Of a stretch of 64,000 nt of DNA, positions 1 to 64,000 are shown in pieces; position 1 is the first letter of the stretch, and each line of letters opens with the position of its first letter. Source of the stretch: an uncultured bacterium (lineage in GTDB: Bacteria > Planctomycetota > Phycisphaerae > Phycisphaerales > UBA1924); contig CAILKP010000073.1 of NCBI GenBank assembly GCA_903834785.1, forward strand, positions 1 to 64,000. The letters are read 5' to 3'. The translations under genes and the position numbers were made by a program. The notes beneath the pieces are model-generated. The model saw only the letters and a list, made by a program, of their open reading frames with translations, was not told the DNA's origin and searched no databases.

Positions 1-103
1 AGACGCGGCCCCTCTCCCCTCTCAAACTCACCCCTCTACCCCCCTCCCCTGTGGCGTGCAACGTGCAGCTGCAGGGGCTGGTACCATCAACAGACTCTCA
101 TAG

Positions 104-137
104 CGGCTGGTACAGGAAATGGGGGCAGGTCACGGGC
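104..137 (+). repeat. 34-bp intergenic repeat, copy 1
   Basis: This 34-base stretch lies just downstream of the minus-strand RCC1/S74 gene. It matches a second stretch at 6677-6710 in the same orientation at 32 of 34 positions. The shared core includes GGAAATGGGGGCAGGTCA. Similarity stops at both edges, so it is a discrete element and not part of a longer duplication. The core resembles the GGGGTCAGGTC-type motifs that I associate with REP-associated (RAYT) transposases; that link is from memory and unverified. No transposase gene is present in the window. Confidence 0.7.
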
Positions 138-170
138 AAATCGGCAGTGCTGCGAAACGACCAAGATCAG

Positions 171-3104
171 CTATTTGTGGTCCTTGCTCATCTTCAGCAG
201 AGCGGTCTCGATGGCGGCGAGCCGTGCCTTAAGCTCGGCGTTCTCGGCCTGAAGCAGCGTGATTGCTTGCTGCTGCTCCTGAATCGCCCCGATCGCCACG
301 ACCGACATCTGTGAGTAGTTGACAGTCAGCTTCTCCTTGCTCTCGTCGCCGATTACAAGCATCGGCAGAACCTCGCGAACTTCCTGCGCGATCATGCCGA
401 AGTCTTGGGTGCCGTCAGTCTTCCAGCGGAAGGTCACCGGCCGGAGCTTCATCGCCGCGGCAAGGTTGCCCTCGGCGCTGGCCACGTCGGTCTTGAGGCG
501 GGCATCGCTGACGTTGGTCCATGCTCCACTGTTTCCCAGTCGCGCGAAAGTCGGATTGGTACTGTTGGCGTTGTTCGTCACATCAAAGAAGCCGCTGTTG
601 CTCAGCCGTGCGCCGCCGCGTAAGCTGGTGTTGGAGGAGTTGTTCAAGACCATCTGCCAGTCGGCGGTGCCGAGCGAGCCAGTGGTGAGGTCCAGAAGTG
701 CGACCGGAGTGGTGGTTCCGATGCCCACATTGCCGTTGGTATCGATGAGCAGCCGAGAAGCGCTGCCCGTCCGGTCAATGATTTGAAACGTGCCGTTAAG
801 GCTGGCGGGCGTGGAGTTGACACCCGACGACTGGATCGTCCAGGTCCGCGGCGGAATCAAGCCGCCCGTCGCCGGGCCGCCCGTCAGGGCGATCTGAGCA
901 TCCCCAACACTCACCGCTTGCAGCGAATACTGCGTGTTGGGGGTCGTCGTTCCGATGCCGACGTTACCAGCGAATGAGGTCACACCCGTTGATGTAAACG
1001 CGTTCGCCGCATTCTTGAGGGCAACGGTTGACGAAATGCGGGCATCGGCCAGCGTGCCGGTGGTGATTTTCGAGGCATCGAGGTTTGGGATCTGCGCAGA
1101 ACCGAGCGTGCCGGTGGTGATCTTTGAGGCATCCAGATTGGGAACCTGGGCTAGGCTCAACGTGCCGGTAGTGATCTTTGAGGCATCGAGATTGGGAACC
1201 TGGGCTGTATTCAGCGTGCCGCTGGTGATGTTCGAAGCGCTCAGGCTGGTAAGCCCTGCGCCAGACCCGGAGAATGATGCTGCCACCACACCCGCAGCAA
1301 ATGAGCTGGCGCCGGCCACGCTGATGCCGCCGTTTGCCGACGGCGGTGCGGTCGAACCGATGCTCAGCCCGCCTGTCACACCCAATGATGAAGGTACCGG
1401 AGTACCTCGCAACGCCATGCTGTGATTCGCGCCGCCCGCGACGGCGGTATAGATCATCCCGAGGGGCAACGTGGGAACGTTCGTCCGGCCGCTGGTACTC
1501 AAGCCCCAGGCAGCCACCGTACCGTCGCTCCGAAGTGCTAGACAGTGGTCTCCGCCGCTTGCGATGGCGGCATAGGTCACTCCGGCGGGTAACGCGGGAA
1601 CATTCAACTGGCCGTAGAAGTTATCGCCCCACGCAACCACTGTACCGTTGCTCCGCAGCGCCAGGCTGTGGCCATTACCCGCCGCCACGGCGCTGTAGCT
1701 CACCCCGGTGGGCAATGCCGGAACGTTCAACCGGCCAGAGACGTTCCAGCCCCACGCAGCCACCGTGCCATCGCTCCGCAGCGCAAGGCTGTGATACTCA
1801 CCGGCCGCCACGGCGACATAGGTCACCCCGGCGGCCAGCGCAGGCACGTTCAACTGGTTGTAGAAGTTCGCGCCCCAAGCAGCCACCGTACCGTCGCTCC
1901 GCAGTGCTACACAGTGGTTTCCGCCGCTTGCGACGGCGGTATAAGTCACTCCGGTGGGTAACGCGGGAACAATTAACTGGCCTGAGGAGTTGTCGCCCCA
2001 GGCGGCTACCGTGCCATTACTTCGCAGCGCAAGGCTGTATCTGTTATTGCAAGACACGGCGGTGTAGGTCACCCCGGCGGTCAACGCGGGAACGTTTAAC
2101 TGGCCGTAAGTGTTGTCGCCAAACGCGGACACCGTGCCATCGCTCCGCAGCGCAAGGCTATGTACAACAGCGCCTGCCACGGCGACATAGGTCACCCCGG
2201 CGGTCAACGAGGGAACGTTCGACTGGCCATTGATATTGCTGCCCCACGCCACGGCGTCGAGCGGCGTCGGAGCCGGAGTCAAGTCTCTGAGCTTCGTCAA
2301 CACCACCTGCACAGTCGGCGACAACTTGCTCAAAGTCACCGCACCAGCGTTGATCGTCGGATTGGGATATACGCCGCTAAGGTCACCACCCGCCGCCCAG
2401 TTCGTCGGCATCCGGGCTGCATCCAGCACGCCGGTGGAGATGTTCGTCGCGTTGAGATTACTAATCGCCGCGCCGTTGCCGGTAAAGATGTTCGCAGGGT
2501 TCATGAACGAGAGCGGGCCGGTGTAAGTGCCGCTGAGTGCCGCAGGGGGGAGTATCCCCGTCAGGTTCGCGGCGTTCTGGTAAAAGCTGGGCGACTGGCC
2601 ATTGAGGCTGGTAGCGTTGGTCGCCGTGAGTGCGTTGGATGCCGTAGTTGCTGTCGCGGCGTTCTGAGCGAAAGTCGCATTCGGCGCCGCCGTCAACTCC
2701 TGCCGCGGCGTCAGTACCGTGTACCCGCTCGCATCCGAGCAGTCCAGCCCCGCGTCCTGTCGAACCTCGATCTCGAGGAACCGCTGCTGCCCGGCGAAGG
2801 CCGCCCCGCCAAAGTCCAGCGAGGCTCCAAACCGGCCCGCAGTCACGGCAAGGTTATCGGAGCATAGCGTGCTGCCGATCTGCGTGCCGCCGGTGGCGGC
2901 ATCGTACAGGCGGTAGCGGATGTCATAGGTACCCGCAGCGGGGGAGCCGGCGGAGGTGAGTTCGCCTTGGTACGTGAAGGCGGTGGTGAGGGGCAGTTGG
3001 GCGGTAGCCTGGCGGGCGGTCCCGGCGAGTATTGCCAAGGCGATGGTGCCGAAGCCAAGCATGTTGTTACCGGCGCGATTGCGAAGTGTCACATTCATCT
3101 CCAA
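171..3104 (-). CDS. Secreted RCC1-like / tail-fibre-like protein with C-terminal S74 autochaperone domain
   Basis: A 977-aa protein with an N-terminal signal peptide (hydrophobic LGFGTIALAILAG, cleavage probably after ATAQ). Residues about 303-560 hold repeats of 41 residues, each with a SLALRSDGTVAAWG-like core, as in RCC1/BNR-type beta-propellers. A tail-fibre-like region follows, with repeated NLDASKITTGTL units (about residues 630-690). The last 112 residues begin with SDARLKTD and contain DFGMIAQEV, the pattern of the S74 intramolecular chaperone of phage tail spikes, which trimerises and cleaves itself before the Ser. The end is a coiled coil. Start: the first Met has a second Met two codons later; either is possible. 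It is probably a surface or secreted trimeric protein; its ligand is unknown. Divergent from the sigma factor at 3341. Confidence 0.85.
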   Translation of the reverse strand: MEMNVTLRNRAGNNMLGFGTIALAILAGTARQATAQLPLTTAFTYQGELTSAGSPAAGTYDIRYRLYDAATGGTQIGSTLCSDNLAVTAGRFGASLDFGGAAFAGQQRFLEIEVRQDAGLDCSDASGYTVLTPRQELTAAPNATFAQNAATATTASNALTATNATSLNGQSPSFYQNAANLTGILPPAALSGTYTGPLSFMNPANIFTGNGAAISNLNATNISTGVLDAARMPTNWAAGGDLSGVYPNPTINAGAVTLSKLSPTVQVVLTKLRDLTPAPTPLDAVAWGSNINGQSNVPSLTAGVTYVAVAGAVVHSLALRSDGTVSAFGDNTYGQLNVPALTAGVTYTAVSCNNRYSLALRSNGTVAAWGDNSSGQLIVPALPTGVTYTAVASGGNHCVALRSDGTVAAWGANFYNQLNVPALAAGVTYVAVAAGEYHSLALRSDGTVAAWGWNVSGRLNVPALPTGVSYSAVAAGNGHSLALRSNGTVVAWGDNFYGQLNVPALPAGVTYAAIASGGDHCLALRSDGTVAAWGLSTSGRTNVPTLPLGMIYTAVAGGANHSMALRGTPVPSSLGVTGGLSIGSTAPPSANGGISVAGASSFAAGVVAASFSGSGAGLTSLSASNITSGTLNTAQVPNLDASKITTGTLSLAQVPNLDASKITTGTLGSAQIPNLDASKITTGTLADARISSTVALKNAANAFTSTGVTSFAGNVGIGTTTPNTQYSLQAVSVGDAQIALTGGPATGGLIPPRTWTIQSSGVNSTPASLNGTFQIIDRTGSASRLLIDTNGNVGIGTTTPVALLDLTTGSLGTADWQMVLNNSSNTSLRGGARLSNSGFFDVTNNANSTNPTFARLGNSGAWTNVSDARLKTDVASAEGNLAAAMKLRPVTFRWKTDGTQDFGMIAQEVREVLPMLVIGDESKEKLTVNYSQMSVVAIGAIQEQQQAITLLQAENAELKARLAAIETALLKMSKDHK
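1461..2198 (-). repeat. Six in-frame 123-bp RCC1-like repeats
   Basis: The units begin at Gly-Val-Thr-Tyr codons spaced exactly 123 bases (41 codons) apart; a seventh, partial unit follows at lower coordinates. Each carries an ALRSDGTVAAWG-like segment and an LNVPAL segment. The constant length with varying side chains at the same places suggests recent tandem amplification inside the gene at 171-3104, or repeat homogenisation. Confidence 0.85.
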
Positions 3105-3340
3105 AACAAAAGAGGGAAACCAGCGGTGGTTCTGCGCGGCGAGACGCGTACCTGCGGGAGAACGACAGCGTGCTCGCGGGGGCGCACAGAATTTTCACGT
3201 TGATTGCGGACGACCTGTTCTGGTACGGTTCTGTTTGGTTATCTGGACCCCGTTCTCCGCTCCAGAGGCGGATCTGGGAACCCCGCGGGGTGGCGGCGCG
3301 GGTTAGTATTCTGAGGCCCGGCTGCCCTTTGCCCCTGAGA

Positions 3341-3961
3341 ATGGACCAATCCCGCGACAAGCTGTTGACGGTCGTGCTGGACCGCGTTCGCCAAGGCGAT
3401 GAGAAGGCCACTGGCGAGCTGCTCAATGCCGCCTACGCCGATCTGCGGGTGATGGCGCGGAACCTGTTTGGCGGAAGCGGGCAGAATCACACTTTGCACC
3501 CCACCGCGCTGGTCAACGAGTTGTGCGTGGCCCTGCTTAATTCACCGGGGCCGCAGTGGAATGACCGGAACCACTTCTTTCGTTCTGCCGCACGGGCCAT
3601 GCGGAATCTGCTGATTGACCATGCGCGGGCCAAGAGAACCCTTCGCCGCGGCGGGCTGCCGCACGGCGAGGCAGAGGGGAGCGATCAGGCCCAGCCGTCA
3701 CTGCGGCAGCAGGGGCAACGAGTCTCCCTGGACTCGCTTGCTGCCGATGCCGGCCCGGCGACGATCGACCTGCTGGCACTGGACGAGGCCGTCACCCGGC
3801 TTGGTGAGCTCAACGAACGACTTCCGATGATCTTCGAGCTGCGATTCCTTGTCGGACTGACCGTTGAACAGACGGCCACCGTCGCTGATGTCTCCCCGCG
3901 CACCGTGGAGAAAGACAGCCAGTTCATTCGCGCCTGGCTGCAACGGGAAGTGGGTTCATGA
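3341..3961 (+). CDS. ECF-type RNA polymerase sigma factor (pair 1)
   Basis: A 206-aa sigma-70-like protein. Region 2 is the stretch around NAAYADLRVMARNLF, HPTALVNEL and HFFRSAARAMRNLLIDHARA. Region 4 is the C-terminal LRFLVGLTVEQTA plus a helix-turn-helix ending VEKDSQFIRAWLQRE. This is the pattern of the sigma-70 family known as TIGR02999 (ECF-like, common in planctomycetes and acidobacteria). I start at ATG 3341 because the upstream extension has no family similarity. The stop overlaps the start of the downstream kinase gene by four bases (ATGA), so the two are probably translationally coupled. The kinase is the likely upstream regulator. No anti-sigma factor gene is visible. Confidence 0.88.
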   Translation: MDQSRDKLLTVVLDRVRQGDEKATGELLNAAYADLRVMARNLFGGSGQNHTLHPTALVNELCVALLNSPGPQWNDRNHFFRSAARAMRNLLIDHARAKRTLRRGGLPHGEAEGSDQAQPSLRQQGQRVSLDSLAADAGPATIDLLALDEAVTRLGELNERLPMIFELRFLVGLTVEQTATVADVSPRTVEKDSQFIRAWLQREVGS

Positions 3962-6654
3962 GCCACACGCCAGGTCCCAACTCCCACGGGCGGCAGGCCC
4001 TGACCACGGCCCAGCTCGGGCTGGTGCATGCCATCTTTGAACAGGTCATCGACCTGGACGGCCCGGCGCGGGAGGCGTGCATCGTGCGGCTGGCGGCGGG
4101 AGATCAGGCGGTTTTGCTGGCCGCGAGCGAGCTGCTGCAGCTGGCCAGTGCGCCGCAGACGCTGTTTACGCCGCACCATGATGGGCTGATATCCCAGTTT
4201 CTGGCGCCCGATGCGGGCGGCCTGGGTGAGGGGCCGCTCCCGGAGACGATCGGGCCGTATCGCATCGAGAGGCTGATTGGTCGCGGCGGCATGGGCGTGG
4301 TGTACCTTGCAACCCAGAGTAACCCGAACCGCCAGGTGGCCCTGAAGCTGCTGGCCAATGTGGCGGCATCGGCCGCCTCGCGGCGACGTTTTGCACTGGA
4401 GATTGAAGTGCTCGGCCGCTTGGATGATCCTGGCATCGCCCGGATCTATCAGGCCGGCAGCCAAGCCACGGAGCGCGGGTCCGTCGGCTACTTCGCGATG
4501 GAGTACATCGCGGGGCCGCGGCTGACGGACTTTGCCAAAGCGGAGAGCCTCACCGTCGCCCAGCGGTTGCGGTTGATCGCCAAAGTCGCCGATGCGCTGC
4601 ACCATGCCCACACCAAAGGCGTCCTGCACCGAGACCTGAAGCCGGCGAACATTCTTGTTGCTGCGCCGAGCGGTAACGCCACACGCAGTGCGGAGCCGCA
4701 GCCGAAGATTCTCGACTTTGGTGTTGCCCGGCTCGTTGATGACCAGACGCACCAGACCGCGCTGACCGAAGCTGGGCTGCTGGTGGGGACCGTTGCGTAC
4801 ATGAGCCCCGAGCAACTTGCCGGGGTGAGCGACGACATTGATACGCGGACTGACATTTACGCGCTGGGCGTGGTGATGTATGAGCTGCTGTGCGGGCACC
4901 TGCCGCACGATGTTGTGCACAAGCCGGTGGCTGAGGCGGCCCGGATGATTCGCGATGATGCGCCCGCCCCGCTTGCCCGTGCTGCAAACGGCGAGCGTCT
5001 GGATCAGGATCTGATCACCATCGTGCAGAAGGCGATGGCGAAGGATCGCCAGCGGCGGTACTCCTCCGCCGCGGCACTGGCTGAGGATGTGCGTCGCTAC
5101 CTGGCCAATGAACCGATCGCCGCCCGGCCGCCGACGGCGGCGTACCAGCTTTCGAAGTTTGCTTCGCGGAACCGGACGCTGGTGGCGGCACTGGCGGCCT
5201 CGTCTGTCGTCGTTGTGGCGGCGCTGGTCACCAGTGTGGTGCTGCTCAAACGCGAGCAGGCCGCACGAGCGCAGTCAGACAAGACCGCCGCGCTGAATGA
5301 AGCCATTCGCGACTACATGATCAACGGCCTGCTTCTGAACGCGGCACCGTCACGCATGGGCTATGACGTGAAGATGCGAGATATTCTCGAGAAGACCGCC
5401 GCGGGAGTCGGCGAGCGGTTTGCCAAGCACCCGGAGCTTGAAGTCGAGGTCCGCTGGGACCTTGCCAACGTGTTTCAGCAGCTGGCTCAGAGCAAGGCGG
5501 CGATCGAACAGTGCAAGGCGGGACTGGAACTTGCCGAGCGGCTGTCGGGACCGCAGAGCACGCGAGCGATCGGCTTCCTGACCGTCATGGCCCGGGCCCA
5601 TCGCGTTGACAATAAACCTGAACTGGCGCTCGAGGTGGCGAGCCTGGCCGTCGAGCGGATCACTCGCCTGCTGCCGGAGAACGCTCCTGAGGGCCTTTTC
5701 GCCTTCGCTGAGAAGGGAGCGGCGCTGGTGGCGATGGGTCGATATTCCGAGGCGATTGCTCCGTTGCAGGAATCCCTGCGCCGAGGCGAACTGACCTCCA
5801 ATCGGGATGAGGCATCCCTGCTGGCGATATTGGACTGGCTGAGAGCCGCTGATCAGGGAATGGGCAATACTGCCGGGGCGCTCGCACGCACCAGAGAGGT
5901 CGCGTCCGCCACCGAGCGAATCCTCGGCTCCGACAGTGAGAACACCCTGGGAGCAAAGAGCAATCTGCTGAATGAACTGATGAAGGCGGGCCTCTTTGAC
6001 GAGGCCGCGAAGCTGGCTGAGGGGTTGCCAGAGACGGCGGAGCGGATCTGCCCTCCCGGGCACCCTGCGCGGGCGTATACCGCGTTTTCTGCCGCCACGG
6101 CGATGGCCAAGGCGGGCCGATTTGCTGAGGGCAAGGCGCTGGGCCTTAAGGCGCACCAGAACTTTGCGGCCATGAACGATGACCTCCATTGGACCACCGA
6201 GCGGGCCGCATCGCTCCTGCGGTCGATCGCCGCGCTGGCCAAGGACGCCGATGAACTCCAGCGTTGGTCGATGGAGACCGCACGGATACGGCTGATGGTC
6301 GCCAATGCTGATGAGCAAGCCACCACGCTGGCGCTGGCCGCGGCGATCCGGAAGGACTTTGGCGTCGGCGGGCTGGGCGACAGAGCGGCCACTTTCACCG
6401 ATCGAGTTTGGACCGAGCGGAACGAGCTCGCCCCTGCCGGCCACCCGCGCAGTGCGGCCTTTTGTGCCAACCTTGCGTTGCTGCTGGCCTCAGAGGGCAA
6501 GGGTCCGCAAGTCGCGACGTTGATCGAGGAGGCTCGGCAGGCGTTGCCTGGGGCGAAGGACCCGGCGGTGGTGCAGGCGATTCTCGATCGGGTTGCCCAA
6601 GCTGGTGTGGAGCCGAGGCCAGCTTCGCCCGCTGGCGTTGTGCCGAAGCCATAG
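3958..6654 (+). CDS. Membrane Ser/Thr protein kinase with TPR-like C-terminus (pair 1)
   Basis: An 898-aa Hanks-type kinase. An N-terminal helical segment of about 95 residues precedes the kinase domain. The glycine-rich loop is IGRGGMGVVY near residue 107, the ATP-binding Lys lies in VALKLL, the catalytic loop is HRDLKPAN near 224, and the metal-binding motif is DFGVAR near 252. The APE-like segment is SPEQ, followed by DIYALGVVMYELLCG. All catalytic residues are present. One membrane segment follows at about 405-428 (LVAALAASSVVVVAALV). The remaining 470 residues are helical and TPR-like and lie on the other side of the membrane, so they may sense a signal. The gene overlaps the sigma factor by four bases. 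Confidence 0.9.
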   Translation: MSHTPGPNSHGRQALTTAQLGLVHAIFEQVIDLDGPAREACIVRLAAGDQAVLLAASELLQLASAPQTLFTPHHDGLISQFLAPDAGGLGEGPLPETIGPYRIERLIGRGGMGVVYLATQSNPNRQVALKLLANVAASAASRRRFALEIEVLGRLDDPGIARIYQAGSQATERGSVGYFAMEYIAGPRLTDFAKAESLTVAQRLRLIAKVADALHHAHTKGVLHRDLKPANILVAAPSGNATRSAEPQPKILDFGVARLVDDQTHQTALTEAGLLVGTVAYMSPEQLAGVSDDIDTRTDIYALGVVMYELLCGHLPHDVVHKPVAEAARMIRDDAPAPLARAANGERLDQDLITIVQKAMAKDRQRRYSSAAALAEDVRRYLANEPIAARPPTAAYQLSKFASRNRTLVAALAASSVVVVAALVTSVVLLKREQAARAQSDKTAALNEAIRDYMINGLLLNAAPSRMGYDVKMRDILEKTAAGVGERFAKHPELEVEVRWDLANVFQQLAQSKAAIEQCKAGLELAERLSGPQSTRAIGFLTVMARAHRVDNKPELALEVASLAVERITRLLPENAPEGLFAFAEKGAALVAMGRYSEAIAPLQESLRRGELTSNRDEASLLAILDWLRAADQGMGNTAGALARTREVASATERILGSDSENTLGAKSNLLNELMKAGLFDEAAKLAEGLPETAERICPPGHPARAYTAFSAATAMAKAGRFAEGKALGLKAHQNFAAMNDDLHWTTERAASLLRSIAALAKDADELQRWSMETARIRLMVANADEQATTLALAAAIRKDFGVGGLGDRAATFTDRVWTERNELAPAGHPRSAAFCANLALLLASEGKGPQVATLIEEARQALPGAKDPAVVQAILDRVAQAGVEPRPASPAGVVPKP

Positions 6655-6676
6655 GCCGGTCTGTCTGCCGAAGAGT

Positions 6677-6710
6677 CGGCTCGTACAGGAAATGGGGGCA
6701 GGTCATGGGC
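6677..6710 (+). repeat. 34-bp intergenic repeat, copy 2
   Basis: Second copy of the element at 104-137, differing at two of 34 positions. It sits about 20 bases after the stop of the first kinase gene. The two direct copies bracket the RCC1/S74 gene and the first sigma/kinase pair (about 6.6 kb). No flanking target duplication is evident by eye. Confidence 0.7.
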
Positions 6711-6848
6711 GATCTGACTAAGTTGGAGGTCCGGTGGCACGACGGGCCGATGGCTACGCTCCGTTCCTAGGACAAGATAATGTAAGGTCCGACAGGTCCG
6801 ATAGCTCTCTTCGGGCCGAGCGTTCATGACCACCAAGAGTTAGAGCGC

Positions 6849-7436
6849 ATGAGTTCTGAGCAACCACATGATGTCACGCGGCTTTTGGCGAGGATCACCG
6901 ATGGTGATTCTGCCGCGACGGGTGAGCTGCTGAATGCGGCGTACGCGGATCTTCGGGCAATGGCGGCGGTGGTGTTCGGCAGCGGACAGCAGGGGCACAC
7001 GCTGCAGCCGACGGCGCTGGTGAACGAAGTGTGTATGCGGATGCTCAAGACGCCGAACCCGGGCTGGAATGACCGGAAGCACTTTTTTCGTGCCGCGGCA
7101 CGGGCGATGCGGAACGTTCTGACGGATTATGCCCGTGCGCGGAATGCGGACCGGCGTGGCGGCGGGGCGGCACGGGTGTCGCTGGATTCGATGTGCGTTG
7201 AGGGTGTGGCCGTGGCGAGGGACGCGCAGCTGGAGCTGGTGGACCTGCTGGCGCTTGACGAGACGATCGGGCGGCTTGCGGAGTTTGATGAGCAGATCCG
7301 GCAGGTCTTTGAGCTGCGGTTTCTGGCGGGGCTGACGGTGGGGCAGACGTCGGCGGTGCTGGAGGTTTCGGAGCGTGCGGTGGAGCAGGACAGCCGGTTC
7401 ATCCGGGCGTGGCTGCAGCGGGAGCTGGCATCGTGA
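6849..7436 (+). CDS. ECF-type RNA polymerase sigma factor (pair 2)
   Basis: A 195-aa paralogue of the sigma factor at 3341. The two share NAAYADLRAMA, LQPTALVNEV, WNDRKHFFRAAARAMRN and a C-terminal helix ending in DSRFIRAWLQRELAS. Region 2 and region 4 are both complete. ATG 6849 gives the family's usual N-terminus (SSEQPHDVTRLLARITDGD). The stop TGA overlaps the GTG start of the next kinase gene by four bases. Target promoters cannot be predicted from the sequence. Pairs 1 and 2 are clearly closer to each other than to pair 3, which points to local duplication. Confidence 0.88.
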   Translation: MSSEQPHDVTRLLARITDGDSAATGELLNAAYADLRAMAAVVFGSGQQGHTLQPTALVNEVCMRMLKTPNPGWNDRKHFFRAAARAMRNVLTDYARARNADRRGGGAARVSLDSMCVEGVAVARDAQLELVDLLALDETIGRLAEFDEQIRQVFELRFLAGLTVGQTSAVLEVSERAVEQDSRFIRAWLQRELAS

Positions 7437-10207
7437 GCGGCGAGAACCGGCCGACGCTGAGCCCCGAGCAGTTTGCGCGGGTGCGGGCTGTGTTCCGCAA
7501 GGCAACGGAGGACGGGCTGAGTGAAGCGGCGCGAGCGGAGCTGGTATCCCGGGAGTGCGGCGCTGATGAGGCGGTGCGGGTGCACGTGATGGAGCTGCTG
7601 GGTGCCGATGCGGCGGCGGTGACGGGGCTGAGCCCGGAGGGCGGCGGGCTGGTTCGGCGGGCGATGGAGAGTTCTGACGGAGTGGAGAGCGGGGTGCGCG
7701 GTGAGGGTGATGAGTCGACGGGCTGGATCCGATCGGTTCCGGAACGGATCGGGCGGTTCAGCGTGCGGCGGATGCTGGGCAAGGGCGGGATGGGCGTGGT
7801 GTATCTGGCGACTCAGACGAATCCAGACCGCGATGTGGCATTGAAGCTGCTGCGGCCGAAGGGGACATCGGCGGGGCTGCGCGGTCGCTTTGCCAGGGAG
7901 ATTCGCGCGCTGGGGCGGCTGGAGCACCCGGGGATTGCGCGGATTTATGACGCGGGGCAGGAGAACACGGCTGAGGGGGAGATTGCGTACTTTGCGATGG
8001 AGTACGTGCGCGGGCAGCACCTGACGGCGTTCTCGCGGCAGGAGAAGCTGAACGTTGCCGCACGGGTGGCGCTGCTGGCCCGGGTTGCGGACGGGGTGCA
8101 GCACGCCCACGCTCGCGGGGTGCTGCACCGGGACCTCAAGCCGGCCAACGTGCTGGTGGCGGCCGAGGGTGACGGAACTGGCGAGCGGGTTGTGGAGCGG
8201 CCGAGGACGCGGCCGGAGGCGGGTGAGGGAACGCGGACGGCGGCATCGACGGTGGCGGGCTGGCAGGGCGGGCCGCAGCCGAAAATTCTGGACTTTGGTG
8301 TGGCGAGGATGCTGGAACCGGACACGCAGCACACGGTGCTGACGCACCACGGGCTGCTGGTGGGGACGGTGGCGTACATGAGCCCGGAGCAGCTTTCCGG
8401 CGATCCGGATGCGGTCGATACGCGGTCGGACATCTATGCGCTTGGTGTGATGCTCTACGAGCTGATTACCGGCGAGTTGCCGTTTGATGTCGAGGGCAAG
8501 CCGCTGGCGGAGGCGGCACGGCAGATCAGCGAAGGTGAAACCAGGGGCATGCGGACGCAGTCGGGTGTGGGTACGCTGCGGGTGGACAGGGACCTGGTGA
8601 CGATCACGCGGAAGGCGATGGCCCGGGATAAGGAGCGGCGGTACAGCTCGGCTGGTGAACTGGCTGACGACCTGCGGCGGTACCTGCGGGACGAGCCGAT
8701 CACAGCGCGGGCGCCGACGGCGGTGTACCAGTTGATGAAGTTCGCCAGCCGCAACCGTTGGCTGGTTGTCAGCAGTGGTGCTGCGGTTGCGGCGGTGGTT
8801 GCGGGGCTGGTGCTCAGCTCGGTGCTGTATGTGCGGGAGCAGCGGTCGAGCCAGGAAGCGAGGCGGCAGGCGAGTCTGAGCACGGCGGTGCGCGAGTATC
8901 TGCTGCGTGATCTGCTGACGGCGGCCGCGCCGTCGAAGATGGGTTACGAGGTCCGGATGCTCGATGTCCTGAGCGGAGCGGCCAAGGGCCTCAAGGAGCG
9001 GTTCAAGGAGCACCCGGAGATTGAGGCGGAGGTGCGGCTGGACCTGGCCGTGGCGTTTGACGAGCTGGGCAAGCCGGCTGAGAGCATGGAGCACGCGCGG
9101 CGAGCCAGGGAACTCTTCGAGCAGACACGCGGTGAGGATGCGCCGCGGACCATCGAGGTGATCACTCGGATGGCGCAGGTTGTAAGGAGTCAGCACGACG
9201 CACCGGCGGCGGTGGCGTACGCGTCGGAGGCGCTGAAGCGGGCGAAGCGGTCACTGCCTGAGAATGATCCGCTGCGGGGCCGGGTGCACAGCCAGATGGG
9301 GGCCGCGCTGCTGATGGCGGGGCGACAGACCGAGGCGGTGGCGGAGTTGAAGCTGGCGCTGCCGGTGTTTGAACGCTGCGGCGCGCCGTGCGAGAGTGAT
9401 GCGCTGAGCGTGCTGACGTGGCTGCAGGCGGCACTGACGGAGGTGCGCGACGATCGGGCAGCGCTGGAGTACTCGCGGCAGATTGCCCTGCGGACAGACA
9501 GGCTCTTCGGACCGGAACATCCTGAGGCGATTGCGGCGCGGAGCAACCTGGTCAATGCGCTGGTGAACTCCGGCGAGTTCAATGAAGCCGCGGAGGTAGC
9601 GGCAAACCTGCCGGCATTGGCGATGAAGACGTTTCCTCCGGGGCACCCGGCGCGTGCGTACACCCATCTGGCGGCGTCGAGCGCGATGATGAACGCCGGA
9701 CGGCGAGAGGAAGCTGAGCGGGTGGGGCTCAAGGCCCACGAGCTGTCGGTGGAGAGCTTTGGCGAGTTCGGCTGGGTGACGGAACAGTCCATCCAACTTA
9801 TGAGGAAGCTGTACACACGCTGGCCGGAGCACGAGGAGCAGCTCTGGGAGTGGCAGCTGCTGGCGATGCGGCTGCGGCTCATGGTCGCTAAACCCGAAGA
9901 GCACGAGGCCTCGATGAAGCTGTTTCGGGACGTTGTCGCCGAGCAGCGACGCCAGGGCGTTGACATGCCGATCGAGGCTGTGACACGACGGGTATGGGAC
10001 AACCGGGACGAGGTCGCGCCGTCGGGTCATGGGCACCGGGCGGTGTTTCTTGCCAACGCGTCGAGAGTTGCGGCGGAGCTTGGCGGCAAGAACATTGCTG
10101 CAGCGGCGCTGAAGCGGGCGAAGGAGTCGGTTGCTGATGCAGCGGATGCGGCCGCCGCGGCGGCGGCGATTGCCGCGGCGGAGGGTGCGGCTGCACCGGT
10201 GAAGTGA
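7433..10207 (+). CDS. Membrane Ser/Thr protein kinase with TPR-like C-terminus (pair 2)
   Basis: A 924-aa kinase if started at GTG 7433, which overlaps the sigma-factor stop by four bases as in the other two pairs; a GTG 24 bases upstream is possible but less likely. Kinase motifs: LGKGGMGVVY near residue 115, VALKLL, HRDLKPAN near 232, DFGVAR near 287, SPEQ and SDIYALGVMLYELITG. A low-complexity insert of about 40 residues separates the catalytic loop from DFG. A membrane segment lies at about 443-466. The C-terminal part is TPR-like and aligns with kinase 1, including the shared motif PPGHPARAYT. The end is Ala-rich. Confidence 0.9.
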   Translation: MSGENRPTLSPEQFARVRAVFRKATEDGLSEAARAELVSRECGADEAVRVHVMELLGADAAAVTGLSPEGGGLVRRAMESSDGVESGVRGEGDESTGWIRSVPERIGRFSVRRMLGKGGMGVVYLATQTNPDRDVALKLLRPKGTSAGLRGRFAREIRALGRLEHPGIARIYDAGQENTAEGEIAYFAMEYVRGQHLTAFSRQEKLNVAARVALLARVADGVQHAHARGVLHRDLKPANVLVAAEGDGTGERVVERPRTRPEAGEGTRTAASTVAGWQGGPQPKILDFGVARMLEPDTQHTVLTHHGLLVGTVAYMSPEQLSGDPDAVDTRSDIYALGVMLYELITGELPFDVEGKPLAEAARQISEGETRGMRTQSGVGTLRVDRDLVTITRKAMARDKERRYSSAGELADDLRRYLRDEPITARAPTAVYQLMKFASRNRWLVVSSGAAVAAVVAGLVLSSVLYVREQRSSQEARRQASLSTAVREYLLRDLLTAAAPSKMGYEVRMLDVLSGAAKGLKERFKEHPEIEAEVRLDLAVAFDELGKPAESMEHARRARELFEQTRGEDAPRTIEVITRMAQVVRSQHDAPAAVAYASEALKRAKRSLPENDPLRGRVHSQMGAALLMAGRQTEAVAELKLALPVFERCGAPCESDALSVLTWLQAALTEVRDDRAALEYSRQIALRTDRLFGPEHPEAIAARSNLVNALVNSGEFNEAAEVAANLPALAMKTFPPGHPARAYTHLAASSAMMNAGRREEAERVGLKAHELSVESFGEFGWVTEQSIQLMRKLYTRWPEHEEQLWEWQLLAMRLRLMVAKPEEHEASMKLFRDVVAEQRRQGVDMPIEAVTRRVWDNRDEVAPSGHGHRAVFLANASRVAAELGGKNIAAAALKRAKESVADAADAAAAAAAIAAAEGAAAPVK

Positions 10208-10218
10208 GGAACGCGATC

Positions 10219-11061
10219 TCAAGCGCGCGGGCGGAGCGAGGTGATGATGACTGCGGCGCCGATGGCGGCGGCGAGGTGCTTGAGGGTGTGGCCACTGACG
10301 AGCTGGCCGGTGAGGCGGAAGACGGGGGCGTCGGTGGTTTCCAGCACCTTCGCGACCGCGTATGCGATGCACGCGGAGGCCAGGACGGCGCGGCTGAAGA
10401 TGCGGCCGCGGGTGAAGGCCAGGACGATGGCGACGAGCAGTGCGCCGTACTGCACGACGATGTAGGCGCGGAGGTCGCCGGTGCCGGGAGAGGTGAGCTC
10501 ACCAAAGTGCCAGAACAGCACGCTGGCCAGGCCGGCGGTGACCAGCGCGGCAAGGAGCGCGAGCGAGACGGCGGAGGTTAGGCGGAGGCGGTCGGTCACG
10601 ACGGCGGCGACCAGGCCGGCGAAGGCGATGGTCATGGGAAGGCGGTCCCAGACGAGCGTGGTGTTGTTGGGCTCGATGTGGTACCAGGCGGAGCCGGGGC
10701 CGGTCAGGAGGACGCCGGCGAAGAAGGTGGCAAGGCAGAGCAGGTCGACCGGTGTGACGGGGTGGGCCAGGCCGCGGGACTGGCCGGCCAGAGCGGGGGC
10801 CAGACCGCCGGCAGAGCCAATGGAGCGAAGGCGGAGGGCGAGAGCACCGGTGCGCCACAACCCGAACGCACCGACGAGGACGAAGGCGGAGTTGCTCAGG
10901 ACATCGGCGGCGTTGGGGATGCCGAGCCAGGCGCGGGTATCGATGAAGTTGTGGTAGGCCTCGGGCTGGGTGATGGGGCCCATGACGGTGAGGGCGACGA
11001 GCAGGCCCGCAGCCGCGAGGGCCAGAAGAATGAGGACTGGGCGTGGAACGGGGAGCACCAT
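10219..11061 (-). CDS. Ceramidase-like (CREST family) membrane hydrolase
   Basis: A 280-aa polytopic membrane protein with about seven hydrophobic segments. GPGSAWYH followed by an Asp (VWDRLPMT) and a C-terminal GHTLKHLAAA give the Ser-His-Asp-His-His pattern of the alkaline ceramidase/CREST superfamily, whose members are zinc hydrolases that cut amide bonds in lipids. NAADVLSNSAFVLVG near the N-terminus also fits this family. The substrate is unknown; bacteria with such genes do not necessarily make ceramides. The gene ends 11 bases from the converging kinase gene. Its product is probably in the inner membrane. Confidence 0.75.
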   Translation of the reverse strand: MVLPVPRPVLILLALAAAGLLVALTVMGPITQPEAYHNFIDTRAWLGIPNAADVLSNSAFVLVGAFGLWRTGALALRLRSIGSAGGLAPALAGQSRGLAHPVTPVDLLCLATFFAGVLLTGPGSAWYHIEPNNTTLVWDRLPMTIAFAGLVAAVVTDRLRLTSAVSLALLAALVTAGLASVLFWHFGELTSPGTGDLRAYIVVQYGALLVAIVLAFTRGRIFSRAVLASACIAYAVAKVLETTDAPVFRLTGQLVSGHTLKHLAAAIGAAVIITSLRPRA

Positions 11062-11132
11062 GGGCGGCGGATTGTTGACCTGCAGCGCGTGCGGCGAGAG
11101 GAGGTGCGATGGGTGCTGGCGGGAATGAAAGA

Positions 11133-11168
11133 CCGCCCCGGCATCGCTGTGAAGCGATGCCGGGGCGG
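11133..11168 (-). terminator. Intrinsic terminator-like hairpin after the PEP-CTERM-like gene
   Basis: A perfect 16-bp stem with a four-base loop (stem CCGCCCCGGCATCGCT). On the minus strand it is followed by a short T-rich run (TCTTTC). It lies 69 bases beyond the stop of the gene at 11238-11879 and before the ceramidase-like gene, so it probably separates the two transcripts. Confidence 0.75.
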
Positions 11169-11237
11169 GTGGGCTCGGGGCTTGTTCGTGGAGAGGTGGG
11201 ACTTTGAACGCGGGGCCGGTGAGGGCCGGCTGGCGGT

Positions 11238-11879
11238 TCAGCGGCGGCGGCGACGGAGGGCTGCCAGTGCCAGGCCGCCGGTGATGGCGGCGGTGCCGGG
11301 GGTGGGGACCGTGACGATGAAGTTGTAGTCGTATCCGTTGTTGAACCAGCCCTGGTTGTTGTTGTAGTTGCCGATTCCGTTGCCGCCGGAGTATCTGGCC
11401 GCAGAGTCACCGACGAGGCCGTACCAGCCGATGTAGGGCTCGGGATGGGTTGTGGCGGTGGAGACAGCGAAGGCGTAGCGGGTGCCGGCGACGATGTTGA
11501 TCTGGGCGAGATCGAAGTCAAAGGCGGTGTAGCTCTGGGGGGCGAAGGCGTTCCAGGGCAGGCTGCGCGTGGCCAGCAGGGTCTCGGGGAGGTCGTTGCT
11601 GCCCAGCGAGAAGAAGGAAATGGTCAGATCGGGTGCACCCTCGCGAGCACCGGCGCGAACGGAAACGGTGTGCAGTGTGCCGGATGCGGTGGCGGTGAAG
11701 ACCTGACCGGCCATGGTGTTGGGGGCAAAGTCAAGTTGGAGGCCGATGGTGGAGGACATGAAGCCGTCGCCAGCGTGGCTGGCGGTGACGGTCTGGGCCG
11801 ACACAGTGCTGGCGGCGGCGGTGAGGGCAAGGGCGGCCAGAGTGGTGCGGGCGGAGTGTGAGGCGGGGTTGGCGTACAT
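11238..11879 (-). CDS. Secreted protein with PEP-CTERM-like sorting tail
   Basis: A 213-aa protein with a signal peptide (ALAALALTAAASTVSAQ). The middle is beta-rich, with no enzyme motif that I recognise. The C-terminus is VPTPGTAA followed by a hydrophobic stretch and RRRRR, the three-part plan of PEP-CTERM sorting signals, here with PTPGTAA in place of PEP. In other bacteria such tails are processed by an exosortase; none is encoded in this window. The protein is likely to be exported and surface-held. It is followed by a strong hairpin terminator and is divergent from the third sigma factor. Confidence 0.75.
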   Translation of the reverse strand: MYANPASHSARTTLAALALTAAASTVSAQTVTASHAGDGFMSSTIGLQLDFAPNTMAGQVFTATASGTLHTVSVRAGAREGAPDLTISFFSLGSNDLPETLLATRSLPWNAFAPQSYTAFDFDLAQINIVAGTRYAFAVSTATTHPEPYIGWYGLVGDSAARYSGGNGIGNYNNNQGWFNNGYDYNFIVTVPTPGTAAITGGLALAALRRRRR

Positions 11880-12154
11880 GGGAGTTCTCCTTCTCGTGCG
11901 GGGGTAACGGTGACGGGGCTGGCTTTCGCAGCTTGCGAGAGTGCCGACGGAAGCAAATACACCGTTTGCGGGCAGGAGCCATCACGATTTGAGAAGAACC
12001 CTGCCGGAAGCTGGAAATGCCTGAGGCCTTGGGCACGCTGGGTGGCCTCCGGCCGGGCGGGTTTTCCGGGAGTCGGGCCGAACTACAGTGTTTTTCTGAC
12101 GGTTGGCTTCCGGCTGTGTCGACTGGATGTGTTCTGGCTTGGTTCGGTATTGCC

Positions 12155-12727
12155 ATGACGAGCGAACGGCTTACGTTGCTGCTGCATCAGGTTCGAACGG
12201 GCCAGTGTCTGGCTACGGAGGAGTTGCTGCCGCTGGTGTACGAGGAACTGCGGCAACTGGCCCGGGGGATGATGCAGGGGCAATCGGGAGGGCACACGCT
12301 GCAGCCGACGGCTCTGGTGCATGAGGCGTATGCGAAGCTGCTGGGCAGTGCGGTATTGTCCGTTGAGAGCCGGGCGCACTTCTTTGCACTGGCGGCCCTG
12401 GCGATGCGGCAGGTGCTGGCCAACCACGCCCGGGCCAAACGGGCGGAGAAGCGATCGGTCGAGGGCGGGAGGATCACGCTGGCTGAGGTGGCGGCGGCAG
12501 GCGGGGAGCAGCGCGAGGTGGATGTGCTGGGGCTGGATGATGCGCTGACGAAGCTGGCATCGCTGGATGCTCGGCAGGCCAAGCTGGTGGAGCTTCGGTT
12601 CTTCGGCGGGCTGACGATGGAGGAGACCGCGGGGCTGATGAATGTGTCGGTGCCGACGCTGGAGCGAGAGTGGCGGGCGGCCAAGGCGTTTTTGAGAGCA
12701 GAGCTTGGCCGGGGGATGGCCGGATGA
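12155..12727 (+). CDS. ECF-type RNA polymerase sigma factor (pair 3)
   Basis: A 190-aa sigma factor of the same family as those at 3341 and 6849 but more divergent. It keeps LVYEELRQLARGMM, HTLQPTALVHEAYAKLL and HFFALAALAMRQVLANHARAKRA (region 2), and VELRFFGGLTMEETAGLMN with the region-4 helix-turn-helix. I chose ATG 12155 because residues encoded upstream of it have no family similarity. The stop overlaps the kinase start by four bases (ATGA). The Thr-Leu-Glu-Arg-Glu-Trp recognition-helix end (TLEREWRAAKAFLRAEL) differs from pairs 1 and 2, which suggests a different promoter specificity. Confidence 0.88.
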   Translation: MTSERLTLLLHQVRTGQCLATEELLPLVYEELRQLARGMMQGQSGGHTLQPTALVHEAYAKLLGSAVLSVESRAHFFALAALAMRQVLANHARAKRAEKRSVEGGRITLAEVAAAGGEQREVDVLGLDDALTKLASLDARQAKLVELRFFGGLTMEETAGLMNVSVPTLEREWRAAKAFLRAELGRGMAG

Positions 12728-14931
12728 CTCCCGAGCAGTACGCCAAGGCCAAGGACATCTTTCTGCTGGTGTGTGACCTGCCGGCGTCGGAGCGGGCGGG
12801 GCGGCTTGCGGAACTGGCGGGAGGTGACGAAACGGTGCGGGAGCAGGCCGAGCGGATGCTGGGCAACGATGCCGGCACCGAGGCGGGTGACTCCGAGTTT
12901 GGCGGTCAGCAACTCCGCGAGGGATTGGAAGCGATCCTGCGGACGGCCGGTGATGGCGGTGCGGATGGGGGTGAGCGGGCGATGCCGGAGCGGATCGGCC
13001 CGTACCGCGTGGTGCGGCGGGCGGGCAGCGGCGGGATGGGCGATGTGTACGAGGCGGAGCAGGAGTCGCCCAGGCGGCGGGTGGCCATCAAGCTGATGCG
13101 GAGCGGGCTGCAGTCTGAGGCGCTGGTGCGGCGGTTCCGGCGGGAGATCGAGTTTCTGGGCCGGCTCTCGCACCCCGGTGTGGCGCAGGTGTTTGAGGCG
13201 GGGGTGACGAGCATCGGCGGGGCGAGGGTGCCTTACTGCGTGATGGAGTATGTTGATGGCGTGCCGCTGACGGCGTACGCGGCGGCGCGGGGGTTGGATG
13301 TGGAGGCCAAGCTGAGGCTGTTCGCGGCGATCTGCGATGTGGTCCAGTACGCGCACCAGCAGGGGGTGATTCACCGAGATCTCAAGCCGGCGAACATTCT
13401 GATTCAGGAGCGCGGGACGGTGGGGGGCGGCGAGAAGCGGCTGACGGGGACTGGTGCGGCGTGGGGTGTTGCGGTGGGGGTGGGTGATGCGCTGCCGCGG
13501 ATTCTGGACTTTGGGATTGCCAGGGCGGTGGATGCGGAGAACGGGGGCGGAGGTGCGGGAGGCGGGGTGACGCTGGCGACGGAGGCGGGGCAGATCATCG
13601 GCACGGTGGCGTACATGAGCCCGGAGCAGATTGCCGGGCGGGGCGGTGAGGTGGACACGCGGACGGACGTATACGCGCTGGGGGTGATCCTCTTTGAGTT
13701 GCTGACGGGCAAGCTGCCGCACCGGACGGACGGGATGGCGCTGCTGGAGGCGGCACGGGTGAAACAGGAAGAGCCGTCGCGGCTGTCGACGGTGGATCGG
13801 TCGCTGCGGGGAGATCTGGAGACGATCGCCAGCAAGGCACTGGAGGTGGAGAAGGGGCGGCGGTACGGGAGCGCATCGGAACTGGGGATGGACGTGCGGC
13901 GGTACCTGGCCAGCGAGGTGATCGCGGCGCGACCGGCGACAGTGATGTACCAGTTGCGGAAGTTCGCAGGTCGCAATCGCAGACTGGTGGCGCTGGGTGT
14001 GGTAGCGGTGCTGGCACTGGTCGGCGGTTTGGTGGCCACGGTGGTGCAGGGCAGGATCGCGGTGCGCGAGCGGGATGTGGCGATGCGGAAGACGGAGGTG
14101 GCCGAGGCGGTCTCGAACGTGCTGCTGGAGGCGCTGACGGTGGCGACGCCGAAGGGTGCGCTGGGCAAGGAGCCGCGACTGATTGATGCGATCGAGCGGA
14201 TTGAGCGGCAGGCGCTCGATGAGAAGACGGTGCTGGCCTCGGAAGTGCGGGCGGTGGTGCTGAATGTGATCGGGATCATTCACCGCGAGCGGGGTGATCT
14301 GGAGCGGGCGGAGAAGGTCTTCGGGATGGCGCTGGAGATCCGGCGGAAGGTGCTGGCGGGGGATGATCCGAATCTGGCGGACTCGCTGAACAACATGGGG
14401 CTGCTGCGGCGGAAGCAGGAGCGGTTTGCCGAGGCGGCGGCGTTCATGGCCGAAGCGGTGGAGGTGCAGCGGCGGAGTTCGTTTACCGATGGGGAGCGGC
14501 TGGCCAGGAACATTTACAATCTGGGGTCGGCGTACATCTCGTCAGGTGAGCTGGAGAAGGCCGGGCCGCTGCTGGATGAGTCAGCCGGGATGTACGAGCG
14601 GATGTACGGGGCCGAGTCGCAGTTCATGGCGATCAACCTGGAGGCACGCGCGCGGCTTGCGCTGGCCGGGGGGCGTGCCGAGGAGGCATTGGGGTACGCC
14701 GAGCGGGCGGTGGCGATGTTCCGCAAGACAGCGGGGCCGGTGCATCCGAGCATTGCGACATCGCTGCGGCAGCAGGGGCTGGCGGCGCTGGGCAAGGGCG
14801 ACCGGGCAGCAGCCGTGAAGCTGTTCGCGGAGGCGGAGGCGATGGCGGTGAAGGTGTTCCCGGGCGAGCCGCCGCACGCGACGCTGCGGGCGATCCGGGA
14901 GGATTTGAAGCGGGCGGAGAGTGGGGGGTGA
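12724..14931 (+). CDS. Membrane Ser/Thr protein kinase with TPR repeats (pair 3)
   Basis: A 735-aa kinase from ATG 12724, which overlaps the sigma stop by four bases. Motifs: AGSGGMGDVYEAE near residue 100, VAIKLM, HRDLKPAN near 217, DFGIAR near 262, SPEQ and TDVYALGVILFELLTG. A Gly-rich insert of about 30 residues again separates the catalytic loop from DFG. A membrane segment lies near 420-442. The C-terminal part has recognisable tetratricopeptide repeats (LADSLNNMGLLRRKQERFAE and similar), shorter than in kinases 1 and 2. It is likely to regulate the co-encoded sigma factor, by inference from the gene pairing. Confidence 0.9.
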   Translation: MTPEQYAKAKDIFLLVCDLPASERAGRLAELAGGDETVREQAERMLGNDAGTEAGDSEFGGQQLREGLEAILRTAGDGGADGGERAMPERIGPYRVVRRAGSGGMGDVYEAEQESPRRRVAIKLMRSGLQSEALVRRFRREIEFLGRLSHPGVAQVFEAGVTSIGGARVPYCVMEYVDGVPLTAYAAARGLDVEAKLRLFAAICDVVQYAHQQGVIHRDLKPANILIQERGTVGGGEKRLTGTGAAWGVAVGVGDALPRILDFGIARAVDAENGGGGAGGGVTLATEAGQIIGTVAYMSPEQIAGRGGEVDTRTDVYALGVILFELLTGKLPHRTDGMALLEAARVKQEEPSRLSTVDRSLRGDLETIASKALEVEKGRRYGSASELGMDVRRYLASEVIAARPATVMYQLRKFAGRNRRLVALGVVAVLALVGGLVATVVQGRIAVRERDVAMRKTEVAEAVSNVLLEALTVATPKGALGKEPRLIDAIERIERQALDEKTVLASEVRAVVLNVIGIIHRERGDLERAEKVFGMALEIRRKVLAGDDPNLADSLNNMGLLRRKQERFAEAAAFMAEAVEVQRRSSFTDGERLARNIYNLGSAYISSGELEKAGPLLDESAGMYERMYGAESQFMAINLEARARLALAGGRAEEALGYAERAVAMFRKTAGPVHPSIATSLRQQGLAALGKGDRAAAVKLFAEAEAMAVKVFPGEPPHATLRAIREDLKRAESGG

Positions 14932-14955
14932 GGGGGTGCGGTGAGTGAGCGGGTA

Positions 14956-15435
14956 TCAGAGTGGCGACAGTGGCCGCGATGCCGACGTGGAATGGCCGCA
15001 CTCGGGGCAGGGAGCCGCTGATGGGAGGCCGGCGCGGGGGTAGCGGCAGCGGGCGCACGTGATCAATGCGGCGTGAGCCAGACGGCGGCGGCGTTGGCGA
15101 AGGGCGTGCAGCATGAGTGCGAGGCCGAGCAGCGGCAGCGGCCAGAGCGGCAACTGGATCATGAAACTCGGTGGGGACGGGCGGTAGATTGGTGAGGGCC
15201 ACCAGATCAACTGATCAAGCGTGGGGCGTGGGAGGATGGACGAGAGTCCAGGCTGGTAGAACGTTGCGCCGTTGATGAGATAGATTGTGCCGCGGTGCAG
15301 GGCGATGGTGAAGTCGGTGGTGCCGGGACCGGGGCCGGTGCGGTAGCCGACAATCCAGAGACTGGCGAACCAAGCGGCTAGGCCGAGGCCGAGTGCGAGA
15401 AGTCCGGCAGCGAGTTGGAGTCTGATGCGGAACAT
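14956..15435 (-). CDS. Membrane protein with C-terminal zinc ribbon
   Basis: A 159-aa protein. A hydrophobic segment at residues 6-30 and a second at about 95-112 flank a Pro-rich loop. The C-terminus has CARC followed by about 12 residues and CPECGHS, a Cys4 zinc ribbon. This layout is widespread among small planctomycete membrane proteins of unknown role. It starts 29 bases after the stop of the AAA+ ATPase gene on the same strand, so they may form an operon. No function can be assigned. Confidence 0.6.
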   Translation of the reverse strand: MFRIRLQLAAGLLALGLGLAAWFASLWIVGYRTGPGPGTTDFTIALHRGTIYLINGATFYQPGLSSILPRPTLDQLIWWPSPIYRPSPPSFMIQLPLWPLPLLGLALMLHALRQRRRRLAHAALITCARCRYPRAGLPSAAPCPECGHSTSASRPLSPL

Positions 15436-15464
15436 TCGCAGAAGAGGACGGGAGCGGGCTCAAG

Positions 15465-16979
15465 TTACTCGGCCATCAGGCAACGACCCTGCGCCCAGGC
15501 TCGGAGTTCGGCGATCTTCTCGGCGCGGGTGACGCTGAGCGGCGGGCTCTGGCTGAGCGTGGCGAGGATGTCCTGGGTGGTCAGCGGGCGCTTGTTCTGG
15601 CCGAAGGCGGCAAAGAGCGAGGCGGAGATGGCCTGCTCGATCTCGGCACCGCTGAAGCCGTCGCTCTCGGCAACCAGGCGGGGAAGGTCGAACTCCGCTG
15701 GCGTGCGGCTGCGCTTCTGGAGGTGGATGCGGAAGATGGCTTCGCGGGCGGCCGGGCTGGGCAGGTCGACAAAGAAGATCTCATCGAAGCGGCCCTTGCG
15801 CATGAGTTCGGGCGGGAGGGACTCGATGTCGTTGGCCGTAGCGGCGACGAAGACGCTGGAGCGGTGTTCCTGCATCCAGGTCAGGAGCATGCCGAACATG
15901 CGCTTGCTGAGGCCGGAGTCGCTGCCGCCACCGGAGCCGGATGTGCCGGCGAAGGCCTTTTCGATTTCGTCGAACCACAGGACGTTGGGTGACATGGCTT
16001 CGGCCTGGTGCAGCGCTTCGCGCAGGTTGCGCTCCGACTCACCGATGAACTTGTCGTAGAGCGCACCCATGTCCATGCGCAGCAGGGGGCGGCGCCAGGC
16101 GGTGGCAATGGCCTTGGCGCACAGCGACTTGCCGGCGCCTTGCACACCGAGGATGAGCACGCCGCGGGGTGGCTGGATGCCGAATGAACGGGCTTCATCG
16201 GCGACGGCGTCCTTGCGGCTCATGAGCCAGCCCTTGAGCCGATCGAGGCCGCCGACGGAGTCCATGCTGACTGGTGACTGCACGTACTCGAGCAGGCCGC
16301 CTGACTGGAGCATCTGGCGCTTGCGAGCGAGGATCTCGTCGAGGTCCTCGATCTTGAACTCGTGATCCTGGCTGACGACATCGCGGATGATCTGGCTGAC
16401 CTGGCGGCGGCTGAGGCCGCGGAGGTTTTTAAGCATGCTGTCAAAGTCACGCTTGGAAATGTCGACCGTGACCGGCCGGCGGCGGTGGAGCAGGCGGAGG
16501 GTGGACTTGATGAGATCGTCGAGCGACGCTTCATCGGGCAGAGCGCACTCGAAGTGGGTGGCGAGCGTTTTGACGATGGGCAGGGTGGTGTCTGCCGAAT
16601 CGATCATGATCACGGCCCCGCCGCGGGCGGTGGAGGCCTCGACGAGTTCGCGCCAGGCGCGGGCGGTGACGTGGTCGCTGCTGATCGCAGGGCTGGCATC
16701 GATGAGAATGGAGATCGCGCCGCGGTCCTGGTCGCCGATGTTTTTGATGAGCCATGTGCACGCCGCGGCGAGGTGGGCGGTGTCGGGGATGGGCGGCTCA
16801 ACAACGATGCCGTTGCGAACGCCGCCGACGGCGGTCCACAGGCGGACGGCGGTGTTCCGCGAAGCGGCCGCGGCGATGGCGAGTTCGGCGGCTTCACGCT
16901 CCTCACTGGTGACCAGGCGGATGCAGGAGTGCCCCGCGGCGAGGAGGTCGGTGAGTCGTTGCTGATCAGATGTGCTCAT
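15465..16979 (-). CDS. Ycf46-like AAA+ ATPase
   Basis: A 504-aa protein. The N-terminal half (residues 1-240) resembles the degenerate ATPase-like region found in Ycf46-type proteins. The C-terminal half is an AAA+ domain: Walker A GVQGAGKS near 275, pore-type segment KFIGESERNLREAL, Walker B VLWFDEIEKAF near 338, sensor 1 VAATAND and an arginine finger in LMRKGRFDEIFF. This is the FtsH/proteasomal-ATPase-like clade but without a protease or membrane domain. Cyanobacterial Ycf46 has been linked to inorganic-carbon regulation; whether that applies here is unknown. It is divergent from rplQ. Confidence 0.82.
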   Translation of the reverse strand: MSTSDQQRLTDLLAAGHSCIRLVTSEEREAAELAIAAAASRNTAVRLWTAVGGVRNGIVVEPPIPDTAHLAAACTWLIKNIGDQDRGAISILIDASPAISSDHVTARAWRELVEASTARGGAVIMIDSADTTLPIVKTLATHFECALPDEASLDDLIKSTLRLLHRRRPVTVDISKRDFDSMLKNLRGLSRRQVSQIIRDVVSQDHEFKIEDLDEILARKRQMLQSGGLLEYVQSPVSMDSVGGLDRLKGWLMSRKDAVADEARSFGIQPPRGVLILGVQGAGKSLCAKAIATAWRRPLLRMDMGALYDKFIGESERNLREALHQAEAMSPNVLWFDEIEKAFAGTSGSGGGSDSGLSKRMFGMLLTWMQEHRSSVFVAATANDIESLPPELMRKGRFDEIFFVDLPSPAAREAIFRIHLQKRSRTPAEFDLPRLVAESDGFSGAEIEQAISASLFAAFGQNKRPLTTQDILATLSQSPPLSVTRAEKIAELRAWAQGRCLMAE

Positions 16980-17263
16980 GGGACACGAAAGGTAGTAGCG
17001 GGGGACTCATGGACACCCTGTTTGGGGTGGGCGGAGCGGAAGATCAGGACTGAACGGAGACGATGAGGATGGTCAAGGACCTATAACTGATGGAGCTTGG
17101 CGCGTGCATCAGGTTCGAAGCTGCGGGCGAGCGCGACTGCGGCGGCGGTGAACTCGACGACGGGGTGACTGCCGGCTATCATCCCGACCCTGCCCGGAGC
17201 GTTCCGGGGCCAACAGGATACAACTTATCACTAGGCATCCCGAGCCATATCGGAGAGTAACTT

Positions 17264-17893
17264 ATGCGTCACGGCAAAGCCGGGTCCAAACTGGGTCGCA
17301 CGACGGCCCATCGTACTGCAACGCTTCGCAACCTCGCCGCTTCACTGCTGGAGCACGGCCAGATTGTCACGACACTGCCCCGCGCCAAAGCGGTTCAGCC
17401 GTTCGTTGAGAAGCTGATCACCACTGCCAAGAAGGGCGGCCTGCACCGCCGCCGCCAGGTCATCGCCAAGCTTGGCTGGGACCGCCACGGCTTCGAGTGG
17501 CTCTATCTGCCCAAGAAGGCTGACGAGTCCGAGACCGCGCACGTCAACGAGCTGGCGGACCGGGCCAAGAAGTTCTTCGACATCCCCAAGAGCAGCGAGG
17601 TTGAGCGTAACCGCTACGGCGAACTGCGCAAGGCCCCGAAGCTGGTCAAGCACATTTTCGACAACGTTGTGCCGCGTTTCCGCGACCGTGCCGGTGGTTA
17701 CACCCGCATCGTGAAGCTGGGTCGGCACCGCATCGGTGACGGCGGCGAGCAGGTCGTCCTGCAGTTCGTTGGCGCTGAGGAGGGTCCGGAGATCGGTGGC
17801 AACGTGTCGACGCGTCGGCGTATCGCCGACCGCCGCACGGCGTTCGCGGCCAAGCTGCGTAAGGGCGACGAGGCAGCGTCCGATAAGAAGTAA
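17264..17893 (+). CDS. rplQ: 50S ribosomal protein L17
   Basis: A 209-aa protein. Its start, MRHGKAGSKLGRTTAHR, and LRNLAASLLEHGQIVTT are standard L17. The family is usually about 120 residues. Here an insert of roughly 50 residues (about 72-122, containing WLYLPKKADESE and FFDIPKSSEVERN) interrupts the domain between RRRQVIAKL and LVKHIFDNVVPRF. A lysine-rich tail of about 30 residues is added. It lies apart from the rpoA operon, its usual neighbour, which is not in the window. A strong terminator follows, so it is probably transcribed alone. Confidence 0.95.
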   Translation: MRHGKAGSKLGRTTAHRTATLRNLAASLLEHGQIVTTLPRAKAVQPFVEKLITTAKKGGLHRRRQVIAKLGWDRHGFEWLYLPKKADESETAHVNELADRAKKFFDIPKSSEVERNRYGELRKAPKLVKHIFDNVVPRFRDRAGGYTRIVKLGRHRIGDGGEQVVLQFVGAEEGPEIGGNVSTRRRIADRRTAFAAKLRKGDEAASDKK

Positions 17894-17918
17894 TTGGATT
17901 TCGGTTTGATTCTGACCA

Positions 17919-17953
17919 AGCCGCCACGGGAAACCGTGGCGGCTTTCTTTTTT
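17919..17953 (+). terminator. Intrinsic terminator of rplQ
   Basis: An 11-bp stem (AGCCGCCACGG with its complement), a short GAAA loop and a T-rich tail (TTTCTTTTTT). It begins 26 bases after the rplQ stop. This is a textbook factor-independent terminator. Confidence 0.93.
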
Positions 17954-18080
17954 GAAACGAAAGTGCGGAAAGGTGAACACAGACGACTCGACGGTCGTAA
18001 ACTATGTGTTCAGAAAGGCCGCGGCATTCGCCGATGGGTTGCCTGCATTTACTTTTCACCTCCTTTTTAAGGAATCTCGC

Positions 18081-18371
18081 ATGAAGAAGATCATTGGTCT
18101 GTTCGCCGTTGCCGCCGTCGCTGCCGCTTTCGCTGGTTGCAACAACGCTGAGCGTGCATCGGCCAAGTCGACGGAAGTCAAGGTTGCCGGCTGCTCGGGT
18201 GAGAAGGCCTGCAGCGAGGGCAAGGCCTGCTCCAAGGGCGAGGCATGCTGCAACAGCGCCAAGGCTGCTGAGTGCAAGGACAAGGGCAGCTGCACCGACA
18301 AGGCCGAGAAGAAGGCCATGAGCGAGGGCAAGAGCTGCGCTGAGAAGTGCGCCACCGAGAAGAAGAACTAA
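18081..18371 (+). CDS. Small Cys-rich lipoprotein
   Basis: A 96-aa protein from ATG 18081, preceded by AAGGA. The N-terminus MKKIIGLF with an Ala-rich hydrophobic stretch and the lipobox AFAGC (Cys 20) marks a lipoprotein. The mature part has nine further cysteines in short repeats such as GKACSKGEACC, along with many Lys and Glu. The composition suggests metal binding or a disulphide-linked envelope peptide, but no family is recognised. It stands alone between two strong terminators. The longer reading frame that begins upstream adds residues without a signal sequence, so I rejected it. Confidence 0.8.
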   Translation: MKKIIGLFAVAAVAAAFAGCNNAERASAKSTEVKVAGCSGEKACSEGKACSKGEACCNSAKAAECKDKGSCTDKAEKKAMSEGKSCAEKCATEKKN

Positions 18372-18394
18372 GATTTCAGATAGATCTCTCCAGC

Positions 18395-18429
18395 AGGACC
18401 CCGCCAGCTGGCGGGGTCCTGTTCTTTTT
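18395..18429 (+). terminator. Intrinsic terminator of the Cys-rich lipoprotein gene
   Basis: A perfect 26-base palindrome (half AGGACCCCGCCAG) followed by GTTCTTTTT. It starts 24 bases after the stop. Confidence 0.93.
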
Positions 18430-18525
18430 GGGGTCTGGTGGGGTCTGGTGGGGTGTGGGTGCGGGATAGGGCGGCGGGTGTAGGGGTTGAGGGTCCGGGC
18501 GGTGGGTTGACCCGGGGTGTCGGGG
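18430..18525 (+). other. Clustered G-runs, potential G-quadruplex, upstream of rplK
   Basis: Thirteen runs of three or four G occur on the plus strand in 96 bases, with loops mostly of 3-6 bases (for example two TCTGGT spacers between GGGG runs). This meets the usual G3+N1-7 quadruplex pattern several times over. It begins directly at the T-tract of the preceding terminator and runs into the candidate -35 box of rplK. Confidence 0.7.
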
Positions 18526-18535
18526 TGTCTACGCT
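18507..18535 (+). promoter_or_regulatory. Candidate promoter of rplK
   Basis: TTGACC (-35, five of six consensus bases) and TACGCT (-10, three of six) are 17 bases apart. This would give a leader of about 130 bases before rplK that contains the hairpin structure at 18606-18653. The -10 match is weak. Confidence 0.4.
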
Positions 18536-18605
18536 TCCCTCCCAACTTTTCCCGTCGAGCGGGTAGCTCGACACCGTCACGACCACCGTGACCGCCCACG
18601 CCAGG

Positions 18606-18653
18606 CCGGTGTGGGGCAGGAGCACCTGATGCGAATCAGGTTTGCCCGCACGG
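18606..18653 (+). promoter_or_regulatory. Structured mRNA leader of rplK, candidate L1-binding site
   Basis: An outer helix (18606-18618 with 18643-18653, two single-base bulges) encloses an inner hairpin (CCTGAT, loop GCGA, ATCAGG at 18625-18640). The two helices are separated by an asymmetric internal loop with GGAGCA on the 5' side. The structure ends two bases before the Shine-Dalgarno sequence GGAGG. In Escherichia coli and archaea, ribosomal protein L1 represses its own operon by binding a two-helix leader that mimics its 23S rRNA site. The position and general shape fit, but I could not verify the critical L1 contact bases. Confidence 0.45.
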
Positions 18654-18671
18654 TGGGAGGTGGAGTAAACA

Positions 18672-19100
18672 ATGGCCAAGAAAGAAATCAAAGCGTCCTT
18701 TAAGCTCATGGCCCCAGGTGGGTCCGCTACGCCTGCACCACCGCTCGGTCCGGTGCTGGGTGCCAACGGCGTCAACCCCGGTCAGTTCATCACCCAGTTC
18801 AACGCCAAGACGGCCGCCCTCAAGGGCAAGGTTGTCGGCTGCGTTGTGACGGTGTACACCGACAAGTCGTTCACCTTCGAGATCAAGTCGTCTCCCGCGA
18901 GCGTGCTGATCAAGGAGAAGGCCAAGGTCGAGAAGGGCTCGGGCGTGCCGAACAAGAACAAGGTCGGCAAGGTCAAGCGTGCTGATTTGGAAGCCATCGC
19001 CAAGGAAAAGATGGCTGATCTCAACGCCGGCTCCATGGAAGCTGCCGTCCGGATCATCGAGGGTCAGTGCCGCTCCATGGGCGTTGTGGTGGAGGGCTAA
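18672..19100 (+). CDS. rplK: 50S ribosomal protein L11
   Basis: A 142-aa protein of normal family length. Motifs include FKLMAPGGSATPAPPLGPVLGANGVNP (quoted in part: PPLGPVLGANGVN) and QFNAKT in the N-terminal domain, and KIEKGS-like KVEKGSGVPN with RIIEGQCRSMGV in the rRNA-binding C-terminal domain. It binds 23S rRNA at the GTPase-associated centre. A strong SD (GGAGGTGGAG) precedes ATG 18672. It is the first gene of the rplK-rplA-rplJ-rplL-rpoB-rpoC cluster; secE and nusG, the usual upstream neighbours, are not directly before it. Confidence 0.97.
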   Translation: MAKKEIKASFKLMAPGGSATPAPPLGPVLGANGVNPGQFITQFNAKTAALKGKVVGCVVTVYTDKSFTFEIKSSPASVLIKEKAKVEKGSGVPNKNKVGKVKRADLEAIAKEKMADLNAGSMEAAVRIIEGQCRSMGVVVEG

Positions 19101-19105
19101 TACCT

Positions 19106-19810
19106 ATGGCAACGTTCATTGGCAAGCGTACTCGTGAGAACCTCAAAAACCGTCCGGCCGAGGCCCTTGAGGCCCCGGCAGCGGTTGCTGCTCTCAAGAA
19201 GTTCAAGGGTCCGAAGTTTGACCAGACGGTCAACGTCGCCCTGTTCCTGAACATGGACCCGGCTCAGACCGAGCAGGGCATCCGTGGTTCGGTCTCGCTC
19301 CCGGCCGGCATCGGCGTGAGCAAGAAGGTCGTGGCATTCTGCCGCGAGGACATGGTCAAGGCCTGTAAGGACGCCGGCGCCATCGAGGCCGGTGCGGACG
19401 ACCTGGTCGCCAAGATCGAGGGCGGCTGGATGGACTTCGACGTCGCGGTTGCGACGCCGGACATGATGCGTGTGGTCTCCAAGCTTGGTAAGGTGCTGGG
19501 CCCCAAGGGCCTGATGCCCTCGCCTAAGACCGGCGCCGTGACCCCCAAGATCGTTGACGCGGTCAAGGAGTTCAAGGCCGGTAAGGTCGAGTACCGCAAC
19601 GACAAGGGCGGCAACGTCCACGCCGTGCTGGGCAAGCTGAGCTTCAAGGATGCTGATCTGGTCTCGAACCTCGAGGCGTTCGTTCAGCACATCGAGAAGC
19701 TTCGTCCCCCGGCGACCAAGGGAGCTTTCATCCGCAAGGTTGTGATCTCCGGTGCGATGACCCCCAGCGTCCAGCTGAAGTATGCCGCGGCCGAAGAGGT
19801 CAAGAGCTGA
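19106..19810 (+). CDS. rplA: 50S ribosomal protein L1
   Basis: A 234-aa protein, of standard length. Characteristic parts: FDQTVNVALFLNMDP, RGSVSLPAGIG, GKVLGPKGLMPSPKTG and VEYRNDKGGNVHAVLGK. It forms the L1 stalk of the 50S subunit and in many bacteria represses its own operon. ATG 19106 is five bases after the rplK stop, so the two genes are cotranslated. Confidence 0.97.
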   Translation: MATFIGKRTRENLKNRPAEALEAPAAVAALKKFKGPKFDQTVNVALFLNMDPAQTEQGIRGSVSLPAGIGVSKKVVAFCREDMVKACKDAGAIEAGADDLVAKIEGGWMDFDVAVATPDMMRVVSKLGKVLGPKGLMPSPKTGAVTPKIVDAVKEFKAGKVEYRNDKGGNVHAVLGKLSFKDADLVSNLEAFVQHIEKLRPPATKGAFIRKVVISGAMTPSVQLKYAAAEEVKS

Positions 19811-19847
19811 TCTGGCCCGGCGGCACGTCCTGACACGAATCTACAGA

Positions 19848-19870
19848 CACCCCGGCCTGCACGCGGGGTG
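19848..19870 (+). promoter_or_regulatory. Hairpin in the rplA-rplJ intergenic leader
   Basis: A seven-bp stem (CACCCCG with CGGGGTG) and a nine-base loop, 20 bases before rplJ. In many bacteria the L10-L12 complex binds this leader to control rplJ-rplL. The position fits such a leader; a kink-turn was not identified. Confidence 0.35.
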
Positions 19871-19890
19871 AATCAAACGAAGGCAAGAAC

Positions 19891-20433
19891 ATGTCCAAAG
19901 CAGTCAAAAGCATGATCGCCCGCGACTACACCCGCCGGCTGGAGAACATCTCCGACGGCATGGTGATCAGCATCCGCGGCATGAAGGCCATCGCGACCAC
20001 CCGTCTCCGCGGCAAGCTTGCCAAGGACAAGGTGCGGATCACGGTGGTGCGTAACTCGCTGGTCCGTCGCAACCTCAAGGGCTCCGGCCTTGAGGGTCTG
20101 GCGGAGGTCCTGACCGGACCTTCGGCGCTGGTGTACGGCGGCTCGGTCGTCGAGACCGCCCGCAGCATCGTGGCGATGCTCCCCGATTTCCCCGGCCTTG
20201 AGCTCAAGGGCGCCATCCTCGATGGCAACCTGTTCAAGGGCGATGCGGGCGTCAAGGAGCTGAGCAAGTACCCGACCAAGGCAGAGGCCATCGGCAAGGT
20301 TGTCACGCTCGTCGTGTCGCCGGGCCGCAAGCTCGCCGCCCAGGTCAAGGGTCCTGGCTCGAACATCGCCGGCATCATCAAGGCGATCGAGACCAAGCTC
20401 GAAAAGGGCGAGGCCATCGCCAAGGTGGGCTGA
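19891..20433 (+). CDS. rplJ: 50S ribosomal protein L10
   Basis: A 180-aa protein. It shows the L10 pattern: KSMIARDYTRRLENISDGMV, RLRGKLAKDKVRITVVRNSL, and LTGPSALVYGG followed by an ELKGAILDGNLF segment. It anchors L7/L12 dimers to the ribosomal stalk. It lies 80 bases after rplA. The C-terminal helix (IIKAIETKLEKGEA) is the L12-binding part. Confidence 0.96.
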   Translation: MSKAVKSMIARDYTRRLENISDGMVISIRGMKAIATTRLRGKLAKDKVRITVVRNSLVRRNLKGSGLEGLAEVLTGPSALVYGGSVVETARSIVAMLPDFPGLELKGAILDGNLFKGDAGVKELSKYPTKAEAIGKVVTLVVSPGRKLAAQVKGPGSNIAGIIKAIETKLEKGEAIAKVG

Positions 20434-20632
20434 AGCGTCTGAGCTGACCGCTGCGGCCGGACGGCATCGTCCGGGGCAGATGGTGAGTGTTTCCCTGTTG
20501 TTCATTGCACCGCACTGGCCCATGCCTCACTTCGGTGAGGAGGGTTAAAGAGCCGGATGGTCCGGCCCCTCTGAGGTGATGAAGTTCCGGTCAGCATCAA
20601 CTGACGCTGCCGGGTTAGCGAAAGGTTTTTCC
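20434..20632 (+). promoter_or_regulatory. Structured rplJ-rplL spacer with three hairpins
   Basis: The 199-base spacer is long for this junction. It holds three compact hairpins: CCGGACG/CGTCCGG with loop GCAT (20457-20474), CCTCAC/GTGAGG with a TTCG loop (20525-20540), and GCCGGA/TCCGGC with loop TGG (20552-20566). None has a T-tract, so they are more likely RNA-processing or stability elements than terminators. They could help raise L7/L12 synthesis relative to L10. Confidence 0.6.
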
Positions 20633-21007
20633 ATGTCGAACATTCAAGAACTCGGTGACAAGCTGGCGGCCCTGACCCTCAAGGACGCTGTCGAGCTCGG
20701 CAAGTACCTCAAGGACACCTACGGCATCGAGGCCGCCGCTGGCGGTGGCGTCGTGATGGCCGCGGCTGCCGGCCCGGCTGCTGTCGTCGAGGAGAAGACC
20801 TCCTTTGACGTCACGCTGAAGTCCGCTGGCGAGAAGAAGATCGACGTCATCAAGGTCGTCCGCGAAGTGACCGGCCTGGGTCTGAAGGAAGCCAAGGACC
20901 TGGTCGATGGCGCCCCCAAGAAGGTCAAGGAAGGTCTGCCCAAGGCCGACGCCGAGGCCCTCAAGAAGAAGCTCGAGGCCGTTGGCGCGACCGTCGAGAT
21001 GGGCTGA
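20633..21007 (+). CDS. rplL: 50S ribosomal protein L7/L12
   Basis: A 124-aa protein from ATG 20633. The N-terminal dimerisation helix ([20 protein letters not shown]) is followed by an Ala/Gly hinge and the globular domain [29 protein letters not shown] and [13 protein letters not shown]. It recruits translation GTPases to the ribosome. An ATG 57 bases upstream is in frame, but the residues that it adds are not family-like. Confidence 0.97.
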
Positions 21008-21057
21008 TCCCAGCTCGCTGGCGTGTGCGAAATCACCTGCCAGGAACCAAACACAAC

Positions 21058-21093
21058 GCGAGCCCTTGCGGAAGCAGGGGCTCGCCTTTTTTT
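21058..21093 (+). terminator. Terminator or attenuator between rplL and rpoB
   Basis: An eight-bp stem (GCGAGCCC with GGGCTCGC) and a C-T7 tail, 50 bases after rplL. It would separate or attenuate ribosomal-protein transcription from rpoBC. Confidence 0.85.
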
Positions 21094-21187
21094 GCCGGGA
21101 CGTGCGTTCGTCCTGGTCCATGCCCCGAAGGAGACTTCTGAACCTTGAAGGTCGTTTGGCCCTCAAGCGGACGCTTTGGCATCCCCC

Positions 21188-21216
21188 TTGCTAAGAGGGG
21201 AAGGGGTGCCTATTAT
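21188..21216 (+). promoter_or_regulatory. Candidate housekeeping promoter of rpoB
   Basis: TTGCTA (-35) and TATTAT (-10, five of six) are separated by exactly 17 bases. The start point would be near 21223, giving a 110-base leader for rpoB. This is one of the better sigma-70-type matches in the window, and it lies just after a terminator. Confidence 0.65.
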
Positions 21217-21332
21217 CGTGAATCGATGCGGCGCGGGCGCATGCTGCACAACCTGTACTAACCCCACCAAGCCAACTGGGTGACGTTGTTCACTCGGGTG
21301 GCTGTCGGTGTTTCCATCGCGAGGTTTGATCG

Positions 21333-25184
<3,852 letters not shown>

Positions 25185-25373
25185 GCAGCGGGGGGCCGCA
25201 AGGCCGCCCCGGTGCCCAAAGCAGCCGCAGTCGGGTTCACGCAGTTTCCAGTTCAGTCGGTTGCATCTGTCAATGAATCGCTCGCGTCTGCCGCGGAGCA
25301 CGGCCCCAGCTCAAAGCCGGGGCACGACTGCGGCGGACGAAGTAAAACCTCCACCGGTGAAAGGTGAAGTTCC

Positions 25374-29744
<4,371 letters not shown>

Positions 29745-29802
29745 GGCCGGTGACAGGTTCTTCGGAGGCGCCAGCCGCCGAGTGAATGTGAAGCTTTAAA
29801 TT

Positions 29803-29832
29803 AACCCCCGAGGCACCGTGCCTCGGGGGTTT
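29803..29832 (+). terminator. Intrinsic terminator of rpoC
   Basis: A 13-bp perfect stem (AACCCCCGAGGCA with its complement), a three-base loop and a short TTTG tail. It starts 58 bases after the rpoC stop and closes the operon. Confidence 0.85.
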
Positions 29833-29974
29833 GTGCTTGATTGCAACTGAGACTCAGCGTCACTTGGCGATTCCGCGGTGTTGCCCACAACCACTGAGGT
29901 GCTGGCCGGGCTAGAGATGAATGGACCGGCTGATCGCCCTGTGCGGGTCGTGGCTGCGTCCGCAGGAGCCTGCA

Positions 29975-30769
29975 ATGAGTTCAGTTGCAAATGAGAATGC
30001 CAATGTTCCGGGACCGGTTCTGATCTGGGACCTGCCCACCCGGTTGTTTCACATGCTGCTTGCCAGCGGGTTCTTCGCCGCGGCGGGGATTGCCTTTCTG
30101 ATTGATGAGGACAGTTCGGCGTATCCGTATCACATGCTCATCGGGCTGACGATCGCGCTCATGGTCGTGCTTCGACTGATCTGGGGCGTGGTGGGCACCC
30201 GGTATGCGAGGTTCGGGTCATTCCTCTTTGGACCAAGTGAAGTGTTTGCGTACGGGCGAAGCGTGCTGACTGGCGGCGGCAAGCGGTATCTCGGGCACAA
30301 TCCGGGCTCAGCACTGGCGATCTTCGCGATGCTCGGACTGGTGCTGGCTCTGGCCGTCACCGGATTCATGATGGCCCGTGGCAACGAGGGCATCAAAGAC
30401 GTGCATGAGATCCTGGCGTACGCGAGTCTTGTCGTGGTGGGTGCCCACATCCTCGGCGTGCTGGTGCACACAGTGCGGCACCGCGAGAACCTCACGCGGA
30501 GCATGATCACCGGCAGCAAAATCGCCGATGCGGCGGCGGGGATCCGGTCCGCCCAGCCAGTGGTCGCGGCGGTGTTTCTTGTGGTTGTTGGGGTGTGGGC
30601 CTTTGCGCTGCTTCGCGGCTACGACCCGGTGACGCGGAGCGGCAAGCTGCCGCTGGCAGGCGTGGCGATGCAGTACGGCGAGAATGAAGCGGGCGAGGCG
30701 AAAGGTGGCGGCAAGGTTGGCGAGGGTGCCAAGGGGCCGAGCAAGGCCAAAGCTGACGATGACGACTGA
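29975..30769 (+). CDS. Cytochrome b561-family (Ni/Fe-hydrogenase type) membrane protein
   Basis: A 264-aa protein with four membrane segments. LIWDLPTRLFHMLLASGF near the N-terminus carries the first haem-ligand His, HMLIGLTIALMVVLRLIWG the second, and DVHEILAYASLVVVGAHILGVLVH the others. This is the diheme cytochrome b561/b-type subunit pattern, which passes electrons between quinone and periplasmic partners. ATG 29975, preceded by GGAG, fits better than an ATG 54 bases upstream. A Lys/Gly-rich and acidic tail of about 35 residues ends DDDD. No partner enzyme lies next to it. Confidence 0.85.
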   Translation: MSSVANENANVPGPVLIWDLPTRLFHMLLASGFFAAAGIAFLIDEDSSAYPYHMLIGLTIALMVVLRLIWGVVGTRYARFGSFLFGPSEVFAYGRSVLTGGGKRYLGHNPGSALAIFAMLGLVLALAVTGFMMARGNEGIKDVHEILAYASLVVVGAHILGVLVHTVRHRENLTRSMITGSKIADAAAGIRSAQPVVAAVFLVVVGVWAFALLRGYDPVTRSGKLPLAGVAMQYGENEAGEAKGGGKVGEGAKGPSKAKADDDD

Positions 30770-30783
30770 CCTGGTTAGTGCCT

Positions 30784-31617
30784 TCAGCCGGGGTACATCG
30801 CGCTGGTCTTCTCGGTTTCCCAGAGGCGGACACTCTGCAGCGTGGCGCCAGTGCCGCTGGCGGAGATGAGCGGGGCGAGTTTGTCGTAGAAGACGCGGGC
30901 GATGTTCTCGGCGCTGGGGTTCACGCCGCCGGGGAGTGACTGGTTGAACTCGGGGCAGTCGATGTTCAGGTGCTTGTGATCGAACGGCTGGATGATGGCA
31001 CGGTCGACGAACTGCTCGAGCATCGCCAGCGAGAAGCGGCCGGCATCGGTGCCGCTGAGCGGCACGCTTACCGCGGGCTCGATGATGTAGTTGTGGCCGT
31101 GACCGCTGGGGTTGTTGCACTTGCCGAAGAAGGCGCGGTTGGCTTCATCACCGAGGCTCGGAGCGTGCAGGCGGTGTGCGGCGGCGATCTCGAAACGCTG
31201 GCGGAGGGTGGCGGTCGCGGGGTTGGCGGCGTTCGGGGTGGTCATAGCAAGCTCGACGCTGTAGAACGGAGAGAGCATCCAGCGGATGCTCACGAGCGTG
31301 CCGCCAAGGGCGGCGTTCAGAACGGACAGTGTTTCGGCCAGCACCTGGGCCGGGTCGGCGTGCGGCGTGTTATGACAGGCAGCGGTGATGTGCGGGATCA
31401 CGGCCTGGCGGGCGGCTTTGTCGATGAACTTGATGTCCAGGAAGTAGCCGGTTTGCGGGTCGGCCTCGCCGCGGCAGGTGATCTCAAGCTCGTAGTGGCG
31501 GCTCAGGCCCCGCATACCAGGAACACCAGCAAAGCTGTTGCTGGCCGCGGGAGCTCCATCTGCGCGTGCGTCCACGGGGTTGACCGCGAAACGTACGAGC
31601 CGACGGAGGAGAAGCAT
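30784..31617 (-). CDS. Two-domain 6-pyruvoyl-tetrahydropterin synthase / QueD-like protein
   Basis: A 277-aa protein, about twice the usual length. The C-terminal domain is complete: zinc His in AAAHRLH and in GKCNNPSGHGHNY, which also has the catalytic Cys; FDHKHLN; and the pterin-binding Glu in VRLWETEKTSA. The N-terminal domain (SRHYELEITCRGEADPQTG and YFLDIKFID) resembles the same fold but lacks the metal-binding His residues. Family members make 6-carboxy-tetrahydropterin for queuosine or related pterins. No other queuosine gene is nearby. ATG 31617 is chosen; the longer upstream frame is not family-like. Confidence 0.82.
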   Translation of the reverse strand: MLLLRRLVRFAVNPVDARADGAPAASNSFAGVPGMRGLSRHYELEITCRGEADPQTGYFLDIKFIDKAARQAVIPHITAACHNTPHADPAQVLAETLSVLNAALGGTLVSIRWMLSPFYSVELAMTTPNAANPATATLRQRFEIAAAHRLHAPSLGDEANRAFFGKCNNPSGHGHNYIIEPAVSVPLSGTDAGRFSLAMLEQFVDRAIIQPFDHKHLNIDCPEFNQSLPGGVNPSAENIARVFYDKLAPLISASGTGATLQSVRLWETEKTSAMYPG

Positions 31618-31684
31618 GCGTGATGGTAGAGTGCAGCGTCCGCGTTCGGACGCCTCGGACACCGGCCCGCCGAGGATGGCAGGT

Positions 31685-32599
31685 TTACTTGCTGTCGCGG
31701 ATCTTGCGCCAGTCGGTCTTGCTCTGGCCATCGGCGTAGCCCCAGACGGTGACCTGGATGCGACGCTTGCCGAACTGCCGGGCCTGCTCGTGGGTGGGGA
31801 ACAGCACGTCGAGGCGGTTGCCCTTGATCGCGCCGCCGATGTCCAGCACGGGAACGATGCGGTTGGCGTCGTAGCCGGGGACGGAGATCATCGAGCCCAT
31901 CGGCAGCACGCGCGGGTCGGCGGCGACGAGCTTGCCGGCGTTGGTGCTGACGTGGTGCAGCGACGCGGTGATGCCGTCGGCCGAGTCGCCGCAGGAGCGG
32001 GCATCAGGCGAGTAGGCTGTCACGACCATGCTGATGGTCTTGACCGGGCGGACCGGGCGGCCGTTGAACCAGCGGGTGTCGAGCGGCCAGTCCTGTGCGG
32101 CCGGCACGCCGCCAGCAACCGGGGCGATCGCGAGCGAATCAAAGCCGGGGACCATCTCGCCAGCACTGAACGGGCGGACCGCATCCAGCGCGGACGGATC
32201 AACCAGACCGGCAGCAACGGGGTCCATCAGTTCCGGCTCGTCGGTCTCGGACTCGGGGCCCTGGCCGGCCAGGAAGGGGATCGTGACATCGACACCCGCG
32301 AAGAGCTCGTCGGCGTCGTTGTTCTGCGTATCCGCACCGGACTCCGTCACGGCCGCCGCGGCGGGGGCGATGCCACCACGCGTCTGGAGTTCCTTGAAGA
32401 TCACGGCCGAACCGGCCGTCAGGGCCAAGGCCAGGCCCAGCATGCCAACATCGCCCATGGTGATCCGTCCGGCGGACCGCATGGCCTGCCAGCGGGCAAC
32501 GGCCAGCAGGCGGCTGACGGTGCGGAAGGAGCGGTTGCTGCTGGAGCGTGTAGAACCAGAGCGTCCGCGGGTGGCGTGGTTGGTAGTTCGGGTATGCAT
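31685..32599 (-). CDS. 3D-domain membrane-anchored protein
   Basis: A 304-aa protein. A basic N-terminus is followed by a membrane segment near residues 49-67 (MGDVGMLGLALALTAGSAVI), then a low-complexity spacer. The C-terminal part (from about residue 188) is a 3D domain, named for its three Asp: VVTAYSPDARSCGDSADG, LVAADPRVLPMGSMI and VLDIGGAIKGNRLDVLF. It is shared with MltA-type lytic transglycosylases and Rpf-like proteins. It probably acts on peptidoglycan outside the inner membrane. It lies upstream of the pterin synthase homologue on the same strand (67-base gap). Confidence 0.8.
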   Translation of the reverse strand: MHTRTTNHATRGRSGSTRSSSNRSFRTVSRLLAVARWQAMRSAGRITMGDVGMLGLALALTAGSAVIFKELQTRGGIAPAAAAVTESGADTQNNDADELFAGVDVTIPFLAGQGPESETDEPELMDPVAAGLVDPSALDAVRPFSAGEMVPGFDSLAIAPVAGGVPAAQDWPLDTRWFNGRPVRPVKTISMVVTAYSPDARSCGDSADGITASLHHVSTNAGKLVAADPRVLPMGSMISVPGYDANRIVPVLDIGGAIKGNRLDVLFPTHEQARQFGKRRIQVTVWGYADGQSKTDWRKIRDSK

Positions 32600-33119
32600 A
32601 TTCGATCGTCACAGAACTTTATGGCAACGTCCGTGTGCCTGTTTCAGGACTTGGAGCTGGGAGGGGTCATCGGGGGGATGATCAACTCAGCCGGTCAGGT
32701 CCGGAAAGCTAAAGATCGTTTTCGGAACTTCGATCAGGTCAGATGAGCCCGGACAGGAATGTTCGTATCCTGCCTTCGCATCGGCACCTACCGCATCCTT
32801 GCAGACGGTGATCGCATCGCGAGATACCAGCATACACAATCTCCTGCCTGCTGGCCACCCCAAGTTGGGCAGGCCAGACCGGGTAAGTCGCCCAAACGGT
32901 ACAGACGGAACGCGTTCGTTCCGTGATAGGGTAACACATGGCAAAAGTGATGCAAACGAATGCCGGAAATCAAACGGTTGTTTAAGGACAACAGTCGGTC
33001 CGTGATGCTTCGATTGGGGACTGTTTGGGGATTATCGATGCCGCTCGCGACGTTGTTTCTACTAGCTGCGGCTGCGTGGGCCGTCGCTGCGGCTGCCGCG
33101 GGGGGGTAAGGTTGGCCCC
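32600..33119. other. 520-base non-coding region
   Basis: This spacer lies between divergent genes. Parts of it (about 32740-33010) are richer in A and T than the surroundings. An eight-bp inverted repeat (ACGGAACG, loop CGTT, CGTTCCGT) lies at 32905-32924. Short open frames exist on both strands, but none has a good start site or protein-like composition. It may hold promoters for the 3D-domain gene (minus) and the permease gene (plus); I could not assign boxes with confidence. Confidence 0.5.
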
Positions 33120-33932
33120 ATGACGATCAGCCAGTTCATTTCCGGAGCGGGCCTGGGGCTGGCGGCCGGCGTGCTGGGCGGGCTGGCGGGGGTGGGCGGG
33201 TCGATGATCATTCTGCCGGGGCTGCACTGGATGAAGGTGGCTGGGGGTGGTGGGGACCCGACGGTTGCGGTCCACCATCTCTACATGGCCGCGGCCATGG
33301 TGACGAACATTGCCGTTGCGTTACCGGCCGCGATGCAGCACAAGGCGGCCGGCGCGGTGCGAAAGGACCTGCTTCAGCCGCTGCTGATCAGCAGCACGGT
33401 GGGGGTGCTTGTCGGTGTGACGATGGGCAACCAGGTGGCGGGGGTGTGGCTGAAGTGGCTGCTCGGCGGCTTCCTGGTGGCGTACTGCGTGTACAACCTG
33501 ATCAAGCTTTCGGGCAAGGCCGGTGGCGATGGAGACAGTCGCAAGCGGGGCCGGGTGGGCATGCTGACGCTGGTGGCCTGCGGCGGCGTGACGGGAACGG
33601 TGGGGGGGTTGCTTGGCCTTGGGGGTGGGGTGATTCTGGTGCCGCTGCTGCAGATGGTGTGCGGCGTCAAGCTGCGTGAGTCAATCGCGACAAGTTCCTC
33701 GATCATCTGGATCACTGCGATCATCGGCGCGACGTACAAACTGGTGACACTCAGCCAGCACGGGCAATCGGCGTGGGTGGCGCTGGCGATTGCAGCGGCG
33801 CTGGCGCCGACGGCGGTGGTGGGGTCGAAGATCGGTGCGTGGCTGACGCACGCGCTGCCGGTGCCGGTGGTGCGGGCTGTGATCACGGCGGTGCTGGTCG
33901 TCGCGGCGATGAAGCTGTTTGGCGTTTTCTAG
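33120..33932 (+). CDS. TauE/SafE family sulphite/anion permease
   Basis: A 270-aa membrane protein of two repeated halves. Each half carries the family signature: GGLAGVGGSMIILPGL near residue 20 and GGLLGLGGGVILVPLLQ near residue 160. About eight hydrophobic segments follow this order. Members export or import small anions such as sulphite and sulphoacetate. A 14-base overlap with the next gene suggests co-transcription with the NADH dehydrogenase. No sulphur-metabolism gene is adjacent, so the substrate is open. Confidence 0.85.
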   Translation: MTISQFISGAGLGLAAGVLGGLAGVGGSMIILPGLHWMKVAGGGGDPTVAVHHLYMAAAMVTNIAVALPAAMQHKAAGAVRKDLLQPLLISSTVGVLVGVTMGNQVAGVWLKWLLGGFLVAYCVYNLIKLSGKAGGDGDSRKRGRVGMLTLVACGGVTGTVGGLLGLGGGVILVPLLQMVCGVKLRESIATSSSIIWITAIIGATYKLVTLSQHGQSAWVALAIAAALAPTAVVGSKIGAWLTHALPVPVVRAVITAVLVVAAMKLFGVF

Positions 33933-35238
33933 CTGCGCCAGCGGGCGCACGCCGCGACTACTGTGCGAGTCGCGTCCTCGCCGCGTTGTCATTCTTGGTG
34001 CTGGTTTTGCAGGCCTTGCGTGCGCGAAAGCACTTCGGAAGTTTGACGGCGAAGTGGTGCTGGTTGATCGCACGAACCACCATCTGTTCCAGCCGCTGCT
34101 GTATCAGGTTGCCACGGCGGGGTTGAGCGGATCGGACATCGCCCAGCCAGTGCGGACGATTCTGCGTGGGCAGCGGAACCTGCACGTGCACATGGCGCAG
34201 GTGGAGGAGATCGACCTGGCCGGGCGGAGCGTGGTCTTTGATTTCCAGCGATACCGGCTGGAGTATGACTATCTGGTGATCGCTCTTGGTGTGCGCACCA
34301 ACTACTTCGGGAATGACCAGTGGGCCAAGCACGCGCTTGGGCTGAAGTCACTGGCCGATGCCTACGCCATCCGCGAGCGTCTGCTGGCGGCGTTTGAACG
34401 GGCGGAGAACCTGCCGGACAATCACGCGGAGCGGACCAGGCAACTGACGACGGTGGTCATCGGTGGCGGGCCGACGGGTGTTGAGATGGCGGGGGCGTGT
34501 GTGGAACTGGGCCGGCGCGTGCTGAAGCCCGAGTTTAAGAGTGCGAACCTTTCAGAGACGCGGGTGGTGCTGATTGATGCGGGGCAGCGGCTGCTGAGCA
34601 CATTTGACCCGGAACTCTCTGAGCGGGCCAAGCGAGACCTTGAGCGGATGGGCGTGCAGGTGAAACTGGGTGTGCGGGTCGAGGAGATCGGTGAGGGATA
34701 CGTCGTCGCGGGCGGCGAGCGGTACGAGGCGGCCACCATCGTGTGGGGAGCTGGTGTGTCGCCGCCGCCGCTGGTCAAGACACTTGGCAGCCAGGGGGTC
34801 GCGCTGGACAAGTCGGGCCGGATTGAGGTCGGGACCGACTGTGCGGTAGCGGGGCAGCGGGGCGTGTTTGCCGCCGGCGACATCGCCAGTTGCACTGATG
34901 GTGCCGGCGTGCGGGTTCCCGGGCTGTGCCAGGGGGCGATCCAGATGGGGGACCACATCGGGCGGGTGATCATGGCGGATGTGGCGGGCAAGCGAGACGC
35001 GGTCAAGCCGATCAAGTACCGCGATAAAGGAACGATGGCGACGATCGGCCGATCATCGGCCGTGGCGGACGTTGGAGGGTGGAAGACGGGCGGGTTTGTG
35101 GCCTGGGTGCTGTGGCTGCTGGTGCACCTGATCTTCCTGATTGATCTGCGGAGCAAGATGACCGTGATGCTCAAGTGGATCGCGGCGTACGTGTTCTATA
35201 AGCCCACGGGGCGGCTGCTTGATGCGCCGAAGGCGTGA
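33919..35238 (+). CDS. ndh: Type II NADH:quinone oxidoreductase (NDH-2)
   Basis: A 439-aa flavoprotein at most. The FAD-binding motif RRVVILGAGFAGLACA is near residue 22, and a second Rossmann motif VVIGGGPTGVEMAGACVELG, for NADH, is near residue 175. GVFAAGDIA ends the FAD-binding part. A membrane-associated C-terminal segment (VAWVLWLLVHLIFLIDLR) follows. The enzyme passes electrons from NADH to quinone without pumping protons. There is no ATG in frame before the Rossmann fold. The start is probably TTG 33919, inside the end of the permease gene, or a later non-ATG codon. Confidence 0.88.
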   Translation: MAFSSCASGRTPRLLCESRPRRVVILGAGFAGLACAKALRKFDGEVVLVDRTNHHLFQPLLYQVATAGLSGSDIAQPVRTILRGQRNLHVHMAQVEEIDLAGRSVVFDFQRYRLEYDYLVIALGVRTNYFGNDQWAKHALGLKSLADAYAIRERLLAAFERAENLPDNHAERTRQLTTVVIGGGPTGVEMAGACVELGRRVLKPEFKSANLSETRVVLIDAGQRLLSTFDPELSERAKRDLERMGVQVKLGVRVEEIGEGYVVAGGERYEAATIVWGAGVSPPPLVKTLGSQGVALDKSGRIEVGTDCAVAGQRGVFAAGDIASCTDGAGVRVPGLCQGAIQMGDHIGRVIMADVAGKRDAVKPIKYRDKGTMATIGRSSAVADVGGWKTGGFVAWVLWLLVHLIFLIDLRSKMTVMLKWIAAYVFYKPTGRLLDAPKA

Positions 35239-35303
35239 ACTCAGCTGCCAGACCGAATAACCCGGGCAATGGACGTGGCAGGTCGGGACTGCTTTCATTG
35301 CCC

Positions 35304-36215
35304 ATGAGCCAGAACACTGCCACCTGGGCGTACAACCGGCCTCGCGTTGCGCTGGAGACCACGCTGCTGCTGCACGGTGTGCCGCCGGAACAGGCACTGC
35401 CGATGTACGACGACCTGGCGGCGATTGTGACGGCGGCGGGGGCGCAGCCGCGGGCGATGGCGGTTCTAGACGGCCGGCCTATCAGTGACCTGAGCCGCTG
35501 CCAGTTGCAGGCGATGCTTGCCGGGCCGAGTGCCAGCAAGATCAACACATCGAGCATGGGTGTGGTGGCCGACGCGTGGTGGCGCGGGTCGAGTCCGTCG
35601 CGTGGGCACGGGGCAACAACCGTGAGCACGACGATGGAAATGGCCGCGATGGCGGGCATTCGCGTGTTCGCCACCGGGGGCCTGGGCGGCGTGCACAAGG
35701 GATACGGCACGCACTGGGATGTCTCGGCTGACCTGTACGCCTTCACGCGTTTTCCGGTGGCGGTGGTCACCAGCGGTTGCAAGTCGATCCTGGATGTTCA
35801 GGCCACGCGAGAGATGCTCGAGACACTGGGCGTGCCGGTGATCGGGTACCGCACGGACAGCTTCCCGGCGTTCTACACGCGTGATGGCGGGTGCGGCGTC
35901 GATGCGAAGTTCGATGATGCCGCGACGCTGGCTACGTTTGTGCGGCATGAAATGGCCCGCACCTGCCGCGGTGTGGTGATTGCCAACCCGATCCCGGAGG
36001 CCGATGAGATTGACCCGGTGAAGTTCGCCGGATGGCTGGCCCAGGCGGAGGCCGAAGCGGCGGCCAAGGGTGCGATGGGGCGGGCGGTGACACCGGCGGT
36101 GCTGGGCGCGTTGCACCGGCTGTCGGGCGGGGCGACGCTGCGGGCGAACATCGCTCTGGTGCGGCACAACGTTGCGGTGGCGGCGGAGGTTGCGGTGGCG
36201 ATTGGGGAGCCGTGA
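35304..36215 (+). CDS. psuG: Pseudouridine-5'-phosphate glycosidase
   Basis: A 303-aa protein from ATG 35304. Conserved parts are ALETTLLLHGVP, GRPISDLSR, GATTVSTTMEMAAMAGI, GGLGGVHKGYGTHWDVSADL, VVTSGCKSILDV and VIGYRTDSFPAFY. PsuG splits pseudouridine 5'-phosphate into uracil and ribose 5-phosphate, using a Lys and a Glu that are in the segments quoted. The usual partner, the kinase PsuK, is not next to it. The upstream frame reaching 35235 overlaps the preceding stop and lacks family similarity. Confidence 0.9.
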   Translation: MSQNTATWAYNRPRVALETTLLLHGVPPEQALPMYDDLAAIVTAAGAQPRAMAVLDGRPISDLSRCQLQAMLAGPSASKINTSSMGVVADAWWRGSSPSRGHGATTVSTTMEMAAMAGIRVFATGGLGGVHKGYGTHWDVSADLYAFTRFPVAVVTSGCKSILDVQATREMLETLGVPVIGYRTDSFPAFYTRDGGCGVDAKFDDAATLATFVRHEMARTCRGVVIANPIPEADEIDPVKFAGWLAQAEAEAAAKGAMGRAVTPAVLGALHRLSGGATLRANIALVRHNVAVAAEVAVAIGEP

Positions 36216-36277
36216 CGGAGTTGTGAGTGACGAGATGCCAAGGCTGCGCGGTCGATACTCGGCCGCGATGGAGATCC

Positions 36278-37138
36278 TTAGATCCCCGTTGGATGCCAGA
36301 CGGTCTTGGCTTCGAGGAATGGCTCGACCATCCAAGGTGTGCAGGCCGTCGCGGGGTTGGAGAGGTGGTCGGCGGTGAACAGCCGCACGCGTTTGAGGTT
36401 CTCCGAAGCACCGAGTTGGAGCGTCTTGGCGGTTTCGGAATCCATGCCGAAGGCGGTGATGCCGTCGACATCGCGGTGCTTGGCAAGCACGCCGGCCAGC
36501 TCGCTGACATCGCCGGTAAGGAGGTTGACCACGCCGCCGGGCAGGTCGCTGGTGGCCAGCACTTCGCCGAGCACGCTGACGACCGCGGCGTTGGCCGGGC
36601 TGATGACGACCGCCGCATTGCCGCCGCAGATCACGGGGGCGAGCAGGCCGATGAGCGGCAGCAGCGCAGGTGCGGCGGGGCAGACGATGCCGATGCAGCC
36701 CTGGGGGCCGGGGGTCGTGATGTTCCAGTAGGGGCCCGCGACGGCGTTCTGGCTGCCCAGCAGGTGCTGGAACTTGTCGGTCCAGCCGGCGAAGTGAACG
36801 AGGCGGTCGACTGCGGCGGTGAACTCCGCCTCTGCTGCGGCACGGGTCGTGCCGGGGGTGAGGGTCAGCAGATCGATGAACTCGGCCCGGCGGCCTTCGA
36901 GTATTTCGGCGGCGCGATAGAGGATCTGACCCCGGTTGTACGCGGTGGCACCGGCCCATCCGGGCTGGGCCTTGCGGGCGGCGACGACCGCCTCGCGCAG
37001 GTCCTTGCGCGACGCCTTGCAGGCGTGGGCGAAGATGCCCCCGGCGGCATCGTGCACGATGAGCGAGCGGCCGGATTCGGAGCGCGGAAAGCTGCCGCCG
37101 ATGAAGAGCTTGTACGTCTTGGTGACTTCGAGTCGCAC
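36278..37138 (-). CDS. Aldehyde dehydrogenase homologue lacking the catalytic domain
   Basis: A 286-aa protein if started at GTG 37138 (KTYKLFIGGSFPRSESGR follows closely). It has the N-terminal NAD-binding half of an aldehyde dehydrogenase (AYNRGQILYRAAEILEGRR; EVLATSDLPGGVVNLLTG), but the family is about 480 residues. The catalytic-Cys motif (GQxC) and the Lys of the cofactor site are absent. The end, EPFLEAKTVWHPTG, matches the C-terminal tail of the family, so the catalytic part is missing internally and not cut off. From memory, similar short proteins occur beside full-length aldehyde dehydrogenases and deoC in actinobacteria. Here no such partner is adjacent. Confidence 0.75.
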   Translation of the reverse strand: MRLEVTKTYKLFIGGSFPRSESGRSLIVHDAAGGIFAHACKASRKDLREAVVAARKAQPGWAGATAYNRGQILYRAAEILEGRRAEFIDLLTLTPGTTRAAAEAEFTAAVDRLVHFAGWTDKFQHLLGSQNAVAGPYWNITTPGPQGCIGIVCPAAPALLPLIGLLAPVICGGNAAVVISPANAAVVSVLGEVLATSDLPGGVVNLLTGDVSELAGVLAKHRDVDGITAFGMDSETAKTLQLGASENLKRVRLFTADHLSNPATACTPWMVEPFLEAKTVWHPTGI

Positions 37139-37250
37139 GGGGGATGGTTGGCCACGGACGCGGGGCAGGCAAATGCGGGGATTGGGGAAGATCGGAAGAA
37201 TTTCTGACTCTGACTTGCCGGACCACGCCCGCGGATGCATCATGGGCTGT

Positions 37251-38591
37251 ATGAACCAGCACCCCACCTCTCATGGCGGCCCGACCGGTATCAGTGATTT
37301 GCAGCCCCGCGGCATCGCGGCAGGCGGCAGTGGTGGCGGCGGCGGTTTGTCGCGCCGCGAACTGGTGCGGGTGATGGCGGTGGGCGCGGCTGGCATGCTC
37401 GCGGCAGGAACGGCGGCGCACGCAGCCGGACTGGCGGGATGGGCAGGGGCACCAAAGGGCAAGCCGGAAGCGGCCAGGGGCGGCGGCGAGAAGCTCAAGA
37501 TCCTGATTCTGGGGGGTACGGCGTTCACGGGGCCGCAGTTGGTGCGACTTGCGGTGGATGCCGGGCACACGGTGACGATCTTCAACCGGGGCCGGACCGA
37601 GCAGCGGATCGGCGGGATTCCTGACAGCGTTGAGCGGCTGGTTGGCGATCGCGACCCGAAGGTGGCCGAGGGGCTCAAGGCCCTTGAAGGTGATCGCGCC
37701 TGGGATGTGTGCATCGACCTGTCGGGTCAGTATCCGCGGCATGTGGGTGCCTCGGCCAAGTTGCTGGCAGGGCGGGTCAAGCACTACACGTTCGTCTCGA
37801 GCATCTCGGCCTACACCGAGCCGTATCCGGAGAAGCTGGACGAGGAGGCACCGCTGGCCAAGCTTGCCGACCCGAACACGGAGGACATGGCAGGCGGCAT
37901 GAACTACGGCGGCCTGAAGGCGGCCTGCGAGAAGGCGGCGATGGAGGCGATGCCGGGCAAGGTGGCAGTCGTGCGCCCAGGGCTGATCGTCGGCCCCGGC
38001 GACCAGACCGACCGGTTCACCTACTGGCCGGTGCGGTTCAGCCGCGCGGCGGCGGGTGAGGCGGTGCTGTGTCCGAACGACGCGAGCGACCCGGCGCAGT
38101 GGATTGATGTGCGTGACCTGGCGGAGTGGATGCTGAAGTTGGCGGTGGATCGGCCCTCGGGGGCGTTCAACGCGGTTGGGCAGCCGGGCAGCACGATGGG
38201 CAGCATCGTTGATGCGTGCATGGCGGCGACGGGCAAGAAGGCCAAGCCGGTGTGGGGCAAGCTGGAGGTGCTGATGGAGGAGCGGGTGACGCCCTGGGGC
38301 GACATGCCGGTCTGGGTGCCGCGGCCGGAGAAGGGCCAGGGCTGGTTCGGCAACGTGAACTTTGACAAGGCGGTCAAGGCGGGGCTGAAGTTCCGGCCGG
38401 TGCAGCAGACCGTGAGCGACACGCTTGCGTGGTGGCCCAGTGAGATGGCCCGGCGCGAGCGGGTGGGCAAGGAGTTGACCGCGCAGGCCGAGAAGGACGG
38501 CAAGCCGGCGCCGAAGCTGCCGCCGCACGATCAGCTGCGGGCGGGCATTACCGCCGAGCGGGAAAAGGCAGTGCTGGCGAAGTTGGCGTGA
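37251..38591 (+). CDS. Tat-exported NAD-dependent epimerase/dehydratase-like protein
   Basis: A 446-aa protein. LSRRELVRVMAVGAAGMLAA is a twin-arginine export signal, ending at about AHAAG. The mature part begins with KILILGGTAFTGPQLVRLA, the Rossmann-fold NAD-binding motif of extended short-chain dehydrogenases. FVSSISAYTE and NYGGLKAACEKAA carry the Ser, the Tyr (in NYGGLK) and the Lys of the active site. The natural substrate is unknown. ATG 37251 and ATG 37242 are both possible; neither has a strong SD. It is divergent from the aldehyde dehydrogenase homologue. Confidence 0.82.
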   Translation: MNQHPTSHGGPTGISDLQPRGIAAGGSGGGGGLSRRELVRVMAVGAAGMLAAGTAAHAAGLAGWAGAPKGKPEAARGGGEKLKILILGGTAFTGPQLVRLAVDAGHTVTIFNRGRTEQRIGGIPDSVERLVGDRDPKVAEGLKALEGDRAWDVCIDLSGQYPRHVGASAKLLAGRVKHYTFVSSISAYTEPYPEKLDEEAPLAKLADPNTEDMAGGMNYGGLKAACEKAAMEAMPGKVAVVRPGLIVGPGDQTDRFTYWPVRFSRAAAGEAVLCPNDASDPAQWIDVRDLAEWMLKLAVDRPSGAFNAVGQPGSTMGSIVDACMAATGKKAKPVWGKLEVLMEERVTPWGDMPVWVPRPEKGQGWFGNVNFDKAVKAGLKFRPVQQTVSDTLAWWPSEMARRERVGKELTAQAEKDGKPAPKLPPHDQLRAGITAEREKAVLAKLA

Positions 38592-38672
38592 GGCTGGGTG
38601 GCTGGCTGAGCCACTGAGACAGCGAGCGGCGGAACTGCACGGACCGTGCCCGGGCGGCTACGGTGCCGATGC

Positions 38673-39500
38673 GTGGAAACCCGTGCGCACAAAATGGGCA
38701 AGCTGGTGGCGATGCGGGCGCTGCGCGATGCGGGATGTGCTGCGGTTGCATCGGAAGTGCGATGCCCGATTGCGAGGTTTCGCGCCGATGCGGCGGGCTA
38801 TCTGGATGCCCGGCCGAAGCGGGGTGCGGCTGGAGTGGCGGTCGGCGTGGCGGGCGTGGGCGATCCAGCGGTAGCGGCTGCGGGACTCGCGGGTGTGATT
38901 GAGCGGGGGGAGCTGCCGCGGACGGTGATTGTCGAGGTGAAGGTGTCGCGGGCGGATTACCTGCGTGATGCGGCCAGCGCGGCGGAGCTTGCCGCGAGGC
39001 TCGATGGGCTGCTGCAACGACGGGCGGAACTGGCGGGCGACCTCGCGGCTGCGGCAGCGGAGCGGGACGCAGCCGGGGCGACGCGGAGCATGCTGTTTGA
39101 GGAACTTGAGCCGTGGGAGCGGACCTCGGGACTCTCGGTGTGCGGGCCGCTGCTGGATGCGGCGATCGCGAAGCTGGAGCGTGAGCGTGCGACGGCGCTG
39201 AAGCTGGCGACGCTGTGCCGGTATCACCTGGCGAGCTACTTGATCATGCTGACCCCGCCGGGACTGCTGAGTCCTGGTGAAGTTGCGCCGGGGTGGGGGC
39301 TCGTTGAGTTTGCACCCGAGGCGGACTTAGGGGGCGAGGGCACGCTGGTGGTGCGTGTGCCGCCGCGGCTGCACGGACCGACGGAACTGCATCGCCAGCG
39401 GCTGCTGAGGAACATCGCGGCGGCGGCGAGCGCGGCGATGCTGCGCAGCGCGCGGGCGGAGCTGGAGCAGCGACGCGAAGTTGACCAGGCGGCTGAGTGA
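38673..39500 (+). CDS. PD-(D/E)XK (MmcB-like) nuclease-family protein
   Basis: A 275-aa protein. EVRCPIARFRADAAG and VIVEVKVSRADYLRD give the Glu, Asp and Glu-x-Lys of a restriction-endonuclease-type active site, and YLIMLTPPGLLSPGEVAPG and GWGLVEF resemble the C-terminal part of MmcB-type DNA-repair nucleases. Between the EVK motif and this end there is a coiled-coil-like insert of about 85 residues, rich in Ala, Arg and Glu. The start is uncertain: GTG 38646, GTG 38673 and ATG 38694 are all in frame, and none has a clear SD. Activity is inferred from motifs only. Confidence 0.62.
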   Translation: METRAHKMGKLVAMRALRDAGCAAVASEVRCPIARFRADAAGYLDARPKRGAAGVAVGVAGVGDPAVAAAGLAGVIERGELPRTVIVEVKVSRADYLRDAASAAELAARLDGLLQRRAELAGDLAAAAAERDAAGATRSMLFEELEPWERTSGLSVCGPLLDAAIAKLERERATALKLATLCRYHLASYLIMLTPPGLLSPGEVAPGWGLVEFAPEADLGGEGTLVVRVPPRLHGPTELHRQRLLRNIAAAASAAMLRSARAELEQRREVDQAAE

Positions 39501-39527
39501 GACCGCGTCAGTGCGTGGGCGTGCGGA

Positions 39528-40073
39528 CTAGAAATCGATCATGCCGACTCCGCCGCCGTAGTAGTAGCCGGACGGCCCGGTGTCGTCGTCGCTGACCTCG
39601 CGCTCGACCTTGGGGCCCTTGATGATGACGGGCCTGCTGCGGCGGAAGCTCCAGATGTCACCGTCCTGCAGGCCGGCCCAGATGCGCTCTTCGCCGCTCG
39701 TAAAGCGGGCGCGGATGCTGATGCCGCCGGGGAGGTGTTCGACTTTGCGGACGATGCCGCCGGCGAGGCGGCGAACGGTGCCGCGATTTCCTGAAACCGG
39801 ACCCTGGTACTTCAGGTATGCGTAACGGTGCGGTTCGAGCCGGTCGGCGACGAAGGAGTCGCAGTCGGGCCGGTCGATTCGCTCGAGGATGCGGAAGGTC
39901 AGCAGGACACGGTCGTCGTCGTCCGGTTCGGGTGCGTTGTGCAGCCCGCGGACCGGTTCACCGCCATCGTTGCGCGCGGCGAAGCCCTGAATGGCCGGCG
40001 GATGGATCATCCAGTCGTAGTGCTTGCTGCCATCGGGCAGGGAGTGCTCGAGCAGGACCATTCGTGATGACAT
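39528..40073 (-). CDS. LigD 3'-phosphoesterase-like protein
   Basis: A 181-aa protein with a good SD (AGGAGG, ten bases before ATG 40073). The pattern VLLEHSLPDGSKHYDWM, then RLEPHRYAYLKYQGPVSGNRG, resembles the phosphoesterase domain of LigD (EH...HYDFRLE, then a His and an EG...EGEYG segment). The Arg of the LigD motif is replaced. Such domains trim 3' ends in end-joining; a stand-alone role is possible. The rest (IWSFRRSRPVIIKG) is not recognised. Medium confidence in the family, low in the function. Confidence 0.5.
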   Translation of the reverse strand: MSSRMVLLEHSLPDGSKHYDWMIHPPAIQGFAARNDGGEPVRGLHNAPEPDDDDRVLLTFRILERIDRPDCDSFVADRLEPHRYAYLKYQGPVSGNRGTVRRLAGGIVRKVEHLPGGISIRARFTSGEERIWAGLQDGDIWSFRRSRPVIIKGPKVEREVSDDDTGPSGYYYGGGVGMIDF

Positions 40074-40554
40074 GCTGACCTGACCTCCTGAAGGGACCAG
40101 AATGTATGCAAGGACAAGTGGATGACCGGGCGAGGCGATCCGGTGAGACGAGAGCGAGGCTTATGGCGGGGCGGGTGGCACGGTGCAGAACGGCAGCTGC
40201 CCGGTTGGATGGGGATGCGGCGATCGCCCTAACGACGTGCCGCCAGCCAGCCGGGTTGGGGGGTGGAGGAGCGAAGTCGGCCGGGGTGGGAGGCGACGCG
40301 GGGCCGGCGAACTGGGCGGTGGGGGGGTGGCGAGTCAGAAACACCTCCTGAAACCCCGGACGGGGACGAGAAACAGTAGAACTTCGGACCAACCATCGTC
40401 ACTCTGCCGATACCCCGGGCTCGGGGTGTGAAGGATTCTGTCCGGGTTGACCTGATCCGGACGACAATGCGATATCTGTCTTGTTCGTAGTTTGCCAGTT
40501 TGTCTTGCCGCCCGGTGCGGATAGTGAGCACCGGGTTACCCAACAGAGATCACC
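40074..40554 (+). other. 481-base leader region of gspD
   Basis: No gene is apparent. A G-rich stretch at about 40256-40330 has several runs of four or more G. A candidate promoter (TTGACC at 40447 and GATATC at 40471, 18 bases apart) lies upstream of gspD. An eight-bp hairpin (CCCGGTGC with GCACCGGG, 40511-40535) sits in the would-be leader, about 20 bases before the gspD start. Confidence 0.4.
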
Positions 40555-43335
40555 ATGGCTCTTGAACCGCTCGCGACGCTGAACACGAAATCCTCCATCC
40601 GGCCCGCTGTGATTGCCGCCGTTGCCGGGTTGGCACTGGCCAGCGGAGTGTTTGCCCAGGCCCCGGCCCCGGCCAAGCCGGTGCCGAACCGTCCAGTTCC
40701 GACGGCGCCGAACAAGCCCGCGATACCGGGTGCCGTCGCGCAGCCGCCGGCGGTGCCGGCGGGTGCAGCCGCGGCACCGGGTGCAGCCGGCAATCCGGAG
40801 CCGGTGCCGACGACGCCGATGCCGGTGACTGACAAGGGTGACACGTTCTCGTTCGGGCCGTTTGCCGAGCCGGTGGAGGTGAAGCTGCTGGCGGACCTGG
40901 TGGCCGCGAAGCTGAACATTCAGATTCTGGCGACGGATGTGACGCTGCGGGATAAGAAGGCTCTGCTGCTGACAGCGGTGGACATTCACAAAGACAAGCT
41001 CCTGGAGTTCCTGAACTTCCTGCTGGCCCAGAACGGCCAGGCGCTGACACGGGATGCCACGGGGATCTACATCATCAAGCCGGTCAATGAGATTGAGGGC
41101 CGGCCGGGCACGGATCCGTTTGCGACGACGCAGGTGGTGCCGACGCCGGGGATGAAGCCCAGCTCGCTGCAGCAGGCCATTGCCAATGTGCTGGGCGGAG
41201 CGTCGGCAGCACCGGCGGCGCCGGGGCAGCCGGCACCTGCGGGTGGTGGTGGCGGGCGGATCGCATACCTCGATGATCTTGGCATCATTCTGATCACCGA
41301 CACCCCGCGGCGGATCCAGATCGTCAACGAACTGGTTACGACCCTTGCCAGGGAGCAGGCGAACGTGCAGTTCACGCGGTTTGCCCTCAAGCACGTGGCG
41401 GCGCCGACGGCCAAGCAGCGGATCCTGGAGCAGCTTGGGCGGGTGCAGCAGCGGACCGTGACCGACCCGGCGCAGGCGCAGCTGCAGCTTCAGCAGCAGC
41501 AGATCGCCGCGGGTGGAGTGGGCGGGGCCAATCAGGCGATCTCGAACCTGGCGGACCGGCTGACGATTGACCCGCAGGGCAACGCCCTGCTGTTCCGCGG
41601 GCGGCCCGATGAGCAGGAACTGCTCAGCCGGCTGATCAGCATCGTTGATGTGATCAACACGCTGACGGGCAAGTGGTACCCGATCGGCTCGGCAGCGCGT
41701 GAAGTGGCCCAGCAGGCCCAGCGGCTGGGCCTGGGTACGACGATCACGCTGCAGAACGCACAGGGAACTGAAGCGACGGCGCTGCGGGCACTGCAGCCCG
41801 GGCAGCAGGGTTCGCTCGGCGGCGGCACCGGTCAGGGTGAGATCGGCGGCTCGACGTTCATTCTCGATGGTCAGGGCCGCGGGTTCATGTACTACGGCAC
41901 GGTCGAGCAGCAGAAGCGAGTGGAGAAGCTCGTCGAGGAGTTCTCATCGCTGACGGACCTTGAGGCGGTGGTGTACGAGTTCTACAAGCTGCGCCACAGC
42001 GAGGCGGACAAGGTGGCCGAGGTGGTGCGTGCGCTGCTGAGCAACTCGGTGCCGACGTCGTCGTCTCCGCTGCTGCCCAGCGGCGGATCGGGCTCTCGTG
42101 GCAACACCAACCGCACCAACCGGCCGAACACGGCCAACGCGACGAAGGCACCGGCTGAGGGTGCGCCGGCGGGCGGTGGTGGGGGCGGGTCGGGCGACTC
42201 ACTGGCCATCGAAGGTTCCGACGACGTATTCGTGACGGCCGACAAGAGCAACAACCAGATCGTCGTCAAAGCGCCGCGGCGGCTGCAGCAGCAGTTTGCC
42301 CGGCTGATCGACCGGCTGGACCTTCGCAAGCCGCAGGTGTACGTGGATGCCAAGATCGTGCAGCTCACGGACTCAGACGAGTTCCGCCTGGCGGTTGAGT
42401 CGCAGCTGATCAATGCCAACGGTACCGGCGGTGTGGGCACGACGCGGTTTCCCAACGGTGGATCGGCGACGCCGACGAGCGGCAATATTCTCTCGCGGCC
42501 GAACGTCAACCCGCTGACCGGCCTGACGGCGGCGATCATCAAGAGTGATCAGGTTCCGCTGGTAATTACCGCGCTGGGCCAGACGACCGACGCCCGCGTG
42601 GTTGCTGAGCCGAAACTGCTGGTCGATGACAACGAGGAAGCGTCGATCAAGAGCCTGGAGCAGCGGCCGACGCAGACGCAGAGCCAGACGGGCGGCACGG
42701 GCAGCAACAACGTGCTGACGGGCTTCGGCGGCTACGAGGATGCGGGTCCGGAGCTGTCGCTCAAGCCGCAGATCTCCAGCGGCGACTACCTCCGGCTGAA
42801 GTACGAACTCAAGTTGTCGAGCTTCGTCGGTGACGGCGGCAACGGCCTGCCGCCGCCGCGGCTGACCAATGAGATCAAGAGCGATTCGGTGACGGTGCCG
42901 TCGGACTCGACGATCGTGCTGGGTGGGCTGGTGTTTGACAACATCCGCAACACGGTGTTCAAGGTGCCGCTGCTGGGTGATATCCCGCTGCTTGGCGTGG
43001 CGTTCCGTGATGAGCGGAAGACGGCGACGCGGACCCGGCTGTATGTGTTCCTGACGCCGCGGATCATGCGGGACAACACGTTCGAGGATCTGCGGCTGCT
43101 GTCACGCGGTCCGCGGATAGCGGCCAAGATCGAAGAGCAGTGGCCCGAGTCGCGGCCTGAGCGGATGGAGATGAACATTGGCACGCTGCGGAAGCGGGGT
43201 GACGTGCTCAACCCGGCCCCGCCGACGCCGAAGACGACCACGGAGAAGCCGGTGGGTGATGTTTCGCTGCCTCCGGAATCCAAGCCGGTTCCGGGTGCGC
43301 CGCCGCGGACTGACCCGGTTGAAGGGCCGCAGTGA
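40555..43335 (+). CDS. gspD: Type II secretion / type IV pilus secretin
   Basis: A 926-aa outer-membrane secretin. A signal-anchor stretch (VIAAVAGLALASGVFAQ) is followed by a Pro/Ala-rich linker, then N0/N1-type domains from about residue 95 (FAEPVEVKLLADLVAAKL). The C-terminal secretin domain is from about residue 650: LGQTTDARVVAEPKLLVDDNE, DSTIVLGGLVFDN (in which the family has VVLGGL), KVPLLGDIPLLGVAF and TRLYVFLTPRIM. Two Gly/Asn/Ser-rich linkers and a long Pro-rich tail are unusual. It multimerises to form the outer-membrane channel. gspE follows after 94 bases. The label is by homology; pilus versus secretion use is not decided. Confidence 0.9.
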   Translation: MALEPLATLNTKSSIRPAVIAAVAGLALASGVFAQAPAPAKPVPNRPVPTAPNKPAIPGAVAQPPAVPAGAAAAPGAAGNPEPVPTTPMPVTDKGDTFSFGPFAEPVEVKLLADLVAAKLNIQILATDVTLRDKKALLLTAVDIHKDKLLEFLNFLLAQNGQALTRDATGIYIIKPVNEIEGRPGTDPFATTQVVPTPGMKPSSLQQAIANVLGGASAAPAAPGQPAPAGGGGGRIAYLDDLGIILITDTPRRIQIVNELVTTLAREQANVQFTRFALKHVAAPTAKQRILEQLGRVQQRTVTDPAQAQLQLQQQQIAAGGVGGANQAISNLADRLTIDPQGNALLFRGRPDEQELLSRLISIVDVINTLTGKWYPIGSAAREVAQQAQRLGLGTTITLQNAQGTEATALRALQPGQQGSLGGGTGQGEIGGSTFILDGQGRGFMYYGTVEQQKRVEKLVEEFSSLTDLEAVVYEFYKLRHSEADKVAEVVRALLSNSVPTSSSPLLPSGGSGSRGNTNRTNRPNTANATKAPAEGAPAGGGGGGSGDSLAIEGSDDVFVTADKSNNQIVVKAPRRLQQQFARLIDRLDLRKPQVYVDAKIVQLTDSDEFRLAVESQLINANGTGGVGTTRFPNGGSATPTSGNILSRPNVNPLTGLTAAIIKSDQVPLVITALGQTTDARVVAEPKLLVDDNEEASIKSLEQRPTQTQSQTGGTGSNNVLTGFGGYEDAGPELSLKPQISSGDYLRLKYELKLSSFVGDGGNGLPPPRLTNEIKSDSVTVPSDSTIVLGGLVFDNIRNTVFKVPLLGDIPLLGVAFRDERKTATRTRLYVFLTPRIMRDNTFEDLRLLSRGPRIAAKIEEQWPESRPERMEMNIGTLRKRGDVLNPAPPTPKTTTEKPVGDVSLPPESKPVPGAPPRTDPVEGPQ

Positions 43336-43429
43336 TCAGTGAGGGTTGGTGCGGCCGAGTCGGCCACACCGTGATTGGATGAGCGTCTGTTCCCTGCTGT
43401 TTTTCAGACTCCGCGAAGAACCGTGACCA

Positions 43430-45226
43430 ATGGCCAAGCTGCCCGGCATTATGCGTAAGGACCCCAAGGCCCCGTCAGGAAAGGCAGAGGTGTTGGTAGC
43501 CGCTGCGCCCCCCGACGGAGGTGAGGTCGAAACCGGCCTTGCCGCCAACCGGCAGGACTGGGAGCGAGTCAGCACCGCGTTGGGTGATCTGGCACCGCGG
43601 TCCGAGCAGCTCAGGAGTTTCCCCGGCGTGCCGGGCTCGGACAGTGAGCCGTGGGATGTGCTGCTCTCGATGCTGGCGACTGATGAGCACACAGGTCTGG
43701 GCATGCTGGCCAAGCGGACGGGGCTGCCGTTTGTTTCCGAGCCGCGGCTGGCCGAATCAGCGGCGAAGTTCTATGAAGTGATTCCCGCATCGCTGGCTCG
43801 CGAGCACATGCTTGCCGGCGTGAGCATCGATGGCGGCGTGGTGACGGTGGCAACGGCGCACCCGCTGCAGCCGCCGGTGTACAGCATGCTCGAGGACAAG
43901 CTCGACATGCCGGTGCGGCTCATGCTTGCGCCGCGCGGTGCGATCACCAACCTGATCAACCGCGGGTACGAGCAGCGGCAGGACCTGGTCACGGAGATTG
44001 TCGAAGAGCTGCCGCTGGACCAGCGGGCCATCGAGACGGCCGCGGGGTCGATCAAGGATTCCAACGACCTGCTGCAGCTGGCCCGGCAGACGCCGGTTAT
44101 CCGGCTGGTGAACATGATCCTGTTCGAGGCGCTGCGTCGGCGTGCCTCGGACATTCACGTTCACCCGATGGAGAACAAGCTGGTCATCCGGTTCCGCATC
44201 GACGGCATGCTGGTTGACACGTTCAGCCCGCCGCTGGCGCTGGCACCCGCCATCAGCTCGCGTCTGAAGGTCATGACCGAGCTGGATATCGCCAACCGGC
44301 ACTCGCCGCAGGACGGTCACACGTCGGTGCGCATCGGTGCCCGCAAGATCGACATCCGTATGTCGGTGATCCCCACGGTGTACGGCGAGCGCATCGTGCT
44401 GCGTCTGCTGGATCAGTCGCAGACGAAGCTCTCGCTGGACCAGGTGGGCATGTCCAAGGCGATGCAGAAGGTGCTCGTCGAGTTAATCGAGCGGCCCAAC
44501 GGCATCATTCTGGTGACGGGCCCGACGGGTTCAGGTAAGACGACGTCGCTGTACGGCGCACTGGGCAACGTTGACCGGACGAGCCGCAACGTGATGACGA
44601 TCGAGGACCCGGTCGAGTATCACATGGACGGCATCAGCCAGACGCAGGTGAACGTCAAGCGCGGGGTGACCTTCGCGGCGGGCCTGCGGTCACTGCTGCG
44701 TCAGGACCCTGACGTGATCCTCGTCGGTGAAATCCGTGACCAGGAGACGGCCCAACTGGCCGTGCAGGCCTCGCTGACGGGCCACCTTGTGCTGGCGACG
44801 CTGCACACCAATGACTCGCCCTCGGCCATCTCGCGTCTGCTGGACATCGGCATTGAGCCGTATCTGGTGACCTCCACGCTGCTGGCGGTGCTTGCCCAGC
44901 GCCTCGTGCGCCGGGTGTGCCCCGACTGTGCCGGCAAGGGCGTGCTGGCGAGCATGCCGGGCGCTGCGGTGGTGATGACCAGCGAGGGCAGCGAGCAGAA
45001 CCGCTGCGAGCGGTGCTTCGGTTCGGGCTTCTACGGGCGAATCGGCGTCTTTGAGATCATGCGTGTCAGCGAGGAGATCCGCCGGCTGACCGTAACGCGC
45101 GCCGATGCCGTGCAGCTTGCCGATGCCGCGCGGGCGGCAGGCATGCGCAGCATGTGGGATGACGGCCGCGACAAACTGGCACTCGGGCTGACCACCGAGG
45201 TCGAGCTGACGCGCGTGCTGGGCTGA
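43430..45226 (+). CDS. gspE: Type II secretion / pilus assembly ATPase
   Basis: A 598-aa GspE/PilB-type hexameric motor. The N-terminal part is an MshEN-like domain. Motifs: Walker A GPTGSGKTT near residue 364, Asp box IEDPVEY near 391, Walker B DPDVILVGEIRD and His box TGHLVLATLHTND. The tetracysteine zinc site is CPDC and CERC near the C-terminus. It powers pseudopilin polymerisation at the inner membrane. Start ATG 43430 lies 94 bases after gspD. The other pilus genes are 10 kb away. Confidence 0.93.
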   Translation: MAKLPGIMRKDPKAPSGKAEVLVAAAPPDGGEVETGLAANRQDWERVSTALGDLAPRSEQLRSFPGVPGSDSEPWDVLLSMLATDEHTGLGMLAKRTGLPFVSEPRLAESAAKFYEVIPASLAREHMLAGVSIDGGVVTVATAHPLQPPVYSMLEDKLDMPVRLMLAPRGAITNLINRGYEQRQDLVTEIVEELPLDQRAIETAAGSIKDSNDLLQLARQTPVIRLVNMILFEALRRRASDIHVHPMENKLVIRFRIDGMLVDTFSPPLALAPAISSRLKVMTELDIANRHSPQDGHTSVRIGARKIDIRMSVIPTVYGERIVLRLLDQSQTKLSLDQVGMSKAMQKVLVELIERPNGIILVTGPTGSGKTTSLYGALGNVDRTSRNVMTIEDPVEYHMDGISQTQVNVKRGVTFAAGLRSLLRQDPDVILVGEIRDQETAQLAVQASLTGHLVLATLHTNDSPSAISRLLDIGIEPYLVTSTLLAVLAQRLVRRVCPDCAGKGVLASMPGAAVVMTSEGSEQNRCERCFGSGFYGRIGVFEIMRVSEEIRRLTVTRADAVQLADAARAAGMRSMWDDGRDKLALGLTTEVELTRVLG

Positions 45227-45320
45227 TCTCGACTGAATCGAGCCGGCGGCGAGGATTGGCCATGCTGCGAGCTGTCTGTTACCGTGCCGCAGGCCGGGGG
45301 CGTTTCTATGCTTGGCCGGC

Positions 45321-45393
45321 GGCCCCATAGCTCAACGGTTAGAGCAGGTGACTCATAATCGCTTGGTTCCCGGTTCGAATCCGGGTGGGGCCA
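45321..45393 (+). tRNA. tRNA-Ile (CAU anticodon, lysidine type)
   Basis: A 73-base cloverleaf. Acceptor arm GGCCCCA pairs with TGGGGCC. The D-stem is GCTC/GAGC, and the anticodon loop is CTCATAA with CAT at 34-36. The T-arm is CCCGG/CCGGG with loop TTCGAAT. The discriminator base is A; CCA is not encoded. CAT could mean Met, but GGCCCC with GACTCATAATCGCTTGGT matches the minor tRNA-Ile of Escherichia coli (ileX), whose C34 is changed to lysidine by TilS to read AUA. Confidence 0.9.
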
Positions 45394-45429
45394 TTGCGGC
45401 GGGACGGCGGTGAAAATCGTGGGGTTGTA

Positions 45430-46674
45430 TCAGGTTCCCGCGGGGTCAACCAGCGGCCACCGCATGGTGGCGGTGGTGGGGATTGGCGGGTGCTTGATGA
45501 TCAGGCGGTATCCCACGAAGTCGGCGGGGTCCCAGCCGCAGCGGGCGTGGACGGTGCGGACCATCTCCGTGTATCGGGGGATGTTGGGCGTAGCGGGGGA
45601 GGGCGGGAACTCACCGAGACTCTCGACGACTTCCGGCAGGGGCAGGCGGTCGCGCTCGCGCCAGTGCGGGAAGTGGAACTCGCCGCCGAGCTGACCGGTG
45701 AGCATGGCCATAGGCAGAGACGTCAGACGCCAGCCGCGGTGAATGAACAGGTCGCAGATGAGCGTCTCGACCGGGACGAAGTTCTTGACGCTGCACTCGC
45801 CGTAGCGGTTGACAGGATCACGGAACTTGCTGACGGTGGCGCGGTCGCACCAGCCGAAGACCCAGTTGGTCTGGGCGGTGTTGCCGATGGGGCCGGGGAG
45901 CAGGTCGTACCGGATCGCGCTGCCGGAAAGCGGACACGCCGTCAGCGAGGCGTTGTTCTCGGTGCAGAACTCGCGGATCAGGGGCAGGTCGAGCGGGCCG
46001 GCACCGGGAACGTCAATGGTCTCACCGAAGGCCTTGCGCCCGTCGGAGCCGTCGTCGTTGTAGGTGTGGCGCATGAACAGCGGCACGCTCACATCCGCCC
46101 GGAGGCGGCGAACACCGATGAGACCACCAAGGGTGGCAAAGTCCAGCATGCCACGCTCGCCGGCTTCGCCGGCGGCGGGTGCGATGAAGTTTGCGGCAAA
46201 GCGGGTCTGGCCCTGGATGCCCCAGGTGGCGGAGTTGCCCATGAATGCCAGGCGACGGCCTTCCATCAGGGCGGCAGTGCCGCCACCGGTGGTGTCGCTG
46301 GCCAGGATGAGGTCGAAGGTGGCCTTGTCGCCAGCATGCGTTTCGACAACTTCGCTTAGTGCGGCAAGGGCGTCGCGGGTCTGGGCGATGGCTTGGGGGC
46401 TGCTGCCGGCCTTCTGGCATGCATCGAGCAGAATGTCGATACTGCCGCCAGCGGGGAGGAACTCCAGGACCGCCCGGGGATGGACGGCGGTGACGATCTT
46501 GGAGGCCCGCCAGGCGAGGGTCTTGTTGAGCTTGAGATGCCGGGAGAGTTCGGTCGGGGACTCCATCGGCGCCTTGGCCTCGGCGAGCAGCTCGGTCATG
46601 GAGCCGCGGAGCCGCTGACAGACGGTGTCGAGGGCCTGATCAAAGGATGGGGCTGGCGGCTGTGAGAGTGGCAT
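45430..46674 (-). CDS. Protein of unknown function, 414 aa
   Basis: I do not recognise the family. The N-terminus (residues 20-70) has the look of a winged or HTH-like helical domain (MESPTELSRHLKLNKTLAWR). The rest is a mixed fold with conserved-looking Trp, Gly and Cys-containing stretches (DTTGGGTAALMEGRRLAFMG, FGWCDRATVSKFRD). No signal peptide or membrane segment. Codon use is like that of the neighbours, so it is not obviously foreign. The HTH-like start could mean a DNA-binding or regulatory role; this is speculation. Its C-terminus converges on the tRNA. Confidence 0.7.
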   Translation of the reverse strand: MPLSQPPAPSFDQALDTVCQRLRGSMTELLAEAKAPMESPTELSRHLKLNKTLAWRASKIVTAVHPRAVLEFLPAGGSIDILLDACQKAGSSPQAIAQTRDALAALSEVVETHAGDKATFDLILASDTTGGGTAALMEGRRLAFMGNSATWGIQGQTRFAANFIAPAAGEAGERGMLDFATLGGLIGVRRLRADVSVPLFMRHTYNDDGSDGRKAFGETIDVPGAGPLDLPLIREFCTENNASLTACPLSGSAIRYDLLPGPIGNTAQTNWVFGWCDRATVSKFRDPVNRYGECSVKNFVPVETLICDLFIHRGWRLTSLPMAMLTGQLGGEFHFPHWRERDRLPLPEVVESLGEFPPSPATPNIPRYTEMVRTVHARCGWDPADFVGYRLIIKHPPIPTTATMRWPLVDPAGT

Positions 46675-46802
46675 GCGTTATTCGGACCTTAGGCGTGAAC
46701 CGGAGATGGGGACCGGGTTCATCGACGGTCTTCTGAGGATACATGCAAAAACGACGATCGCAAACGAAGCGGGAATATTTCCAGAAATACTTTCGAGATT
46801 GG

Positions 46803-46830
46803 TTGCGTAGACGCGGAAGTGGTGTATTCT
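46803..46830 (+). promoter_or_regulatory. Candidate promoter of the dockerin-type secreted protein
   Basis: TTGCGT (-35) and TATTCT (-10) are separated by 16 bases in a locally AT-richer region. The start point would lie about 83 bases before ATG 46920. Moderate match. Confidence 0.45.
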
Positions 46831-46919
46831 CTGACGTAAGTCGAGCTGCGTTCGCAGTTTTTGACGTGGCCCTCCCCAGCCCGACCTCATAACACCCACC
46901 GTTTGCTGGAGAAAGAAAG

Positions 46920-49442
46920 ATGAAGAAGCAGATTCTGTCCGCCGCAATGTTGATGGCCCTTGCCACGTGTTCGGTGATGGGCCAGCAGGCCACGATCATC
47001 ACCACCGGTGCCGCGGGCAACGGTCTTCTGAAGATCAATCAGGCGGGCACTGCGTTCTCCGGCGTGGGCTCGCTCCGCGTGGGTCTTTCGCCGCTGAGCA
47101 TCACGAGCCTGGCGGGCCCGACGGGCAGCTGGCAGGCAACTGCGGTGGCCAACGACGGCCTGAAGGCCTCGGGCTCGATCCCGAACTCGGGCACGAACGG
47201 TCTGGCCGCTGGCGCGAGCATCGCGGGCTGGCACAACGGCACGGTGTGGACTGAGTCCCCGCTGCAGCCGTCACCGCTGGCCAGCAGCGGCACCATCTCC
47301 TCGGGCAACGGCATCAGCTCCGACGGGCGCTATGTGGTCGGCCAGGGCTACTTCGCCCCGACGCGTCTGAAGCCGTTCATTGTTGACACGGTCACCGGTG
47401 TGCTGACGGAAATGCCGCTGCAGAACAACAACTTCAACAACTTGGGCTCGCGCGGCTACGACGTGAGCCTGGATGGCACGGTGGTTGTGGGCCGCGATCA
47501 GACGACGGGCAGCATCTCGACGATTTACGTTCCGAGCATCTGGCGGAAGGACCCGGGCACCGGCGAGTACGTCCAGACGGTTCTGGGTGACCAGACGCTC
47601 AACCGCGTGTTCGGCTCGTGCGAGATCACCGAGATCAACGATGCGGGTACGGCGTGCGTGGGCCGGGTTTTCGTTCTTGGCGCGACTTCCGCAGAGGACA
47701 GCATCAAGGGTGCGAAGTGGACCTGGAACGGGTCGAGCTGGGTGGTCAGCTATGTTCCCGAGCCGGTGCGTCCGGCGGGCATCCCGGCCACGGCGACGCT
47801 GAACTCGATCACGCCGTACGGCATCACTGACGATGGCCAGACGGTCGTCGGCACCGTGCGGTGGTCCGACGGGTTCTTCAGCAACTTCAATCACGCGTTC
47901 ATCTGGGACGCCAACGGCTGCCGCGTGCTGCGGGACGACCTGGTGGCGGTGAACTGCACGGGCATCGGTTCGTTCACGACGCTGACGACCGCGTGGTCGA
48001 TCAGCGGTGATGGCACGAAGATCCTGGGCTCGGGCGGTGACGCCGGGTTCAACACGATCTGGCTGGTTGACAAGACCAGCAGCGCGACCCTGCCCCCGAC
48101 CGTGGTTTCGAGCCCGGCGAACCAGCTGATTTCCAACTGCATGTTCTTCAGCATGTCGACGGCTGTCGCCGGTACCGGTCCCTTCACCTACCAGTGGAGG
48201 AAGGGCGGCGTGAACCTGACCAACGGCGCGACGGCCTGGGGCTCCTCAGTCTCGGGTGCGACGACCAGCCGCCTGCAGATCTCGAGCCAGAAGCCGCAGG
48301 ATGTGGGCAGCTACAGCTGCGTGATCACTGGCCCGGGCGGCACGGTGACGGTCTCGGCGACGGCATCGCTGGATCCGCTCTATCCGGCCCCGGCTAACGA
48401 CCTGTGCTCGGGCGCGACGGACATCGGCGAAGGGCTGACTCAGCAGTCACTGTGCGCCGCGTACGCCACAGAGCTGCAGCCCAGCTGCTTTAGCGGCAAG
48501 CCGTTTGACATGTACTTCCGCTACACCCCGAGCTTTACCGGTGAGGTCCGCATGGACACCTGCGGTACCACCTCGAGCATCGATGCCACGCTGGCAGTGT
48601 TTGCCAGCTGCTCCTCGGGTGCGCAGCTGGCCTGCAACGACAGCTTTGACATCGGTCCGGCGTGCGTTCCCTCGGTGAGCACGGCAGCCCGCATCGGTCG
48701 TCTGGCGGTGACCGCGGGTGTCCCGATGCTGGTGCGTGTGGGCTCCAACACGATGGGCGGCACTGACGGTGTGGTGAAGCTCAACGTGTATCAGGCTCCG
48801 GCTCGTCCGGCCAACGACAGCTGCGCAAGCCCGGAGCTGATCGGCCCCGGCACGGTTCAGTGGGACAACACCGAGGCCACGAGCGACGGTGTGGCCCAGT
48901 GCGCCACGGGCACGGGCCGCCGTGACCTGTGGTACCGGTACATCGCGCCGAGCAACGGCACGATCGGCGTGACGACCTGCGGCACGTCGTTCGATACCGT
49001 GCTGAGCATTCAGTCGGACTGCGGCACGACCGCCGCCTTGTCGCTGGCTTGCAACGACAACACCAACAACACCGCCAGCGGCTGCACGACCGCCAGCACG
49101 ATCAGCAACTTCTCGGTGACCCGCGGCGTTCCGATCCTGATCCGCGTGGCCGGCAAGGCCACCGGCACGGTCGGTGCGGGCATCCTCTCGCTGGACTTCA
49201 CCTCCACCGGCCCGGGCTGCATCTCGGATATCGCCGGCGACGGCGCTGTCGGCAACGATCCGGACGGCACGGTTGACGGCAGCGACTTCATCGCCTTCAT
49301 CAACTCGTTCGGCATCGGCGATGCCACGGTTGACAACAAGGCTGACGTGGTTGGCGGCGGCGCCAACGGCGATCAGCCCGACGGCACCATCGACGGCACC
49401 GACTTCATCGCGTTCATCAACGCTTTCGGCGCCGGCTGCTGA
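46920..49442 (+). CDS. Secreted multidomain protein with GC-type dockerin-like C-terminus
   Basis: An 840-aa protein. SD GGAGAAAG and a signal peptide (MKKQILSAAMLMALATCSVMG) begin it. HAF-type extracellular repeats (ISSDGRYVVGQG, ITDDGQTVVGTV, HAFIWDANG) fill residues about 100-380. An Ig-like domain follows near 400-485 (FTYQWRKGGVNL, DVGSYSCVITG), then two PPC-like beta-sandwich repeats, each with a start like PANDLC/PANDSC and several Cys. The end has two Asp-rich 12-residue loops (PDGTVDGSDFIAFINSFG and PDGTIDGTDFIAFINAFG) and a final Gly-Cys. This tail is a planctomycete dockerin-like domain that probably binds Ca and may anchor the protein. No catalytic domain was seen. Confidence 0.85.
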   Translation: MKKQILSAAMLMALATCSVMGQQATIITTGAAGNGLLKINQAGTAFSGVGSLRVGLSPLSITSLAGPTGSWQATAVANDGLKASGSIPNSGTNGLAAGASIAGWHNGTVWTESPLQPSPLASSGTISSGNGISSDGRYVVGQGYFAPTRLKPFIVDTVTGVLTEMPLQNNNFNNLGSRGYDVSLDGTVVVGRDQTTGSISTIYVPSIWRKDPGTGEYVQTVLGDQTLNRVFGSCEITEINDAGTACVGRVFVLGATSAEDSIKGAKWTWNGSSWVVSYVPEPVRPAGIPATATLNSITPYGITDDGQTVVGTVRWSDGFFSNFNHAFIWDANGCRVLRDDLVAVNCTGIGSFTTLTTAWSISGDGTKILGSGGDAGFNTIWLVDKTSSATLPPTVVSSPANQLISNCMFFSMSTAVAGTGPFTYQWRKGGVNLTNGATAWGSSVSGATTSRLQISSQKPQDVGSYSCVITGPGGTVTVSATASLDPLYPAPANDLCSGATDIGEGLTQQSLCAAYATELQPSCFSGKPFDMYFRYTPSFTGEVRMDTCGTTSSIDATLAVFASCSSGAQLACNDSFDIGPACVPSVSTAARIGRLAVTAGVPMLVRVGSNTMGGTDGVVKLNVYQAPARPANDSCASPELIGPGTVQWDNTEATSDGVAQCATGTGRRDLWYRYIAPSNGTIGVTTCGTSFDTVLSIQSDCGTTAALSLACNDNTNNTASGCTTASTISNFSVTRGVPILIRVAGKATGTVGAGILSLDFTSTGPGCISDIAGDGAVGNDPDGTVDGSDFIAFINSFGIGDATVDNKADVVGGGANGDQPDGTIDGTDFIAFINAFGAGC

Positions 49443-49507
49443 GTTCCCGACCATCTCGCCCGGCGGCGTCAACGAGCCGCGCGGGTGATGCAAGTCCCTT
49501 TCAGCAC

Positions 49508-49545
49508 CGCCCCGTGCACGCTTTGATAGCGTGCACGGGGCGTTT
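49508..49545 (+). terminator. Terminator of the dockerin-type gene
   Basis: A 15-bp perfect stem (CGCCCCGTGCACGCT with its complement), a five-base loop and a short TTT tail, 66 bases after the stop. Confidence 0.85.
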
Positions 49546-49598
49546 GCGTTGCGGTGGCCAGGGGTCGGGAGGGGTGGGGGCGCGACTACGAAACAAAG

Positions 49599-49625
49599 CG
49601 TCCCGGCACAGTGTGTGCCGGGACG
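49599..49625 (-). terminator. Terminator of the HNH endonuclease gene
   Basis: A 12-bp perfect stem (CGTCCCGGCACA with its complement), a three-base loop and a T-rich CTTTGTTT tail on the minus strand. It lies 61 bases after the HNH stop and faces the converging terminator at 49508-49545. Confidence 0.85.
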
Positions 49626-49686
49626 TGGAGGTTGATGCGGGCTGATGGTCCGTCGTGGCCACGGACCGTGGCGTCACTCAAGCGGC

Positions 49687-50436
49687 TTACTTGAGCTCGA
49701 CGCTCCAGTACGCGTGGTCAAGGAATGCTCGCCAGGAGCTGTACTTGTCCTGGCCGAGCCGCAGCTGAATCAGCGGGTTGCGCTTCGGCATGACGGGCCT
49801 GCGGATGAGCTTCATGCGTGCCTGCTCGGGCGTGCGGCCACCCTTGCGGGCGTTGCACTTGATGCAGGCACAGACCAGATTCTCCCAGCTGTCGCCGCCT
49901 CCCAGGGAGCGGGGCAGGACGTGGTCGATGGAAAGTTCACTGGTGGGGAAGTGCCTGCCGCAGTACTGGCAGGTATTGCGGTCCCGGGCAAAGAGGTTCC
50001 TGCGGTTGAGCTTGACAGTCTGGGCGGGGAGGCGGTCGTAGCCCATGAGGCGGATGACGCGCGGGACAGCGATCTCCAGGCGGACGGTGCGAACCCAGTC
50101 GTGCTTCTCGGCCTCGAAGCGGCGCTGGTACTCCGAGAGCTCGGTCCAACTGCTAAATGAGTACGAGTTGTACTGGCCGTTTTCAACCTGGATCACTTCT
50201 GCCAGGTCGGAGAACAGCATGGTGAAGGCACGCCGCGCCGAAATGACGCGAATGGCCATGTACAGCTTGTTGAGGACCAGGACCTTGCCGTCGAGCGCGT
50301 TGGGCAGCGCGACAGAAGATGAGCCGCCGAGCAGGGCCTGATCGGCGGCGGAGGGGAACCCGAAATCGTGACAGTCATCCGAGACCTCAAAGTGAGGATC
50401 ATCGGGGTACCCGTGAGAAGAAGGACGGTGACTCAT
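49687..50436 (-). CDS. HNH endonuclease
   Basis: A 249-aa protein from ATG 50436. The HNH motif is near residues 155-200: CQYCGRHF (zinc Cys pair), SIDHVLPRSLGGGDSWENLV (His and Asn) and CIKCNARKGG (second Cys pair). This is the bacterial HNH family widely conserved as a chromosomal gene without obvious mobile context. The N-terminal part has VLNKLYMAIRVISARRAFTM, which is typical of the family. No intron or phage gene lies nearby. Role in the cell is unknown; DNA cleavage is inferred from the motif. Confidence 0.88.
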   Translation of the reverse strand: MSHRPSSHGYPDDPHFEVSDDCHDFGFPSAADQALLGGSSSVALPNALDGKVLVLNKLYMAIRVISARRAFTMLFSDLAEVIQVENGQYNSYSFSSWTELSEYQRRFEAEKHDWVRTVRLEIAVPRVIRLMGYDRLPAQTVKLNRRNLFARDRNTCQYCGRHFPTSELSIDHVLPRSLGGGDSWENLVCACIKCNARKGGRTPEQARMKLIRRPVMPKRNPLIQLRLGQDKYSSWRAFLDHAYWSVELK

Positions 50437-50758
50437 GGAGCCGCTTCCAACATCGCCAACACGGAGTGAACGGTACCCGTTTGGTCGGCATTTCTCCACT
50501 GGGTATCCACGCTTTACAGCAAGTTGATGGTCTGAAGGCGGTTACGACCGGATTTGGTGCCGCGGGTGTTGGCTCGCTACCCTGCGACCCCGCGGGTTGT
50601 ACCGACTGGGAAAATGGACGTTTAAACAGCCGTTTGGATCGCGATGGCGACCTCCGGCCGCCGCCGGTCGGTCCGTCCGGTGAGGCACTACGGCAGGCTT
50701 GGCCCGGTTGTCCGCCCTTGTGGCCGGCGGGCCTGCAGATTGAAGGAAGGAAACAGCA
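50437..50758 (+). other. 322-base spacer upstream of the ROK kinase gene
   Basis: No gene or confident promoter was seen. A strong SD-like stretch (GAAGGAAGGAAACAGC) ends it and fixes the start of the gene at 50759. The middle is ordinary high-GC sequence with a short TTTAAAC. Confidence 0.5.
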
Positions 50759-51826
50759 ATGGCTCGTGGCACGCACGTGATCGGGATTGATTTGGGTGGA
50801 ACGAACATGCAGATCGGGGTGGTGAGCCCGGCGCTGAAGGTGATCGGCCGGGCCAAGAAGAAGACGCGGTCAATGGAGGGGAGCCAGCGGGTGATCGACC
50901 GGCTGATCGACGGGGTGCACGAGGCGTGCGTGAACGCGAAGATTTCGCTCAAGGACATCTCGGCGATCGGCATCGGTGCGCCGGGCGCGGTTGATCCGCG
51001 GCGAGGGCTGGTGCTGGAGGCGACAAACCTGCGGTGGAACGACTACCCCCTTGCAGCGGTGCTGAGCCGGAAGTTCGGGCACCATGTGGTGGTGGACAAC
51101 GATGTGAACGCGGCGATCTATGGGGAGTGGCGCCTGGGGGCGGCCAAGGGGCAGGACGAGGTTCTGGGTGTGTGGGTTGGCACCGGGATCGGTGGTGGGC
51201 TGATTCTGGGCGGGAAGATGTACTACGGGGCAACGCACACAGCCGGTGAGATCGGGCACACGATTCTGTTCCCCAACACACCGCCAGGCTCCCGGACGCT
51301 GGAGAACAACTGCTCGCGGACGGCGATCGTGGACCGGCTGGTGCGGCTGATTCGGGCCAACCACCCGTCAGCGATCACGGACCTGGCTGATGGCGACTTG
51401 AGTGATGTCAAGGCCCGGATCGTGGCTCAGGCCTATTCCAAGAACGACCGGCTGACGCGGATGGTCGTCGACAACGCTGCGGAGATGATCGGAATCTCGG
51501 TGGCCAACGTGGTGACGCTGCTGGGCATCCAGCGGGTGGTCATCGGCGGTGGATTGACCGAGGCGATGGGCGAGAATCTGGTCGGCAAGATCCGGGAGTC
51601 CGCCCGGCGGCATGCATTCCCTGAGGTATGCCGCAAGGTTGAGGTGGTGGCGACGAAGCTGGAGGCGGATGCCGGACTCCTGGGTGCGGCGATGCTGGCG
51701 AGAGACTGGCTGGAGAGCCGGAAGGGCAAAGCGGGCGCGGTGGCAGGTACGGCCAAGCCGGTCCGGACCCGCAAGGCGGCGGTGAAGCGGCCGGCGGGGA
51801 AGAAGCCGGCTGCTGGCAAAGCGTAA
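50759..51826 (+). CDS. ROK-family sugar kinase with a Lys/Ala-rich tail
   Basis: A 355-aa protein. VIGIDLGGTNMQIGVV is the phosphate-binding motif, GIGAPGAVDPRRG and VVVDNDVNAAIYGEW follow, and GTGIGGGLILGGKMYYG and AGEIGHTILFPN are the usual ROK motifs. The zinc-binding CxCGxxGCxE motif is replaced here by a different sequence (RTLENNCSRTAI), so the usual metal site appears to be lost. The last about 33 residues are Lys-, Ala-, Arg- and Pro-rich (RKAAVKRPAGKKPAAGKA), like histone H1 tails. Glucokinase is the most likely activity, but ROK substrate specificity cannot be read from this. Confidence 0.82.
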   Translation: MARGTHVIGIDLGGTNMQIGVVSPALKVIGRAKKKTRSMEGSQRVIDRLIDGVHEACVNAKISLKDISAIGIGAPGAVDPRRGLVLEATNLRWNDYPLAAVLSRKFGHHVVVDNDVNAAIYGEWRLGAAKGQDEVLGVWVGTGIGGGLILGGKMYYGATHTAGEIGHTILFPNTPPGSRTLENNCSRTAIVDRLVRLIRANHPSAITDLADGDLSDVKARIVAQAYSKNDRLTRMVVDNAAEMIGISVANVVTLLGIQRVVIGGGLTEAMGENLVGKIRESARRHAFPEVCRKVEVVATKLEADAGLLGAAMLARDWLESRKGKAGAVAGTAKPVRTRKAAVKRPAGKKPAAGKA

Positions 51827-51880
51827 AACTCACGCCGCGGAGGTGGGGAATCGACGGAGGCGTCGCTACCATGCCGGTCC

Positions 51881-52783
51881 ATGGCAAAGAAGATCGCCAA
51901 GTCAGCGTCCAAGTCCGCCGGCAAGTCTGCGGGCAAGCCCGCCAGCAAGCCGGCAAGCAAGTCGTCAGCCGGCACAGTCGGTAAAGCGGTAGTCAAGAAG
52001 CCGGCGGCCAAGGCCGGCAAGCCGGTGGCGGCACGCGCCGGCACCCCTCCAGCGACCAAGCGGCAGGCAACAGCGGGCAAGCCCGGCAAGCCGGTCAAGC
52101 CGATTGCTGGTGCGGCTGCATCCAAGGGCCGCAGCGGCGTTGGTGGCAATAAGTCGAAGTCGGCGGCTGTGAAAGCCCCTCCCAAAGTAGTCGGCAAGCC
52201 GGCGGCCGCGACCGGCAAGGCAAAGTCCGGGCTGGCGGCGGCGGTGAGCCAGGCGGTAACGGCGGCTCCGGCGGGCCGAGGGGTGAGCGCGGCGGTTGCC
52301 CAGATGGAGGGCGCGGCGCAGCTCCAAGGCAAGGCACCCGGGCGACCGGGCTCGAAGTGGGAGCGGCCTTCGCTCAAGCGAACGCCCGCCCAGCAGGCGG
52401 CGATGACGGCCTCCAAGGGGCGGCTAGAGAAGCAGCGCGAGGTTGCACGGGCGTTTGCCGTTGATGTGGCGCGTTTGCTGGCGGACCTGCGGTGTGAGAA
52501 CGTGGTGATTCTGGACTGGAGCCGGTACTCCAGCACGAGCGATTACGTGGTCGTGGCAACGGGTACCAGCGATCGCCAGATGCGGACGTGCGGCGATGAG
52601 GTTTCAAAGCTGGCCGAGACGATCAGCCACGGCCTGCCGCGGGTTGAGAGCGATGAGCGTGCGACCTGGGTGCTGTGCGACGCGTCCGATGTGGTTGCGC
52701 ACGTGTTTGAGCCCAATACGCGGGCCCACTATGACATGGAAGGAATGTACCCGGATGCTCCGCGTGTGGATTGGCAGCGGTGA
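51881..52783 (+). CDS. rsfS: Ribosome silencing factor RsfS with a histone-H1-like N-terminal extension
   Basis: A 300-aa protein, about 2.5 times the usual RsfS length. Residues about 190-300 are RsfS/Iojap: DVARLLADLRCENVVILDWS, STSDYVVVATGTSDRQMRTC, and ATWVLCDASDVVAHVF. RsfS binds L14 on the 50S subunit and blocks subunit joining in poor nutrient conditions. Residues 1-185 are an extension of Lys, Ala, Pro, Ser and Gly (for example KSASKSAGKSAGKPASKPAS). It probably is disordered and positively charged, and may bind RNA or DNA. ATG 51881 is 54 bases after the ROK gene. Confidence 0.88.
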   Translation: MAKKIAKSASKSAGKSAGKPASKPASKSSAGTVGKAVVKKPAAKAGKPVAARAGTPPATKRQATAGKPGKPVKPIAGAAASKGRSGVGGNKSKSAAVKAPPKVVGKPAAATGKAKSGLAAAVSQAVTAAPAGRGVSAAVAQMEGAAQLQGKAPGRPGSKWERPSLKRTPAQQAAMTASKGRLEKQREVARAFAVDVARLLADLRCENVVILDWSRYSSTSDYVVVATGTSDRQMRTCGDEVSKLAETISHGLPRVESDERATWVLCDASDVVAHVFEPNTRAHYDMEGMYPDAPRVDWQR

Positions 52784-52859
52784 GCAGCCCGGGGGTGATC
52801 GTTTCAGGCCGGCGGTGCGGGAGCGGGGCGTTGTTGATCCAGTGGCGAGTTGATTTCTT

Positions 52860-53237
52860 ATGCTTCGAAAAGTCCTGCACAGCAAGATCCACATGGCGGT
52901 GACCACCGCGGCCAAGCCGGACTACGTCGGCTCGATCACGATTGATGCGAACCTGCTTGAGGCGTGCGGGATGCGGGTGAACGACGCCGTCGAGATCGCC
53001 AACTGCCGAAACGGTGAGCGGTTTGAGACGTACATCTTCCGCGGTGAGCCGGGCAAGGGGCAGATCGAGGTCAACGGTGCGGCGGCACATCTTGTGGAAG
53101 AGGGCGACAAGCTCATCATCATGCACTACGCGTACATGACCGACGAGGAATACTCCCAGAACCGTCCGCGTGTGCTGATCATGGATGAAAGCAACAAGGT
53201 CCGGCAGCTGATGCGGTATGAGCCGTCGGCCCAATAA
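52860..53237 (+). CDS. panD: Aspartate 1-decarboxylase precursor
   Basis: A 125-aa protein of normal length. It makes beta-alanine from aspartate for pantothenate synthesis. MLRKVLHSKIHMAVTT is the standard start, and Gly24-Ser25 in DYVGSITID is the self-cleavage site that forms the pyruvoyl group. NGAAAHLVEEGDKLIIM is the family's core. It lies 76 bases after rsfS and 42 before aroB, on the same strand. Confidence 0.95.
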   Translation: MLRKVLHSKIHMAVTTAAKPDYVGSITIDANLLEACGMRVNDAVEIANCRNGERFETYIFRGEPGKGQIEVNGAAAHLVEEGDKLIIMHYAYMTDEEYSQNRPRVLIMDESNKVRQLMRYEPSAQ

Positions 53238-53279
53238 CGCCGGGTGGCCGGTCGCCCCGCGAGCGGGCAGGAGCAGACG

Positions 53280-54467
53280 GTGGCAAAGCTGAGCGTGAAG
53301 GTTGTGACCCGGGCCGTGGCGGGCGCTTCGTACGAGGTGCACATCGGTCGTCGTCTGCTGGGCAGATCAGTGGGCCCCCTGGCCAAGGGACGGCGCGTGC
53401 TGCTGGTGGTGGATTCGAACGTGCCGGCGACATCGATCGGCGAGCTGGTGGGTGCCGTGGAGCGTGCCGGCAAGCAGTACGCGGTGCTTCCCGTGCTCAC
53501 CAGTGAGAAAGCCAAAACGCTGGGCACGGTGGCCAAGGTACTGGAGGCGGCGGCGACGCTGTCGCTCGGACGCGATGACCTGATGATCGCCGTCGGCGGC
53601 GGGGTGCTGACGGACCTGGTGGGGCTGGCTGCCGGGCTGCACCGGCGCGGTTGCCAGGTGGTGCACTGCCCCTCGACGCTGCTGGCGATGGTGGATGGCT
53701 CGGTGGGGGGCAAGACGGCGGCGAACATTGAAGTGGACGGTCGGCTGATCAAGAACGGCGTGGGCGTGTTCCATCAGCCCGTCCGCGTGGTGTGTGACAT
53801 GGATCTGCTGGCCTCGCTGCCGGAGCGCACGTTCCGCGCCGGGCTGGCGGAGTGTCTCAAGCACGGCCTGCTGGGCGGAGCGTTTGCGGATGCGACGCTC
53901 TGGGATGAGACGGTTCTGGCGGTGGAGCGGGGGCCCGTAGTGGGGAGTGCCGGGCTGCCCGCGCTGGTGGCCCGCAACGTGAGGCTGAAGGCCGCTGTCG
54001 TGGCACTGGATGAGCGGGAGACCCGGGACGACCTGCCGGGCGGGGGGCGGATGGCCCTGAACCTCGGCCACACCTTCGCCCACGCCATCGAAACGCTGCA
54101 TGGATTGAGCTGGTTTGACGGGCGACGGGTGCGGCGGGGCACGCTGCTGCATGGTGAGGCAGTCGGCCTCGGGCTGATCTGTGCGGCGACGCTCTCGGCG
54201 GAGCTTGGATGCTGCGACCGGGGGTTTGCCGACCGGGTGCGGCTGGCCGTTGGCCTGGCCGGGCTGCCGGTGGAGGTGGGGGGGCTGCCGCCGGATTCGG
54301 AGTTGCTCGCCCGGATGGGCAGCGACAAAAAGGTCAAAGGCGGTAGGGCCCGATTTGTGGTCGTCAGTGATGACCTGCGGCCGGCGGTGCGGTCGGATGT
54401 GGCACCGTCGCTGGTGCGGGCGGCGCTGGCGGCAATCCGGACGTCACAGGGTCGGAAGCGGAGGTAA
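53280..54467 (+). CDS. aroB: 3-dehydroquinate synthase
   Basis: A 395-aa protein if started at GTG 53280, which has GGAG eight bases upstream; a GTG at 53244 is in frame but lacks this. Motifs: VGGGVLTDLVGLAAGLHRRG, MVDGSVGGKTAANI, AECLKHGLLGG (metal-binding Glu), LNLGHTFAHAIE and LLHGEAV (metal-binding His). It makes 3-dehydroquinate in the shikimate pathway. Cotranscription with panD is likely. Confidence 0.93.
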   Translation: MAKLSVKVVTRAVAGASYEVHIGRRLLGRSVGPLAKGRRVLLVVDSNVPATSIGELVGAVERAGKQYAVLPVLTSEKAKTLGTVAKVLEAAATLSLGRDDLMIAVGGGVLTDLVGLAAGLHRRGCQVVHCPSTLLAMVDGSVGGKTAANIEVDGRLIKNGVGVFHQPVRVVCDMDLLASLPERTFRAGLAECLKHGLLGGAFADATLWDETVLAVERGPVVGSAGLPALVARNVRLKAAVVALDERETRDDLPGGGRMALNLGHTFAHAIETLHGLSWFDGRRVRRGTLLHGEAVGLGLICAATLSAELGCCDRGFADRVRLAVGLAGLPVEVGGLPPDSELLARMGSDKKVKGGRARFVVVSDDLRPAVRSDVAPSLVRAALAAIRTSQGRKRR

Positions 54468-54509
54468 GGACGGACGATCTGTGCTCAGGGGCGATTGACC
54501 GGGAGCGCG

Positions 54510-55232
54510 TCAGTCCTCGCCGCGGGGGGCGGCAGTGGAGATGAGGCGGACCAGCGGGGTTCCGGCATCGGAGAACATGAGGGTGCGGTCGACGACGTTG
54601 CCATCGGCATCGGTCATGGTGCGTGAGACCTCGCCGGCGGCGTTGGTCTCGGCAACGGTGTTGCCCTGGGGCATGAACGTCAGGTCGACGGTGGCGCGGC
54701 GGAGCCGGGGACCCGGGTCGTACTCCATGTTGAAGCGGGCGGCAACCACGCCGTCCATGAGCGGTCGTTCGGTGCGGGTGACGACTCCGCCGACGGAGCT
54801 TTCAACGACGAGCCACAGCACGCGGGGCCCGCGCTGCATGGTGGCGACGCCGCCGACGGTGACGTTGCCAGCCTCGCGGGTCTCGATGGTTGTGATGTCG
54901 CGGCGGTCGGCGGCAGGGTCGTCGAACGAGACGAACTGGATGCGGTCGTAGTTGGCGGGGTTCTGCGTGCGGTCGTAGACGTCGGTGGGGTAGGGGCCGA
55001 ACTCCGTGCCGGTGCGGATCATCGAGAGGATGCGGTGCATGACCACGCGTGCGATGACGTGGGTGCTTGCCTGGTCGCTGATGACGGTGTATCGCTTGAA
55101 CATCACGTCCAGGGCGACCATCATGCCTGCCATCAGCGTGCCGCTGATCGTCAGGGCGATGAGCAGTTCGACCATTGAGAAGCCCCGGCGGGCGGCGGAC
55201 AGCAATGAACGGACGGTGCGGGTGCGGTTCAT
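54510..55232 (-). CDS. Prepilin-type minor pseudopilin (GspJ/PilW-like)
   Basis: A 240-aa protein. RRGFSMVELLIALTISGTL is the prepilin peptidase site and N-terminal helix. The rest is short beta strands with no other motif. By position, it is the last gene of the minus-strand pilus operon, and its start overlaps the stop of the preceding gene by four bases. GspJ and PilW-like proteins cap or prime the pilus; assignment to either is tentative. Confidence 0.75.
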   Translation of the reverse strand: MNRTRTVRSLLSAARRGFSMVELLIALTISGTLMAGMMVALDVMFKRYTVISDQASTHVIARVVMHRILSMIRTGTEFGPYPTDVYDRTQNPANYDRIQFVSFDDPAADRRDITTIETREAGNVTVGGVATMQRGPRVLWLVVESSVGGVVTRTERPLMDGVVAARFNMEYDPGPRLRRATVDLTFMPQGNTVAETNAAGEVSRTMTDADGNVVDRTLMFSDAGTPLVRLISTAAPRGED

Positions 55233-58183
55233 GGCCGGCCCTCCCCGTAGTGGGAGCGGACGGCGACGACGCTGACAGGGAGCATGATGCCGGCGGGCAT
55301 GGGCAGATCAGGATTCCATCGCATGGAGATGCGTCCGTAGCCGTAGAACGGAACCTCGACGGCGGTGGCACGCTGGGTGGTTGTCAGGCCGCTTTGAGCG
55401 ATGGGCGGTGTGTCGGGCAGACCGTCACCGTCAAGGTCCCAGCCGACGATGCGGCGGCCGCTGGGCCCGGTGGGCAGCGAGTTGGGGTCCACCGATTCCG
55501 AGTCGCCATCGGACGGCCCGAAGTAGCCGAGCGAGATGTTGTAGTTGGCGGGGTTGCCGACAGGCAGGCCGTACTGCAGCAGCGGCGCCTGCCCCAGCAC
55601 CGGCTTGAAGGTGGCCAGCAGGGTGCCGTCGATGCTGGCGTTGCCGCGGATGTCCAGCAGGCCGGCGACGATGGTGCCCTGGAGGTTGACGTTCTGAGCT
55701 CGCGGACCGCCGACGAAGGTGTCGGTGGGGGCGTTGAAGTGGCCGATGTCCACGGAGTAGCCGGGGACCATGAGCGAGGAACGGCTCACGGCATCCCTGT
55801 CGGCATTGCGGGGGTTGAGTGCCTGATTGCTCGGCTCGGTGGGGTGCTGCTGGACGAAGCGGGTCGAGCCGGTGAACTGGAGCTTGTTGCGGACGTGGGT
55901 GTAGACGGCGGGGCTCGCGGTGGCGATGGAGCCGACGAAGAGGCAGTTGTGGAAGCGGATGTTGTTGCTCTTGGGCTTGGTGTCACGAGCCGTGCCGGTG
56001 ATCCATGCACCGGAGGTTCCCGGTGGGTCGGGGAAGGAGGCGTAGTTGGCGGGGCCATCGGCGACGCTGCCGGTGGTGAACCGCAAGAAGTCACTCTTGT
56101 CGAGCGCCGCGGTGATGACCGTGGGCTGTGTGTTGGGGTCGCTGGTGGACATCTTGCCGTAGAGCTGCCAGTTCTGGTGGCCGTTGGCGGTGTCACTGTC
56201 GATGAAGGTGACGCCGACGAACGTGCAGTTGACGAACAGACCGTTGTTGCCGCGAGGGATGGTGACGTTGGTGAACGTCATGTTCTCAAAGCGAGGGCGG
56301 ATGTACCAGTCGCTGAAGGACGGGGCGTTGAAGGGGGTTTTCTCCCACTTGTTCTGGCCGGTCAGGCTGCGGACCAGCGCGTTGTCCATATTGGACGGGA
56401 AGTAGCGGGCCGGCGGGGAGGGGGCGGTGGATGCCGGTGCCGGGCGCGACTCGACGTGGGCGCTGGTGGTGCCGTTGGTCGAGACGGCGCCACTCGCCAG
56501 GCCCCGGGCGAGTTCAACCTGACGGTTGAATGTCTGACCGTTGGCCCTGGTTCGGAAGTCCTCAACAGCGGGGGCGAAGTCAGCGGCCGTGAGGTTGGGC
56601 AGGTCGGCATCGGAAGTGCTGAAGGTCTGCGGGCTCTGGCCGGGCGACTGGGGCATGATGCCGCCGGAGATGGCATTGGCGTAGTTGGGACGTGCCGCGG
56701 CCAGGGTGGCCCGCGACGTCTTGTAGAGCACCCGGCCGCGGATCTTGGCGTAGTTGTCGCGGCGGTCGAGCAAGCCGTCGCGGTAGCCGAGCACCTGATC
56801 AGGATCCGTGTTGTTGATGGTGTCGTGGTCGTTGAAGGCCTCGCCGGAATCCCATTTGCCGTTGCTGTTGGAATCCACGAACCCGGAAACACCGTTGCGG
56901 TTGCGATCGGGCTCGATGGAGTCGATGAGCAGGGACAGATCGTCATCGGAGGTGAACTCGGCGGTCAGGCTGGAGTTGGGGGTGCCGGTGCGCAGGGTGT
57001 TGGAGAGGGCGACCCTGCCGTCCTTGAGGCCACCGTTCTTGCCATCGTAGAAGTTGATGAACAGGTCGTAGTCGTCGACATAGCCGTCACCGGTGACATC
57101 GGCGAAGGCGTTGTCGGGCTGGCCGTCGCTGTCGTAGTCGGTGGCGTTGCTCGGCAGGCCGAGCCGCTCACGCGGGTGGCCGGTGCGCAGGCGGTTATCG
57201 CCATCGGCATCGTACTGGCGGACGCCGGCGAAGAAGTCGTTGAGGATGCGGTCGAGCGTGGTGCTCAGTCCGTAGAAGTCGCTCTTGATGGTGATGGGGT
57301 CACCGTTCTCCGAGGTGACGGAGTCGAAGGAGGCACCCAGGTCGCCGGTGACCGAGACGTTCTTACCGATCATGAGCTTGGCCGGGGTGACGGCCAGGTG
57401 CTTGTGGCGTTTGGCGAGGCGGAAGTCCTGCCAGATCGTGCGGGTGACGGGCGTGCTGCTGCCGCCGGAGGCCGCGCTGCCGCCGTAGATGTAGCCGGAG
57501 CGGGTCGCGCTGACCGATGAGTATCCGGTGGCATAGATGCGGACGTCGGTGCCGTTGGCCAGCGGCGCAAACATGATGGAGAACGCGGCCGGCGTGGAGC
57601 CGGAGGCTGTCGCGGACCCGTCGATGCCGACGGCGGGTGTGACGACCCAGGTGTCGGTGCGGAAGGTGTCGGAGCTGACGCCGGCCGGGGCAGATACCGT
57701 GCGCGGCTCGTCGGTACCGGCGACCGAACGGATGATGTTCATGTCGGCGGTGAAGTGGCTGATCAGCGCCTGGGAGATGCCGCGGGGTGTCCCCTGTTCG
57801 GTGAATCCGGAAGGTGCGGGCAGAACAGTGGGAAGCCGGCCCTGAGCGGTGGTCAGGCTGCCATCCCACAGGCGACGTCCGTAGTCGGTCGTGATGCTGG
57901 GGGCATCGATGACAAATCTGCCGGAGGCCTCGATAAGGCGGGCGCGGGCGATAGCCAGCCCGGTCTCGGCGGCGCCCAGGGCGCGGTTGACGTGGATGTT
58001 GGTCGCGGCCGTGCGGAGGTTGCCCTTGCTGGCGATGGTCATGGCCAGGCCGAGCGAACCGAACAGGACGAGGAACATCATGGCCAGAATGCTGACTACG
58101 CCGCGGCGGTGTGTGCCGAACAGTGCCGTGCGCAGCTTCCCGTGCCGCCGGGTGCTGGTGCTGGGTTGTGCTGACTTGCTCAT
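55229..58183 (-). CDS. Large pilus-associated protein (PilX/GspK-like)
   Basis: A 984-aa protein from ATG 58183. GVVSILAMMFLVLFGSLGLA is an N-terminal hydrophobic helix, preceded by RR, as in PilX- or GspK-like proteins, but without the usual FTL(I)E motif. RALGAAETGLAIARARL follows. The middle holds Asp-rich segments of EF-hand/type III repeat kind (DVTGDGYVDDYDLFINFYDG, DRNRNGVSGFVDSNSNGKWD). Most of the protein is a beta-rich, Asn/Thr/Gly-rich secreted region. Its size and Ca-binding motifs suggest a surface adhesin-like pilus subunit. It is between the pilV-like and gspJ-like genes in one operon. Confidence 0.65.
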   Translation of the reverse strand: MSKSAQPSTSTRRHGKLRTALFGTHRRGVVSILAMMFLVLFGSLGLAMTIASKGNLRTAATNIHVNRALGAAETGLAIARARLIEASGRFVIDAPSITTDYGRRLWDGSLTTAQGRLPTVLPAPSGFTEQGTPRGISQALISHFTADMNIIRSVAGTDEPRTVSAPAGVSSDTFRTDTWVVTPAVGIDGSATASGSTPAAFSIMFAPLANGTDVRIYATGYSSVSATRSGYIYGGSAASGGSSTPVTRTIWQDFRLAKRHKHLAVTPAKLMIGKNVSVTGDLGASFDSVTSENGDPITIKSDFYGLSTTLDRILNDFFAGVRQYDADGDNRLRTGHPRERLGLPSNATDYDSDGQPDNAFADVTGDGYVDDYDLFINFYDGKNGGLKDGRVALSNTLRTGTPNSSLTAEFTSDDDLSLLIDSIEPDRNRNGVSGFVDSNSNGKWDSGEAFNDHDTINNTDPDQVLGYRDGLLDRRDNYAKIRGRVLYKTSRATLAAARPNYANAISGGIMPQSPGQSPQTFSTSDADLPNLTAADFAPAVEDFRTRANGQTFNRQVELARGLASGAVSTNGTTSAHVESRPAPASTAPSPPARYFPSNMDNALVRSLTGQNKWEKTPFNAPSFSDWYIRPRFENMTFTNVTIPRGNNGLFVNCTFVGVTFIDSDTANGHQNWQLYGKMSTSDPNTQPTVITAALDKSDFLRFTTGSVADGPANYASFPDPPGTSGAWITGTARDTKPKSNNIRFHNCLFVGSIATASPAVYTHVRNKLQFTGSTRFVQQHPTEPSNQALNPRNADRDAVSRSSLMVPGYSVDIGHFNAPTDTFVGGPRAQNVNLQGTIVAGLLDIRGNASIDGTLLATFKPVLGQAPLLQYGLPVGNPANYNISLGYFGPSDGDSESVDPNSLPTGPSGRRIVGWDLDGDGLPDTPPIAQSGLTTTQRATAVEVPFYGYGRISMRWNPDLPMPAGIMLPVSVVAVRSHYGEGRP

Positions 58184-58274
58184 GGTTGTAATCCCTGACC
58201 CTGATGCGGACGCCCGGCCCTGCAGCCGGAGGCCGGGGCCTGGCGTGTACAGCGCCGGGCCCTGGCTGGAAGAC

Positions 58275-58979
58275 TCACGGTGCGATCCATGTGACGCGGC
58301 TGATTTCAACTGGGGCGAGGTCGTCGATCCCCTGGAAGCGGACGACCACGGTGACGCGGAGCGGGAACTGATCCACACCCAGGGCCGGGACGGGGCCGAC
58401 GGCCGGGCGCACGTAGTTGCTGGCTCTGACGACCGAGAAGTTGTCGGGGTCCACTTTTTCCACGGTGACGGTCTGGCTCCAGCCGGCCAGGGGGACGACC
58501 TGGCCGCTGACGGCGATCACCTGGCCACGGTCATCGACCGAGGGGATGAGACCGCCCTGGGCATCGATGGGGCCGGGGAAGTTGCCGGTGGCGCCGAAGG
58601 TCGCCCCGTCGTAGTCATCGACGTCATCGTAATCGACCAGCGTGGTCTCGCCAGAGTCCGGGCCCCAGCCGACGAGCTGGTTGCTGCCGTTGATGAACAG
58701 GCCGTTGACCGGGTCGTGGCGCGGCAGGCGGCGGAGCCGCTCGCGGATTTCGCCAGCGAGGTAGGCCGCCGTGGCGGACTGGGTGCTCCACTGGTTGGCA
58801 CGGGACAGGACGGTGTGAGCTTCGATCAGCGCGGTGATGCCGACGCCGATGATCACCAGTGCCAGCGCAGACTCCAGCAGCGTGAAACCGCGACGCGCAG
58901 CGCGTCCCGTGCGGGCGCGGACGGGAAGCCGGCCCGACGATCCGGGCTTGTCTGAGGATGGATCATGAGTTGAGTGCAT
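58275..58979 (-). CDS. Prepilin-type minor pilin (PilV/GspI-like)
   Basis: A 234-aa protein. RRGFTLLESALALVIIGVGI is a prepilin peptidase signal with the Glu at position +5. ATG 58979 is preceded by AAGG. The remainder includes an unusual Asp/Tyr-rich segment (VDYDDVDDYDG). Gene order (after gspF, before the PilX/GspK-like gene) fits a minor pilin. A longer start at 59012 is in frame. Confidence 0.75.
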   Translation of the reverse strand: MHSTHDPSSDKPGSSGRLPVRARTGRAARRGFTLLESALALVIIGVGITALIEAHTVLSRANQWSTQSATAAYLAGEIRERLRRLPRHDPVNGLFINGSNQLVGWGPDSGETTLVDYDDVDDYDGATFGATGNFPGPIDAQGGLIPSVDDRGQVIAVSGQVVPLAGWSQTVTVEKVDPDNFSVVRASNYVRPAVGPVPALGVDQFPLRVTVVVRFQGIDDLAPVEISRVTWIAP

Positions 58980-59035
58980 GGCCAAACCTTGCCGGTAGGG
59001 GTGGATGGGCATGACACCGGCACACGGAACATCGG

Positions 59036-60262
59036 CTACTTGACGATCTGACTCATCTTGAAGATGGGCAGGATGATGGCCATGGCGATAAAACCGACGA
59101 CGCTGCCCATGCAGATGATCATGATCGGTTCGATCATTCCGGTAACCGCTTTGATCTGGTCCTTTAACTGTTTGGCGTAATAGGTCGAGATCTCGTCCAT
59201 GACCTCACCGAGCTTGCCGGACTCCTCGCCGGCAGCGATCATCTGGACGACGGCCTGGGGCAGAAGCTTGGTCTTGACCAGAGGTGCGGTGATCTTCTTG
59301 CCGGTCTTGACCGACGAGTGGACGGACTGCCAGAGGCCGCGGTAGAGGCGGTTTCCTGAAACGTCGCCTGTAATGGCGATGGTGTCGAGCACGGGCACGC
59401 CGGCGTTGAGCAACTGGCCCATGGTCTGCAGGGAACGGGAGATGTACAGGGAGCGGAACATGCTCTTGAGCAGAGGGATGGTCAGCTTCATCCGGTCGAC
59501 CCAGAAGCCGCCGACCTCGGTGCGGGTAAAGGCGTAGAAGGCACCGGCGATCACCGCCAGCGCACCGAGGACCAAGGGCCAGCGGTTGACCAGGAAGTCC
59601 GAGAGGGCCAGCAGGAAGCTGGTGGCCCAGGGCAGCACGTCCTCCTTGCCCTCGAAGACTGCCTTGAACTTGGGCAGCACGAAGGTGAGCAGGAAGACGG
59701 TCACGCATACGGCCAGCGAACCGATGATGCCGGGGTAGATGGCCGCACCGATGACCATCTTGCGGGTTTCCATCTCCTGGGCCATGTACTGGGCGATGCG
59801 GTCGAGCATCTCCGAGAAGTTGCCAGCCATCTCCGAGGCCTTGGTCATGTTGATGTACAGCGGGCTGAAGAGCTTGGGGTAGCGCTGCAGAGCCTGGGAG
59901 AACTGCTTGCCGGACTCGACATCGGCCTTGATCTGCAGGAGGACCTTGCGAAAGTTGGGGTGGGTGGTCTGTTCGGCGATGCCGTCGAGGGCCGCGCGGA
60001 GGTTGATGCCGGCCCGCATCATGACGGCCAGCTGGGTGGTGAACTCCAGGACGTGCTTGGTCTTCGGCGGGCCCGCGTTGAGCTCCGCGAAGCGGGTCAT
60101 GAAGCTGACTTTCTCCAACTCGGCATCGATCGGGGCGACCAAGACCACGTGCAGGCCACGGCCGCGGAGCGTGCTGGCCGCCGCGGAAAGCGAGTCGGCT
60201 GTGAGGGTGCCGGCGGAGACTTCGCCGGAGGAACTCTTGGCCTGGAATTTGTAGTTTGGCAT
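59036..60262 (-). CDS. gspF: Type II secretion / pilus inner-membrane platform protein
   Basis: A 408-aa protein of normal GspF/PilC length. It begins PNYKFQAKSSSGEVSAGTL, as is usual for the family, and has two T2SSF repeats with FTTQLAVMMRAGINL near residue 70 and FRSLYISRSLQTMGQLLNAG near residue 265. Three membrane segments are clear, the last being PIMIICMGSVVGFIAMAIILP. It links the ATPase to pilin assembly. It follows pilT by 77 bases and precedes the pilV-like gene by 56. Confidence 0.93.
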   Translation of the reverse strand: MPNYKFQAKSSSGEVSAGTLTADSLSAAASTLRGRGLHVVLVAPIDAELEKVSFMTRFAELNAGPPKTKHVLEFTTQLAVMMRAGINLRAALDGIAEQTTHPNFRKVLLQIKADVESGKQFSQALQRYPKLFSPLYINMTKASEMAGNFSEMLDRIAQYMAQEMETRKMVIGAAIYPGIIGSLAVCVTVFLLTFVLPKFKAVFEGKEDVLPWATSFLLALSDFLVNRWPLVLGALAVIAGAFYAFTRTEVGGFWVDRMKLTIPLLKSMFRSLYISRSLQTMGQLLNAGVPVLDTIAITGDVSGNRLYRGLWQSVHSSVKTGKKITAPLVKTKLLPQAVVQMIAAGEESGKLGEVMDEISTYYAKQLKDQIKAVTGMIEPIMIICMGSVVGFIAMAIILPIFKMSQIVK

Positions 60263-60339
60263 GGTTGATCGCGGTTGGTGGCGGACGGAGGGTCAGGCAG
60301 CCGGCGGGTGGTGTGCAGGCGGGGCGGAGGCTGTGCGGC

Positions 60340-61395
60340 TCAGGCGGCCAGCAGCTTCTCAAGCTTGTCGGGCATGTTGGCCGAGGCGATCGCGTCGTCG
60401 CGGCTGACCATGCCGTTGAAGTACAACTCGGCGATGGACTTGTCCAGAGTGCACATGCCAAGGGCGCGGCTGGTCTCGATGACGTTGGGGATCTCGAAGG
60501 TGCGGTTCTCGCGGATCAGGTTGCGGACCGCAGGGGTGGCCAGCAGCACCTCGACGGCAGGGACCATGCCCGGGGCATCGATGCGGCTGAACAGCGTCTG
60601 GCTGATCACAGCTTGGAGCGTGTTGGCCAGCATGGAGCGGATCTGGTTCTGCTGGTTGGCCGGGTACATGTCGATGATGCGCTCGACCGTCTGGCTGGCC
60701 GAGCAGGTGTGCAGGGTGCTGAGCACCAGGTGGCCGGTTTCGGCGGCGGTGATGGCCAGCTGGGTGGTTTCCAGGTCGCGCATTTCGCCGACCAGGATGA
60801 TGTCCGGGTCCTGGCGAAGGGCGTGCTTGAGGGCGGAGGCAAAGCTGGGCATGTCGCTGCCGAGCTCACGCTGCTCGATCAGGCATTTGTTGCTGTTGAA
60901 GGTGTACTCGACGGGGTCTTCCAGCGTGATGATGTGCTTGGCGTAGCGCTCGTTCATCGCCTGGATCATGGCGGCCAGCGTCGTGGACTTACCCGAGCCG
61001 GTGTCACCGGTCACCAGCACCAGGCCGCGGGGCAGATACGTCAGGCGGGTGATGACTTCCGGGAGGTTCAGGTTCTCAAGCGGCGGGACCTTGGTCTTGA
61101 CGATGCGCATGGCAAACGCGAGCTTGCTGCGCTGCATGTGGACGTTGACGCGGTAGCGGGCCAGCCCGTCGGCGAAGAATGAAAAGTCCGCGTCCTTGTT
61201 GGAAACGAACCGCTCCTGCGCCTCCTTGGGGGCCATCTGGGTGAGGAACTTGAGGCAGTCCTCGTTGGTCAGGACCGGGAGGTCCATCGCGGTCATGACC
61301 GTGTGCACGCGCATCACCGGCGGGTGCCCGGCGATGAGATGGATATCGGACGCGTCATTGTCCTTGGCACACTTGAGAATGTCGATGAGGTTCAT
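60340..61395 (-). CDS. pilT: Pilus retraction ATPase, PilT-like
   Basis: A 351-aa ATPase of PilT length. Motifs: ASDIHLIAGHPPVMRVHT at the start, Walker A GDTGSGKS near residue 130, LEDPVEY, Walker B DPDIILVGEMRD and the PilT-type AETGHLVLSTLHT. The C-terminal AIRNLIRE-like motif of PilT appears as AVRNLIRENRTFEI. It disassembles pili to give retraction. It is the first gene of the minus-strand operon pilT-gspF-pilV-like-pilX-like-gspJ-like. Confidence 0.92.
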   Translation of the reverse strand: MNLIDILKCAKDNDASDIHLIAGHPPVMRVHTVMTAMDLPVLTNEDCLKFLTQMAPKEAQERFVSNKDADFSFFADGLARYRVNVHMQRSKLAFAMRIVKTKVPPLENLNLPEVITRLTYLPRGLVLVTGDTGSGKSTTLAAMIQAMNERYAKHIITLEDPVEYTFNSNKCLIEQRELGSDMPSFASALKHALRQDPDIILVGEMRDLETTQLAITAAETGHLVLSTLHTCSASQTVERIIDMYPANQQNQIRSMLANTLQAVISQTLFSRIDAPGMVPAVEVLLATPAVRNLIRENRTFEIPNVIETSRALGMCTLDKSIAELYFNGMVSRDDAIASANMPDKLEKLLAA

Positions 61396-61826
61396 GGAAG
61401 ACCCTGGAAGAAGGGGCAGTCAGGTCCCATTTGCGGCTACGCCTGCCCGCGCCGGAGTGCGTGAAGAGCCGTGAACGGACCTGGAGTCAACTGTCGGTGA
61501 GGATCGGAAGTCCTCGGACCGGGGTTGACCGGGAGTGCCTGAAGGGACGGATTCCCCCGATCTGCCCAGGCTGCATATTCGGAACAGGCGGCTTAGAGTG
61601 GAACATCTGCCTTTCCGGCAACCCCGGGAGGGGGGGCTGCGAATCTGCGGACGTGCTAGGCCTGCCGTTCGGGTCCCTTCCGGTCGGCGGATCGTGCGCG
61701 TAGACTCGTGGCCCCGTTTCCCTTGTTCTAGGCGGACGGGGCGATCGTCGACCTTTCTTTTTCCGTTTCGCGGCGAGGTGACACCCTGCCGCGGCGTGCA
61801 GCTTGAGACTGAGGACCGCTCTGCCA
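61396..61826. other. 431-base divergent promoter region between two PilT-like genes
   Basis: No gene is apparent. The region should contain the promoters of both pilT (minus) and the second pilT-like gene (plus), but no convincing -35/-10 pair was found by eye. A G-rich stretch lies near 61626-61636. Confidence 0.45.
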
Positions 61827-62993
61827 ATGGAACACTCACTGGAACCCAACACGTCGAACCCGACCGGGCATATTCACCTGGAGACGAAGGCAAAGGCTGA
61901 TCCGCATGCGACCCGTTGGGGTGACTTTCTCAAGGCGGCGATCAAGCTCAGCGCGTCGGACCTGCTGATGAAGAGCGGGCGGCCGCCAGCCCTTCGTCTG
62001 CGTGGTGCGCTGAAGAACCTGGATTGTGCCCCGGTGTCGATGGAGGAGTTCGTCGGCATCACCAAGCACATCCTCGATGACGACCAGCAGGCTGACCTGG
62101 CCAAGTTCGGTTCGGTGGACTTTGCGTACGACTACGACGACAACGCCCGATTCCGCGTGAACCTGTTCCAAGCCCGCGGCAAGCTGTCGGTTGCGGCCCG
62201 ACTGATCACCAGCAACATCCGCCGGTTCGAGGACCTCTACCTCCCGCCGATGATGGCGGAGATCGCCATGCAGCCGCAGGGCATCGTGCTGCTGAGCGGT
62301 GTGACCGGCTCGGGTAAGTCGACGACGATCGCGGCCATGCTCGACTATGTCAACGAGCGCAAGCCGGTGCACATTGTGACGATCGAAGATCCGATCGAGT
62401 ACATCTTCACCGACAAGAAGGCGGTGATCAACCAGCGTGAGATCGGCATCGACTGCCTGGACTTCAAGATCGCGCTGCGTGCTCTGGTTCGCGAGAACCC
62501 CGACGTCGTGCTCGTCGGCGAAATGCGTGACCAGGAGACCTTCGAGGCCGCCCTTCACGCCGCCGAAACAGGCCACCTGGTGTACGGAACCATCCACGCG
62601 TCGAGCACGACGCAGACGTTCAGCCGTATTTACGGTCTGTTCGAGACCGAGGAAGTCGAGCAGGTCCGGCGCATTCTGGCCTACCAGATGCGAGCGTTCG
62701 TGTACCAGAAGCTGCTGCCGACGCTGCACGCCCATATCCCTCGCATCCCCGGCCTTGAGATCATGATCAACAACGGAGTCGTCCGCAAGGCCGTGCTCGA
62801 GGGCCGCGAGGGCGAGCTGCGCGAGTATCTCAAGAGCATCGAAGCCCGGCAGACCGGCATGGTGGACTTCAACGGTTCGCTCATCGAACTGGTGGAGAAG
62901 GAAATGATCTCCCTGCGTGTCGCCGAAGACGCGACCCCCAACCTTGACGAGTTCCGCATGCGGCTCAAGAAGATGGGCGGCGGCAGCCGCTGA
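61827..62993 (+). CDS. PilT/PilU-family ATPase, second copy
   Basis: A 388-aa ATPase from ATG 61827. SASDLLMKSGRPPALRLRG, Walker A GVTGSGKSTT near residue 157, IEDPIEY, Walker B DVVLVGEMRD and AETGHLVYGTIHASS are all present. Compared with the PilT gene at 60340, it has a longer N-terminus, and a C-terminal LVEKEMISLRVAEDATPNLD that is closer to the PilU type. It may be a retraction accessory or a second motor. It is divergent from pilT. Confidence 0.88.
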   Translation: MEHSLEPNTSNPTGHIHLETKAKADPHATRWGDFLKAAIKLSASDLLMKSGRPPALRLRGALKNLDCAPVSMEEFVGITKHILDDDQQADLAKFGSVDFAYDYDDNARFRVNLFQARGKLSVAARLITSNIRRFEDLYLPPMMAEIAMQPQGIVLLSGVTGSGKSTTIAAMLDYVNERKPVHIVTIEDPIEYIFTDKKAVINQREIGIDCLDFKIALRALVRENPDVVLVGEMRDQETFEAALHAAETGHLVYGTIHASSTTQTFSRIYGLFETEEVEQVRRILAYQMRAFVYQKLLPTLHAHIPRIPGLEIMINNGVVRKAVLEGREGELREYLKSIEARQTGMVDFNGSLIELVEKEMISLRVAEDATPNLDEFRMRLKKMGGGSR

Positions 62994-63279
62994 TGAGCGG
63001 GGGGCCGCCCCGCCCTGTCGGTTGGATGCTCCCCCCAACGGAGGACGTCCGGCAGGCCGGGGGACAGGGGAGCGGCCTCACTTTCCACGTCTTGGCCCTG
63101 TTATCTGTCGTTCTGCTTTGGTACACTTGCCCCCATCCTGAAGCCCCCCCGCCCGAGGGCACGGTGTGTTCTGAGAGATCGGGCGGCGTTGTCTTCGCCT
63201 TGTAGTTTTGATGCTCTCGTTGACAGTTGCTTGTTGAGTTCTGACTGGTTCATCACCCCCGGACCTCCCCGGAGTCGCC

Positions 63280-64000
63280 ATGGCCCTTGCTGATCCCACG
63301 AACGTTCCGGCTTTTTCGCTCAGCCTCGCGGCTGAGGGTGGCCTGTTTCTGATCTCGTTCTGGAAGCCTCTGGTTTTCCTGCCGTTTGTCTGCGCCTGGG
63401 GATGGGTGATCTCCAACGTCTACGACAAGCACGCGGCACGGTTCTTCCTTCCGCGGGAGAACTGGAACCTGGCCCACTTGTGCGCGGGGCTGGTGGCGGT
63501 TCTGGGCGGGTTCGGCCTGCCGCTGATGCTGAACCTTGAGGGCGCGGCCGGTTTCATTGTCGGGCTTCTGCTGACAATCGTGATTCTGGCCGCGGACATC
63601 GCGGCCTACGCCTGGGCAGTCAAGCGTGACGACCGCGTTCCGGAGCAGTTCAAGATCGGCTTCAACATCGGTGCCCGTATGGCGGCGTCCAAGGCGGCCA
63701 AGCAGGCTGCCAAGTCCGCGGCAGCGGTGCGGCTGGCGATTCGCGGATCGGACAAAGCGATCATCCCGGCTCCGGCCCAGGAAACACCTGAGTTTGAACT
63801 GCGGATTGCGGCGGAGGAACTTTACCTCAAGGCGATGACCAATCGCGCCAGTCAGTTGGATTTCAATCCGACGGGTAAGGACAACTCCTATGCGGCCAGC
63901 GTGATCGTCGATGGCGTGCGGACTTCGCTGTCCACCCTGCCGGCCCAACAGGCCGTCAAGGTGATGGATTTCTGGCGTGCAGCCGGCAAGATGGAGATCG
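63280..64000 (+). CDS. N-terminal part of a GspE/PilB-like ATPase, cut by the window edge
   Basis: The reading frame is open from ATG 63280 to the last base of the window (240 codons). Two hydrophobic segments come first (FLISFWKPLVFLPFVCAWG and VGLLLTIVILAADIAAYAWA, roughly residues 23-45 and 95-112). A cytoplasmic part follows that begins FELRIAAEELYLKAM and contains QLDFNPTGKDNSYAASVIVD, which resembles the conserved SDIHIEP...RVRIDG segment of type II/IV secretion ATPases. The catalytic part lies outside the window. Motor ATPases with N-terminal membrane segments are unusual. An SD-like GGAG precedes the start. Confidence 0.7.
   Translation, partial: MALADPTNVPAFSLSLAAEGGLFLISFWKPLVFLPFVCAWGWVISNVYDKHAARFFLPRENWNLAHLCAGLVAVLGGFGLPLMLNLEGAAGFIVGLLLTIVILAADIAAYAWAVKRDDRVPEQFKIGFNIGARMAASKAAKQAAKSAAAVRLAIRGSDKAIIPAPAQETPEFELRIAAEELYLKAMTNRASQLDFNPTGKDNSYAASVIVDGVRTSLSTLPAQQAVKVMDFWRAAGKMEI

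Follow-up and report, generated by a model that had tools for sequence, protein, structure and literature searches.

A recurrent H1-like basic arm at the N-terminus of the ribosome silencing factor RsfS in Phycisphaerales-type bacteria, beside a ROK kinase with a separate-looking tail

Few ribosome-silencing factors are as widely conserved as RsfS (also called RsfA, YbeB or Iojap), which is usually a small, acidic protein of one domain. The RsfS proteins of Staphylococcus aureus, Escherichia coli and Mycobacterium and the mitochondrial protein MALSU1 belong to the same core family as the RsfS described here and share its uL14-contact residues. S. aureus RsfS sits on uL14, adjoining bL19 and H95 of the 23S rRNA, and its residues Arg53 and Lys56 are described as contacting 23S rRNA (PMC7125091). 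The solved bacterial RsfS chains that match the present protein are 105 to 152 residues long, too short to contain an arm of the length found here. In MALSU1, too, the N-terminal region is long.

Basic low-complexity tails resembling those of histone H1 are well known on other bacterial proteins. In AlgP (AlgR3) and PhaF of Pseudomonas, a folded domain is joined to a disordered, Lys/Ala/Pro-rich terminal arm that contains repeats, and the AlgP tail, at 154 to 195 residues, is similar in length to the RsfS arm. Unlike the RsfS arm, however, these tails are C-terminal, consist of regular KPAA repeats, are bound to DNA and granules, and belong to proteins unrelated to RsfS. The lysine-repeat tails of actinobacterial topoisomerase I and HupB/HupS are comparable as basic, low-complexity segments that add non-specific affinity for nucleic acid and processivity; they differ in being C-terminal tails of DNA-acting proteins, for which the action on DNA has been demonstrated. 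The lysine-rich low-complexity regions of prokaryotic ribosomal proteins (PMC6821194) are, in the portion of that survey available, terminal, rich in lysine and alanine, and present on translation proteins, as is the RsfS arm, whereas they are mostly C-terminal and belong to ribosomal proteins, with no RsfS seen in that portion. No account of RsfS with a lysine-rich arm was found within the accessible parts of the open-access literature on RsfS extensions and H1-like bacterial tails. The tail is thus of a known kind, on what is apparently an unreported carrier.

The stretch of DNA analysed (the window, 64,000 nucleotides) comes from contig C73 of a 4.3 Mb assembly in 161 contigs, whose closest named relatives with rsfS are MAGs of the Phycisphaerales or Phycisphaeraceae. 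It contains a ROK kinase gene (50759-51826, 355 residues) followed on the same strand, after 54 bp, by rsfS (51881-52783, 300 residues). The features of this region are:

50759 to 51718, plus strand: catalytic body of the ROK-family sugar kinase (residues 1-320), by match to PF00480 (E=7e-56, residues 7-316)
51719 to 51823, plus strand: Lys/Ala/Pro-rich C-terminal tail of the ROK kinase (residues 321-355), from the sequence
51881 to 52384, plus strand: basic, predicted disordered N-terminal arm of RsfS (residues 1-168), from composition, structure prediction and recurrence in relatives
51910 to 51961, plus strand: imperfect short tandem repeat within the RsfS arm, with a 12/24-bp unit, CAAGTCCGCCGG-like, from TRF and an excess of repeated 9-12-mers; units of this size span 51898-51961
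52385 to 52780, plus strand: RsfS core, the ribosome silencing factor domain (residues 169-300), from PF02410 at 196-290, TIGR00090, solved structures and a confidently predicted fold
52860 to 53237, plus strand: PanD, aspartate decarboxylase, a conserved neighbour downstream of rsfS (PF02261, E=1e-42; neighbourhood cluster 8)
53244 to 54467, plus strand: AroB, 3-dehydroquinate synthase, a conserved neighbour downstream of rsfS (PF01761, PF24621; neighbourhood cluster 1, 40 loci)

This neighbourhood of rsfS is retained in many relatives. Upstream of the ROK-rsfS pair, an HNH protein is encoded on the opposite strand.

In a profile search the ROK kinase scores 190 bits against PF00480 (cut-off 22.9); its best NCBIfam match, TIGR00744 (ROK glucokinase family), falls under that model's cut-off. 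A zinc-binding CxCGxxGC motif is common in ROK proteins and lies outside the Pfam criterion applied; it was not found in the window protein (51236-51350) or in the 13 other orthologues displayed (L153-L166). All 14 have PPGSR..ENNCSR or near variants after the GE(I/V)GH motif. The last 35 residues of the kinase, after position 320, are Lys/Ala/Pro-rich and basic (RKGKAGAVAGTAKPVRTRKAAVKRPAGKKPAAGKA). Orthologues seldom have anything comparable. Their tails are absent or at most 12 residues long in 28 of 29 cases (0 to 9 residues in 27), with the chain ending between -3 and 12 residues beyond position 320 in all but one; in the same-genus genome G062 the tail has 12 residues. The exception, from genome G035 (L163, contig C13), has a basic C-terminal tail of 28 residues whose sequence differs from that of the window kinase and which probably arose independently.

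A sequence-only reading of the window had described facing tails on these two genes, and both are present where it placed them, at the C-terminus of the kinase and the N-terminus of RsfS. It had further suggested that a single low-complexity tract spread, or that both proteins are tethered to nucleic acid, the nucleoid or the ribosome. The spread of a tract between the genes, or one function common to both proteins, is recommended by the fact that the tails face each other, an arrangement expected by chance only about 0.03 to 0.1 times per genome, but the window pair is one post hoc and non-conserved case, and the similarity between the tails is limited to composition. The best local score between the tail DNAs (27.0) equals that of codon-shuffled copies (mean 26.8, p=0.46), and the protein score (46) equals that of composition shuffles (44.5, p=0.38), so that neither comparison reveals excess similarity. 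Nor are the genes kept together: a ROK gene was found within about 9 kb of rsfS (a span somewhat shorter at contig ends) in 0 of 80 relatives, comprising 60 genomes of the family and 20 of other families, and in G062 rsfS lies on contig C161 and ROK on contig C40. A conserved ROK-rsfS pair was rejected on these grounds and on the neighbourhood table. The ROK tail, moreover, is short or missing in nearly all orthologues, so that the two tails do not go together, an outcome that the sequence-only reading had itself named as its refutation. Spread or common function is thus extremely improbable. As judged from the sequences, there is no sign of a common origin, and the likeness of the ROK tail to the RsfS arm looks like an unrelated coincidence. 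The RsfS tail has internal repeats of its own, which makes tail growth look local; each gene seems to have lengthened its own end. For the ROK tail, we are evenly divided over whether it is a short, lineage-specific C-terminal extension brought next to rsfS by chance rearrangement. Of the two proteins, only RsfS, with its recurrent tail, remains a reasonable candidate for tethering to nucleic acid or the ribosome. The case is a caution that look-alike low-complexity tails on adjacent genes need not have a common origin.

The RsfS core is ordinary. It scores 77 bits against PF02410 (cut-off 21.6, E=1e-21, residues 196-290 of 300) and, with 79 bits, lies above the TIGR00090 cut-off of 56.9; it also matches the solved RsfS structures 2o5a, 6sj5 and 6sj6. 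The residues that face uL14 are kept as Trp263 and Tyr284, which align with Trp77 and Tyr98 of S. aureus RsfS in 6sj6. Across 58 family members the Trp is present in all and the Tyr in 57, and every tailed form has both. The AlphaFold2 model gives pLDDT values of 44 to 60 and zero secondary structure for residues 1 to about 160; a helix begins at residue 169 and a confident, well-folded core continues from there. Residues 1 to 168 thus form a long, Lys/Ala/Pro-rich, disordered tail of the H1-like kind. Lysines number 30 and arginines 9 in residues 1 to 186, against 3 Asp/Glu, and in the family mean net charge shifts from about -8 in untailed RsfS to about +18 with the arm. The tail reads as coding, because its third-position GC (0.79) is similar to that of the surrounding genes and AAG is used for 27 of its 30 lysines. 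A mis-called start is unlikely, given the conserved MAKK-like starts, the coding-type GC3 and a dN/dS below 1. Repeated 9-mers (p=0.002) and 12-mers (p=0.012) are in excess over codon shuffles; regular KPAA repeats were not found in the arm, which by TRF has just short, irregular 12/24-bp repeats.

The arm recurs in relatives. A strict lysine-rich N-terminal tail is present in 13 of 54 RsfS proteins of the same family versus 0 of 808 N-terminal ends of neighbouring genes in those genomes, and none of the 15 RsfS proteins taken from the order's other families has one (Fisher p=5e-17 for the first comparison and 0.03 for the second, with kinship ignored). The gene caller behind the count of 13 applied no rule specific to tails; a later pass added a bonus for the start motif. 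In a second set, which overlaps the first and comprises 80 loci of named Phycisphaerales and other planctomycetes, 19 have at least 9 lysines in 40 residues. Across relatives the tails are about 40 to 220 residues long, and the upstream start of RsfS is supported by the many that open with MAKK, MAKR, MPAKKK or MAAKKK. A tree built from AroB and the RsfS core of 42 genomes, weak in its deep branches, shows clustering of the tails: their states require 7 parsimony changes versus 12.5 for shuffled labels, a value equalled in 0 to 1 of 500 shuffles; the well-supported branches force just 1 change. The window's clade has 5 members with support of 99, and all 5 were counted as tailed, with the qualification that G062 and G032 have a weaker, less lysine-rich tail and that G062, whose start is uncertain, was scored by eye. 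The arm is inherited within a clade.

Length and sequence of the tail turn over fast, even inside genera. In one close pair of genomes dN/dS was 0.12/0.32 for the tail and 0.02/0.31 for the core, and in a second 0.27/0.60 and 0.04/0.47, giving ratios of about 0.38 to 0.45 for the tail and 0.06 to 0.09 for the core. Purifying selection acts on the composition of the tail more than on its exact sequence. Most family members have no arm, and it is therefore dispensable. The rapid turnover, together with the short internal repeats and the tails found on unrelated enzymes of the window's genome, would suit a nearly neutral arm, produced by expansion of GC-rich codon repeats at the ends of genes in this lineage, with weak selection purging just the harmful versions. 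This explanation is unlikely, however, as tails are far more frequent on RsfS than on the products of adjacent genes in the genomes compared, and the tail dN/dS is below 1.

Together, these observations establish an RsfS arm that reads as translated, is basic, predicted to be disordered, and recurrent. We give about an even chance to the reading that it is a recurrent H1-like polycationic arm, separate from the ROK tail, with which RsfS gains additional non-specific affinity for nucleic acid, be it the 23S rRNA around the uL14 site or another target. One Phycisphaerales-type family would have repeatedly acquired a disordered Lys/Ala/Pro-rich arm of 40 to 220 residues before an ordinary RsfS core. 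On the 50S face, the core would dock on uL14; the arm may contribute non-specific electrostatic binding to nearby 23S rRNA (the H95 region) or other ribosomal RNA. Such binding could give a higher occupancy of RsfS or hold it near idle subunits in starvation. RNA as the target of the arm and retention as its function are what we infer. At the positions corresponding to S. aureus Arg53 and Lys56, most residues in the family are acidic or neutral, in tailed and untailed forms alike; the arm is therefore not a simple replacement for these residues. A separate proposal, that the arm compensates for a more acidic core, was rejected: tailed cores are less acidic than untailed ones (-6.4 vs -8.4, p=0.005). 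By reversing the charge of the protein, a recurrent basic arm would serve as a natural experiment on the ways in which a hibernation factor locates and retains its ribosome; comparisons are readily made between tailed species and their untailed relatives.

Other polyanions have to be weighed as targets. The arm might bind DNA as do the C-termini of AlgP, PhaF or HupB, so that RsfS, together with its 50S subunits, would be drawn to the chromosome. Both AlgP and PhaF bind DNA in vitro through their KPAA-type tails, which also position granules (PMC9239181), and TopA of the window's genome also has a lysine-rich N-terminal tail; yet the known partner of RsfS is on the ribosome, the nearest polyanion is rRNA, and no DNA-related neighbour or partner was found, which leaves a nucleoid tether unlikely. 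Polyphosphate is a further candidate, bound by the lysine arm in starvation to control RsfS itself or its cellular location. The window's genome encodes polyphosphate kinase (PPK), AlgP is located on polyphosphate granules (PMC9239181), and the lysine-rich ends of YihI and RNase R, ribosome-linked proteins of E. coli, bind polyphosphate (PMC12345225). However, PPK is common and nothing links it to the RsfS arm, which, unlike PASK motifs, is poor in acidic residues; a role as polyphosphate sensor is very doubtful.

Similar tails occur elsewhere in the window's genome. Among the 563 genes of an 800-kb sample, 7 ends (about 1.2% of the sampled genes) pass the strict test, and this rarity indicates that they are not simply a product of genome composition. 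The 7 belong to ROK, RsfS, the branched-chain aminotransferase IlvE, glutamate dehydrogenase, bL25, TopA and one unassigned protein resembling DUF1801; SucA passes a looser test. Since IlvE, glutamate dehydrogenase and ROK have no known link to RNA, the tails may serve some general purpose, or matter little. It is quite unlikely that the arms on RsfS, IlvE, TopA and bL25 work as one shared system, assembling proteins of translation and metabolism on nucleic acid or polyphosphate in starvation. Detecting tails by the reach of whole-genome protein alignments was abandoned, as in the RsfS control the alignments ran on through untailed frames and stops and gave false positives, and recurrence of the IlvE and TopA tails is therefore only a lead.

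IlvE (L185:5130-6236, minus strand, contig C60 of G000) has a Lys/Ala/Pro-rich N-terminal extension of about 75 residues that is more H1-like in sequence than the ROK tail. Glutamate dehydrogenase (L185:17942-19375, minus strand) and the E1 component of 2-oxoglutarate dehydrogenase (L135:4733-7723, minus strand) have lysine-rich ends, placing central metabolic enzymes among the carriers. The ribosomal protein bL25/Ctc (L189:15986-16744, minus strand, contig C40 of G000) ends in a C-terminal tail of KPAAG repeats. TopA, DNA topoisomerase I (L221:4139-6970, plus strand, contig C135 of G000), has a tail rich in lysine and arginine at its N-terminus, the opposite end from the lysine repeats of actinobacterial TopA.
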